Shown: positions 1 through 46,457 of the stretch, one piece after another | Numbering within the stretch: position 1 is the stretch's first letter | Layout of the letters: each line of letters begins with the position of its first letter | Origin: Marinifilum sp. | GTDB taxonomy: Bacteria > UBA9089 > CG2-30-40-21 | Reading direction: 5' to 3' | Assembly: GCA_020717845.1 (NCBI GenBank) | Contig: DYDG01000007.1 | Location: forward strand, 1-46,457 | DNA length: 46,457 nucleotides | Program-made: the position numbers and the translations under genes | The notes under the pieces: generated by a model | Seen by the model: the letters and a program-made list of their open reading frames with translations, nothing else | The model's database searches: none | Told to the model about the DNA's origin: nothing

Positions 1-281
1 AGAGATGCTATCTCCTTGTGGTCGCCTATTAGCAAGGACAAGTCTTACCATTACAATCAGTTGCAGAAAAGTCTGGTTTATCCCTGCCAGTTGATAATTG
101 GGCACACTCTCAACATCGTGAACGAATACGGTGTCAAGTGTGGGTAAAAGTCAGCTCCAGGGGGAGAGGGAACAATCTGCCATCTTCATTAATGAGAAAG
201 GCAATAATCATCCCTTTCTATTAATACTCTACTACCCTTGAACCTGTCTCAACGCTATTCATTTTTCTTTTACCTGAGTAA

Positions 282-2516
282 TTATAAAACTTCAAACAAT
301 AAAATCTCCTTGTTCTGATAAACTAAACGGCTATGTTTTCCCAGAAACTCTTCCAATATCCCCATGGATCGGACAAAATCTTCTTTCTGCTCAGGTGCGG
401 AAAAACTTGGTCTAAAAACATTACCAAGAAGCTGATTATAAAGGATATGAGTTATGTGCATTGACTTTAATTTACTGAAAAGTTTGTCAGAGCTATTGGC
501 ATTACTAATAAATGGGACTATCCATGAGGCTTCATAGATTAAATCAGATATATATTCCCGTTTACAATAAAATCCACGATTTTCCCAGATAAAAAAAAGC
601 TTGGAGGACTCAGGAAGTTTTTTGTTTATGTATTGAAACATTTCATAAGGCTGAACATTCTTTGACAAATAAGTTTCAGAGGATTCATTGCCTGCAAGAA
701 TATTCAAATGATCAGGAACTTTTTTTATATACACTGCCCCTTCCTTTGCCATAACTACAACGATTAAAATTGCAGAGATGTGGGATAAAACCCTTGTGGG
801 ATTAAATGATCCTTCTACTTGGGTCATCCTTTGTAACCCTATGACACAAAGGATACTCAATAAAGGAAACACAGGCACTAAATATCGCAGATTTTGAAAA
901 TAATATGCCCAGCAAGCAAAAAATACCCCGCAGGCTATAAAGAGATACCAGTATATCTTTTCTTTGCTTAAAAGAAGAAAAGCAGGAAGGATCATCAAGA
1001 ATAATGGGGTAATCTTGCCCAGAAATGATTTATAATCTAACCCAACATGTATGGTAATATTCCACGGAAGTAGCAAGTATTGCAAAAACTCCCTCCCCAT
1101 GCCAATAGATTTATGAAAATGTTCTAACTGTTCAGCTTGCACCTTACTCCAGTTTATTCCATCAAAAATAGAAAATAGCATTGGATATATTGGATTCCCG
1201 GTAAAATAATAATTTTTCACCATCCATGGCAAAAAGATTAGCATGGAAACACATAAATACAAAGTAATTCGCATCTTCTTCTGTTTTTCCAGTAAGGCAT
1301 GGACAAGCAGGCAGATAAATAAAGCTATAAGACAGAAACAGCCGGTATACTTTATCCCCAAACAAATGCCTGCATAGAAACCCATCAAAACAATCCAACA
1401 GAGAGATTTTTGTTCTGTATATGTAATAAAAGCAAGCATTCCCAAGAGAAAGAAAAAGGTAAGCCCCATATCTACATCAGCAGTAGTTATGGTATCTATT
1501 GCAAATCCATTCGCAAGGAATATTCCCACCCCTAACAGACTTAATTTGAGGGTAGAGAATTTTCTACAGAGAGAATATATGCCTACTCCAGATAAAACAA
1601 AAAAGCTTAAATTGAAAAGTTGGGCAAGGTCAGGGCCCTTTATAAGCATGGCTAATGTATAAAGCAATTCCATATTATGGGATGTATTGGCATTAAAATT
1701 GTAAATAAGTGGGATTATTCGGTGATGGGAAATGTAGTCAGCAGGTATCTTTAAATGATAGGCAATACTATCCCAGGATGCAGGTAGTAGAGTAGTTTCT
1801 GCAAAACAACTAACCCCTGTTAAAATAAAGAAACTTATGAGAAATAAAGAGAAATTATCTATAGATGAGATACTGGAACTTTTTTGAATAATAGATTGAA
1901 TTGTGGCTTTAATCTCTTTACGAGAAATAATTAATAAAATGACCAGAAAGCTTATCAGAATAGAATAAATAATTTCTTTATAAAGAAATCCTGTTATGCC
2001 TATGCCAAATGTAAGAAGCATCAAAAGCCCAAACCCTATTCCTATAGAAAAAAGGAAATCCATGATCAAGGAATCAGGATTATAGCCAATAATGGAAATA
2101 ATTTTCTTGCCTGACAAAAAGGTGATTGCAAAAATCAGTAAATAGCTTAACAATAGAAGGATTACAGAGAAAATATATCCTGTAAGCCTTGAAAAAACAA
2201 CCCCTTCAGACATAAATGCACATATAATTGAGAAAAGCCCTATTCCTGAAAGCAGCAGAATAGATAACCTTTTTATGGAGAACCCTTTTTTTAAGAAGAG
2301 ACTATTCCCCAACCATGTATATCCCAGGATAAGAATTATTAATAAAAGAAATAGGCTTGGGGATTGATTGTATTCTTCTTGATGGATAAGATAATACCTG
2401 TAAAATACCAGAGGGATTAAAATCCATGAGAAAAGGAAGATAATGAGTTCTTTTTTGGATAATATTGCTTTTTTCTGAATAGTCTCATTATGCTTGATTA
2501 CCTTATTTTTCTTCAT
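282..2516 (-). CDS. Polytopic membrane glycosyltransferase (GT39/ArnT/PMT-like)
   Basis: ORF with many TM segments and the 'LPASWDSIAYHLKIPADYI' motif typical of GT39-like proteins. Internal ATG at 2516 (MKKNKVIKHN) is the likely true start; the upstream 94 codons of the ORF are a PEP-CTERM relic. Confidence 0.75.
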   Translation of the reverse strand: MKKNKVIKHNETIQKKAILSKKELIIFLFSWILIPLVFYRYYLIHQEEYNQSPSLFLLLIILILGYTWLGNSLFLKKGFSIKRLSILLLSGIGLFSIICAFMSEGVVFSRLTGYIFSVILLLLSYLLIFAITFLSGKKIISIIGYNPDSLIMDFLFSIGIGFGLLMLLTFGIGITGFLYKEIIYSILISFLVILLIISRKEIKATIQSIIQKSSSISSIDNFSLFLISFFILTGVSCFAETTLLPASWDSIAYHLKIPADYISHHRIIPLIYNFNANTSHNMELLYTLAMLIKGPDLAQLFNLSFFVLSGVGIYSLCRKFSTLKLSLLGVGIFLANGFAIDTITTADVDMGLTFFFLLGMLAFITYTEQKSLCWIVLMGFYAGICLGIKYTGCFCLIALFICLLVHALLEKQKKMRITLYLCVSMLIFLPWMVKNYYFTGNPIYPMLFSIFDGINWSKVQAEQLEHFHKSIGMGREFLQYLLLPWNITIHVGLDYKSFLGKITPLFLMILPAFLLLSKEKIYWYLFIACGVFFACWAYYFQNLRYLVPVFPLLSILCVIGLQRMTQVEGSFNPTRVLSHISAILIVVVMAKEGAVYIKKVPDHLNILAGNESSETYLSKNVQPYEMFQYINKKLPESSKLFFIWENRGFYCKREYISDLIYEASWIVPFISNANSSDKLFSKLKSMHITHILYNQLLGNVFRPSFSAPEQKEDFVRSMGILEEFLGKHSRLVYQNKEILLFEVL

Positions 2517-2858
2517 ATTATTCTCAACCTTCTTCCTTCTACACCATCCCAATCCACACAAACCTGTGCCAAGAAGGATTAAAGAAGCAGGTTCAGTCAC
2601 ACTATTATTATTTGGTGTAGGGGCTAAATACAGTGTTGACCCTGAACTTTTCATGAAATATTCTATACCACTTGCTGGATCATAGTAACTTCCTTTAATT
2701 GAATCCCCAGCATATGCTCCCCAATTCTGGTCTATCCATGTTTGACCTTCGTCATAGCTATCAAAAGAGGTCAGATTACCTCCTTTCATTGCCCACATTC
2801 TATGATGCAGGTTACCATTAGGGTCACCAATACCTGATACCCCTGATACCCCCGATAC
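2517..2858 (-). pseudogene. C-terminal fragment of a PEP-CTERM sorted protein
   Basis: In-frame translation QVSGVSGVSGIGDPNGNLHHRMWAMKGGNLTSF...SVTEPASLILLGTGLCGLGWCRRKK: PEP-like motif, TM helix and basic tail. Frame is closed upstream by a stop and has no signal peptide. Confidence 0.65.
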
Positions 2859-3137
2859 CTGCTAAATCGCAAGTTATGCCAGTGTTGAGTATATCTGCCT
2901 AATCTGATTGCTCAGATCAACATCTTCTATGTAATTATAAAGCTATATTTTACACAATGCCCAAAAAATGAAATATAAATATAACATACCACAAAACACA
3001 CCTTTTGTCAATAAATTTTTTCTGCACAAAATATTGTGAGGCTGTTTATTACTATTGACTGATTACCTCTAAACTGGAAAGATTTCGACCTGAGCAATTA
3101 GGGTAATTTGCTACAGGTGGAAAGTATCCGATACATG

Positions 3138-3305
3138 TCCCGTAGGGACAATATATTGGTAGAAATAGATATGACACAAGCATAAATGCCGTAGGCATGA
3201 TATATTAAAATTCAATCGGCTTGAAATTATGTCGTTCCTATGGAACTTTTAATTTGTTTACGGTTATTTGCTACCAATATTATGTTCCTAACGGAACTTA
3301 GGAAA
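3138..3305. repeat. Cluster of short palindromic repeats (TGTCCCGTAGGGACA / ATGCCGTAGGCAT / GTTCCTATGGAAC / GTTCCTAACGGAAC units)
   Basis: Read directly: 'atgtcccgtagggacaatatattggtag', 'aatgccgtaggcatgatatatt', 'gttcctatggaac', and inverted 'ctaccaatattatgttcctaacggaac'. Confidence 0.75.
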
Positions 3306-3378
3306 AAGATGTGGGTAAGGGTAAGCTTAGCAAAGGGGGTCAGGGGGTTATATTTCCCTCCATTTCTTCTCACACATT

Positions 3379-3561
3379 CTAATTGTTCAGGTGGAAAATT
3401 ATTTTTTTACTTATCGATATTTCTCCTGAATATGTCCCAGCCTCAACTGTTACTGTGCCATTTTCAGGGCAAGCATCAATTCCCTGTTGAATTGTTGGAT
3501 AATCTGCAGGCACGCGAATCTCGCTTGCCTCAATACTTCGCCCTGTTATGTTATACAGCAA
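3379..3561 (-). pseudogene. Right-handed beta-helix / pectate-lyase-like N-terminal fragment
   Basis: EIRVPADYPTIQQGIDACPENGTVTVEAGTYSGEISI matches the well-known 'VPADYPTIQAAIDAA..GDTVLVAPGTY' motif; only about 60 aa remain. Confidence 0.6.
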
Positions 3562-3641
3562 AAAAGGTTGTCAATAATACCAAAACCATCTTTATCCATC
3601 TTGTCTTCATATGAAAATACCTTCTAAATATAATTGACTGC

Positions 3642-5333
3642 TTATCTCCAGAGATAAACAATATCTTTATTCTTAATAGTGCTTCCCTTAGGTAGGAAAA
3701 ACGGCAAAAAGCTATCACGGGTAATATTTACTGCAACCAACTCATATTCATTAGATAATCTTTTATCTATTAATAATTCTCGATCCCCAGGAAGTACTTG
3801 AGAAATCCACTGATAATACTCCTGAATTTTTTGAATACTGATTGGACAGGGTAATAATTCAGCAGCACCAACGATAATTATATCCGGCTTTTTAGAAAAC
3901 ACATAATTGGCATCAAATTTCATATGTCCAACAAGCCCTTTTCCCCCTTTTTCAACCCTTTGACGAGCAATATGTTTATCATTCAATCCCAACATATCTA
4001 TTGTATGGAAGCCTGTATAATATGGAATTATCCCTGCTGGATTGATAGCCATCTTTGTTGAAGACGGAAACACCTTAGCAAACCATTCTCCAGTTTTAAT
4101 ATTAGCTGCATCTCCTTTATTATACTTTGGCACTAATTCTTTTGCTTGAGCTCCCTTAGGACAAGCAGTAAAATTAAAATACAGCAGATAGCCTAAAATA
4201 ATTGCTACAAGTATTGGAGAAAATATCTTCCAACTATTTAAAAATCTTTCAATTATCTTTTCGATATGGATAATTCCCTCTCCTATTAATAAACAAAACA
4301 AGGATAATATTGGCACAAAAAATCTAAAGCATGGGAAACAATCTCCGCCTACTAAAAAAATATAAACACTAAATACTACAATTAAACTTGTAAAATAAGT
4401 AAACCATATTTTCCTATAACAAAAGACACCTAATATTAAAAGAAGAACCAACCCTATCCAACCAAAGTTTGTTGAGAAAAAATTAATTGCATAGTCAAAT
4501 CCAGTTGTATATTGAGCTGCTCCAGGAATAACCTTAGCATAAAAGGTATTCGGCAATAACTCTCCATAATACCACAACTTAAAAACAAGATATGGAACAA
4601 GAATAACAGCAGCCGTAATAAAAAATACCAGAATATCCTTATAATTTACCTTCTTAACAATCCATAACCCCAGAAGATAGATAAAACTAATCAGTAGAAA
4701 AAGAAAACCCTCAGGTCGTGTAAGAGTAGATAGAGCAAAGAAAAAAGAGGATAACATAAAGTTAGATTGTCTGAAATAAAAATATACTCCACAAATTACA
4801 AGAAAACTAAAAAGATGAGTTTCTAACCCTCCTGTAGCCCATAAGGTATAAGAAGGATTAAATGCCAGCAGAATCACAGGAATGAGGTTGTAAATTGGAT
4901 GAGGAAATATAGCTTGAGCAATTCTAAAACTTACAATTATAGTTCCCAATGCAAAGATAATTCCTAAAATAACAGAGGCCTGCGGCATATAACCTTTAAA
5001 GCCACTCAACATTAAAACCCACAAAAAATTAGTATAGCCTTCAACATATTCTCCTATATTAAATACTATCCCATTCCCCTGGATAAAATTTTTTGCATAT
5101 CTAAATGAAATGTATGCATCTTCTAATGGAGGATTAAAATTAAGATAAAAGATATGAAATAATAGAGACAACAATCCTATTAGAAGTCCTATATAGGTAA
5201 CATAAGGAGATATAACCATAGATTGAGATTGTTGCCGAGAAGGTTTATCTGCTTTTTTTTTCTTAGCCATAACGTTTTTCCCTTTATAACCCTTTTTTAA
5301 TACTTCTGATATTTTTGCATGAAATTCTACCAA
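3642..5333 (-). CDS. Polytopic membrane protein, glycosyltransferase/arabinofuranosyltransferase-like
   Basis: 563 aa; 'EDAYISFRYAKNFIQGNGIVFNIGEYVEGYTNFLWVL' motif; multiple TM segments. MAKKKKADK may be the true start. Confidence 0.7.
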   Translation of the reverse strand: MVEFHAKISEVLKKGYKGKNVMAKKKKADKPSRQQSQSMVISPYVTYIGLLIGLLSLLFHIFYLNFNPPLEDAYISFRYAKNFIQGNGIVFNIGEYVEGYTNFLWVLMLSGFKGYMPQASVILGIIFALGTIIVSFRIAQAIFPHPIYNLIPVILLAFNPSYTLWATGGLETHLFSFLVICGVYFYFRQSNFMLSSFFFALSTLTRPEGFLFLLISFIYLLGLWIVKKVNYKDILVFFITAAVILVPYLVFKLWYYGELLPNTFYAKVIPGAAQYTTGFDYAINFFSTNFGWIGLVLLLILGVFCYRKIWFTYFTSLIVVFSVYIFLVGGDCFPCFRFFVPILSLFCLLIGEGIIHIEKIIERFLNSWKIFSPILVAIILGYLLYFNFTACPKGAQAKELVPKYNKGDAANIKTGEWFAKVFPSSTKMAINPAGIIPYYTGFHTIDMLGLNDKHIARQRVEKGGKGLVGHMKFDANYVFSKKPDIIIVGAAELLPCPISIQKIQEYYQWISQVLPGDRELLIDKRLSNEYELVAVNITRDSFLPFFLPKGSTIKNKDIVYLWR

Positions 5334-5378
5334 TAGCCTTGTTTATTTGCACAAATTAATTTAAGAATAGGATTGGGG

Positions 5379-5570
5379 TCAGACCTCGAAAGCAGAATTA
5401 ACTATCTTCCCTACCTTCTTTTTACATTCTTCATCTTTGCTCATCTGGTCTTTTATACGGATACTCGCTTTACCTATTGCAGTCGGACTTACCCCAAATA
5501 TCGCACCTATTTTCTTATTACTCAATCCAGTACGACTATGTAAAATATAGATTGCTACATCCCGACGCAT
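5379..5570 (-). pseudogene. C-terminal HTH relic of a REP-associated (Y1/IS200-like) transposase
   Basis: DVAIYILHSRTGLSNKKIGAIFGVSPTAIGKASIRIKDQMSKDEECKKKV resembles the DnaA-like C-terminal domain of REP-associated transposases. The Y1 catalytic domain is missing, with a stop codon just upstream and a flanking GGGGTCAGACC sequence. Confidence 0.55.
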
Positions 5571-5594
5571 CTAAAGATGCTCACTACATAATTT
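5567..5594. repeat. Dispersed hairpin repeat copy 1 (GCATC-TAAA-GATGC-TCACTACATAATTT)
   Basis: Related copies at 27431-27458 and 45865-45891. Confidence 0.7.
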
Positions 5595-5643
5595 GCAGTG
5601 AGTATTTTTAGACCCGTTATAAGACTTTTTCCACCTGTGTAAG

Positions 5644-5860
5644 AATATAGGGTGGTGTCTGAGAATAACTAAATTCACCGCAGAGACACAGAGATCGCAG
5701 AGAATCGTAGCCAAACAATATAAAAAATCACGAAGGAGACACGAATAGTTTCCATCATTCGTGAAAATTCGTGTGAATTCGTGGCTAATCTCTGCGTCTC
5801 TGCGGTGAAAAAATCTCAAAAATTAACAAAGTAAGCTAATATCAGACACCACCGAATATA
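5644..5860. mobile_element. Nested inverted-repeat (MITE-like) element
   Basis: Outer IR GGTGGTGTCTGA (5651-5662) / TCAGACACCACC (5842-5853); inner IR TTCACCGCAGAGAC (5674-5687) / GTCTCTGCGGTGAA (5796-5809). Confidence 0.7.
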
Positions 5861-5867
5861 GCTGCCT

Positions 5868-8800
5868 TTATCTTACAACCCCAAGTTTTCCTCTTTTCCC
5901 ACCTGTTATTGTATAGATATAAATACCTGAGGCAATGCTTTTCTTTGAAACATCCCATTTTTGAGGGCACTCTGTTACCTCTATTTCATCTATAAGCTCT
6001 CCGGCAATGTTGTAAATCTTGATCTTTGAACCATTGGTTACTTTGTCAAAGTAGATGTATTGCCCTCCCCCTTTTTCCCATGGGTTTGGATAGGCATAGG
6101 CTTTGTCATTATCGGTTATTGTTGATGTCCCGCCTCTAACAGTAAAGCTTCCACTTTCTCTGCTTGCAATATGATTTATATGCTCTTGTTCGTTATAGCT
6201 ATATATTATAGGAGACTCTATTATTATTTTAGTTGATTCACTACAGGGAGAAAAAGTCTCTGTTGTATAGGTCGCATAGACCATTCCTTCATTATCTGTG
6301 AATCCAAATTCAGGGGAAATACTGCTTGTCTGCCTCTGCTTTTTCTTCATTTCTTCAAATGGTCTTTCGTCAATTGTTACTCCTTCTTCTTCTTCTTCTT
6401 CTTCTTCTTCTTCTTCTTCTTTTAAACTAAATTGTGTATATACATTTGGCCGTGGATTATTCCATTCATCTAATAATTGAGCCTTTATCCTGATGGAATC
6501 ACCCGGAGCAACAAATGTTTCTTCTTGAGAAGGCTCTATCTCAAAATGCAGACGATATACCTCAAAAGCATCTACCTGTTTTTCTTCGGCTACAGCAAGG
6601 GTAACAGAGCCAGGATGAAATCCCATGGGAGAAGATACACAATCATGTCCATATTCTGGATGTTCTCCAACTCCTGCTAAGATGAGATAAGATTCTGGAG
6701 GTATATTTTCTAATCTATAGGGTGTTTGTGCAGCCACTGTTGGGTCTATATGAATTCTTGTGAAGAAAACACCATCACATTCCTCTGTTTCAGTCTCTCT
6801 TACATCTGTTATCAGCCATTCCCATTCATAAGGCAGGAGAACTACAGTCAATGTCCCTGAGTAATTACCTCGATATGTTATTGTCCCTTGTAAGCTTGCC
6901 GATGTATTTTCAAGATACATGGCCAAGAATTCATCCCAGTTTGTATCTTTTGAAAAATCAATAATATCTTCTGTATAAGTTCCATATTCTTCATCATAAA
7001 AGCTTTCTGGAAAGTAAATGCTCAATCCGTGCATTTCCCTTTTTGAGAAGTTAGCGATGATAGAAGTATCAAGCTCAGAAATGAGGTTTTCCACAGCTAA
7101 AGAGAGTGCATCTGAAATTGTGCCTGTTAATGTAGCAAAATGGTATAGATCAATATAAGATTCAGCAAAGGCTTTATCTGTCTCCTTCCATGCTGCCCTT
7201 ATTTTATCCCAATCTCCTGTATCTGTAAGAGAACCAATATAGTTAGAGAGTGCCCCTGCTAATTTATCTGTATTAGAAAGAGAGACTGCAGAAAGTGTAG
7301 GGCTTTCACCCATAAAAGAATCCTTTTCCCAATAATCTTTATACCTTCCTACTATTGAACCTCCAAGCTCAGCAGCACTCATGGTTGGTGTTCCATTCAG
7401 GTCTTTTAGAATGAGTTCATAAGGCCAGCCAGGAGCCAGTTCTATCTCCTGCGAGGCAACCATTACGTCTGCATAATCCTTTAGCTGATAGGCATTTTCA
7501 ATCATTCCCATCAAGCAGGCATCAAAGCCTATTAAATTTATCCTGGGCAATTGGGATAAGGCGTCCTGAACCTCACTCATATAAAGGCAATCTCCAGCAG
7601 ATGTATCATCCCAGCAGACAGCCTTTTTTCTTATCTTTTCAAGGCAAGCCTTATCTCTCCAACCATTACCATGATTCATAAACACAAAAGAATAGTTTTC
7701 TGCGGGATAATTCTTCATTGCCCAGGAGGCAAAATCTACTACTGTCTCAGGGTCTCCCATATTCACCTCATCAAGGCTTAAAACCTCTGGTGAGGTTATC
7801 AGCAGATCATTGTCATCCTTAAGCAAGTAATAATAAGATGAATTTTCATGTCCTTCTATTCCATCCATTAAGACAACAACATTTACCTTTTCTGACGAGC
7901 CAACACGCTCTATTATGTTTATATCATCCAGTGCATATTCCTCAAGGTTATTATCGCCATCAAGATAGACTATAAATGTCCAGGATTTTGTGCCATGAGA
8001 TATGGGTACTGCCTCTGAGTAGTTAGAATATACAGGTGGAGATTTTCTTTCTTTTTCCTTTCCATCTGAGATAATTGCATAGACAGAATAGGTGCCTTGT
8101 GGGATATAGGAGATTTTCCAGGTATAGCTGCCACGTGTATCATGTTCAGAGATACCTCCTGCAATCAAAATACCATCATAGTTTTCTTGATCTGTATCGT
8201 AATATAGGCTTATTTTTGCTTCGTCATCTAAATCTTCAGCGTCCCACATAAGGACAAGGCTTTCAGTTCCTTCTTCTGTGGGGGGTAAGAGAGTAATTGC
8301 AGGTGCTGTATTTGACCCAATCCAGATATCCTCTGGCATACACCAATTTCCTGTCTGTGTCCCTGTTAGTGCCCTTATCCTATAGTAATAAAACCCTGTT
8401 TCCTGTCTGCCAGGGATAAGACAAGATGTTCCTGGGGTTACAACTATGGAACTCCATGTAAATGTTTGAGTTGCCTCCTCAAGATCGTAATATTCTGCTT
8501 CATTTACAGGGGACCAGCTTACAGTAAAAGTTTCAAAAGGCGATACTGCATAAAGCGGACAAATGCTGGGAACATTAGGGGTTGTTTTGAAAAGCCTGGA
8601 AAGAAAATCAGGCCAGGTTGTATCGTTGCAAAAGTCGACAGGCTTGAGAAGGACATAGTCAGTATACTCCTCATCCTCTCTACTTTTTGGGAAGTATATA
8701 TTTAAGCCATAGAAATTGGAGCAATCTGAGCTTGCATAATTGGCAATTATTGTCCTATCTAAATTTTCCTTTAAAGATTCAGCTTTTTGAGTTATACTTT

Positions 8801-9776
8801 GGTCTAACAAACTGGCAAAATGATATAAATCAGCATAAACCCCACTTGCCTCTGTTCTATTTCTTGCCTCTTGAATATCTTCCCAATAATACTCTAAGGA
8901 ATCAGCAAACTCTGAGATTAATTCTGGTGCTAAATCATCAAGACAGGTTAAATCAATTGCCGATTGTGTTATTCCGCTTTCACCAGGATAAGCCTGTCCA
9001 TATCTATCTACAATTACCGTACCAAGCTCATTAACACCCATGGTTGGAGTTGCTGCTAAATCCCTCAAAATGACATCATAAGGCCAGCCATCCCCAGGTT
9101 CTTCCTCCTGTGAGAATACTGTAACACTGCCTAAATCCCTGAGCTGATATGCAACCTCAATCATTCCCATCAGGCAGGCATCAAAGCCTATTAGATCGAG
9201 CCTTTTACCTGTTGCCTCAAGTGCCTCTTTTACCTCACTCATGTAGAGGCAGTCATCTCCTGATGTGTCATCCCAACAAACAGCCTTGTTATGACCGTCT
9301 ATTTTAACACTTCTTTTTTGCAAACTTCTTGTTTTTTCCCGCCAGCCGCCGCCATGGTTCCAGAAAATAAGGCTATATTTTTTAGCAGGATAATTGGCAA
9401 TTGCCCAATTTGCAAAATTGGTTAATGTCTGAGTGGCAGCCATATTTACCTCTCGACCTCCCTTCCCATCCCCCCAGTTAGAAATAGCCTGAGATTCATA
9501 TGGTTCCATACCTTTGGCAATCAGAAATCTATGACATTTTGTCCAGTTTCCATGCGATGTGTCAAAGCCTTTAACTCTATCCATCTGAACAACAATGTTT
9601 ATATCCTCATCTGAACCAACAGAAGCCATCTCTAAAAAATCGTCAATGGCATCTTCCTCTAAATTATTATCTCCATCGAGATATACCATAAAGGTATGTT
9701 CTTTTTCCTCGGCATAAGCCTCTATCCCCATACCTAAAGCTATTCCCAAAATGAGCAAAAATCTTAAGACTTGCAT
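5868..9776 (-). CDS. Secreted tandem clostripain-family (peptidase C11) protein with C-terminal T9SS/FlgD-like sorting domain
   Basis: Signal peptide; two copies of 'FMVYLDGDNNLEE...NHGGGWR/NHGNGWR...LIGFDACLMGMIE' with His and Cys intact in both; C-terminal 'AYPNPWEKGG...IYNIAGELIDEIE...ASGIYIYTITGG'. Confidence 0.85.
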   Translation of the reverse strand: MQVLRFLLILGIALGMGIEAYAEEKEHTFMVYLDGDNNLEEDAIDDFLEMASVGSDEDINIVVQMDRVKGFDTSHGNWTKCHRFLIAKGMEPYESQAISNWGDGKGGREVNMAATQTLTNFANWAIANYPAKKYSLIFWNHGGGWREKTRSLQKRSVKIDGHNKAVCWDDTSGDDCLYMSEVKEALEATGKRLDLIGFDACLMGMIEVAYQLRDLGSVTVFSQEEEPGDGWPYDVILRDLAATPTMGVNELGTVIVDRYGQAYPGESGITQSAIDLTCLDDLAPELISEFADSLEYYWEDIQEARNRTEASGVYADLYHFASLLDQSITQKAESLKENLDRTIIANYASSDCSNFYGLNIYFPKSREDEEYTDYVLLKPVDFCNDTTWPDFLSRLFKTTPNVPSICPLYAVSPFETFTVSWSPVNEAEYYDLEEATQTFTWSSIVVTPGTSCLIPGRQETGFYYYRIRALTGTQTGNWCMPEDIWIGSNTAPAITLLPPTEEGTESLVLMWDAEDLDDEAKISLYYDTDQENYDGILIAGGISEHDTRGSYTWKISYIPQGTYSVYAIISDGKEKERKSPPVYSNYSEAVPISHGTKSWTFIVYLDGDNNLEEYALDDINIIERVGSSEKVNVVVLMDGIEGHENSSYYYLLKDDNDLLITSPEVLSLDEVNMGDPETVVDFASWAMKNYPAENYSFVFMNHGNGWRDKACLEKIRKKAVCWDDTSAGDCLYMSEVQDALSQLPRINLIGFDACLMGMIENAYQLKDYADVMVASQEIELAPGWPYELILKDLNGTPTMSAAELGGSIVGRYKDYWEKDSFMGESPTLSAVSLSNTDKLAGALSNYIGSLTDTGDWDKIRAAWKETDKAFAESYIDLYHFATLTGTISDALSLAVENLISELDTSIIANFSKREMHGLSIYFPESFYDEEYGTYTEDIIDFSKDTNWDEFLAMYLENTSASLQGTITYRGNYSGTLTVVLLPYEWEWLITDVRETETEECDGVFFTRIHIDPTVAAQTPYRLENIPPESYLILAGVGEHPEYGHDCVSSPMGFHPGSVTLAVAEEKQVDAFEVYRLHFEIEPSQEETFVAPGDSIRIKAQLLDEWNNPRPNVYTQFSLKEEEEEEEEEEEEGVTIDERPFEEMKKKQRQTSSISPEFGFTDNEGMVYATYTTETFSPCSESTKIIIESPIIYSYNEQEHINHIASRESGSFTVRGGTSTITDNDKAYAYPNPWEKGGGQYIYFDKVTNGSKIKIYNIAGELIDEIEVTECPQKWDVSKKSIASGIYIYTITGGKRGKLGVVR
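6384..6419. repeat. (TTC)12 trinucleotide microsatellite encoding 12 Glu inside the clostripain CDS
   Basis: Counted directly in the sequence. Confidence 0.95.
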
Positions 9777-9797
9777 TTTCTGTGATTCCTTTCACTC

Positions 9798-10031
9798 GAT
9801 GTTCAAGTTTTTTGTGGCTTATAGGAACCACCAGAATAGAGCGGTAAAATGCCAGCCGATATTCTTGTAGCTACAACCTGCCAGAGGCAGGTGGGAGTCC
9901 CACTGCAGAAGGTCTGCTGCCAGTGCTACCTCCTTGTGGTCGCTTCTTATTCCCATGCGTGATTGAAAGATAGCAGGGACAAGCCCCGCAGCTACAAGCA
10001 CTATTGCTTGGTGGCAAAAAACTTGAACATC
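9798..10031. mobile_element. MITE-like element with 17-bp perfect terminal inverted repeats
   Basis: GATGTTCAAGTTTTTTG (9798-9814) and CAAAAAACTTGAACATC (10015-10031); interior carries the dispersed 'CCTGCCAGAGGCAGGTGGGAGTCCCACTGC' repeat. Confidence 0.65.
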
Positions 10032-10034
10032 AAG

Positions 10035-11363
10035 TTAAAAGCTCTTCTCCACCTCTTCTATGATCTTTTCAATTGGGATACCATCGTGATCGCCAAAGTA
10101 AGCATAGCCGTTTTCTGAAGCCGCTGGCTTCTTCTCTCCTTTTTCTACCCTCTCTTCCCTTTCTTCCTTTGCCTTTTTCGCTGATTCTGCCTCAGCCTTT
10201 GATTCCTTTAAGGTTTCTATATCAATTACCTCGGCAATACCAATCTTTTTTTCCTCTACAGGAGATGGTTGGGCGATAACTTTGGCAGTTATAGGCAAGG
10301 GAATACTTTCCTCGTGAGAGATCAATTCCCATGGAATTTCTGACTCTTTTCTTGTTTCAGGTTTTTCCACAGGTTGTTCAACAGACAACAAGGGTGATAC
10401 AGGGAATTCATTAAATACATCCATGCCAAATGATGACGAAACATCCACTGTTCCGACCATACCACTGCTCTTAGAATAGGTAAACAAACCTCTGATACCG
10501 CCCATATCGATATACCCATGTATACCCTTTCCTTTTGTATAGGTAAATTCACCCTTAGCATCACCCATTTCTGCAACACCAATGATGCCTTTTTCCTTTG
10601 TATAGGTAAAATCACTCTTTATTTCATCCATTTCAATTACGCCCATAATACCCCTATCCTTTGAATAGGTAAATTCACCCTTTACGCCATCAAGGTCTAT
10701 TATCCCAACAATCCCCTTATCCTTCAAATAAATAAACTCTCCGGTAGCTTCTCCAAGAGCAACGGTTCCCTCAATGCCTTTTTGAAAATTAAACCTAAAA
10801 TTCCCTTTGGCATCTCCAAGGTCTATCGTTCCAAATATCCCCCTATCCTTCCAATAGGTAAAACTTCCCTCAATGCCATCAAGATTTAATATTCCCATAA
10901 TACCCTTTGCCAGAGTATAGGAAAATGGAGCGGTTATGTTTCGCAAGGCCACATTTCCGATAATTCCTTTGTGCTTAGAATAGGTAAATTCACCAAGAGC
11001 ATCTCCCATTTTGATTGTCCCGAATATACCCCTTGCTTTGGTATAAGTAAATTCACCATCAGCATCTCCCATCTTTACCATACCAACAAGACCTTTTTCC
11101 TTTGTATAAACAAACTCTGCTGGCATCTTGCCCAGCATTACTGTTCCAAAGACACCCTTTTCTTTTGAATAAGTAAACTCACCATCAGCCTCCCCCAATT
11201 TCACTGTGCCAACAATACCCTTGTCTCGCGTATAGACAAACTCACCCTGAGCCTCTCCAAGCTCTACCATCCCCACAATGCCCTTGTCCTTGGAAAAGAC
11301 AAAACTGCTCTTGACACCACCCATATCAACACTTCCAGAAAGACCTTGATTACTCATTCTCAT
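10035..11363 (-). CDS. Repeat protein: 14 tandem 21-aa repeats plus charged C-terminal tail
   Basis: Repeats of the form G-x-F-x-Y-[ST]-K-x-[KR]-G-I-x-G-x-[IV]-x-[LM]-G-[DE]-A-x; no signal peptide visible. Confidence 0.85.
   Translation of the reverse strand: MRMSNQGLSGSVDMGGVKSSFVFSKDKGIVGMVELGEAQGEFVYTRDKGIVGTVKLGEADGEFTYSKEKGVFGTVMLGKMPAEFVYTKEKGLVGMVKMGDADGEFTYTKARGIFGTIKMGDALGEFTYSKHKGIIGNVALRNITAPFSYTLAKGIMGILNLDGIEGSFTYWKDRGIFGTIDLGDAKGNFRFNFQKGIEGTVALGEATGEFIYLKDKGIVGIIDLDGVKGEFTYSKDRGIMGVIEMDEIKSDFTYTKEKGIIGVAEMGDAKGEFTYTKGKGIHGYIDMGGIRGLFTYSKSSGMVGTVDVSSSFGMDVFNEFPVSPLLSVEQPVEKPETRKESEIPWELISHEESIPLPITAKVIAQPSPVEEKKIGIAEVIDIETLKESKAEAESAKKAKEEREERVEKGEKKPAASENGYAYFGDHDGIPIEKIIEEVEKSF
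10428..11309 (-). repeat. 63-bp (21-aa) x14 in-frame tandem repeat region
   Basis: Aligned by eye from SSFVFSKDKGIVGMVELGEAQ to GLFTYSKSSGMVGTVDVSSSF with no indels. Confidence 0.85.
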
Positions 11364-11415
11364 ACCTCCATAATTTATATGTATACCTTTGTGATTAACG
11401 CAACTCGCAATGTCT

Positions 11416-11850
11416 TTACAGACTATCCAGATACCCCTGCAGGATTATGGATGCTGCAATCTTATCCACCATCTGCTTTCTCTTATCCCGAGACAACCCT
11501 GCCTCAAGCATAGCATTTTCTGCAGCCCTTGAGGAAAGCCTTTCATCCCATGGCCGAAATTCAACAATATTTCCTTCAGGGGAAGATGCTATGGTTTGTT
11601 TAAGCCTTTCCATAAAGTCGATAACCTTTTCTGCCTGTGGGCCAATACTGCCATTCATATTCTTAGGCAACCCAAACACTACTTTTGAGACCTCAGAGGA
11701 AGCAACAATTTCCTTTAACTCTTTCCTAACAGCCTCATCCCCTGCACCTGATCTTGTTATAACCTTAAGAGGCTGGGCAAACATACCCAGGGGATCGCTA
11801 ATAGCTATGCCAATATATTTATCACCAATATCCAACCCTATAATTCTCAT
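11416..11850 (-). CDS. ruvX: Putative pre-16S rRNA nuclease / Holliday junction resolvase-like YqgF
   Basis: MRIIGLDIGDKYIGIAISDPLGMFAQPL...VFGLPKNMNGSIGPQAEKV...WDERLSSRAAE; adjacent to alaS. Confidence 0.9.
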   Translation of the reverse strand: MRIIGLDIGDKYIGIAISDPLGMFAQPLKVITRSGAGDEAVRKELKEIVASSEVSKVVFGLPKNMNGSIGPQAEKVIDFMERLKQTIASSPEGNIVEFRPWDERLSSRAAENAMLEAGLSRDKRKQMVDKIAASIILQGYLDSL

Positions 11851-11853
11851 CTA

Positions 11854-12525
11854 CTATTTCTTCATCTCCCGATAGATCCCTTTTAGCGACCCTCCGATAT
11901 CCTGTCTCCTGGGTTCCTCATTCTTTTCGAGAAAGGATTCAATATTCTTTCTTAGCCAGCAAACCTCTCTGGTCAGCCTCTCTATTTCGAGAACAACATC
12001 GCTTAATCCCTTTTCCTCAGCAAATAAAAGAGCTGCAGTAACAGTCAGATCAATATGATACGATTTTTCATGAGTATCGCCAATAATATCAGTATAAAAG
12101 GTTTTTACCTTAAATTCCTTTGGATTATTCTTATTAGTCATATATTCAACTGCGGCTGCAAAGAAAAACCTTATCTGTTCTCCTGGGGCAAGATGTGTCA
12201 ACCCCTTAAATATAGGCAGATCAGAGAACATTATCCTCGGTTCATTTCGATAGACAATATCAGGTTGAAAATTGCATTTAATATTAAATGCAGGTCCGCC
12301 ACCAATATTTGTCACCTTTACCTCAAGTATTTGCGGAGACTGTTCTTTGGGTTTAATATCAATAACCACATATGGCTTAGACTCTTCCTTTCGTATCTCC
12401 TTTATCTCATTTACCAATGCTCTGGTAGATTCCGTGGATCTTTTTATCCGATACGCCACATATGCCATCATTATCAAATAAATTGCCCCTGTAAATGTTA
12501 AAAATACCGTTCCCCATTCCTCCAT
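11854..12525 (-). CDS. Membrane-anchored hypothetical protein
   Basis: 223-aa ORF with one N-terminal TM followed by a soluble domain; sits between ruvX and alaS on the same strand. Confidence 0.65.
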   Translation of the reverse strand: MEEWGTVFLTFTGAIYLIMMAYVAYRIKRSTESTRALVNEIKEIRKEESKPYVVIDIKPKEQSPQILEVKVTNIGGGPAFNIKCNFQPDIVYRNEPRIMFSDLPIFKGLTHLAPGEQIRFFFAAAVEYMTNKNNPKEFKVKTFYTDIIGDTHEKSYHIDLTVTAALLFAEEKGLSDVVLEIERLTREVCWLRKNIESFLEKNEEPRRQDIGGSLKGIYREMKK

Positions 12526-12632
12526 TGGACACCCCCCTTGATTTGTGAAGATATCCCCCCAGTTTATCTATAATCGTTCAGCCGTCCGTTTTCCCCCATC
12601 TAACTGCTAACAGCTTTTCCTACCCTTCTCGC

Positions 12633-15287
12633 TCATGAAGATAGAGACACCTGCATCTCCAGCAACACCCCTAACACCCTTCTCCCCTCACTCATAGCCT
12701 CTTCGACCATTTCAGGCTTTGTTCCGCCTGCCTGAGCAATATCTGCCTTACCGCCGCCACTGCCGCCAGTAACAGCAGCTATTTGTTTAATCAACTTGCC
12801 AGCATGCAGCCAATCAGTTAAATCCCGACTAACCTTAACCACCCAGAAAACCTTGTCATTAACAACAGAGGATAAAATAATCACCCCTGAGTTCAACCTA
12901 TCCATCAATAAATCCGCAGTCTCTCGAAGCAAGCCTGCCTCTACTCCATCAAGCACAGAAGCTATAAGTCGTATCTTGCCAATCTCCTCAGCAGTACCTA
13001 TCAGCTTGTCAACCCTACCCTTAATCAATTCACTATTAAGCCTTGCTATCTGCTTTTCCTGCTCTTTATTTGATGTTATAAGCCTTTCTACCCTTGGAAC
13101 AATCTCATCCAATTGGGCTTTTAATAGCTGGGAAAGCTCCAGATTAATCGACTGCTGTTTGCACACATACGTGTATGCCCCCTGCCCTGACAATGCCTCA
13201 ATCCTTCGGACACCAGATGCTATCCCCATCTCTGTCTTTATCTTGAACAATCCTATCTCGCCGGTTGCTAAAGAATGTGTCCCGCCGCATAATTCCAGGC
13301 TGTAATCAGAAATCTTGACTACTCGCACCATTTGTCCATACTTTTCTCCAAACAGAGCCATAGCACCCATTTCCTCAGCCTTTGAAAGCTCTGTTTCAAA
13401 GATTTCAATTGTCAGATTTTCTCGTATCTTCTTGTTTACTAATTCTTCTATTGCCTGGCACTCTTTTTCGGTTAATGGTGAGGGATGACTGAAATCAAAC
13501 CTCAGATAATCAGGATGGACAAATGAGCCTGCCTGCTTTATATGTTTACCCAGCACCTGCTGCATGGCAGCCTGAAGCAAATGGGTGGCAGTATGATTCC
13601 TGGCAATTGACCGCCGATGCAAAACATCTACCTGTGCCTTTACCTCATCATCTTTTTTCAACACACCCTGTTTAATCCTTGCCTGATGAACGACTGTCTT
13701 CCCAAGAACAGACCTCTGGGTATCAAGCACCTCTGCCTCACCATTTGCAGTAATGATCATTCCCTTATCCCCAACCTGTCCGCCAGACTCAGCATAGAAT
13801 GGGGTTGTATCTATGATTATCTGGACATCTTCACCTTCTTCTGCCTGATCAACAATTTTTTCATCCTTAACAATATCTAAGATTTTTGCCTCTGTAGAGG
13901 ACAAAAAATATCCCACAAACTGCGTTTCCCGCTCAACAATAAATCCAGCTGGCATCCCTTTTTCTTCTAACCCAAGCCCTGCCTCTCTTGCCTTTTTTCG
14001 CTGGGTGGACATCTCTTGATCAAAGCCTTGAGTATCTAACCCAAGCCCTGCCTCTTTGATTATCTCTTCAGCAAGCATTACTGGAAAGCCGTATGTATCG
14101 TAAAGCTTAAAAAGATCCTTTCCACAAATGACATTCTCCTGCCTTCCTTTGTATTCATCAATCAACCCTTCTAAGATATTCAGTCCTCGTCCCAGGGTAG
14201 CAGCAAATTTTTCTTCCTCTTGCTTAACAATTGAGGCGATATGATCACCATATGGCAAGACCTCTTGAATGCCTGTGGTTTTGATAACCGTTGGGACAAG
14301 TTGAGACAGAAATGCTTGTTGAAGATTAAGTCGCCTCCCTTGACGAATAGCCCTTCTGATAAGTGAACGAAGCACATAACCACGACTTTCGTTAGACGGA
14401 ATCACATTATCAAAGATCAAAAAAGTGATGGCTCGCAGATGGTCTGCGATTATCCGCAAAGAGACATTTTTTGTATTTTTTTCCTTTTTTTCCTCTTTTT
14501 CTATGTAGGGAGTATCCGCCAACTCTGAGATGGCTTCAATGATAGGAAAAAGCAGATCGCTTTCAAAGTTTGAGTGCTTGCCCTGAAGAACAGCGGCAAG
14601 CCGTTCCAATCCCATGCCTGTGTCAATATTCTTTTTAGGCAATGGATAGAGCACTCTTTTCTCATCCCGATCAAATTGAGTAAACACAAGATTCCACAAC
14701 TCCAGGAACCGATCACAATCACAACCAGGTGCACAGCTTTCTTTTAAGCAGCCAATCCCTGGACCTTGATCAATAAGTATCTCTGAGCAGGGTCCGCATG
14801 GACCTGTTTCGCCCATTGTCCAGAAGTTGCTGTCTTCTCCCAGTTTAATAATTCTTTCCTCTGGTAGCCCAATCTCTTTATGCCAGATATTAAATGCCTC
14901 TTCATCATCAAGGTATATAGAGGCATACAGCTTTTCTGAAGGCAGTTTTACCACAGAGGTCAAGAATTCCCATGCCCAGACGATTGCCTCCTGCTTGAAA
15001 TAATCGCCAAACGAAAAATTACCCAGCATCTCAAAAAATGTATGATGCCGTGCTGTTTTGCCAACATTTTCAATATCATTTGTCCGTAAACACCTTTGAG
15101 AAGAAGCTGCCCTGGTAAACGGCAATGGGGAAATCTGTCCTAAAAAGAAGGGCTTAAACGGCACCATGCCAGCAATAGTAAAAAGCACGGTTACATCCTC
15201 TGGAACCAGAGAAACGCTTGATTTTATTGTGTGTCCCTTTTTCTTGAAGAATTCAAGATATGCCTGTCTTATTTCAAAACCTTTCAT
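12633..15287 (-). CDS. alaS: Alanine--tRNA ligase
   Basis: 884 aa; 'RNHTATHLLQAAMQQVLG', 'CGGTHSLATGEIG', C-terminal 'GGSGGGKADIAQAGG'. Confidence 0.97.
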   Translation of the reverse strand: MKGFEIRQAYLEFFKKKGHTIKSSVSLVPEDVTVLFTIAGMVPFKPFFLGQISPLPFTRAASSQRCLRTNDIENVGKTARHHTFFEMLGNFSFGDYFKQEAIVWAWEFLTSVVKLPSEKLYASIYLDDEEAFNIWHKEIGLPEERIIKLGEDSNFWTMGETGPCGPCSEILIDQGPGIGCLKESCAPGCDCDRFLELWNLVFTQFDRDEKRVLYPLPKKNIDTGMGLERLAAVLQGKHSNFESDLLFPIIEAISELADTPYIEKEEKKEKNTKNVSLRIIADHLRAITFLIFDNVIPSNESRGYVLRSLIRRAIRQGRRLNLQQAFLSQLVPTVIKTTGIQEVLPYGDHIASIVKQEEEKFAATLGRGLNILEGLIDEYKGRQENVICGKDLFKLYDTYGFPVMLAEEIIKEAGLGLDTQGFDQEMSTQRKKAREAGLGLEEKGMPAGFIVERETQFVGYFLSSTEAKILDIVKDEKIVDQAEEGEDVQIIIDTTPFYAESGGQVGDKGMIITANGEAEVLDTQRSVLGKTVVHQARIKQGVLKKDDEVKAQVDVLHRRSIARNHTATHLLQAAMQQVLGKHIKQAGSFVHPDYLRFDFSHPSPLTEKECQAIEELVNKKIRENLTIEIFETELSKAEEMGAMALFGEKYGQMVRVVKISDYSLELCGGTHSLATGEIGLFKIKTEMGIASGVRRIEALSGQGAYTYVCKQQSINLELSQLLKAQLDEIVPRVERLITSNKEQEKQIARLNSELIKGRVDKLIGTAEEIGKIRLIASVLDGVEAGLLRETADLLMDRLNSGVIILSSVVNDKVFWVVKVSRDLTDWLHAGKLIKQIAAVTGGSGGGKADIAQAGGTKPEMVEEAMSEGRRVLGVLLEMQVSLSS

Positions 15288-15313
15288 CTGAAAAAACGCT
15301 CCTGTTTGCGACC

Positions 15314-15889
15314 CTAAGCAAAAACCGTTGCCAGATCTATAATTAAGTCTTCAAATATCCCAACATTAATCTTATCCGCAGCCGAATACATTTCAGCCCT
15401 TGCATACCTATTGCCGTCAAGCTTATAAACAAGGATTGTTTTATCCAATGGATGCACAATCCAATATTCTTTTACCCCAACTCGCTCATAAAGGGAAAAT
15501 TTTACGGTTATATCTTTCCTGGTTGTTGATGGTGATAATATTTCTATGACCAGATCAGGTGCTCCGTTGCATCTTTTACTATTAAGCTTTAGTTGGTCAC
15601 AGATTACAACTATATCTGGCTGGACAACAGTTTGACATTCTTCTTCTGTTTCATCATCTTTTGGCAGGATAACATCAACAGGGGCAAGAAACACCTTGCA
15701 AGACTTACCCTTCAGATAAACCAAAAATTCTACAAATAATCGCCCAAGTATATCCTGATGATCTATAGAAGGGGCAGGGCTCATATCATAGGCAATACCA
15801 TCGATCAATTCCCATCTTTCTTCATCAGGCCATCCAAAATAGTCCTTATAGGTGTATTTCTCTTCCTCTTTTCTTAGTGGCAATCCCAT
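15314..15889 (-). CDS. Uma2 family (DUF820) putative restriction endonuclease-fold protein
   Basis: 'YELIDG'-like start (RWELIDGIAYDMSPAPSIDHQ), 'VQPDIVVICD', 'GAPDLVIEILSPSTTRKD', 'YWIVHP'. Confidence 0.85.
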   Translation of the reverse strand: MGLPLRKEEEKYTYKDYFGWPDEERWELIDGIAYDMSPAPSIDHQDILGRLFVEFLVYLKGKSCKVFLAPVDVILPKDDETEEECQTVVQPDIVVICDQLKLNSKRCNGAPDLVIEILSPSTTRKDITVKFSLYERVGVKEYWIVHPLDKTILVYKLDGNRYARAEMYSAADKINVGIFEDLIIDLATVFA

Positions 15890-15945
15890 TTTCTTACCTG
15901 CTGATCGTGTTCATTCACAGCTACCCTTACTTCCCCTAAAAATGG

Positions 15946-16018
15946 GGTGAGCGACGGGGCTCGAACCCGCGACAACCGGAACCACAATCCGGCACTCTGC
16001 CAACTGAGCTACGCTCAC
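15946..16018 (-). tRNA. tRNA-His (GTG), CCA encoded; G-1 at 16019
   Basis: Reverse complement GGTGAGCGTAGCTCAGTTGGCAGAGTGCCGGATTGTGGTTCCGGTTGTCGCGGGTTCGAGCCCCGTCGCTCACCCCA folds as a cloverleaf. Confidence 0.93.
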
Positions 16019-16094
16019 CATGAATATAAAAAAAGCAAGATGACAAGGGCATATCCTCCCCTTATCCTTGCTCCCCTCCGATTACTCTTTATGG

Positions 16095-16168
16095 TGCGCC
16101 CGGAGGGAATCGAACCCCCAACCTACTGCTTAGAAGGCAGTTGCTCTATCCGATTGAGCTACAGGCGC
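16095..16168 (-). tRNA. tRNA-Arg (TCT), CCA encoded
   Basis: Reverse complement GCGCCTGTAGCTCAATCGGATAGAGCAACTGCCTTCTAAGCAGTAGGTTGGGGGTTCGATTCCCTCCGGGCGCA-CCA. Confidence 0.93.
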
Positions 16169-16174
16169 TAATGG

Positions 16175-16249
16175 TCGGGGTGAAAGGATTCGAACCTTCG
16201 GCCTCCTGCTCCCAAAGCAGGCGCGCTAGCCAAACTGCGCTACACCCCG
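16175..16249 (-). tRNA. tRNA-Pro (TGG), CCA encoded
   Basis: Reverse complement CGGGGTGTAGCGCAGTTTGGCTAGCGCGCCTGCTTTGGGAGCAGGAGGCCGAAGGTTCGAATCCTTTCACCCCGA-CCA. Confidence 0.93.
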
Positions 16250-16327
16250 ATATTTGCGATTATTATATAGTTTAACACAGATTGCAAAATAAGTCAAGAA
16301 AAAATCGAGTAAATAAACACCGACTTC

Positions 16328-18088
16328 TTAATTTTTAATATATACCTGCTCTATATTATGAAACACACCGCCATAAGCTGTTTGCTGAAGATTGCCAAAC
16401 CTGTTTCGAACTGCATACAATGCTGCCCCATTAACCGTATAGATAACCGGAAGCTCTTCAGCCACAATCTCCTGCCATCTCCAGTAAAGTGCCTTTCGTT
16501 TTGCTTCATCCAATTCAGAGGCACCCTTATCAAAGATCGTATCCATCTCTGTTTCCCATGGTGTCAGATATTCCTTCCATACCTTTTGCTGTTTAGTATC
16601 TGTTGGCTTTGGATTCCAGAGATGAAGATGTCCATCGCTTGCCCAGACAGTCTTTCCACCATGAGGGTCAACCCCGCCTGTAAGACCTATCAAAACAGCG
16701 TCCCAATCATGAGTAGATGTTAATTTAGTCACCATGCTGTTAAATTCCATAGGGGTAAAGGAAACATCCATGCCGATCTTTTTCAAGTCCGCAGTAATTA
16801 TTCCCCCAATATTCTGCCGAACAGTATTATCTGCATTTGTAATCATGGTAAACTTTATCGGATTTCCTTTCTTATCCTCAATAATTCCATCCCCATCAGT
16901 ATCCTTATAGCCGCTGTTATTAAGGATTTTTTTTGCCTCATTTAAGGAATATTCATACCTTATCACAAAGGGATTGTGAAAAATAACAGCTGCCTTTTCC
17001 ATGGCCGCATCCTGAGAATAGCCAATCCCTTTCATGACATTATCAATGATTGTTTGCTTGTCTATAGCATGAGCAACAGCCTTGCGGAAGTTTTTATCCC
17101 TGAACCAGCCTGATTTTGGTTGTTTAACGGTATTTGGATTCTGATTAAAGCTGACAAAGTTTGTGCCAAAGGATGGGCCACAGTCATAAGTCGTATAATT
17201 TCCATTTTGTTCTTTTTGTTCTTTTTTCTTAAGGTAGGCAAAATCCTTTTCTCGGACACTCAGGACATCAATCTCCTTTGATTCAAATTGAACAAGCTGC
17301 ACATCATCCTTTTCTACAACAAATTTAACAACCTTATCTATATATGGCAGCTGCTTGCCTTCTTTATCCTTTTGCCAATAGATAGGATTCTTGACATAGG
17401 ATAGTCTTTCACCCGGCTTAAATTCAGTTAACATAAATGGGCCTGTCCCTATTATCTTTGAGGGTGGTGTATCAACCCCCCAGGTAGAGCTGAACTTGCC
17501 AGCCTTTACGGCCCCTTCAAGAATGTGTTTAGGAAGAATCCCCTGACCTAATGACCTTAACAATGGAGCAAAAGATTTAGGAAGGGTAAGTTTGACAGTA
17601 TAATCATCTATCTTTTCAAATTTTATTTGTTTCCCTTCAATGGTAAAGATATCCCTGGCAGAGGCAGGAATGTTTTTATTATAGATAATCTCATTATAGG
17701 TGAAAAGAACATCATCAGCTGTAAACGGCTCACCATCAAACCACTTGACATCCTTTCGCAAAAAGAATGTCCAGACCAATCCAGCGTTAGAGATGCTCCA
17801 TTCCTCAGCCAGACATGGCACTACCTCTGTGGTTACCCCATTTGTTCTGGTTAATCCCTCAAACAAAAAGCTAATAGCATCACCTGTTGAGGTTTCTTTA
17901 GAAATTATCTCATTAAACGACTTTGGGTCTGAGGTGGTGCTTAGCAAGAGTGTTCCACCATATTTTGAGACATTTTTATCCGATATTTCTGCCTGTTTTG
18001 TGCAGCCGGTAGATAGCAGGGTTAAAATCGCAATAGCCGGGATAACCCTTGTGCTTGCCTTCCTTATTGATAAGATGATTCGAAACAT
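16328..18088 (-). CDS. ABC transporter substrate-binding lipoprotein, family 5 (Opp/Dpp-like)
   Basis: Lipobox LLSTGC; 'LAEEWSISNAGLVWTFFLRKDVKWFDGEPFTADDVLFTY', 'FRKAVAHAIDKQTII'. Confidence 0.9.
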   Translation of the reverse strand: MFRIILSIRKASTRVIPAIAILTLLSTGCTKQAEISDKNVSKYGGTLLLSTTSDPKSFNEIISKETSTGDAISFLFEGLTRTNGVTTEVVPCLAEEWSISNAGLVWTFFLRKDVKWFDGEPFTADDVLFTYNEIIYNKNIPASARDIFTIEGKQIKFEKIDDYTVKLTLPKSFAPLLRSLGQGILPKHILEGAVKAGKFSSTWGVDTPPSKIIGTGPFMLTEFKPGERLSYVKNPIYWQKDKEGKQLPYIDKVVKFVVEKDDVQLVQFESKEIDVLSVREKDFAYLKKKEQKEQNGNYTTYDCGPSFGTNFVSFNQNPNTVKQPKSGWFRDKNFRKAVAHAIDKQTIIDNVMKGIGYSQDAAMEKAAVIFHNPFVIRYEYSLNEAKKILNNSGYKDTDGDGIIEDKKGNPIKFTMITNADNTVRQNIGGIITADLKKIGMDVSFTPMEFNSMVTKLTSTHDWDAVLIGLTGGVDPHGGKTVWASDGHLHLWNPKPTDTKQQKVWKEYLTPWETEMDTIFDKGASELDEAKRKALYWRWQEIVAEELPVIYTVNGAALYAVRNRFGNLQQTAYGGVFHNIEQVYIKN

Positions 18089-18110
18089 ACATGCCTCCTC
18101 GATAAAATAC

Positions 18111-18995
18111 TTAAATCAACCCATATTCCACCAGCACACCCCTTAGTTTTTCCTTATTAACCTCTTTCATTTGAACAAGAGGGAGTCTAACCTCAGCTGA
18201 GATCATTCCCATAAAGGATAAAGCCTGCTTTACCGGCACAGGGTTTGTTTCAATAAACATTGCCTCACAAAGAGGAAATAGCTTATAGTGAAGGCGTTTT
18301 GCCTCTTCCATATCCCCCTGATTAAAGGCATCCATCATTTTTTTCATATCCTGCGGCACAACATTAGCGGCTACAGAGATAACCCCTTTGCCTCCAACAA
18401 CCAGTGTTGGCAATACCGTCGAATCATCCCCTGAAACAAGGGTTATTCTATCTCCGCAGAGAGCAATGACCTGGCTTATCTGGTTCAGGTTGCCGGTTGC
18501 TTCCTTGATGCCAACAATATTTTTGAAATCTTGAGCTAATTTAGCCACAGTCTCTGGCAATAGATTTACCCCAGTGCGTCCAGGAACATTGTAGAGAACT
18601 ACCGGAAATCCTGTCTCAGCAATTGCCTTATAGTGATAATACAGCCCTTCCTGGGTTGGCTTATTGTAATAAGGCGTAACACACAGCACCCCGTCTGCCC
18701 CTATGTCACGTGCATACTGAACCAGAGAGATAGACTCTGCCGTACAATTAGAGCCTGCCCCAGCAAGAATAGGAAGCCTTTTGTTTACTGCCTCAACAAC
18801 AATTCTTATTACTCGGCGATGCTCTTCATGAGAAAGCGTAGCAGACTCACCGGTTGTTCCGCAGGGGACAATAGCATCTGTTCCCCTTTCTATATGAAAT
18901 TCCACCAGCTCTCGCAATTTTTCTTCATCAACCATCCCATTCTTAAATGGCGTAACCAATGCAACAATAACACCCTGAAACATTTTTTTCTCCAT
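18111..18995 (-). CDS. dapA: 4-hydroxy-tetrahydrodipicolinate synthase
   Basis: 'PCGTTGESATLSHEEH', 'GVLCVTPYYNKPTQEGLYYHY', 'VPGRTGVNL', 'GIKEATG'. Start refined from 19016 because a consensus -10 lies at 19023-19028. Confidence 0.95.
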   Translation of the reverse strand: MEKKMFQGVIVALVTPFKNGMVDEEKLRELVEFHIERGTDAIVPCGTTGESATLSHEEHRRVIRIVVEAVNKRLPILAGAGSNCTAESISLVQYARDIGADGVLCVTPYYNKPTQEGLYYHYKAIAETGFPVVLYNVPGRTGVNLLPETVAKLAQDFKNIVGIKEATGNLNQISQVIALCGDRITLVSGDDSTVLPTLVVGGKGVISVAANVVPQDMKKMMDAFNQGDMEEAKRLHYKLFPLCEAMFIETNPVPVKQALSFMGMISAEVRLPLVQMKEVNKEKLRGVLVEYGLI

Positions 18996-19022
18996 TCTCA
19001 CCGTCCTCACCTCCATAGGGAT

Positions 19023-19051
19023 ATTATACTTAATGTTGACAGATATGTCAA
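19023..19051 (-). promoter_or_regulatory. Consensus sigma70 promoter for dapA (TTGACA-N17-TATAAT)
   Basis: Reverse complement TTGACA TATCTGTCAACATTAAG TATAAT; the -35 is part of TTGACA-N4-TGTCAA. Confidence 0.85.
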
Positions 19052-19131
19052 TAAAAAATTTAGGGTAACCAAACTATTTACTCAAGTGAAGTGTAATGAA
19101 GTGAAAAGGGGGAAGTTGAGAGAAAAAGGTT

Positions 19132-19382
19132 CCTTAACGAATCATGTGGGTAAGTCAAATTTAGATTGCAAATATTCTTGAGATATGTTAATATATATGG
19201 AAACCAATAAAATAGTTGACAATAGCCAGTCAACAGTAGATAGAGTAACACAAGCATCCTGCTTGTGCTTTGGATTAAATGTCAACAAATTTTCTGGTTT
19301 ACATATAGTTAAAGAATCAGAAAAGAGTTATGACGCTGATGAATAACTTTTTAGGTTGTGCGAGATTTGAGAGGAGGACAGG
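19132..19382 (+). repeat. Long dispersed intergenic repeat, copy A
   Basis: 'TAGTTAAAGAATCAGAAAAGAGTTATGACGCTGATGAATAACTTTTTAGGTT...GGAGGACAGG' is nearly identical to the reverse complement of 45977-46052; upstream 'CCTTAACGAATCATGTGGGTAA' also matches copy B. Confidence 0.85.
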
Positions 19383-19475
19383 TAGCACCTCTGGCAGGTC
19401 GCAGCTACAAAAATACCTGTAGTTTACCTGGCAGCAAACCTTTGGCAGTGGAACTTCCACCTGCTCTGGCAGGTG
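19381..19475. repeat. Dispersed 'CAGCTACAA / CCTGCCAGAG' repeat
   Basis: Reverse complement matches 9869-9940 (CCTGCCAGAGnCAGGTGGnAGTnCCACTGC...GGTnTGCTGCCAG). Confidence 0.7.
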
Positions 19476-19504
19476 GATCAATTTAAGGAGAGGAGTTTTT
19501 GCCT

Positions 19505-19864
19505 ATGTTTATCAAAGATTTACAAGATTGTGTAGAATTTATCGCTGGGGACAACACGATCCTTCGTGAAATTTTACATCCAGATAAAGCGGAATTAGAA
19601 CTTCGTTATAGCCTGGCACATGCAGTGTTAAAACCCGGGCTAACATCGCAGCCACACAAATTAAAAACATCTGAGGTTTACTACATCCTGGAAGGAGAAG
19701 GCACTATGTATATTAATGAGGAAAATGCAAAGGTTCGCTCGGGTCAAACCGTCTATATTCCACCAAATTCAAAGCAATACATAAAAAATACAGGAAACAT
19801 TGATTTGAAGTTTCTCTGTATTGTTGATCCAGCCTGGCGTGTTGAGGATGAAGAAGTATTGTGA
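19505..19864 (+). CDS. Cupin-domain protein
   Basis: 'SQPHKLKTSEVYYILEGEGTMYINEENAKVRSGQTVYIPPNSKQYIKNTG'. Confidence 0.85.
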   Translation: MFIKDLQDCVEFIAGDNTILREILHPDKAELELRYSLAHAVLKPGLTSQPHKLKTSEVYYILEGEGTMYINEENAKVRSGQTVYIPPNSKQYIKNTGNIDLKFLCIVDPAWRVEDEEVL

Positions 19865-19883
19865 TGGCAAGATTATCCGATCG

Positions 19884-19903
19884 CTCAGGATATATATCCT
19901 GAG
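19884..19903. repeat. Perfect 20-bp palindrome CTCAGGATATATATCCTGAG downstream of the cupin gene
   Basis: Read directly; possible terminator or hairpin. Confidence 0.75.
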
Positions 19904-19930
19904 TGAGCAAAGAGTGTATTACGGTATGTC

Positions 19931-19951
19931 CTTCAAGCTTTCAGCTTGAAG
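19931..19951 (+). promoter_or_regulatory. Hairpin CTTCAAGCT-TTC-AGCTTGAAG just upstream of the pilT/U-like RBS
   Basis: 9-bp perfect stem; RBS aggagg follows at about 19957. Confidence 0.5.
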
Positions 19952-19969
19952 ATTATAGGAGGGCTTTAT

Positions 19970-21034
19970 ATGTTATTAGCTGATTTATTAGGAAAAGTGG
20001 TTTCACAAGATGCCTCTGATTTATTCCTCAAGGCAGATACACCTGCTACTTACAAGGTATCAGGGGAAACGATTCAGGAGCATACAAGGCTCAGCCCTAT
20101 GGATGTAGAAAGGCTGGCCTATGCAGTGATGAGCGATGAACAACAGGTAGAGTTTGTTCGGACAAACGAGATGAACCTTGCCTTTAACTATCCTGATCTT
20201 GGTCGATTCCGGTGCAATATCTATCGTCAGCGAGGAACATTAGGCATAGTCTTTCGCAGGGTAAAGGCTCAAATTCCAAAGATAGGTGATCTTGATCTGC
20301 CGCCAATATTAAATGAGCTTGTCATGGATAAGAGGGGATTGATACTGGTCGTTGGAGCTACAGGTTCAGGTAAATCAACTACCTTGGCTGCCATGCTTAA
20401 TCATCGGAATGAGATGGCTGGTGGACATATTATTACTATTGAGGATCCAATTGAATTTGTTTATAAAGACAAAAAAGCCATTATCAGCCAGCGAGAGGTT
20501 GGGATTGATACCGAAACCTATGATGCCGCCTTAAAGAATGCCCTCAGACAGGCTCCGGATGTTATTCTTATTGGTGAGATGCGTGATACAGAGAGTGTTT
20601 CTGCATCTATATATTTTGCTGAAACAGGCCATCTGGTAATGAGCACACTCCATTCAACCAATGCCTTTCAGGCTATAGAAAGGATGCTGCAATTCTATCC
20701 TGGAGAGATGCATCCTCAGATACTTACACAGCTTTCACTGAACCTTAGAGCTATTATCTCTCAAAGATTAATCCCGCGAGCAGATGGAAATGGACGTGTT
20801 GCAGCAATAGAAATCATGATAGTTACCCCTCGAATCAAAGACCTTATTAAAAAGGGAGAAATTTCCCAACTTCGAGGAGCAATCCAGTCCGGATCAAAGG
20901 ATGGTCTTCAGAGCTTTGAACAGGCATTGCATGAGCTTTATACAAAAAACCTGATTACCCTTGATGCTGCTATGTCCGCAGCAGATAGTGCCAATGATTT
21001 GAGGTTAAGGATAAAAGGGATGGCAGCCTTGTAA
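19970..21034 (+). CDS. PilT/PilU-type type IV pilus retraction ATPase
   Basis: 'VGATGSGKSTTLAAML', 'HIITIEDPIEFVYKDKKAIISQREVG', 'GEMRDTESVSASIYFAETGHLVMSTLHSTNA'. Start refined to the ATG after AGGAGG. Confidence 0.9.
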   Translation: MLLADLLGKVVSQDASDLFLKADTPATYKVSGETIQEHTRLSPMDVERLAYAVMSDEQQVEFVRTNEMNLAFNYPDLGRFRCNIYRQRGTLGIVFRRVKAQIPKIGDLDLPPILNELVMDKRGLILVVGATGSGKSTTLAAMLNHRNEMAGGHIITIEDPIEFVYKDKKAIISQREVGIDTETYDAALKNALRQAPDVILIGEMRDTESVSASIYFAETGHLVMSTLHSTNAFQAIERMLQFYPGEMHPQILTQLSLNLRAIISQRLIPRADGNGRVAAIEIMIVTPRIKDLIKKGEISQLRGAIQSGSKDGLQSFEQALHELYTKNLITLDAAMSAADSANDLRLRIKGMAAL

Positions 21035-21108
21035 TGAAAATAGGAGTGCATTGACCCTGCCATACCCTTATCCTAACCTTCCTGAGGGAACCCTGATATT
21101 CCCTTATT

Positions 21109-22713
21109 TTGACAAAGGAGAAAACCATGTCCTGTCTGACTACATTCAACACATCCACCCTTCCAGAGGTTTATACAGATACTCTGATTATTGGGATGGG
21201 TATAGCCGGACTTAGTGCCGGGATTAAGGCGGCTAATTATGGGAAGGTATTGATTATTACCAAAGATTCCTTCCATGAAAGCAATACTGAGTATGCACAG
21301 GGTGGGGTAGCCGTTGTTCTCTCAGATGGGGACAGTTTTGAAAAACATACGGCTGATACCCTGACCACAGGCTGTGGCGTGTGCAATGATGAAAATGTCA
21401 GGATACTTGTTGAAGAGGGCACTCAAAGGGTGCAGGAATTGATGGAATGGGGTGTCAGGTTTGATAAACAAGATGGGAAAATAGCCTTTGGTCAAGAGGG
21501 TGGACATGGTCTCAAAAGGATTGTTCATGCTAAAGGAGATGCAACAGGGAAAGAGATATTAAGGGTATTATTGAATAAGGCAAAGGCAACACCAAATATT
21601 ACACTGTTAAAGGATACCTTTACTATTGATCTGTTATCTACTGATGGACTGTGTTTTGGAGCAATTGTTCATTCACCGAATAAGGGGAATATGGTTGTTT
21701 TTGCTTCTAACACCATCCTGGCTACAGGCGGAATAGGACAAATATATCGAGAAACAACCAATTCTATGATTGCTACTGGTGATGGGATGGCTATGGCTTA
21801 TCGGGCTGGAGCAATATTAAGCGATATGGAATTTATACAATTTCACCCAACAACCCTGTATGTAGCTGGTGCCTCTCGATTCCTAATATCTGAAGCAGTT
21901 CGCGGGGATGGTGGGATATTGAGAAATAAAAATGGTGAAAGGTTTATGTTCAAGTATCACCCTTGCGGTGAATTGGCGCCAAGGGATATTGTTTCCAGAG
22001 GAATATTGATCGAGCTTAAGGAAACAAAATCTGTTTTTGTTTGGCTGGATGTTACTCATCTTGATTTTGAATATCTTAAGAAGAGATTTCCAAATATTGT
22101 TAAGATGTGCCTTGCATTTGGTATTGACGTTAAAACAAAATGGATTCCAGTAATGCCTACAGCCCATTATATGATTGGTGGAGTAAAAACAGATGAATAT
22201 GGTCAGACAAATGTCAATGGGCTTTATGCCTGCGGTGAAGCAGCCTGTACTGGTGTCCATGGGGCTAATCGATTGGCAAGTAATTCCCTGCTTGAAGGAT
22301 TGGTCTTTGGCTGCCGAACAGGTGAATATATTGGGCATAATCCTATGCTGTTCCAGAAGCAAGTCATTTCAAACAAGATGATAGAGGATAATATTCATAA
22401 AAAAATAAATATTCCAGATGTCAGAAACTCTCTAAAAAGTTTGATGTTAAGGAACATGGGGATTGAACGGGATCAAAAAGGATTGCTTGAGGCTAAAAAG
22501 AGTATTGATTTTTGGGCATCATATGTGCTGAACAAAGAATTTTCATCCCCTGCCAGCTGGGAGCTGCAAAATATGCTTACAGTTGCCAGCCTGATACAAA
22601 GGGCAGCAGATATGAGACAGGAAAGCCGAGGGGTTCATTTCCGCACGGATTATCCATATCAGGATGATGCTATCTGGAAGAAGCATATTGAGTTGTGTAA
22701 GACAGAAAAATAA
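21109..22713 (+). CDS. nadB: L-aspartate oxidase
   Basis: FAD motif 'DTLIIGMGIAGLSAGIKA', 'STEYAQGGVAVVL'-like segment, 'MEFIQFHPTTLY', 'PTAHYMIGGVKTDEYGQTNVNGLYACGE'. Confidence 0.93.
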   Translation: MTKEKTMSCLTTFNTSTLPEVYTDTLIIGMGIAGLSAGIKAANYGKVLIITKDSFHESNTEYAQGGVAVVLSDGDSFEKHTADTLTTGCGVCNDENVRILVEEGTQRVQELMEWGVRFDKQDGKIAFGQEGGHGLKRIVHAKGDATGKEILRVLLNKAKATPNITLLKDTFTIDLLSTDGLCFGAIVHSPNKGNMVVFASNTILATGGIGQIYRETTNSMIATGDGMAMAYRAGAILSDMEFIQFHPTTLYVAGASRFLISEAVRGDGGILRNKNGERFMFKYHPCGELAPRDIVSRGILIELKETKSVFVWLDVTHLDFEYLKKRFPNIVKMCLAFGIDVKTKWIPVMPTAHYMIGGVKTDEYGQTNVNGLYACGEAACTGVHGANRLASNSLLEGLVFGCRTGEYIGHNPMLFQKQVISNKMIEDNIHKKINIPDVRNSLKSLMLRNMGIERDQKGLLEAKKSIDFWASYVLNKEFSSPASWELQNMLTVASLIQRAADMRQESRGVHFRTDYPYQDDAIWKKHIELCKTEK

Positions 22714-22716
22714 GTA

Positions 22717-22738
22717 GGGGCGTATTGTCATACGCCCC
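22717..22738. terminator. Hairpin between convergent nadB and OmpA-like genes (GGGGCGTAT-TGTC-ATACGCCCC)
   Basis: 9-bp perfect stem, 4-nt loop. Confidence 0.6.
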
Positions 22739-22751
22739 CACATTGCCACTG

Positions 22752-25700
22752 CTATTTAGACAGCAATTTCTTAATCTTTGCCGCCTTATCTTGATTAATA
22801 TCGCCTACAATCTTTAGCACCTTATTTACAGACTTATCCCCTTGCACCTGATAGAGCTTATAGAGTATTCTGGCTGCCTGTTTGGGACTAAGGCTTGGAG
22901 ATACCAGAAGTATGGAGAGCTCTTCCAGTCCCTTGGGATCAACCACCAGAGATTCAGCCAGTCTTTCCATACCGGCAGACTCCATTTCTCCAAATCTACC
23001 CATAGCCTCTTCTTCACCCATTATCCATGACTCAGACTCTTTTTTCAATAGAGGCTTTATCTCTTCCTTTATTTCAGGCTTTGTCAGCTCTGGCATCTCT
23101 ATCTTTGGTTGAGGAACAACCACTGCTGGCTTTTCTATAGGCTTGCTTGATAGCTCCAGGCTCAAGTTATCCACTCGACTGGACATATCCCAGCCATCGC
23201 TTTTTACCCGAACACAGGTTATCTTAGCTGGTTTTGGAGCAAGATCCATGAGATTAGGTGTGGTATAGCTTATCCATGTATTCTTTTTAACCATTTCCTC
23301 CATCTCAGGAGACTGCAGTTTACCCTTTATCAAGAATCCATGTCTGAAAAGATGAGGCTTGCCTGAAATATCCATATATTCTATCTCTAAGCAAACAGGA
23401 TATATCCCATCTTTCTGCCTGTCTTTAGAAAAGGAGTCGAAAAGCACCTTTATCTCTCCATGCAACATACAAAGGTTATACCTGATAACACTAATATCCA
23501 GCATCTGGAACACGCTTGCTCCGCCAATGGCAGAGTTTGAATCCTGTCTGTTTATCTCAAGGCTATGAGGATGCTGGCTATCATCCTTTACTACCTCAAC
23601 CTTTATCTTCCCTGACCCTTGCGAGGCAGACTGCCAACATTCCATCCCCTGTTCAAAACCGCCATCCATAAGCTTGATATAGATATTTGCCTTTGGTGCA
23701 ACAAACACTTGAGGCTTTTTGTCCGTTTTCTCCTGGACAACAACCACTGCTGGCTTATGCACCTCAGCTACCTCAGCTGGCAGCATACCCAGTTGAAGCT
23801 CAACATTATCAACCCTGCTCACAAAATCCCAGCCTCTGGCAGTAATCTTCGCCTCTGTTATTTTTACTGGTCTTGGGGAAAGCTGTGTCAGGTTTGGAGA
23901 GACATAGTCCACCCATACCCCCTTCTTTACCTGTTCACCAATATCTGGATAATTCAGCTTGCCGCTTACAAGGAAACCATGCTTGAACAGATATGGTTTA
24001 CCATCTGTCCCCGTATATTTTAATTCAAGACAGACAGGATACCCTTCACCAGCCTTGCCATCACCAGACATACTTGCATTATCTATCTTTATATCAGCTT
24101 TCAGAATGATTTGAGTATATCGATAGACATCAATATTCAACAGTTGCAACACCCCTGCCTCGCCCATATTAGACTGCGCCTTTTGTCGTTTCATCTCAAG
24201 TGTTGTTGGATGAGATGAGCTATCATTGGCAATACCAACATAAATATTTCCAACCCCTTCCTTCCTTGTAGTCCATGCATTCATTCCATCATCAAACCCA
24301 CCATTGGTTAACATAGTATGGACCGTTGGCAATGGAACAACTATCTGTGGAACTACTACAGGTGCCAGAGGTGCTACCTCCACAGGTGCTACTGCTGGCT
24401 TTGGTGCCTCGGGTGCTGGAACTGCTGGTGCTACAACCACAGGTGACAGAGGTGCTACCTTCACAGGTGGTGTTGCTGGCTTTGGCATCTCTGGTGCTGG
24501 AACTGCTAGTGCTACCTCCACAGGTGGTACCACAGGCTTTGGTGGCTCTGGTGTCGGAATTGCTGGTGCTGCAACCACAGGTGGTGCCACAGGCTTTGGC
24601 TTCGCAACCTCGACAGCTGCTGGCTTTGGCATCTCTGGTGCTGGAATTGCTGGTGCTGCAACCACAGGTAGTGCCACAGGCTTTGGCTTCGCAACCTCAA
24701 TAGCCGCAGGCTTTGGCAATCCTGGCAATGCCGCAGATTCTTCAGGCTTTTTAATGGTAATCTCTACCCTTCTATTTCGTGCCTTACCTTCAGGTGTTTT
24801 ATTTGAAGCAACTGGCTTTGCTTCTCCATAACCAATGGCTGTCAGATTAGCAGCTGGCACGCCTTCCCTTTCAACCAGAAATGTCATAACACCCTCTGCC
24901 CTTGCTTGAGATAATCCTTTATTATCTTTATATTTCTTTTGCGTAACAGGTCCAAGCGGAACATTATCTGTATGTCCTTCTATCATAACCTTGCAATCAG
25001 GATATGTCTTAAGGATATTTGCCACCTTTGTCAGGACAGGAGAGGCTGTGGGTTGAACCACATGACTGCCGGTAACAAAGTTAACCGCTGCTTGAGTCAT
25101 CTCTATCTTTATTGTCCCCTTATCCTCTTTAACGGTAATCCCCTTCTCTTCTTTTATCTCAGCCAATGCCTTTAATGGTGCTGGTTTTTCCGGCATAGGC
25201 GGTGCAACTATCTCTATTGGCAGCTCTGGGACCGGAGCAAGCTTAGCTGCTGCAACCGGTGGAGCCAATTCTTTAGTAGTTTTTTCTACAGCTGCTGGTG
25301 GCAATGCCCTGGTCAGAAGAAAATCTACCCTTGCCACTGTTTGTTCCGGACCAAAGGATACTGTCTGTCTCCTCTTTTCATACCCTTCAAACGAAGAAAT
25401 CAGGGTATATTCTATCCCTTTATTCAGATTATCCATAGAATACTTACCCATCACCCCTGATCGTATCTGTCTTAAGGAACTCTGCCCCTTAAGCAGATCA
25501 AGGGTTGTTCCGGAAAGCCCCTCACCTGTTCCTGAATCCTTTACCAATCCATAAACAAATGGATTCTCCGGAATAAGCAGCATCTTGAGATAGCTTGATT
25601 TTACTGATGAAACATCTACCTTTTGAGATGCTATCTTAAATCCGTGTGCCTTAGCCGCAATAAGATGTTCTCCTGTAGAAAGCTCCTTGAGCATATATTG

Positions 25701-27356
25701 CTCTCCTTCTTCCTGAGCAGCAATACCTATTCCCTGTTCCTCAAATCTAACCCCTTTAATAGAAATTCCTGTATCCTCAACCTTTCCGTCCATTCCGTCC
25801 ATTGGATGTCCAATATGAACCTCAGCAACAATTGCCCCCTGCCAGGAGCTTGTCCAATGTTCATTTGGTACAGATGAAATGCTTCGGCTATGCAGAGATG
25901 TTCTATTTGCTGGTTTTGCCTTATCGTCCAATGTAAGAAAGAGTGGTGTGCCAAAGCAACGGTCAAGGAACATCTGATAGGAGAAAAAATCACCTGTCTG
26001 TCCAGGTTCTTGCTTGCAATTTTTATCAGCAATGGCTATCTTTATTTCCTGAGGCTCTATCCCCAGACGATTTGGGGCATCAGCCGGGTTCATGGTTACT
26101 TCCAATTCTTTTGAACCTATAGGAAGCTCAATCTTAAACGAGGTTGGCACTAATGGTTGTCCCAGCCATGGCTTTACCTTGAATTCCTTATCATTTAGAT
26201 AAACATCACCTATTGCACTTACAGATGTTTTTTCCTGTTCAGAGCATTGATTATCCCAGCCAATATTCAGGGAGGCAAGCTGTTTTTTAAGCTTATCAGA
26301 CATTCCTGCCCCTTCCCGAATAGAGCCGGCTGCAAGGGCAACTATTTCAAATGGATCCTGAGATCCTGCCTCTTTAGCCGAGACTATCTGAAAAAAGACG
26401 CTCTTCCTGCCCTCAGCCTGAGAAAAGACAACCTTTATCGGAATATTTTTAGCTAAAATATAGACATCACCATATCCTGGACCAATAAGATTGGATAATT
26501 CTGATGATTTTTCAGAAGAAATAACCTGAGATGGGGTAAAGAGAAACTCCATGGTATCGGTTCCATGTCTTTTTACCAGAAGGCTGCCCTTTATTGAACT
26601 AAAAGAAAGCTCCTCCTGCAACGCCTCTTCTATCCTTACCGGAACAGAAGATATGGCAAATCTCATCAAATGAGATATTTGAGCCTTTTGGGTTAATTCA
26701 GTAAAACTGGCATCACCATTTGGATCATGAAGAATCAATAAGGGTAGGAACGGAATTGTTGTATAAAACCATTGATATTCAGACGAACATTTCATGGTAA
26801 GGTAGGTTATCTCTTTTGCTGTTTTCTCTTCCACAGCCATTCTTGAACAAACTGTAAGCCTGTAGCGAGCCTCTGGTTCTTGCTGGAAGATAGTGGTGGA
26901 TAAAAAATTTCTTTTATCCACACTCTTTGCTCTACAGGAGATAGTTTCCCTGTCAGCACTTACAAAATACCATTTATCTGAATGTGGAGCTGTTTCTTTT
27001 TCAACTATTAAAGAGACGATATATGATTCATCAAACCCACAGCTATTTTTTGCCTGACAAACCAGCCCAAACTTGAACTCATTTTGCTTTTCAGGCATCA
27101 TAAAATAAGATTCTTTTGCCAGGAATGGCTTAGTTAATGTCCAGACAGGCATCTCTAAAAGTCCTTTCCATTCAGAGATAATCCCTCCTATCATTACACC
27201 TGGCGGGTCCAGGGTGTTGTCTAAGCTGACAACCGCCAGAGGGGCTCCCTTTGCCAGAGGGGCTCCAGCATCTTCTCCATAGCCAATATTTGCCAAACAA
27301 AGAAAGAAAACAACAAATAACAACTTTTCTAATTTCATCATAATACGCCTCCTCAT
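22752..27356 (-). CDS. Large OmpA-domain surface protein with Pro-rich linker and two tandem beta-sandwich (CBM/galactose-binding-like) modules
   Basis: Signal peptide; OmpA-like 'PDCKVMIEGHTDNVPLGP...SQARAEGVMTFLVEREGVPAANLTAIGYGEAKPVASNKTPEGKARNRRVEITI'; PKPVAxPVVAAPAIPAPE repeats; two related ~170-aa modules (NGGFDDGMNAW... / DGGFEQGMECW...). Confidence 0.85.
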   Translation of the reverse strand: MRRRIMMKLEKLLFVVFFLCLANIGYGEDAGAPLAKGAPLAVVSLDNTLDPPGVMIGGIISEWKGLLEMPVWTLTKPFLAKESYFMMPEKQNEFKFGLVCQAKNSCGFDESYIVSLIVEKETAPHSDKWYFVSADRETISCRAKSVDKRNFLSTTIFQQEPEARYRLTVCSRMAVEEKTAKEITYLTMKCSSEYQWFYTTIPFLPLLILHDPNGDASFTELTQKAQISHLMRFAISSVPVRIEEALQEELSFSSIKGSLLVKRHGTDTMEFLFTPSQVISSEKSSELSNLIGPGYGDVYILAKNIPIKVVFSQAEGRKSVFFQIVSAKEAGSQDPFEIVALAAGSIREGAGMSDKLKKQLASLNIGWDNQCSEQEKTSVSAIGDVYLNDKEFKVKPWLGQPLVPTSFKIELPIGSKELEVTMNPADAPNRLGIEPQEIKIAIADKNCKQEPGQTGDFFSYQMFLDRCFGTPLFLTLDDKAKPANRTSLHSRSISSVPNEHWTSSWQGAIVAEVHIGHPMDGMDGKVEDTGISIKGVRFEEQGIGIAAQEEGEQYMLKELSTGEHLIAAKAHGFKIASQKVDVSSVKSSYLKMLLIPENPFVYGLVKDSGTGEGLSGTTLDLLKGQSSLRQIRSGVMGKYSMDNLNKGIEYTLISSFEGYEKRRQTVSFGPEQTVARVDFLLTRALPPAAVEKTTKELAPPVAAAKLAPVPELPIEIVAPPMPEKPAPLKALAEIKEEKGITVKEDKGTIKIEMTQAAVNFVTGSHVVQPTASPVLTKVANILKTYPDCKVMIEGHTDNVPLGPVTQKKYKDNKGLSQARAEGVMTFLVEREGVPAANLTAIGYGEAKPVASNKTPEGKARNRRVEITIKKPEESAALPGLPKPAAIEVAKPKPVALPVVAAPAIPAPEMPKPAAVEVAKPKPVAPPVVAAPAIPTPEPPKPVVPPVEVALAVPAPEMPKPATPPVKVAPLSPVVVAPAVPAPEAPKPAVAPVEVAPLAPVVVPQIVVPLPTVHTMLTNGGFDDGMNAWTTRKEGVGNIYVGIANDSSSHPTTLEMKRQKAQSNMGEAGVLQLLNIDVYRYTQIILKADIKIDNASMSGDGKAGEGYPVCLELKYTGTDGKPYLFKHGFLVSGKLNYPDIGEQVKKGVWVDYVSPNLTQLSPRPVKITEAKITARGWDFVSRVDNVELQLGMLPAEVAEVHKPAVVVVQEKTDKKPQVFVAPKANIYIKLMDGGFEQGMECWQSASQGSGKIKVEVVKDDSQHPHSLEINRQDSNSAIGGASVFQMLDISVIRYNLCMLHGEIKVLFDSFSKDRQKDGIYPVCLEIEYMDISGKPHLFRHGFLIKGKLQSPEMEEMVKKNTWISYTTPNLMDLAPKPAKITCVRVKSDGWDMSSRVDNLSLELSSKPIEKPAVVVPQPKIEMPELTKPEIKEEIKPLLKKESESWIMGEEEAMGRFGEMESAGMERLAESLVVDPKGLEELSILLVSPSLSPKQAARILYKLYQVQGDKSVNKVLKIVGDINQDKAAKIKKLLSK
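24330..24720 (-). repeat. Degenerate tandem repeats encoding a Pro/Ala/Val-rich linker
   Basis: Recurring 'KPKPVAPPVVAAPAIPxPEMPKPA' units. Confidence 0.75.
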
Positions 27357-27430
27357 ATTTATAATTCGGGAGCAATGAGTCAGTCATCGGTTGAGAAAAA
27401 TCTCATAATTGGTCTAAAGACCCTCATTAC

Positions 27431-27458
27431 AAATTATGCAGTAAGCATCTTTAGATAC
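27431..27458. repeat. Dispersed hairpin repeat copy 2 (AAATTATGCAGTAA-GCATC-TTTA-GATAC)
   Basis: Matches the reverse complement of 5567-5594 with 3 mismatches. Confidence 0.7.
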
Positions 27459-27613
27459 GTCTTACCTATCTCTCCTACCAATCACTGCCCCATTACATCT
27501 GGGATTTTCAATTTTGGCCATTTTAGTCCATAGTCCACAGCAACATTTTTTCATCAAGTCTTTGTTTCTTACAAACTGTCGACAATAGCTTTTGGAATTG
27601 ACTAAAAAGCATC

Positions 27614-28819
27614 TTACGGCTGGATCCTTTTCTCCATAATATTATTAATATTTTCATCATCAAGATTTTCTGGGATGGGTTCAACATGAACAAAAACACG
27701 ACTTATTTCTTTTATCTTTATCGGAGCAGGCGGGATCAATTTTATAGTTGTTTTTGGCTCAAGCATGGTATCTAAGGTATAGGTATATCCTGACACCTGT
27801 TGTTTATTGATTTTGACATTAACCTTAATCATTGTACCTGCTGTATATCCAACAGAGCCTTGATTAGATGCTATAGGCACAATTCCATGCTCCTGGTCAT
27901 AATCTATACCTGTAATCATCAGATCACGGATGCTTGATGGAGCGATTATTGTTGCAGTAGCTGTATTGTTTTTTTCATCTGATTCTTGAATCATGTTAAA
28001 TGTCTCAGGGTCAACAACTGCCATGATAGTATGTGTACCAGAAATAGAAAATCCAGTATTAATCCCTTTCTTCCCACCTGGTCTTCTAAATGTCAAACTA
28101 TCGAAGTATGAACTGCCAAACCCACCATGCATCTTACCATCTATAAATACATGCACAGCAACCTTACCAGAATCTGCCATTCCCTGCCCCTTATTTTCAA
28201 CAGTTAGATGAACATAGTGTCCGATAAGAGAGATGCCTGATACGATTAGATCAGGCATTAAGCTGTCATGGAGGATAAATTTATCTATAAAAGAGGTAGC
28301 ACTTGTAGCCACATTTTCCTGATTTTCTTGTTCAATACCCTGTCCACTACATTTTATGGTTACTTCCTGAGCCTGTTCGCAAAAGAATATTTTTTCAGCC
28401 TCAATGGTAACGGTTTCTCCTGCAAGAAGTCCAGGGACATTTTTATTAATAATTGTTGTTGTTCCTAACAAAACTTGAACATCAAGATTATTCGGATAAT
28501 CTTTCTTACCGATATTTTCGACAATGCCCTGAATAAGTATTGTATCTGCTGGGTGTGCTGTGCTGAGGTCATTCAAGGTAGTGGATATTAGTTTAAAGGT
28601 AATATCCCTTATAACTATATTCGCACAAGGCACAGATTCTGTTCCTGTTGTAGACAGAAGAGGCTGCTCATCTTGAGCAGGAACGCTCTCTTGTATTTGC
28701 TCAAGCGATTTTATATCTGTTGCAGATAAACCAGTTTTCTCCTCAGCATAGCTATTATTAACTACTATAGCCAATAACATCAAAAAACAAGTGATTGTTA
28801 AATGTTTCATTCTATCCAC
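27614..28819 (-). CDS. Secreted protein with CARDB-like repeats
   Basis: Signal peptide; 'PADTILIQGIVENIGKKDYPNNLDVQVLLG', 'LMPDLIVSGISLIGHYVHLTVENKGQGMADSGKVAVHVFIDG'. Confidence 0.7.
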   Translation of the reverse strand: MDRMKHLTITCFLMLLAIVVNNSYAEEKTGLSATDIKSLEQIQESVPAQDEQPLLSTTGTESVPCANIVIRDITFKLISTTLNDLSTAHPADTILIQGIVENIGKKDYPNNLDVQVLLGTTTIINKNVPGLLAGETVTIEAEKIFFCEQAQEVTIKCSGQGIEQENQENVATSATSFIDKFILHDSLMPDLIVSGISLIGHYVHLTVENKGQGMADSGKVAVHVFIDGKMHGGFGSSYFDSLTFRRPGGKKGINTGFSISGTHTIMAVVDPETFNMIQESDEKNNTATATIIAPSSIRDLMITGIDYDQEHGIVPIASNQGSVGYTAGTMIKVNVKINKQQVSGYTYTLDTMLEPKTTIKLIPPAPIKIKEISRVFVHVEPIPENLDDENINNIMEKRIQP

Positions 28820-28831
28820 CTTTTGTCATTA

Positions 28832-29689
28832 TTATCTGGCAAGCATTGTTTGAGCCATAGCCTCTAATTTTGCTACTCTTTTTTCCATAGGTGGGTGTGT
28901 AGAAAACAATGAAAGGAGTCCGCCACCTATTAGTGGGCTGACAATGAACATATGTGCTGTAGCCGGAGTAGCATTCATAGGGACTCTTTGTGTCCCTATC
29001 TGAAGTTTTTTCAGAGCATTGGCTAAAGATTGAGGATGTCCGCATATTTGAGAACCAACAGCATCTGCCTCATACTCCCTTGCCCTGGAGATAGCCATTT
29101 GAATCAGCATAGCAGCAATAGGAGCAATAATGCTCATAGCAATAAAGACCAAGGGGCTGCTATCTTCCCTGTCATCACTGCGTCCCCCTCCAAAGATAGT
29201 TGCCCATCGAGCCATACTGGCCAGCATAGAGATGGCACCAGCAATGACAGCCACAATAGAGCTAATAAGAATATCCCTATTTTTCACATGAGCCAACTCG
29301 TGAGCCAGGACCCCTTCTAACTCATCATTGCTTAACAAATGAAGAATCCCCTCAGTAACAGCTACCGCTGCATGTTGCGGGTTACGGCCAGTAGCAAAGG
29401 CATTTGGTGTTTGTTCAGGAATAATATACACCTTAGGCATGGGCATATTTGTTTGTTGGGTAAGTTTTGTAACCGTCTGATAAAGTTGTGGTGACTGTGC
29501 GTAGCTCACCTCTTTAGCTCTATACATAGCCAGAACTATCTTGTCTGAGAACCAATAACTAACCATATTCATGATAATTGCCATACCAAGGGCAATTATC
29601 ATTCCCCCACTTCCACCCAGCATTTTGCCTACAAAGATCAACAAAAGGGTTAATCCTGTAAGCAAAAAGGTTGTCTTGAATACATTCAT
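28832..29689 (-). CDS. htpX: Membrane zinc metalloprotease, M48 family
   Basis: '[15 protein letters not shown]', '[18 protein letters not shown]', '[16 protein letters not shown]'; start at MNVFKTT. Confidence 0.93.
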
Positions 29690-29855
29690 TCTTTTTACCT
29701 CCACCAAACTAAATCACGCAGGACACGCAGGAATGGTATGATTGACAAACATGTATGCTTGAGAGACATCTGAGGCAATCAGTGCAGATTTAAGTCTTGC
29801 TCCCTGTCGCCAATGCTTGTTTATTTACAAGATATTTGGCATCCCTGTCCTTAAG

Positions 29856-29882
29856 TATAGGGGCACAATTTATGCCCCTATA
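29856..29882 (-). terminator. Hairpin immediately 3' of the bS22-like micro-ORF (TATAGGGGCA-CAATTTA-TGCCCCTATA)
   Basis: 10-bp perfect stem; no clear U-tract, so intrinsic termination is uncertain. Confidence 0.45.
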
Positions 29883-29884
29883 CA

Positions 29885-29980
29885 CTACTTATTTCGTCTC
29901 TGAAATTTTGTACGCTTTAGAAGTTTTTTATACTTATGCTTGCGAATTTTTTTTCTTCTTTTTTTAATAACGCTGCCCAA
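29885..29980 (-). CDS. Small basic ribosomal protein bS22-like / AURKAIP1-COX24 domain protein
   Basis: Translation (ATG at 29986) MKLGSVIKKRRKKIRKHKYKKLLKRTKFQRRNK; from TTG at 29980 it reads MGSVIKKRRKKIRKHKYKKLLKRT..., the canonical start of this family, with AAGGAGGT at ideal distance. Too short for the ORF track. Confidence 0.8.
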   Translation of the reverse strand: MGSVIKKRRKKIRKHKYKKLLKRTKFQRRNK

Positions 29981-30075
29981 TTTCATACCTCCTTAAAATC
30001 TTCACAATATTTATTATAATAGAATAAGCATAACGCCCCCTGACCGTTCGGGAGAACCATGCCGAAGTCACGGTT

Positions 30076-30462
30076 TCACTGATACGTGTCAATGGTGTTG
30101 TTTGGTGCTCTCTGTTGTCGTTCCTTTTCGGCTCTTACTCTCAGACCAAAGAAGACCCCTGTCACACTGATTGCTGAGAGAATCGTGAGCAGGAGGAGTC
30201 CGTGCCTGTTCCGTTCGGCATCAGTGGTCTCGAAGTCAGATACTTCTGTTCCTCCGCCAAACATGGGCTCTGCATCTTCGACATAGGTTCCGTAGTTTCC
30301 CCACGACATCCACGCAAAGAAGGCAGATACGCCAATCGCACACAGGTATACTTTGTGCTTTGGGCACTTGCTGTTAGTGGCGTCAGCCTCGCGCCCGTGA
30401 ATACAATACCATGCACGCCGACGAATATCCGCAACAAGAGAGATATTGCGTCTGTTATGCCT
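30076..30462 (-). pseudogene. Two-TM protein with N-terminal Cys/His (zinc-ribbon-like) motif; no usable start codon in frame (frameshifted or non-canonical start)
   Basis: Open frame reads ...ADIRRRAWYCIHGREADATNSKCPKHKVYLCAIGVSAFFAWMSWGNYGTYVEDAEP...GLLLLTILSAISVTGVFFGLRVRAEKERQQ; ATG at 30470 is in another frame. Confidence 0.45.
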
Positions 30463-30583
30463 TCAGTCATCTTCGTCTCTCACTGAATATTATCTATTAT
30501 CTTCCATAGATAATTTAATACAATTGTAACATAATTTAAGAGAAATTGTCAAGAAAAAAATATAATTATTAGGCAAAAGATAA

Positions 30584-30772
30584 AAGTGGAGTAAATTACA
30601 ACAAGAACTGGAGAGATACAACAAAGGTCAAGTTCACAGCACTACAAAAGAAATACCAGCGATAAGGTTAGAAAAAGCCATCAGAGAAGGGAGGAATTGT
30701 TTCAGAACATTTCAACTGCCACCGCCGTACAAATAGACTAAGGATATCTTTTGCTCCGTGGTAAATAGTTAC
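30584..30772 (+). pseudogene. C-terminal relic of a DDE integrase/transposase
   Basis: KWSKLQQELERYNKGQVHSTTKEIPAIRLEKAIREGRNCFRTFQLPPPYK*TKDIFCSVVN resembles the C-terminal end of integrase-core transposases ('ELxRYNxxxVHSTTGEIP...PPFKSVKDIFC'); in-frame stop. Confidence 0.6.
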
Positions 30773-30774
30773 CT

Positions 30775-31494
30775 TTATTGCTCCCCCAGATACGCCTTCC
30801 TGACCATATCGCTTCCTAAGAGTTTATCGGCAGTATCGGTTATAACAATGCTGCCTGTTTCCAGGACATATGCCCTTTCTGCAATCTGCAAGGATTTTTT
30901 CGCATTTTGTTCGATCAGCAATATGGTAATGCCCTGTTTTTTATTAATCTCTTGTATCGTCTCAAACACCTTTTCGACCAATATTGGAGACAGACCCATA
31001 GAAGGCTCGTCAAACATTAGAATCTCAGGCTCTGCCATCAGTCCGCGAGCTATAGCCAGCATCTGCTGCTCTCCGCCGCTTAATGTGCCAGCCAATTGTT
31101 TTTTCCGTTCCCTTAAGACAGGGAACAGGGCATACATATTTTCTATCCCTTCTCTTACCTTTTTCTTATTATCTTCTGGAAATGCACCCAGCTCCATGTT
31201 TTCAACCACCGTTAATCCTGGAAAAACCTTTCTTCCTTCAGGTATTTGCACGATACCATATCTTGCGATTTTCCATGCCGGCAAATTACTGATTACTTTG
31301 TCCTTAAATCTTATAGATCCTTTTTGTAGAGGTAAAACGCCTGAGATAGTGTTGATCAAGGTAGTCTTACCCGCACCATTGGCACCAATCATGGCCACTA
31401 TTTCCCCTGTCTGCAAATACAAGGAAACACCTTTCAACGCTGCAATCTTGTCATAGGAGACATGTATATCATCGATTTGTAGTAAGTTTTGCAT
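30775..31494 (-). CDS. livF: Branched-chain amino-acid ABC transporter ATP-binding protein
   Basis: 'GANGAGKTTLINTISG', 'LSGGEQQMLAIARGLM', 'EPSMGLSPILVEKVFE'. ORF-track start (31539) lies within the 9-mer repeat; the start is at MQNLLQ. Confidence 0.95.
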   Translation of the reverse strand: MQNLLQIDDIHVSYDKIAALKGVSLYLQTGEIVAMIGANGAGKTTLINTISGVLPLQKGSIRFKDKVISNLPAWKIARYGIVQIPEGRKVFPGLTVVENMELGAFPEDNKKKVREGIENMYALFPVLRERKKQLAGTLSGGEQQMLAIARGLMAEPEILMFDEPSMGLSPILVEKVFETIQEINKKQGITILLIEQNAKKSLQIAERAYVLETGSIVITDTADKLLGSDMVRKAYLGEQ

Positions 31495-31503
31495 TTTTCT
31501 CCA

Positions 31504-31568
31504 ATAGGTCATATAGGACTTATAGGTTTTATAGGTCATATAGGTCTTATAAGACCTATATGACCTAT
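31504..31568. repeat. 9-bp tandem repeat (ATAGGnnnT)n ending in a 38-bp perfect palindrome (31531-31568)
   Basis: ATAGGTCAT|ATAGGACTT|ATAGGTTTT|ATAGGTCAT|ATAGGTCTT|ATAAGACCT|ATATGACCT|AT. Confidence 0.92.
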
Positions 31569-32317
31569 TTCCCCAGATACGCTTCGATCACCTTCGGGTC
31601 TTTCTGAACATCCTCTGGTCTGCCTTCAGCTATTTTTTCGCCATAATCTAAGACAACTATACGGTCGGAAATACTCATAATCACCTTCATCTGATGTTCA
31701 ATGATAACTATAGCAATATTCCTCGAACGAAGATCAGCGACTAAATCTATTAATTCATTGCACTCCTGCGAATTCATCCCTGCCATAGGCTCATCTAAAA
31801 GGAGTAATGAAGGTGAGGTAGCTAAGGCACGGGCTATTTCTAATCTACGCTGGGCACCGTAAGGTAGATTTTTGGCAAGCATATTCCCGGACTTCAGCAA
31901 GCCGACAAAACCAAGAATCTCTCTGGCACTGTCTGCTATCTCCTTTTCCTCTTTTCTAAATCCTTTAGTTCGCAGGAATGCTGCCATTAATTCAGATCTG
32001 GTTCGGCAATGTCTACCAACCATCACATTTTCTAATACTGTCATATTAGCAAATAATCGGATATTTTGAAAGGTTCTGGCTATGCCTGATAAGGTTATTT
32101 TGTGAGGCTTATGGCAGCTGATATTCTTATCCATAAAGATAATCTCACCATTATCAGGGGAGTAAACACCTGTGATCAGATTGAACAGGGTAGATTTCCC
32201 AGCACCATTTGGGCCTATCAATCCCACGGTCTCATTTGCATTAACTACCATATTTACTTCTGATAATGCCTTTAGTCCACCAAAACATTTTGTAACTGAA
32301 TTAATTTGTAATAACAT
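31565..32317 (-). CDS. livG: Branched-chain amino-acid ABC transporter ATP-binding protein
   Basis: 'IGPNGAGKSTLFNLITG', 'GIARTFQNIRLFANMTVLENVMVG', 'LPYGAQRRLEIARALAT'. Confidence 0.95.
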   Translation of the reverse strand: MLLQINSVTKCFGGLKALSEVNMVVNANETVGLIGPNGAGKSTLFNLITGVYSPDNGEIIFMDKNISCHKPHKITLSGIARTFQNIRLFANMTVLENVMVGRHCRTRSELMAAFLRTKGFRKEEKEIADSAREILGFVGLLKSGNMLAKNLPYGAQRRLEIARALATSPSLLLLDEPMAGMNSQECNELIDLVADLRSRNIAIVIIEHQMKVIMSISDRIVVLDYGEKIAEGRPEDVQKDPKVIEAYLGK

Positions 32318-32330
32318 TTTTTTAATTTTT

Positions 32331-32368
32331 ATAGGTCATATAGGTCTTATAAGACTTATATGACCTAT
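32331..32368. repeat. 38-bp near-perfect palindrome, second copy of the 9-mer repeat
   Basis: ATAGGTCATATAGGTCTTATAAGACTTATATGACCTAT; differs from 31531-31568 at one base. Confidence 0.92.
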
Positions 32369-32370
32369 TC

Positions 32371-33336
32371 CTATTCCTTTGCGTGTAATTCCAGAGCCCG
32401 TCTTTTTGACTTCAACATCCCTTCTGGACGGAAGATAATCACCACAATCATGATCATTCCAAAGATAAGCATACGGTAATCAACGAATTTTGTCCCCAGC
32501 ACAGGCCGTAGAATCTCAGGGATGCCTACCAATAAAACCACACCCAGTATTGCCCCGCCAATATTTCCCATGCCGCCAATAACCAGCATCGAGACCAGAA
32601 GCACTGATTCCCAGAAGGTAAACATCTCTGGTGAAATAAAGCCGATCCAATGGACATATATTGCTCCGGCTAATGCACCGAACATACCGCTTAAAACAAA
32701 GGCTATTGATTTAATTTGCGGGACATTTATGCCAGATAATCCTGCAGCCAATTCATCTTCACGAATAGCAACCAATGCCCTGCCGATACGGGAGTGTTCT
32801 AATCGATAACTGATTATAATCGTGCCTATCAGGAAGAAAAGGATCAGGTAATAGAATTGCAGATCGTTCTTAAAGACCAATGAAAACAGCTGTATTTCCA
32901 TAATCTTTTCACCCACCCGCGGCAATCCTCTGGGTCCATTGGTGAGCCAATCAAAATTATTTGCTATCAGCCGAACAATTTCACCAAATGCCAGGGTAAC
33001 AATAGCCAGATAATCACCCCGCAGACGCAAGACAGGTGCACCCAGCAGGTATCGGATAAAACCACCCAGAAACAGGCTTATTGGAAGGGTTATCCAGAAT
33101 GGTATGCCCTTGATGCTCAGTAACGCCGCAGTATAGGCGCCAATGGCACAGAATGCCATAAACCCTAAATCAAGCAAACCCGTATACCCAACCGTGATAT
33201 TAAGCCCAACACATAAGATGCAATAAATGCCTACCAGTCCGGCTACATGGATAGCATAATAATTGCCACAGTTGTATCCTATAAAAGGCAGCACAATCAG
33301 AAGTAATAGAATCATTATACCGATTATCTGTTTCAT
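32371..33336 (-). CDS. livM: Branched-chain amino-acid ABC transporter permease
   Basis: 'GLNITVGYTGLLDLGFMAFCAIGAYTAALL', 'GDYLAIVTLAFGEIVRLI'; start refined to MKQIIG. Confidence 0.93.
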   Translation of the reverse strand: MKQIIGIMILLLLIVLPFIGYNCGNYYAIHVAGLVGIYCILCVGLNITVGYTGLLDLGFMAFCAIGAYTAALLSIKGIPFWITLPISLFLGGFIRYLLGAPVLRLRGDYLAIVTLAFGEIVRLIANNFDWLTNGPRGLPRVGEKIMEIQLFSLVFKNDLQFYYLILFFLIGTIIISYRLEHSRIGRALVAIREDELAAGLSGINVPQIKSIAFVLSGMFGALAGAIYVHWIGFISPEMFTFWESVLLVSMLVIGGMGNIGGAILGVVLLVGIPEILRPVLGTKFVDYRMLIFGMIMIVVIIFRPEGMLKSKRRALELHAKE

Positions 33337-33360
33337 GGTGTAACTCCGTCCGAAGGTATT

Positions 33361-33478
33361 TAGGCTGAAGGCTGAAGGAAAGAAGGGAGAAAAGAGAAAC
33401 TGAAAGTTCAAGGTTCAGCCTCTCCCTTCCTCTATTTCCCTTTCAGCCTTCAGTCTTCAGTCTTCAGCCTTCAGTCTA
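33361..33478. repeat. Heptamer (GGCTGAA)/(TTCAGCC) inverted tandem repeats between livM and livH
   Basis: 'taggctgaaggctgaagg' versus 'ctttcagccttcagtcttcagtcttcagccttcagtcta'. Confidence 0.85.
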
Positions 33479-33484
33479 AAACAC

Positions 33485-34381
33485 TCATATCTTCTCTGTT
33501 ACCTCTTCACCAAATATCCCAGCAGGCTTAAAAAGAAGCACGAGTATAAGGATAACAAAAGCGATAATATCCTTATTTTCAGATGATATATACCCTGCTG
33601 CCAGTGTTTCTACTATGCCCAGGATAAACCCGCCTGCCATAGCACCCTTAATATTGCCAATTCCGCCCAGCACAGCAGCGGTAAAAGCCTTTATGCCTGG
33701 CAAAAAGCCCATGTTATACTTTATGCTGCCATAATACAACCCGTTCAATACACCAGCTATCCCGCCCAATCCTCCACCAATCAAAAAAACCAATGCAATT
33801 ATTGTATTAACATTAATACCCATCAATTGGGCAACAACATGATTTTCAGCAACTGCCCGCATTGCCTTACCCATCTTAGTTTTGGAAATGAAAATCGTAA
33901 GGATAATCATGATCAGAATGGATAGACCAAAGATAAAAATCTGTAACGAGCTTATCTGCACACCAAATAAATGGAATTGCATTATAGGCAGCTTTTCTGG
34001 ATAGGTTTTAGACTGAGCACCAACAGCTATCATAATCAGGTTTTGCAAGAATATGGAAACACCAATAGCACTTATCAGGGGTGATAGCCGACAGGCATGC
34101 CGCAGCGGCTTATAGGCAATCTTTTCTATTATAACAGCCAACAGTCCTGCTCCAAGCATGGACAGAACAAAACAAAGCAAGAAATATAGCAGAAAGAATT
34201 GGGGAGCAAATACAGGCATGGAAAAAAGCACCAGGAAACCAATATAAGCACCAACCATAAAAATCTCGCTGTGAGCGAAATTTATCATGAGCAATATGCC
34301 GTAAACCATAGTATAACCTAATGCAAACAAGGCATAAATACTTCCAAGGGTTAAACCATTGACTAATTGTTCAATAAACAT
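33485..34381 (-). CDS. livH: Branched-chain amino-acid ABC transporter permease
   Basis: 'NGLTLGSIYALFALGYTMVYGILLMINFAHSEIFMVGAY', 'FTAAVLGGIGNIKGAMAGGF'. Confidence 0.93.
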   Translation of the reverse strand: MFIEQLVNGLTLGSIYALFALGYTMVYGILLMINFAHSEIFMVGAYIGFLVLFSMPVFAPQFFLLYFLLCFVLSMLGAGLLAVIIEKIAYKPLRHACRLSPLISAIGVSIFLQNLIMIAVGAQSKTYPEKLPIMQFHLFGVQISSLQIFIFGLSILIMIILTIFISKTKMGKAMRAVAENHVVAQLMGINVNTIIALVFLIGGGLGGIAGVLNGLYYGSIKYNMGFLPGIKAFTAAVLGGIGNIKGAMAGGFILGIVETLAAGYISSENKDIIAFVILILVLLFKPAGIFGEEVTEKI

Positions 34382-34567
34382 AGTTAGATTGTATTCCTAT
34401 AAGATAAACATTCAGCATTCAGGCAGAATATTGCCTAACATTTCTCGTGCCCTGTCAAGATTGAATTCGTAGGAACAAGATATAGGGACAGGGTACCAGA
34501 GGTACTACCTTCTTTCCTTGTCCCTGTCCGAAGCCTGATTGGTTGTTCAAGCAATGGACTACGAACC

Positions 34568-36331
34568 TCAAAATCTTATTCCCAATAATCCCCCATCTTC
34601 AGTTGCATCTGTCAAGGTATTCCGAATATATTGGTCAAATTTGAAATCAGGACTAAAATCTCTTGTTGGTATGGCATCTGAGTTAATTGTACAAATATAT
34701 TGAAAGCCAAGTCTTTCCGCCTCTTTCGCGGCCAATTCTATAGCTAATGCCTTTTGCCTTTCATCTACATCAGCAAAGATAATGCTATCGTGAATAAGAG
34801 GCATTAACGATTTGGCACGTTCTGACCAAACCTGTGCCAGCATCAGGTCGTAACAGAAAATTTTCATATTCCCAACACCATGACTTCCAGACCTCTCAAT
34901 CTCCACCTTGAATTTGAAACCTGTTTTCTTTATGTTAATCGACAGGGTTCCTGGAACCTCATAAAGGGCTTCAGAGTTAGAGTTGAACCTTAAAGTCACA
35001 TCTTTCAGTTGCGATTCCCTCTCCTTCATGTCTATAGTAGCTTGTTGTAACAGTAGTTCTTGTTCGATTGCAACAGCACTTTTACCCTGCTCGAATTTTT
35101 TCAGGTTCTCTAATCTCAGGATTACATCCTTAAGTTCCGATACACTTTTTTGATGATTTGTCTGGAATTGTGTGTATTCTTCCAGGGCACCATGTTTCTG
35201 CAAAACCTGCATCAGCTCCAGACGGGTAGATGAAAGAGTCTGCACCTGCTGTTCTCTTTTCGCGATTTCAATTTTTATGCGTTTTATCTCGTATGATAAG
35301 AAGTCCTTCCTGTTTTTAACGACTTGTTTGTGGAATGACATTACATCTTCGATTCGTTTCGTGATAGAATCCGGTAGAATTATTCCCGCCTCCTGATAAA
35401 TACGGGTTACTGAATCAGGTTTAGCATCAGTTTCCTCGGTCAAACTTGCCTCGTAATTCTCAAGAAGTCTTTTTTCACATACATTTTGGTTTACTAAATC
35501 GTGAATTTTATTCGTTAACTCGTTGGCCTCTTTTTCTATCTGATTGTATTGTGGATGGACATTAAAATTGCTCAAGTCCTCTTTTTCTTGTGCTACTTGA
35601 GCTTCCAATCTGATTCTTTTAGCTTCCAGTTCACCTATGGAACCAATAAGATTCGTAAGAATTCCTGATTTCGCTTCTTCTTTTAGCTGATCAAGAACCT
35701 TCATTCTATCCTTTAGAACCTGCCATTTTGAGGCGTATTCCCATCCTAAGCCGAGAAGAAACGCATTGTTCACCTGTTTATCCCATTCTTTTTGATCCTT
35801 ATATTGTTGGAATGGATTTAGAAAAGCTCCTTGCTGTCCATTCCGACGAATAAAATAAGAAATAAGACTTCTGAATGTAGGCGCGTATTTGAAGTCATCA
35901 TAGACGGGTCGAAGACCGAACATTAGAACTCCCAGAACCTTATTCCAGTCACGTGATGAGATTATCTGTTTTCCAGTCTTTTCGTCAATATCTGGTTTTA
36001 CTGACCAATTGGAACAATCACCACTGATAATAATCTTAGTTTGGTTGGTTGTATTGCGAGACACTGAGTACTTTTCCCCAGCCAGGTCCAATTCCAGGAA
36101 GAATGTCCAATTATTCATTTGGGGCTTGCTTAGTGTTTCTCCCTTTTGACCGCCCAAGCAGAAGTGGATTATCTCCAGAAGAGTTGATTTACCAAGTCCG
36201 TTTCGCGAGTCCTTTTTAGTCGACTCTTTTGTTCTTTCAGCGAGCATGACATTGTAGCCGGGTTTGAATTCCACAGTTTTAAAGGATGTCCTATCGCTTT
36301 TTACAGAGTAGAGCATTATTGTCTCCTCCAT
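34568..36331 (-). CDS. DUF2326-like SMC/ABC-type ATPase (ABC three-component system ATPase)
   Basis: 'FKPGYNVMLAERTKESTKKDSRNGLGKSTLLEIIHFCLGG' (Walker A), coiled-coil middle, C-terminal 'KIFCYDLMLAQVWSERAKSLMPLIHDSIIFADVDERQKALAIELA'. Confidence 0.8.
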   Translation of the reverse strand: MEETIMLYSVKSDRTSFKTVEFKPGYNVMLAERTKESTKKDSRNGLGKSTLLEIIHFCLGGQKGETLSKPQMNNWTFFLELDLAGEKYSVSRNTTNQTKIIISGDCSNWSVKPDIDEKTGKQIISSRDWNKVLGVLMFGLRPVYDDFKYAPTFRSLISYFIRRNGQQGAFLNPFQQYKDQKEWDKQVNNAFLLGLGWEYASKWQVLKDRMKVLDQLKEEAKSGILTNLIGSIGELEAKRIRLEAQVAQEKEDLSNFNVHPQYNQIEKEANELTNKIHDLVNQNVCEKRLLENYEASLTEETDAKPDSVTRIYQEAGIILPDSITKRIEDVMSFHKQVVKNRKDFLSYEIKRIKIEIAKREQQVQTLSSTRLELMQVLQKHGALEEYTQFQTNHQKSVSELKDVILRLENLKKFEQGKSAVAIEQELLLQQATIDMKERESQLKDVTLRFNSNSEALYEVPGTLSINIKKTGFKFKVEIERSGSHGVGNMKIFCYDLMLAQVWSERAKSLMPLIHDSIIFADVDERQKALAIELAAKEAERLGFQYICTINSDAIPTRDFSPDFKFDQYIRNTLTDATEDGGLLGIRF

Positions 36332-36540
36332 ATCAGTCCATCCTTAAAATCAATGATGTTCATTATGAACAGGAGATCCAGACTCAGAGTGAAACGCTCG
36401 AATGTCCTTATTTCTGGCAGGTTTCGGGTCTTGTCCCATAACAGACTAACCGTTTTGGGCTCGTTAATATTCTTCAATAAAGCTGCACCGGCACTTAGTA
36501 GGGAATTTGAGAGTTTCAGATGTTTTGTAGGAAGAATCAT
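36316..36540 (-). CDS. ABC three-component system middle component (MC6-like) small protein
   Basis: MILPTKHLKLSNSLLSAGAALLKNINEPKTVSLLWDKTRNLPEIRTFERFTLSLDLLFIMNIIDFKDGLIWRR; overlaps both neighbours (16 bp with the ATPase gene, 4 bp with the HNH gene). Confidence 0.75.
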   Translation of the reverse strand: MILPTKHLKLSNSLLSAGAALLKNINEPKTVSLLWDKTRNLPEIRTFERFTLSLDLLFIMNIIDFKDGLIWRRQ

Positions 36541-37286
36541 TTTTCGAACACCTCACATTTTTCGAATAGATAGACCAGCACCGCCAATCCCGCTGCCCTC
36601 TCAAGGAAGATAGAACTATTTCTCGATGCGAATTCCATAAGACCGTCGAACAATTCATCACCCGTGAGATGTATTTCGTTCTTCAATCTTTCATATTCGG
36701 TCACAAAACCTATTTTGATTCGATTCCCAAAATCAATGTCCGGGATTCTGTCAAGGAAACTGCTGACTAATCCTACCTGCACCATGCCCATAATGATTAG
36801 TCTTTCAGTTACTGTTGACAGCTTGTTCCTTTGTATTTTATCCTTAGGTGGAATGACTTTGTAAGAATCACTCGTGGCAGGTTGTTTTGAAACTAAGTAC
36901 TGTGTTACTACATTGAGTTCTGCAAAGGTAGTATTTATTACCTCATTTGCTGTAGATTCGCGGATGTATTTTTCGTGTTGCCTTTTAATTTCGAGGAGCT
37001 TTTCAACGGTGTATGTATTCGGCTGGTCGTCAACCATTTTATGGTGGTCACAGCATAAAATTATAAGATTTTGGTGGTTATTTCGCTCAGCAGAAGTCAT
37101 GTTTGGATCATATCGTGCTGATGTTGGCTTTTCACCTTTGATGTGTGCTCTCTCGCCGATAATAGATTTCTGGTCGTTACCAATACTATCGATAATAAGT
37201 TCCTTGCGGCACTCAGGAATAGCACAACGATTACCGCATTTCCAATCAATGATCTTCTTGTCCTTATCTGAAATGCCGCTATTCAT
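36537..37286 (-). CDS. HNH endonuclease fused to ABC-3C C-terminal (CTD-like) domain
   Basis: HNH: 'CGNRCAIPECRKEL...GERAHIKGEKPTSARYD...ERNNHQNLIILCCDHHKMVDDQP'; C-terminal 'TGDELFDGLMEFASRNSSIFLERAAGLAVLVYLFEKCEVFEK'. Confidence 0.8.
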   Translation of the reverse strand: MNSGISDKDKKIIDWKCGNRCAIPECRKELIIDSIGNDQKSIIGERAHIKGEKPTSARYDPNMTSAERNNHQNLIILCCDHHKMVDDQPNTYTVEKLLEIKRQHEKYIRESTANEVINTTFAELNVVTQYLVSKQPATSDSYKVIPPKDKIQRNKLSTVTERLIIMGMVQVGLVSSFLDRIPDIDFGNRIKIGFVTEYERLKNEIHLTGDELFDGLMEFASRNSSIFLERAAGLAVLVYLFEKCEVFEK

Positions 37287-37355
37287 TTTCTTACCTCAAC
37301 CCTTTTCTTACAATCACCTGTGCAATATTGTCTAACGGAATCCTTACTCTAATAA

Positions 37356-38483
37356 CTACTCACAATAAACAAATTTACCATCCTTAATCTTGTAGATGCT
37401 GATAGTTTTATTCAATGTATCGCCTTTTTCATCAAACGCAGTTTCACCCAGGATACCATTATATTTAATGCTTGATATATAATCAATTATCGGAGATGTT
37501 TCCTTATTTGTTTTTTCAATTGCCTCGACAAGCATGCAGGTTGCCTCATAGGTATACGGGTCATAAGGCTGCATATCTACTCCAGGATATTTTGCCTTAA
37601 ATTTATCCATGAACGCCTTTGCTTTTGGTAATTTATCCGGCGGCATGCCTATCATTGAGGCATAATCACCTTCTGTGGCACTACCACCAATCTTGATATA
37701 TTCTGGGCTAAATATTCCATCACCGCCAACTACAGGCACCTGTAACCCTAATTCCTTTGCCTGTTTGGTAATTAATCCGCATTCACTATACATCCCTCCA
37801 AAATAGAGCAGGTCAGGCTTTTCATTTTTTATCCGTGTCAGGAGTGCCCTGAAATCTTTATCACCACTATTAATCCCATCAAAACTCAATATCTTTCCCT
37901 GTCGTGTTTCTCGTGCCTCAAACTGTTTTTTGAATTCCTCAGCCAGACCCTGACCATAAGCAGTTTTATCGTGAATTACTGCTACTGTGATAATTTTTAG
38001 GTTATCAACACAATAATTTGCCCCAAAACTTCCCTGGACATCGTCGGTTGTGCAGACACGAAACACATTTTTTAACCCTTGCAAGGTTAATTTAGGATTA
38101 GTTGATGCAGGGGTTATCATCAATAGATTGTGTTTGGCATAGACTTGACTTGCAGGTATTGAACAACCACTGTTCAGATGACCAATCACCCCAATTATTT
38201 TTGCATCAGAAATAACCTGATTAGCTACATTTGCAGCCTCTTTTGGATCGCCGCGGTCATCAAATGCGGCTAATTCAAGCTTTATATCTTGAAATTTGCC
38301 AGAGGCATTAGCCTCTTCAATAGCCATTTCAGCCCCTCGTTTCATCCCCTGCCCCATGGCGGCAATATCTCCGGTCAGAGGACAAACGAGAGCTATCTTG
38401 ACCACCTGTTCACCTTCTGGTGCTTTAGCGCACCCAACAAAACCTATTAAAATTCCAAAAAGTGCTAACAAAATTCTGAACAT
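37356..38483 (-). CDS. livK: Branched-chain amino-acid ABC transporter substrate-binding lipoprotein
   Basis: Lipobox 'GFVGC'; 'VKIALVCPLTGDIAAMGQGMKRGAEMAIEEAN', 'VIGHLNSGCSIPASQVYAKHNLLMITPAST'. Confidence 0.93.
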   Translation of the reverse strand: MFRILLALFGILIGFVGCAKAPEGEQVVKIALVCPLTGDIAAMGQGMKRGAEMAIEEANASGKFQDIKLELAAFDDRGDPKEAANVANQVISDAKIIGVIGHLNSGCSIPASQVYAKHNLLMITPASTNPKLTLQGLKNVFRVCTTDDVQGSFGANYCVDNLKIITVAVIHDKTAYGQGLAEEFKKQFEARETRQGKILSFDGINSGDKDFRALLTRIKNEKPDLLYFGGMYSECGLITKQAKELGLQVPVVGGDGIFSPEYIKIGGSATEGDYASMIGMPPDKLPKAKAFMDKFKAKYPGVDMQPYDPYTYEATCMLVEAIEKTNKETSPIIDYISSIKYNGILGETAFDEKGDTLNKTISIYKIKDGKFVYCE

Positions 38484-38534
38484 AATGCCTTGCCTCCTCT
38501 TAAACTGCTACTATTAGTAAAAAATAGCGGTAAT

Positions 38535-38563
38535 AGTATACCTTACAATGCTGCTCCTGTCAA
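38535..38563 (-). promoter_or_regulatory. sigma70 promoter of livK operon (TTGACA-N17-TATACT)
   Basis: Reverse complement TTGACA GGAGCAGCATTGTAAGG TATACT. Confidence 0.85.
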
Positions 38564-38648
38564 GCAAAAAATATCCACCTGTGTAATCGGTCAGTGAACG
38601 GTTGTTCCCCTCCCTTTCACCGACCCATTTCACATCTCTACTTTTCTA

Positions 38649-38677
38649 TTGACATCCTTAATGATTAGTGGTATACT
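38649..38677 (+). promoter_or_regulatory. sigma70 promoter of argS (TTGACA-N17-TATACT)
   Basis: TTGACA TCCTTAATGATTAGTGG TATACT; overlaps the N-terminal extension of the ORF-track call, showing that start is too far upstream. Confidence 0.85.
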
Positions 38678-38742
38678 TTAAGCCATGCAAGATTATTGTC
38701 TTTCCCACATCTGCTTTTGACACAATCATGGAGGTATATCAG

Positions 38743-40407
38743 GTGAATTTAACCATAAAACAGCAAATAAAAACAATAATAATAGATGCCCTAAAACAGG
38801 CAATGGTTGAGGGAATATTCCCTGAGGATCTATTAATTCCAGAGGTTCAGGTAGAGTCTCCCAAAAACCCTGAGTTTGGTGATTTTGCTACTAACATATC
38901 TTTTCCTTTAACCAAGATACTTAAAAAAAATCCTCGTGATATTGCGGCTATATTGATAAAATACCTCGAAAAAGAAGAAATAGTCAAAAAAGTAGAGGTT
39001 GCTGGAGCCGGGTTTATAAATTTTTGGATTGCTCCATCAAGGCTTCATGAAATACTGCAAGAGATTGATCTGAAGGGGGAAAAATACGGCAGCTCTAATA
39101 CTGGACAGGGGAAAAAGACTATAGTTGAATTTTTGAGTGCAAATCCAACCGGCCCCCTTCATGTAGGTCACGGTCGTGGGGCAGCTATCGGAGATATTAT
39201 TGGCAATATTCTTGACTTTTGCGGATATGATGTTACCAGAGAATATTATATCAATGATGTCGGCAATCAGATGGTAAAATTGGGTGCATCCCTGCAGTCC
39301 AGATACCTTGAGCTTCTGGGTGAAAGCATGCCCTTGCCAGAGGAAGGCTATCAGGGTGAGTATATGATTGATATTGCCAGGAAACTCTATGAGTTAGAAG
39401 GAGATTCATGTCGAAACAAGGATGTCCTGTATTTTAAGAATTTTGCCATGAGCGAGATTTTAGAGGATATTAAGCAAAGCCTTTTGTCTTTTGGTGTCCA
39501 CTTCAATAGCTGGTTTGCAGAAAGCACATTGTATCAGGAGGACATGATAAAAAAAGTTCTTGACAAATTAAAAGATATGGGTTATACTTATGATGCTAAT
39601 GGGGCATTATGGTTAAAAACTACTGCTTTTGAAGATGATAAAGACCGCGTTTTGATTCGAGAAAATCAAATTCCTACTTATTTCACAGGAGATATTGCTT
39701 ATCATTGTAGTAAATATGTTCGTGGATATGAACTGTTGATTGATTTATGGGGAGCAGATCATCATGGTTATATCAATCGCTTAAAGGCTGCCTGTCTTGC
39801 ATTAAATTATCCTAAAGAAAGTTTGGTTATCCTGCTTTATCAATTAGTCAGCCTCTCCAGGGGCAATCAACCTGTTTCCATGTCAACACGACAGGGTGAG
39901 TTTGTAACCTTAACCGAGGTTATCCAGGAAGTAGGAAAGGATGCAGCCAGGTTCTTTTTCTGCATGAGAAAATCAGATGCTCATCTTGACTTTGATCTGG
40001 AATTAGCTAAGTCTCAGTCACAGGAAAATCCAGTATATTATGTTCAATATGCTCATGCCAGAATATGCAGTATCCTGCGGAAAGCAAAGGAAGCAGAATT
40101 AGAGATAAAATCTTATGATAAAATTAACATGTCTGTTCTTAACCTGTCAGAAGAGTTGATGCTTCTTTCTAAAATGTCAACCCTTCAGGATGAGGTTTCA
40201 GGTTGTGCCAGATCGTTTGAACCTCATCGATTAACCATTTATCTTATGGAATTGGTATCTATCTTTCACAACTATTATAATCATCATCGCATCATTTCAT
40301 CTGAGTCTGATGTAACAGATGCCAGGCTCTTTTTGGTAAATGGGTTAAGAATAGTTCTTAAAAATACACTTTCATTGTTGGGAATAAGTGCACCAGAAGA
40401 GATGTAG
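38743..40407 (+). CDS. argS: Arginine--tRNA ligase
   Basis: 'EFLSANPTGPLHVGHGRGAAIGDIIGNIL', 'REYYINDVGNQM', 'MSTRQGEFVTL'; GTG start after GGAGGT. Confidence 0.95.
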   Translation: MNLTIKQQIKTIIIDALKQAMVEGIFPEDLLIPEVQVESPKNPEFGDFATNISFPLTKILKKNPRDIAAILIKYLEKEEIVKKVEVAGAGFINFWIAPSRLHEILQEIDLKGEKYGSSNTGQGKKTIVEFLSANPTGPLHVGHGRGAAIGDIIGNILDFCGYDVTREYYINDVGNQMVKLGASLQSRYLELLGESMPLPEEGYQGEYMIDIARKLYELEGDSCRNKDVLYFKNFAMSEILEDIKQSLLSFGVHFNSWFAESTLYQEDMIKKVLDKLKDMGYTYDANGALWLKTTAFEDDKDRVLIRENQIPTYFTGDIAYHCSKYVRGYELLIDLWGADHHGYINRLKAACLALNYPKESLVILLYQLVSLSRGNQPVSMSTRQGEFVTLTEVIQEVGKDAARFFFCMRKSDAHLDFDLELAKSQSQENPVYYVQYAHARICSILRKAKEAELEIKSYDKINMSVLNLSEELMLLSKMSTLQDEVSGCARSFEPHRLTIYLMELVSIFHNYYNHHRIISSESDVTDARLFLVNGLRIVLKNTLSLLGISAPEEM

Positions 40408-40454
40408 CATAGCCCATACAAGCAGAAAACTCTGAATTTGGTGGTATTATTGTA

Positions 40455-41111
40455 GTGAGAGAAAGCGAAAAAAAATTAGATGTCACTAAGTCAGACATTT
40501 TAGGGTTTTTTTATCGATATCCAATCCGAGCAATTCCTGTAATAGAAAAGAAGAAGATAATCGGTATCCTCTTAAAAGATACCCTGACCGCAAGAACAAG
40601 TACCCTGTCTGAATTAAATGTCCCCATGAAAAAGGTAATCTCAGAACATTTAATTCCTGTTGATACACAAAAGGATTATCATGCGTTACAAAATCTGCTT
40701 CAAAACTTCAAAAAGGTAGAGACGATTCCTGCTCTGGATCAACAGGGAAGGCTATCGGCAACCTTGAGCAAATCAGACCTTATCTGTATGTGGGAAGACC
40801 TTCCAAGAATGTATGAATTGGAATGGAAGAGGTTGTTTGATGGATTTTCGTATCCAGTAGTCATTACAAATGAAAAGGGTTGTATTGAATACACCAACCA
40901 TTCATTTTCAGATATAATTATTGTTGGCCGTGGTAGAAAGATACAAGGCAAACCCATTATTGATGTGCTTCCAAACATCCCTTTGACCCAGAAAACCCCT
41001 GTGATTGGACAGTCAATGGTCATAGATGGGGAAAATTTTGTTTGTGATGTGATGCCTATGAGTCATGGCAGCAATGGGACAGTATATTTGATCAGAACAA
41101 GCGGCACATAA
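40455..41111 (+). CDS. CBS-domain plus PAS-domain protein without visible output domain
   Basis: '[21 protein letters not shown]...[45 protein letters not shown]' (CBS-like), then '[42 protein letters not shown]' (PAS-like). Confidence 0.65.
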
Positions 41112-41119
41112 CAAAGCTT

Positions 41120-42433
41120 GTGATGATAATTAATACAATTAAACAGGAGATGGGAAAAATGATGAACAAACACGAAGGACTAAATGTTAAAGAACTGCAG
41201 GATAAGACTATTTCAGAGTTGAGTGACCTTGCTCATGAGCTAAAAATTGAAGGGGCAAGCGGCATGAGAAAGCAAGAGCTTATTTTTGCAATATTACAGG
41301 CTCGTGCCGAGGCACAGGGACAGCTTTTTGGACAGGGGGTGCTGGAGGTATTGCCTGATGGTTATGGCTTTCTGAGATCTACAAATTATAATTATCTCCC
41401 AAGCCCAGACGATATCTATGTTTCACCGTCACAGATTAGAAAGTTTAGCCTTCATACAGGGGATACAGTCTCTGGTCAAATTCGTTCACCAAAGGAAAGC
41501 GAGAAATTTTTTGCCTTGCTCAGGGTTGAGGCTGTAAACTTTGATGAAATTGATGTTGCTTCTCAAAGAATACTATTTGATAACCTGACCCCTCTTTATC
41601 CTCAAGAAAGGATAGTCTTAGAAAGAGCACAAAATGAGATATCCATGCGGGTTATGGATATGCTTACCCCAATTGGCAAGGGACAAAGAGGGTTAATTGT
41701 TGCACCGCCAAGAACAGGAAAGACTGTCCTGCTTCAGAAATTAGCCAATAGTATCACCGCAAATCATCCGGAGGTTAAACTGATTGTCCTTCTTATTGAT
41801 GAAAGACCTGAAGAGGTTACTGATATGGCACGGTCTGTAAATGGTGAGGTAATTAGCTCAACCTTTGATGAACCGCCGCAGCGGCATGTTCAGGTAGCAG
41901 ATATGGTGATTGAAAAGGCAAAACGGCTTGTGGAACATAAACATGATGTGGTTATTCTCTTAGATAGTATTACCCGTCTTGCTCGAGCACATAATCAGGT
42001 CTGCCCTACATCAGGAAAGGTGCTTTCTGGCGGGGTAGACTCAAATGCTTTGCATCGTCCCAAGAGGTTTTTTGGAGCAGCAAGAAATATAGAAGAGGGC
42101 GGCAGCTTAACCATTATTGCTACAGCTCTTGTTGATACCGGCAGCCGTATGGATGAGGTTATCTTTGAAGAATTCAAGGGAACAGGCAATATGGAGGTTC
42201 TTCTGGACAGGTCGCTGGTAGAAAAAAGACTGTTCCCTGCAATTAATATCCTTAAGTCAGGCACAAGAAAGGAAGAGTTATTGTTGGATGAGGAAACCCT
42301 GGCCAAGGTATGGGTATTACGCAAGGTTCTTAGCTCTATGGGCCCGGTGGAAACTATGGAGTTGGTAGTTAATAAGATAAAAACAACTAAGAGTAATAAG
42401 GAATTCCTGATGGCAATAAATGTGGGGGCATAA
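41120..42433 (+). CDS. rho: Transcription termination factor Rho
   Basis: '[21 protein letters not shown]', '[26 protein letters not shown]', '[15 protein letters not shown]'-like segment, '[12 protein letters not shown]'. ATG at 41159 after AGGAG may be the true start. Confidence 0.96.
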
Positions 42434-42458
42434 GTTTTTGGAGATTGTCCCTGCTATA

Positions 42459-42590
42459 TTTCAACCACGATTGTAGCTGCGAGGCTTGCCCTCAATCTCT
42501 TTCAACCACACTTGTAGCTGCGAGGCTTGTCCTCGCCTACCTAATAAGCGACCACAAGGGTCGCAGCTACAAAAATGCCTGTAGTCAAGC
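42459..42590. repeat. Dispersed 'TTGTAGCTGCGAGGCTTGTCCTCGC' repeats (two direct copies plus inverted GTCGCAGCTACAA)
   Basis: tttcaaccac(ga/ac)ttgtagctgcgaggcttg(c/t)cctc twice; related sequence at 1-45 and 9869-10000. Confidence 0.8.
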
Positions 42591-42728
42591 AGAATGAGTG
42601 AACCTTATCTCTTCCGATTGCTCAACAACCACATTTTTATACTCTGCAGTCAGCCCACTCATTTCTCCACATTTTGTTGCAAAACATCACAAAACACCAG
42701 AAAAGATAAAAAAAATATCAAAAATCGC

Positions 42729-42757
42729 TTGACAAAATCCATATTATAGTGTTTATT
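42729..42757 (+). promoter_or_regulatory. Candidate promoter (TTGACA-N17-TTTATT)
   Basis: Perfect -35, weak -10; upstream of a small RBS-bearing gene. Confidence 0.5.
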
Positions 42758-42821
42758 TAAGATGTAGAAACTACTCGAGTAGACAGGCTATCTTATGTAA
42801 TCCTAAAGTAAGGAGGAAAGG

Positions 42822-43005
42822 ATGGTTCGAAGAAGAAAAATGATTATCGTCATTGGAGGAGAAACATCGCTTTGCTAAAAAGACTAAATCGTTTAGCTGT
42901 TGAGATATCAAATGAATTATCCCCGACAGCAGGAGTGAGATACTTTTTGAGATAGTCCAGACAGGGTTTGTCTTGGATAGAATAGCTAAAATAGTTGATA
43001 GTTAA
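42822..43005 (+). pseudogene. Small (~61-aa) gene with two homopolymer-associated frameshifts
   Basis: AGGAGG RBS, then MVRRRK | NDYRHWRRNIALLKRLNRLAVEISNELS | PDSRSEILFEIVQTGFVLDRIAKIVDS*. Frame changes fall at A5 (42836-42840) and C4 (42921-42924). Confidence 0.55.
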
Positions 43006-43127
43006 ACGATTAAGTAAATTTCAACTGTTCTTTAATTTATTACCAAACGAATACGTTACAACAAAATACCAACAAAATGCAGCAATAAAGAATAGTAATT
43101 TTCTTTTCTTCTCCATATTTTGCGTAA

Positions 43128-43165
43128 AATGGCTGCTCCGCTAAAGGGGTGGCCATTTTGCTTTG
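43128..43165 (+). terminator. Strong hairpin (AAAATGGC...GCCATTTT) between the small gene and malQ
   Basis: AAAATGGCTGCTCC-GCTAAA-GGGGTGGCCATTTTGCTTTG. Confidence 0.6.
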
Positions 43166-43174
43166 TGTGTAACC

Positions 43175-44683
43175 CTAAAATGCTCGTCCATACAACACTG
43201 TCAATCCCAATAACCTTTCCTGACATCCATCACCCAGCATATCTTGCGTATACCGCCATGCCCAATTCTTAAGCAACACCTTGCCTGGAAGATTCATCCT
43301 TGCCCTGCTGCCAAGCCCAAGCACATCCTGGAGAGGGATAATAGCTGTGTCAGCCACAGAACTCAGAGCCAGACGAATAATCTCCCAATGTTTTTCATTT
43401 TTTCCTCCTATTTTCGTTTTTCCAATATACTTTAAGACATACTCACGTTCAGCTTTCGTGCTTGTTCTATTGAGCCAGCCAATGGTGGTGTCATTGTCGT
43501 GCGTCCCTGTATAAACCACGCAATTTTTATGATAATTATGCGGTAAATAGGGGTTGTTTGAATCCGAACCAAAGGCAAAATGCAGTATCTTCATGCCAGG
43601 AAATAAAAACTGATCCCTCAATGCTTCTACCTCTGAGGTAATTACCCCAAGATCCTCGGCAATAAGGGGCAGCTTCCCAAGAGACTGATTAATTACATTA
43701 AACAGATCAGCCCCAGGACCCTTAACCCATCGACCGTTTATAGCTGTTTTTTCCCTGGACAGCACCTCCCAGTAAGCCTCAAAGCCACGAAAATGATCCA
43801 GTCGAATAATATCAACCAGCCTCAACATCATTTGAAACCGTTTAACCCACCAGTCATAACCGTTCTCTGCCATAACATCCCATCGATAAAGTGGATTACC
43901 CCACAACTGCCCTGTTCGGCTAAAGTAATCCGGCGGCACACCAGCAACCACAGCTGGCTTACCAGTATCATCCAGCTGAAACAACCCTGGGTGTGACCAG
44001 ACATCTGAACTGTTATAAGCAACAAAAATGGGTATATCCCCAATTATCTTGATCTGCCTGTCAGAAGCATATTGCTTTAGCCTCAGCCATTGTTTAACAA
44101 AGGTATATTGCAAATACTTATGAAACAAGATCGAGTCAGACAAGCTATGAGACGCCTCTTTGATTGCCCTTGTTTCCCGTCGAGCCACACCTCTGTCCCA
44201 CTTATTCCATGATAATCCCCCAAAGGAGTCCTTTAATGCTATAAACAGGCTGTAATCGTCCAACCATGCTTGATTTTCTGCACAGAATCTTTCGAAACCT
44301 TCGAAATTCGTATCCTTCTGGTTCTTAAACCGTTCAAACGAACGCTGAAGCATATCCATCTTACACCCTATAACCGCAGGATAATCGACATAATCTTCAG
44401 GAAATGCAGGGACATTCGTCAGGTCAGCCTCCTGAAGCAACCCCTCCTTAGCCAATTCCTCCAGGCTGACAAGCAAAGGATTGCCCGCAAAGGCTGAAAA
44501 GCAGTTATAAGGCGAGTTTCCATAACCAGTTGGTCCCAAGGGAAGCACCTGCCATAATCTCTGCCCGCTTCTTGCCAGAAAATCAACAAATTGATACGCC
44601 CCCTCCCCCATATCGCCAATCCCAAACCTGCTCGGAAAGGATGTAGGGTGTAATAAGATTCCACTTGCTCTTGAAAATTGCAT
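43175..44683 (-). CDS. malQ: 4-alpha-glucanotransferase (amylomaltase)
   Basis: 'RASGILLHPTSFPSRFGIGDMGEGAYQFVDFL', 'WQVLPLGPTGYGNSPYNCFSAFAGNPLLVS', 'IRLDHFRGFEAYW', 'YTGTHDNDTTIGW'. Confidence 0.96.
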   Translation of the reverse strand: MQFSRASGILLHPTSFPSRFGIGDMGEGAYQFVDFLARSGQRLWQVLPLGPTGYGNSPYNCFSAFAGNPLLVSLEELAKEGLLQEADLTNVPAFPEDYVDYPAVIGCKMDMLQRSFERFKNQKDTNFEGFERFCAENQAWLDDYSLFIALKDSFGGLSWNKWDRGVARRETRAIKEASHSLSDSILFHKYLQYTFVKQWLRLKQYASDRQIKIIGDIPIFVAYNSSDVWSHPGLFQLDDTGKPAVVAGVPPDYFSRTGQLWGNPLYRWDVMAENGYDWWVKRFQMMLRLVDIIRLDHFRGFEAYWEVLSREKTAINGRWVKGPGADLFNVINQSLGKLPLIAEDLGVITSEVEALRDQFLFPGMKILHFAFGSDSNNPYLPHNYHKNCVVYTGTHDNDTTIGWLNRTSTKAEREYVLKYIGKTKIGGKNEKHWEIIRLALSSVADTAIIPLQDVLGLGSRARMNLPGKVLLKNWAWRYTQDMLGDGCQERLLGLTVLYGRAF

Positions 44684-44735
44684 ACTATGCTCCTTTTTTT
44701 CTCATTCCCCCTTAAAAAAGGGGGTCAGGGGGTTG

Positions 44736-45851
44736 TTACCCCTTAGCTCGAGAAAGAAGAAATATTCCGACCACACCAAAGATGATATTAGCCAGCCAGG
44801 CAGCAAGTATTGCCGGAAGCACGCCTGCATGCCCCATAGACCTTCCAATACCAATGGATTCCCAGTAGAGGAAGCTGACTAAGATGCTGATCCCAAAGCC
44901 GGCAGCTATTGCCCCCCTTGTGCTTTGAAGGGCAATGCTTGTGCCAAGCAAGGCAATGATAAAGCTGGCAAAGGGAAAGGATGTCTTTAGGTAAAAATCC
45001 ACTAATTTATCCTCAACCCCATTGCCACTTCTCTTGAGAAGCACAATATTTCGCCATAAATCAACCATGCTCATCTCTTCTGCCTTTACCCTGCCAGCTG
45101 TGATAATATCCTGTATCTCGTCAGGTGTTTCCAGAACAGCCAGCCTTTTTTTATCAAACCTCTGCTCAGAGATTATCCTGCCTGCGGATGAAAAAGAGGG
45201 AAAAGACGAAAACCTTCGCTCTATGCCATTAAATAGCAGCCATTGATTATCTATCCATTCAGCTGTTTGGGCATCAATCCGCAGAGAGATAGACTTATCT
45301 GCCCGATAATCCTTGACCTCCACAGCCTCCATTCTTGTTCTATCATCATTAATCATACCAATATTGAGAAATCTATTTCCTGCTGTTCGAAATGAGACAT
45401 TATAGCTGTTTTTGTCCTCTTGCTTTCCTTCCATCTTTATGTCTTTGGTATATTCAGCCTTCGTATTAGCTACAGGAATCAAAAATTCGTTTACCCCCAT
45501 GGCAAGAATGCTGACAAAAAAAGCTGCTGTCAACACAGGTGAAATAATCTTGGACAAGCTTACCCCAGATGCCTTCATAGCCGTTATCTCGCTGTTCCTC
45601 AAGAGGAGGCTAAAACAGGAAATGGTAGCCAACAAAACAGCTACTGGGATAATAAGAAAGACAACAAAGGGAATCTTATACCCAAAATACATCATCACCG
45701 TAAGAATAGGCACCTTTTTTTCACTGATCATAGGGATTATCTCAAATAGATCGGTAATCAGGATTATCCCTGTAAAGAATATCAAGCCAGAGAAGAAAAA
45801 CTTTAGGAATGTGTGGACAATGTATTGTTGAAGTATCTTCATTTTTTCCAT
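44736..45851 (-). CDS. LPS export permease LptF/LptG family (YjgP/YjgQ)
   Basis: 'YIVHTFLKFFFSGLIFFTGIILITDLFEI', 'EITAMKASGVSLSKIISPVL', C-terminal 'LANIIFGVVGIFLLSRAKG'. Confidence 0.88.
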   Translation of the reverse strand: MEKMKILQQYIVHTFLKFFFSGLIFFTGIILITDLFEIIPMISEKKVPILTVMMYFGYKIPFVVFLIIPVAVLLATISCFSLLLRNSEITAMKASGVSLSKIISPVLTAAFFVSILAMGVNEFLIPVANTKAEYTKDIKMEGKQEDKNSYNVSFRTAGNRFLNIGMINDDRTRMEAVEVKDYRADKSISLRIDAQTAEWIDNQWLLFNGIERRFSSFPSFSSAGRIISEQRFDKKRLAVLETPDEIQDIITAGRVKAEEMSMVDLWRNIVLLKRSGNGVEDKLVDFYLKTSFPFASFIIALLGTSIALQSTRGAIAAGFGISILVSFLYWESIGIGRSMGHAGVLPAILAAWLANIIFGVVGIFLLSRAKG

Positions 45852-45864
45852 CCCGCTTGTAAAC

Positions 45865-45891
45865 GCACCTAAAGGTGCTCACTACATGCTT
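45865..45891. repeat. Dispersed hairpin repeat copy 3 (GCACC-TAAA-GGTGC-TCACTACATGCTT)
   Basis: Same structure as 5567-5594 with a compensatory stem change. Confidence 0.7.
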
Positions 45892-45976
45892 GTAGCTATT
45901 CCCCTTAATAAACTTATTGTTACCCACAAATCCTGCTGGACAAACTTATGGTGGTGATAACGCATGAGAGTTGCCT

Positions 45977-46118
45977 GTCCTCCTCCCAATCGTGCGAAAC
46001 CTAAAAAGTTATTCATCAGCGTTCTAACTCTTTTCTGATTCCTTAACTAATTATGTAGACAATTCAAATTTAACTTAATTTTGAATTACCCACATAAGAT
46101 TCGTTAAAGAATCAACAA
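45977..46118 (-). repeat. Long dispersed intergenic repeat, copy B (inverted relative to 19132-19382)
   Basis: Reverse complement GATTCTTTAACGAATCTTATGTGGGTAA...TAGTTAAGGAATCAGAAAAGAGTTAGAACGCTGATGAATAACTTTTTAGGTT...GGAGGACAGG. Confidence 0.85.
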
Positions 46119-46264
46119 AAATGTGGGATTTAGATGTGTTTGCCCTGTCTGGCTACTAAGCAAATATTGACAATAGTCCAAACGAGTAATAGGTTGCTTT
46201 GTTAGTTTCATAGTAGCAAGTATACACATTACCATTTCTTTTGTCAACTATTTTTTTGTTTTGC

Positions 46265-46372
46265 GTAAGTCCTGTTATTGATGATTTTGGGCTTAAACCA
46301 TTGACGTCTATGCAGGCAGATGATTTTCATGAAGTTATCAGTGAACGATATAAAGATTTTTCGCTCCTATAG
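46265..46372 (+). pseudogene. IstB (IS21 helper ATPase) internal fragment
   Basis: VSPVIDDFGLKPLTSMQADDFHEVISERYKDFSLL* corresponds to the IstB Walker B region ('LLVIDDFGLKPL...DLYEVIxERY'). Confidence 0.75.
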
Positions 46373-46394
46373 CTAATAATACACGAAATATTGA

Positions 46395-46423
46395 TTGACA
46401 AAAGGGAGGTGAATGTTTATACT
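46395..46423 (+). promoter_or_regulatory. sigma70 promoter (TTGACA-N17-TATACT) for a gene beyond the window
   Basis: TTGACA AAAGGGAGGTGAATGTT TATACT. Confidence 0.8.
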
Positions 46424-46457
46424 GTATTTATCTGGTGAAACAAAAGCAGTCTCTACT

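What the first reader, a model, noticed from the sequence alone, without database searches (positions are those of the whole stretch)
10035..11363. Protein with 14 perfectly phased 21-aa repeats and no obvious known repeat family
Seen: fourteen gapless 21-residue units (consensus ~GEFTYSKEKGIVGTVKLGDAK), preceded by a half repeat and followed by a charged, probably disordered tail ending in a short helix (IPIEKIIEEVEKSF). Each unit has two alternating hydrophobic stretches separated by a K-x-[KR]-G-I turn. Inference: a beta-hairpin meander or solenoid somewhat reminiscent of MORN repeats but with a different signature. No signal peptide, so probably a cytoplasmic scaffold. It may be a new repeat family.
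Basis: partly seen in the sequence, partly recalled or inferred. Interest (0 to 1): 0.7.

Follow-up and report, generated by a model that had tools for sequence, protein, structure and literature searches.

The report
Fourteen-repeat hairpin-sheet protein beside ruvX
An uncultured bacterial order carries a conserved, probably intracellular protein made of exactly fourteen copies of a 21-residue unit, predicted to fold into one long ribbon of beta-hairpins; it matches no catalogued repeat family and is always encoded next to the RNA-processing gene ruvX, but what it does is not known.

Summary
In detail: 10035-11363 (-) encodes a 442-aa protein (more likely 440 aa, from the second ATG at 11357) with 14 gapless 21-aa units, a leading half unit and a variable tail ending in an invariant motif, IPIEKIIEEVEKSF. 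Orthologues (48-90% identical, dN/dS about 0.11 in the repeats within the genus) occur once in each of the 8 held genomes of the order, two families near Ca. Desantisbacteria. All have exactly 14 units and the gene order TM protein - ruvX - repeat protein. Nothing was found in the 11 other genomes of the phylum or in about 750 further genomes. No Pfam, NCBIfam or PDB sequence family matches; MORN, RHS/YD and SYLF were tested and not met by sequence. AlphaFold2 with 8 orthologues (repeat pLDDT mostly about 90) gives about 29 strands of 7-8 residues joined by mostly 2-4 residue turns. Foldseek's best neighbours include single-layer beta-sheets (OspA) and, less surely, YD/RHS hairpin spirals. Turn residues, a Phe-Gly ladder and charge pairing between neighbouring strands support an antiparallel hairpin meander with one greasy face. 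Best reading: a new sequence family of hairpin-meander repeat, probably a cytoplasmic scaffold with a C-terminal docking peptide. The fold is moderately supported; the function is inference.

The parts
10035..11363 (-). Repeat-protein gene, 442 aa (probable true start ATG at 11357, 440 aa)
   Evidence: dN/dS about 0.11 in the repeat region
11310..11342 (-). Leading half unit (residues 8-18): strand 2 only, so the array starts and ends with the same strand type
10428..11309 (-). Fourteen gapless 21-aa units (residues 19-312), two predicted strands each
10101..10427 (-). Variable, mostly low-confidence linker (residues 313-421), with a predicted helix at residues 383-408; faster evolving than the repeats in every pair compared
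10038..10100 (-). Conserved C-terminal motif (residues 422-442): YF-D...IPIEKIIEEVEKSF, the last 14 residues identical in all 8 orthologues; predicted helix, low confidence
11416..11850 (-). ruvX/yqgF (Pfam RuvX, E 2e-41), directly upstream of the repeat gene in all 8 genomes
11854..12525 (-). 223-aa protein with one N-terminal hydrophobic (predicted TM) segment, no Pfam family; directly upstream of ruvX in all 8 genomes, found only in the same 8 of 19 genomes of the phylum

Best explanation
The gene encodes a cytosolic structural or scaffold protein. Its 14 units (plus a half unit) form about 29 antiparallel strands of 7-8 residues joined by very tight turns, i.e. one continuous beta-hairpin meander. 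One face is greasy and strictly conserved (A20, G1, F3, Y5 on strand 1; I11, G13, V15, L/M17 on strand 2), the other polar and charged. In the implied register every invariant Gly13 is flanked by a Phe3 on both sides, and Y5-I11, V15-G1 and 16-21 charge pairs continue the ladders. Because the greasy face cannot stay bare in water, the sheet most likely either pairs face to face with another copy, curls on itself, or holds a partner along that face. The conserved C-terminal helix on a flexible linker is most likely a docking peptide for a conserved partner, which could be the neighbouring membrane-anchored protein. SHOWN: repeats, conservation, fixed count, gene order, absence of known families. 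PREDICTED: strands, turns, meander. INFERRED: register, burial of the greasy face, scaffold role, docking, any link to RuvX.
For: Repeat architecture and exact count of 14 in eight orthologues at 48-90% identity. AlphaFold2 with the alignment: block-mean pLDDT about 80-94 over most of the array, strands of 7-8 residues separated by mostly 2-4 residues. Foldseek hits OspA single-layer sheets with probability up to 0.99 and E 9e-4, and YD/RHS sheets with probability up to 0.84. Turn residues independent of the model: K-[DE]-[KR]-G is typical of a type I + G1-bulge hairpin, and L/M-[GD]-[DEG]-A of two-residue hairpins (turn preferences from general knowledge). Charge products for 16-21 neighbours predicted by the meander are -20 against -3.5 +/- 5.1 when units are shuffled (0.0005 of shuffles as low); same-position stacking, as in a solenoid, shows no such complementarity. 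Tail: 14 invariant C-terminal residues behind a diverged linker. Gene order kept in 8/8 genomes while outer neighbours differ.
Against: The model rests on 8 sequences; the single-sequence model gave a different, solenoid-leaning answer. pTM is only 0.59 and TM-scores to OspA are 0.16-0.32, so the overall shape is not established; the top three Foldseek rows are propeller lectins with TM-scores near 0.1. The C-terminal helix is low confidence and not shown docked to anything. The charge test uses three related sequences whose units share ancestry. Gene order in one clade is one evolutionary event and may only reflect an inherited operon. No functional data exist.
Confidence: 0.5

Rival explanations
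1. Beta-solenoid: each unit is one rung, with the two strands on opposite walls and the greasy residues stacked inside (curli- or bactofilin-like).
For: 21 residues with two strands fits a two-sided rung; the single-sequence model's best (insignificant) hits were curli CsgA and beta-helices, with long continuous strands; it would bury the greasy face without a partner.
Against: Those hits had E of 0.3 or worse. The more confident aligned model matches antiparallel single-layer sheets. Turn sequences fit hairpins, and charge complementarity appears between meander neighbours and not at stacked positions.
Confidence: 0.17
2. A divergent relative of YD/RHS repeats: a hairpin sheet that spirals into an open or closed shell around a partner.
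For: The only weak hits outside the order (E 1e-6 to 5e-4, 21-24% identity) fall in RHS proteins; hhalign 40-53% probability, pairwise E about 1e-4, over 150-230 columns in those same proteins; Foldseek 0.84 to teneurin; same period of about 21.
Against: Those RHS proteins were picked as best of many; other RHS proteins, including ones from the same order, score at chance. No RHS_repeat Pfam match at E<=10, no YD signature, no core domain, no secretion signal; 29 strands is short for a closed shell.
Confidence: 0.13
3. Tandem copies of the hairpin found in SYLF (Ysc84) domains, perhaps lipid binding.
For: 12 of 17 four-unit blocks hit Pfam Ysc84 weakly, best E 1.6e-4; the SYLF protein of G023 carries GEIYSYSRAKGIFGGISVKG; hhalign 33% over 15 columns.
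Against: Only about 13-18 residues match, below Pfam's cut-off where the score was shown (17.8 against 25.1 bits); the reverse search gives E 0.06; three other SYLF proteins show nothing; no SYLF gene in these genomes.
Confidence: 0.07
4. An accessory to RuvX function: the trio forms one complex that tethers pre-16S rRNA processing to the membrane.
For: Strict gene order TM protein - ruvX - repeat protein in 8/8 genomes, with outer neighbours changing; both partners restricted to the same order.
Against: One clade, so one event; operon neighbours of housekeeping genes are often unrelated in function; no interaction evidence.
Confidence: 0.13

Closest known systems
OspA-type single-layer beta-sheet (Borrelia outer surface protein A)
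   Same: Continuous antiparallel strands with tight turns; Foldseek probability up to 0.99, E 9e-4; OspA has a central single-layer sheet (PMC12183334).
   Different: No sequence match; OspA is a surface lipoprotein whose sheet joins two globular regions, and both faces of its central strands are solvent exposed (literature); here 29 strands with one greasy face, no signal sequence, no globular ends.
MORN repeats (PF02493)
   Same: One hairpin per unit, similar unit length (21 against 23), Gly paired with aromatics on one face, incomplete first repeat, arrays of about 15 units (PMC7725318).
   Different: No GxG or YEGEW motif; no MORN match at E<=10; no profile match; not in the Foldseek rows shown; MORN hairpins have 6-residue strands with 5- and 6-residue loops, here 7-8 residue strands with mostly 2-4 residue turns.
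YD/RHS repeats (PF05593; teneurin, Rhs proteins)
   Same: Hairpin per repeat, period about 21, extended sheet (PMC6425310); weak hits at sequence and fold level.
   Different: No YD motif, no core domain, no Pfam match, far fewer strands, very different tail.
SYLF/Ysc84 hairpin (PF04366)
   Same: Short local likeness [FY]xYS[KR]xxGIxGxI.
   Different: About 15 residues of a domain modelled over 127 positions; not significant in the reverse direction.
Outer-membrane beta-barrels (hairpin amplification, Gly-aromatic pairs)
   Same: Repeated hairpins and an aromatic residue packed on Gly of the next strand (PMC5542473).
   Different: No signal peptide, strands of only 7-8 residues, no Pfam match, disordered acidic/lysine tail with a helix at the C-terminus.

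Membership tests
MORN (PF02493) | Profile match over the curated cut-off | tested here: not met
   No match at E<=10 in the window protein or orthologues; PF02493 search of all 8 genomes of the order negative
MORN (PF02493) | GxG and YEGEW motifs with 23-residue period | tested here: not met
   Period 21; consensus GEFTYSK-KGIVGTV-LG-A; motif definition from PMC7725318
MORN (PF02493) | One beta-hairpin per unit, aromatic-lined groove | tested here: inconclusive
   Hairpin per unit predicted; groove not testable without coordinates
YD/RHS repeat (PF05593) | Profile match | tested here: not met
   No Pfam RHS_repeat hit at E<=10; own genome has no PF05593 match at all
YD/RHS repeat (PF05593) | Sheet spiralling into a shell with an RHS core domain | tested here: inconclusive
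   Core domain not found by Pfam; curvature of the sheet cannot be read from the outputs given
SYLF/Ysc84 (PF04366) | Match over the curated cut-off across the domain | tested here: not met
   17.8 bits against 25.1, positions 65-80 of 127 only, for the one member shown in full; reverse E 0.06
OspA-type single-layer sheet | Antiparallel single-layer meander | tested here: inconclusive
   Predicted with high local confidence; Foldseek probability up to 0.99, but TM-scores only 0.16-0.32 for OspA
OspA-type single-layer sheet | Sequence homology to OspA | tested here: not met
   PDB profile searches find no OspA
Beta-solenoid | Parallel stacked rungs | tested here: inconclusive
   Single-sequence model leans this way with insignificant hits; aligned model and charge test do not

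The most novel reading that the evidence does not exclude
A new protein repeat family in which 14 hairpins form a stand-alone cytosolic beta-ribbon of fixed length, with one greasy face, acting as a length-defined scaffold that positions RuvX-dependent rRNA processing at the membrane through the co-encoded anchor protein and the invariant C-terminal peptide.
Probability: 0.1. Interest if true: 0.75.

Novelty: new variant of a known kind. Interest (0 to 1): 0.42.

Why it matters
Natural long single-layer beta-sheets are rare and are mostly known from one surface protein and from designs built on it. An intracellular protein with a fixed run of 14 near-identical hairpins would be a clean test case for how such sheets stay soluble and whether they pair face to face. 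The strict gene order with ruvX also gives an order of uncultured bacteria a testable candidate partner for a housekeeping enzyme.

Tried and rejected
Family libraries: Pfam, NCBIfam and PHROGs gave nothing usable (PHROGs hits at E 0.001-0.01 to phage tail proteins look like repeat and composition matches). PDB by sequence gave only antibody fragments, protein G and similar, rejected as chance. Viral contigs, phages and plasmids had no relative; a scan of viral contigs with the 4-unit alignment was not possible. A 4-unit profile in 384 + 381 genomes found only the order; one search contained no positive genome, so it shows little by itself. One genome-contig scan found five loci, all from the same group. 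The C-terminal motif was not found elsewhere in the eight genomes above chance. MORN, RHS and SYLF were compared by profile in both directions. Foldseek against viral models gave no match below E 0.001.

Full report
Observation. The minus-strand ORF 10035-11363 encodes 442 residues. Residues 19-312 are 14 gapless 21-residue units; identity at lag 21 is 0.45 against a shuffle mean of 0.08, maximum 0.13 in 1000 shuffles. A half unit precedes them and a charged tail follows. The upstream sequence TATGGAGGTATGAGAATGAGT puts a ribosome-binding site (GGAGGT) about 6 nt before the second ATG and directly against the first, and orthologue L004 lacks the first Met, so the protein probably starts at 11357.

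Distribution. The protein is single copy in its genome. Orthologues occur in all eight held genomes of the order: three in the same genus at 79-90% identity and four in a second family at about 48-53% (48-50% over the alignment). No match was found in the other 11 genomes of the phylum or, with a four-unit profile, in about 750 further genomes (the second set held no positive control). Named relatives include a Candidatus Desantisbacteria MAG, two 'bacterium' MAGs of one study, one further 'bacterium' MAG and one record labelled Nitrospira sp.; that last label is probably a misnaming, as its contig is the one held here as a member of this order (3712 bp). Viral contigs, phages and plasmids have none.

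Evolution. Every orthologue has exactly 14 units in the same place. Within each family, same-numbered units match best in 14/14 comparisons; between families in only 4-6/14. So the array is old, with no gain or loss of units since the families split, though between families units have diverged or homogenised. dN/dS is about 0.11 in the repeats for pairs within the genus, and higher in the linker (0.2-0.4). The last 14 residues, IPIEKIIEEVEKSF, are identical in all eight although the linker before them varies in length and sequence.

Gene neighbourhood. In all eight genomes the order on one strand is: a 222-223 aa protein with an N-terminal hydrophobic segment followed by basic residues, then ruvX, then the repeat gene (RuvX by Pfam). 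The 223-aa protein was found only in the same eight genomes of the phylum and has no Pfam family. Outer neighbours differ. Downstream: a clostripain-family gene here (Pfam); elsewhere an RNA-binding protein, an MnmE-like protein and a pair of small genes. Upstream: AlaS in three genomes of the genus, an AroA-like gene in another genus. Apart from the clostripain gene these outer names are read by eye from sequence starts and were not tested. The trio is thus a kept unit within one clade, which fits an operon but is a single evolutionary event.

Known families. No Pfam or NCBIfam match for the window protein at E<=10. Orthologues and four-unit blocks give only weak local hits, the strongest to Ysc84/SYLF, best E 1.6e-4, about 16-18 residues. 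The likeness is visible (GEIYSYSRAKGIFGGISVKG against GEFTYSKARGIFGTIKMGD) but is not significant in reverse (E 0.06). MORN shows nothing. RHS/YD repeats give weak, selected hits: the only matches outside the order lie in proteins that carry RHS repeats, and hhalign gives them 40-53%, while other RHS proteins score at chance.

Structure. Alone, the protein gave a mixed model (mean pLDDT 66) whose best, insignificant, neighbours were solenoids. With eight orthologues the repeat region rises mostly to about 90 (block means 79-94 for residues 31-290), with strands of 7-8 residues and breaks of mostly 2-4 residues. Foldseek then finds several OspA single-layer sheets (probability 0.5-0.99, best E 9e-4) and YD/RHS sheets (up to 0.84), along with propeller lectins at TM-score near 0.1 that I set aside. 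TM-scores to OspA are only 0.16-0.32, so the local pattern is shared but not the overall shape. Three lines of sequence evidence favour antiparallel hairpins over a solenoid. (a) Turn residues: K-[DE]-[KR]-G at one end and [GD]-[DEG] at the other are classic hairpin turns (turn preferences from general knowledge). (b) The strand boundaries imply one register for both turns (i+j=16 within a unit, i+j=37 to the next), which puts invariant Gly13 between two Phe3 residues, and aromatic-Gly neighbours are a known stabilising pair in other hairpin-repeat proteins (PMC5542473). (c) Charges at positions 16 and 21, neighbours in that register, are complementary (-20 against -3.5 +/- 5.1, 0.0005 of shuffles as low), while same-position stacking shows none. 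Limit of (c): three related sequences whose units share ancestry.

How it probably works. One face of the sheet (A20, G1, F3, Y5; I11, G13, V15, L/M17) is hydrophobic and strongly conserved, the other polar and more variable. A bare greasy face is unlikely in the cytosol, so face-to-face pairing, curling, or a bound partner is expected (inference). The array starts and ends with the same strand type, so simple head-to-tail extension would break the strand alternation; fixed-size particles seem likelier than open fibres (inference). MORN proteins offer a working analogy: hairpin arrays that dimerise and whose groove binds a partner (PMC7725318, which also describes the MORN4-myosin 3a complex). 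The invariant C-terminal peptide on a flexible linker is the natural docking element (inference). RuvX or the membrane protein are candidate partners only because of gene order.

Verdict. A real, conserved, lineage-restricted protein of a repeat family absent from the libraries searched, belonging to the broad kind 'beta-hairpin meander'. The fold is moderately well supported; the function is not established. 'New' means not in Pfam, NCBIfam or PDB sequences as searched here; AlphaFold DB and unpublished families could not be checked.

Noticed in passing
11854-12525: 223-aa protein with one N-terminal hydrophobic segment and no Pfam family, strongly conserved, always upstream of ruvX in this order; a weak paralogue of it exists in G007 (C331).
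   Followed up: partly
9835-10010: Intergenic stretch with pieces repeated about 59 times across the genome (70-100% identity over 28-150 bases): a dispersed short repeat, cause unknown.
   Followed up: partly
5868-9776: 1302-aa protein with two clostripain-family (Peptidase_C11) stretches, a run of about 14 Glu, and a weak C-terminal sorting-domain match just under Pfam's cut-off.
   Followed up: no
282-2798: 838-aa ORF with a PEP-CTERM motif at residues 66-88, i.e. near the N-terminus, ahead of a PMT_2 glycosyltransferase region: an unusual place for a sorting motif, possibly two genes fused or read through.
   Followed up: no
L009, L010, L012: Long RHS/YD-repeat proteins are common across this phylum, with many copies in several genomes of the order, but PF05593 gave no match in the window's own genome.
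   Followed up: partly
L051: The SYLF protein of G023 carries a 20-residue hairpin motif strikingly like one unit of the repeat protein (GEIYSYSRAKGIFGGISVKG).
   Followed up: partly

Follow-up and report, generated by a model that had tools for sequence, protein, structure and literature searches.

The closest described relatives of the locus presented here are the ABC three-component (ABC-3C) systems, which were reportedly introduced by Krishnan et al. in 2020. A 2023 review assigns these systems to the Lamassu superfamily, for which HNH is one of the effector domains listed (PMC10586767). Reviews (including PMC10586767) describe DNA ends or hairpins as what Lamassu senses and state that its LmuA effector is freed and tetramerizes on activation. 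PADLOC-DB further contains a phage defence candidate, PDC-M68 (models PDLC04772 and PDLC04774). PDC systems are mostly unvalidated (PMC12988326), and our literature search found no paper on PDC-M68 itself and no experimental test of it.

We analyzed a stretch of 46,457 nucleotides from a Marinifilum sp. genome (hereafter, the window), in which a three-gene cassette lies between the transporter genes livK and livH. Relative to the ABC-3C branch defined by DUF2326, MC6 and CTD10, the cassette presents no difference in kind: the order effector-middle component-ATPase, the three families and the swappable N-terminus of the effector are all the same, and only the CTD10 score of the effector falls slightly below the Pfam cut-off. 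The gene pair of PDC-M68 is also present, with effector and ATPase matched over essentially their full length, but the cassette differs by an additional, unmatched MC6 gene and by its site, which is in a transporter operon instead of an immune one. Lamassu type II/DdmABC (LmuA-LmuC-LmuB) presents the same three-part layout, a Rad50-like ATPase fold and a C-terminal docking domain on the effector. However, its sequence similarity to the cassette is weak, its middle component and C-terminal domain belong to other families, and its effector is of the Cap4 rather than the HNH type.

A three-gene cassette between livK and livH

The three open reading frames described in the original prediction are present, all on the minus strand, and the livK and livH genes named as their neighbors were confirmed on both sides. 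The features of the locus are as follows:

37356..38483, minus strand: livK-like substrate-binding protein, host-operon gene upstream of the cassette
37287..37355, minus strand: livK-effector spacer, 69 bp
36537..37286, minus strand: HNH effector gene, 249 aa; N-terminal HNH domain assigned to the Cap5 type and C-terminal CTD10
36316..36540, minus strand: MC6 middle component gene, 74 aa; PF20293 match
34568..36331 as first called (587 aa), or 34568..36316 with the likely start (582 aa), minus strand: DUF2326 SMC/Rad50-like ABC ATPase gene; PF10088, PDC-M68B
36323..36329, minus strand: Shine-Dalgarno-like GGAGGAG read from the sequence, 6 nt ahead of the ATG at 36316
36182..36202, minus strand: Walker A motif of the ATPase (NGLGKST), from sequence alignment
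34784..34792, minus strand: putative Walker B-like HDS of the ATPase, from the strand order of the predicted structure
34382..34567, minus strand: ATPase-livH spacer, 186 bp; mild RNA structure (z −2.4)
33485..34381, minus strand: livH-like permease, host-operon gene downstream of the cassette

The stop codon of the effector gene overlaps the start of the middle component gene by four bases (ATGA), as had been proposed, and the same 4-nt overlap was observed in 15 of the 15 homologous cassettes measured. A second overlap, of 16 bp between the middle component and ATPase genes, does appear in the list of open reading frames, but translation of the ATPase probably does not begin at the ATG at 36331. 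In homologous ATPases, the first residue is the one aligned to M6 and the length is mostly 582 aa; a GGAGGAG lies upstream of the ATG at 36316; and starting there yields an ATPase of 582 aa with a 1-nt overlap with the stop codon of the middle component (TAATG). For these reasons, the true start is probably located at 36316 and the 16-bp overlap likely represents a start-site artefact.

The ABC-3C organization suggested in the original prediction was supported by family searches, including the similarity anticipated in the 74-aa protein and in the C-terminus of the HNH protein. The middle component matched MC6 (PF20293; E=1.1e-13; 51.4 bits for a Pfam cut-off of 27.2) and the ATPase matched DUF2326 (PF10088; E=1.7e-38; 131.9 bits for a cut-off of 28.7). 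The C-terminus of the effector matched CTD10 over positions 5-134 of 134 with a score slightly below the cut-off (E=1.6e-5; 25.9 bits against 28.1), and homologs in two other genomes scored above it (32.4 bits in G005 and 45.9 bits in G002). A match of the effector to HNH_2 (E=5e-4) was just below the curated Pfam cut-off. In PADLOC, the effector corresponds to PDC-M68A (E=2e-78; 261.7 bits; positions 1-251 of 253) and the ATPase to PDC-M68B (E=3.9e-201; 667.6 bits; positions 1-581 of 581), whereas the ATPase match to LmuB (PDLC03859; E=6e-10; 36.9 bits) was weak and far below that to PDC-M68B. The MC6 gene had no match among the PADLOC models, and NCBIfam yielded no family with a meaningful score for any of the three proteins. 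A homologous plasmid locus is annotated as "HNH endonuclease", "ABC-three component system middle component 6" and "DUF2326 domain-containing protein". Since PDC-M68A and PDC-M68B are matched over their full length and the plasmid homolog bears these annotations, the cassette is, on the strength of its profile matches, a member of the catalogued candidate defence system PDC-M68, in the DUF2326/MC6/CTD10 branch of ABC-3C. The HNH effector had been put forward as a variant worth testing. It is not new, because HNH already figures in the published list of Lamassu/ABC-3C effectors (PMC10586767) and because PADLOC models this effector/ATPase pair.

A segment of the ATPase arm (window 35138-35449, about residues 295-397) also matched CTD10, with 35.5 bits, which is above the cut-off and higher than the score of the effector tail. 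Homology between the effector tail and the ATPase arm, as this common match might suggest, is not supported (profile-profile probability of 0.2%). Because the profile comparison reveals no homology of the two segments, the Pfam CTD10 model may mix two things.

Effector, ATPase and proposed mode of action

The effector consists of an HNH domain (about residues 1-116) followed by a CTD10 docking domain (about residues 120-248). The HNH triad H48, N73 and H82 and the zinc ligands C21, C26 and C78 are invariant across 17 sequences. Profile searches of the PDB retrieved Cap5 HNH structures (7rwm, 7rwk, 8fm1 and 9dif), CBASS HNH effectors in PADLOC also matched the HNH half, and the predicted structure of the effector (mean pLDDT 85.9) matched Cap5 in the same half. 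By profile and by predicted fold, this domain is thus of the CBASS Cap5 type. HNH matches stop at about residue 115-120, the rest of the protein being CTD10. Unlike Cap5, in which HNH is combined with SAVED, the effector presents no SAVED domain, and no CD-NTase (cyclase) partner was found beside it, its neighbors being MC6 and DUF2326; an ATPase/MC switch would take the place of the cyclic nucleotide.

In the ATPase (587-aa numbering), the Walker A residues G47 and K48 are invariant in 25 sequences. In the putative Walker B-like HDS, which terminates a strand, D515 is invariant. The predicted structure suggests that a serine replaces the catalytic glutamate expected after D515. LmuB carries a glutamine at this position (PMC10586767). 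Both residues, the serine here and the glutamine of LmuB, would point to hydrolysis being slow and to the switch working one way. The zinc hook CPxCG is found in many, not all, Lamassu systems, whereas no CxxC is present anywhere in the 587-aa ATPase.

When the sequence profile of the ATPase was run against the PDB, nothing was found, and matches were obtained by fold search only. The predicted structure (mean pLDDT 86.9) was found by Foldseek to be closest to B. subtilis YydD (E=4e-28). LmuB chains came second only to YydD (E from 1e-15 to 2e-12), one of them from a PDB entry titled "nuclease sequestration state", and were followed by Rad50/SMC heads. Part of the effector model, in its C-terminal half, resembles B. 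subtilis YydB (probability 0.97; rmsd of 3.8 Å over 139 columns), with an E-value of only 0.5. The likeness to YydBCD was observed in the fold only. With the same ATPase fold and an MC6 protein in the genome, B. subtilis YydBCD constitutes a tractable laboratory model.

We consider it likely, with a probability of roughly 0.78, that the locus is a horizontally acquired immune cassette of the PDC-M68 type, that is, an ABC-3C member of the Lamassu superfamily in which a Lamassu-like sensor would hold and release an HNH DNase. By analogy with Lamassu, MC6 and the ATPase would hold the HNH nuclease until an encounter of the ATPase with abnormal DNA licensed it. Two SMC/Rad50-like DUF2326 ATPases would form an ATP-bound clamp on DNA, and MC6 would connect the effector, by way of its CTD10 tail, with this clamp, thereby keeping the HNH nuclease inactive. 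The trigger would be the encounter of the clamp with an abnormal structure in invader DNA, such as a DNA end, a hairpin or a stalled fork. The effector would then be released or re-assembled, the Cap5-like HNH domains would pair, and the paired HNH would cut DNA, leading to the destruction of the invader or of the infected cell. On this analogy, the mode of action is probably that of Lamassu, with an HNH DNase of the Cap5 type. Several points speak against an immune reading: a CTD10 match just below the cut-off, a weak sequence similarity to LmuB and the lack of a zinc-hook CxxC. The suggested mechanism can be compared with solved Lamassu complexes, with a similar sensor core joined to a Cap5-type HNH DNase, and the computational defence candidate PDC-M68 is now placed in a little-known lineage.

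Gene order, effector exchange and distribution

Scanning genomes with the ATPase yielded 25 loci, and 6 of 98 genomes, including that of the window, presented matches. The three genes do co-occur elsewhere: the order effector-MC-ATPase was conserved across bacteria and archaea in all 24 loci with a full-length ATPase and readable upstream DNA. Pairwise divergences of the effector, the middle component and the ATPase are correlated (r=0.90-0.97; 0 of 2000 permutations), and ATPase divergence is somewhat more correlated with that of the effector C-terminal domain (r=0.95) than with that of the HNH domain (r=0.88). At the level of sequence divergence, this shows joint inheritance of the three proteins, not interaction as such. 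With full-length family matches, a conserved order and correlated divergence, the association of the three genes is beyond chance.

The MC/DUF2326 core is combined with different effectors. An HNH effector was found at 17 intact loci and at one frameshifted locus (L024). A restriction-like N-terminal domain replaces HNH in L006/L075 and L027, a call that was made by reading the sequence for L006 and L027, with a weak LmuA match in L075 only. Another N-terminal domain, associated with CTD12, was found in L008/L076. Three cyanobacterial loci (L020, 3174-6766; L019, 4398-7758; L022, 4390-7749) present a nuclease-less CTD10 protein behind a separate upstream gene, which encodes a caspase-domain protein in L020 and for which no identity was found in L019 and L022. 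These loci possibly represent a split-effector form of ABC-3C. In the frameshifted locus, from Magnetococcales, HNH is spread over several frames (4464-5247) next to an intact MC and ATPase, representing either a decayed effector or a sequencing error.

Several of these cassettes reside in or beside defence operons. A cassette lies between hsdS and hsdR (type I restriction-modification) in L009 and L010 and also in L087, a viral contig for which the neighbors were identified from their translations, and a cassette with an extra gene lies between the same two genes in L018. The cassette of L015 is directly ahead of hsdR, those of L011 and L027 adjoin hsdS or hsdR, and a DarT and a macro-domain gene lie just downstream of the cassette in L012. 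Relatives were found in 68 plasmid records, 30 of which are predicted to be conjugative, and at 14 loci of a viral collection; no relative of the ATPase was found in 50,697 phage records.

Occurrence on plasmids and viral contigs, scattering among phyla and joint inheritance of the effector with its partners would also be expected of a selfish module of the toxin-antitoxin kind, stabilizing itself or a mobile element, in which the HNH toxin is held by the ATPase and MC and the host gains little protection. The repeated embedding in restriction-modification operons and the DarT-macro neighbor point instead to defence, and Lamassu relatives have anti-phage and anti-plasmid activity, which renders a selfish module improbable. 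Still less probable is a role in DNA repair or end processing, as a complex similar to SbcCD/Mre11-Rad50 in which the HNH nuclease takes the place of Mre11. It would agree with the Rad50-like fold matches that come just behind YydD and Lamassu and with the MC6 match, above cut-off, in the chromosome of B. subtilis, the only control genome with such a match. However, the occurrence is patchy (of 19 genomes from the phylum, 5 contain MC6), the nuclease is swapped for unrelated effectors, and the cassettes reside in defence operons.

In the phylogenetic tree of the ATPase, the protein of the window belongs to a group of 13 that is well supported and includes Methanophagales, Methanoperedens, Nitrospirota, Omnitrophota and others, while the cassettes of its own genus branch outside this group and present 23-29% identity. 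Relatives of the ATPase at 70% identity are found in archaea, next to other gene neighbors. This tree topology fits horizontal transfer, with the qualification that several records are MAG contigs, some homologous loci being single short ones. A Heimdallarchaeota locus that is near-identical to a Methanophagales one may be mis-binned.

Placement in the liv operon and in other operons

The livK-livH gap is 2974 bp in the window and only 51-76 bp in one genome of the same genus (G002) and in three of the same order (G005, G006 and G007), where the two genes are adjacent. Because livK and livH are adjacent in these four relatives, the cassette is, judging from gene order, a lineage-specific insertion into the liv operon. 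Other cassettes are located elsewhere in the genus. In G002, one ABC-3C cassette (L075, contig C57, 3935-6812), whose effector is restriction-like with CTD10, lies between panC (2944-3921) and panB (6985-7782), which are adjacent in the genome of the window (G000) as well as in G001 and G003. The same genome contains a cassette with a CTD12 effector (L076, contig C74, 4704-7633), co-directional with its neighbors guaA (3049-4581) and secA (7793-10333), a gene pair that was not observed in the loci of relatives. The empty-site comparisons at livK-livH and panB-panC show that ABC-3C cassettes are inserted into housekeeping operons, away from classical defence islands. This bears on how defence genes are found and switched on. 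Another genome of the genus (L074; G001, contig C149, 1-520) presents non-livK DNA with a small open reading frame upstream of livH, where the contig ends; this may represent a second insertion in the livK-livH gap or a rearrangement.

Both spacers of the cassette were examined for a mobile-element signature and each was found to be single-copy in the genome. The best ungapped match between the two flanks is a weak, imperfect 13-bp direct repeat:

37324..37336, minus strand: upstream copy, GTTAGACAATATT
34427..34439, minus strand: downstream copy, GTTAGGCAATATT

The score of this repeat was matched or exceeded in 16 of 1000 shuffles, which is too weak to call a target duplication. Promoter-like matches in the cassette region were no more frequent than expected by chance, and no terminator-like site was found on the minus strand in the 186-bp spacer ahead of livH; both results are consistent with read-through without demonstrating it. 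The cassette, without an evident promoter of its own, is probably read through in the liv transcript.

The lack of such a terminator, the shared strand and the tight packing are also what a cassette serving the transporter operon would present, with a regulatory or nutrient-responsive role and a functional place between livK and livH. This role is highly improbable, since the two genes are adjacent without a cassette in four relatives, homologous cassettes occupy other sites, namely hsd and pan operons or the secA-guaA interval, and the 70%-identity relatives of the ATPase in archaea have other neighbors. With sister cassettes in unrelated operons, the liv placement suggests no evident functional link to transport. 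Equally remote is the possibility that foreign DNA was brought into the liv operon by misassembly of this draft genome (181 contigs), given that intact livK and livH flank the cassette in order on one 46-kb contig, that GC-content across the cassette is host-like (0.37-0.42) and that an independent, parallel insertion separates panB and panC in a genome of the same genus.

Within the preferred reading of an acquired immune cassette, the kind of system is known, and what is more unusual is its habit of settling inside other operons. This recurrent placement inside co-directional operons, observed at a handful of loci, is the most unusual aspect of the cassette. A tentative generalization, which we regard as possible but doubtful, is that DUF2326/MC6 ABC-3C cassettes are operon guests: promoterless and translationally coupled, they would settle repeatedly in gaps between co-directional genes (hsdS-hsdR, panB-panC and livK-livH) and rely on the host operon to be expressed. 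If true, immunity in the lineage of the window would be scattered through housekeeping operons and missed by searches for defence islands.

Two further observations concern the surroundings of the cassette. The spacer ahead of livH contains a GGGACA...TGTCCC hairpin stretch (window 34483-34532) that resembles stretches in G002 and G003 (L081 and L082; 78-79% identity), and this sequence is perhaps a dispersed repeat of the genus. Elsewhere in the window, positions 5871-9776 and 22755-27356 encode very large predicted exported proteins of 1302 and 1534 aa, respectively.
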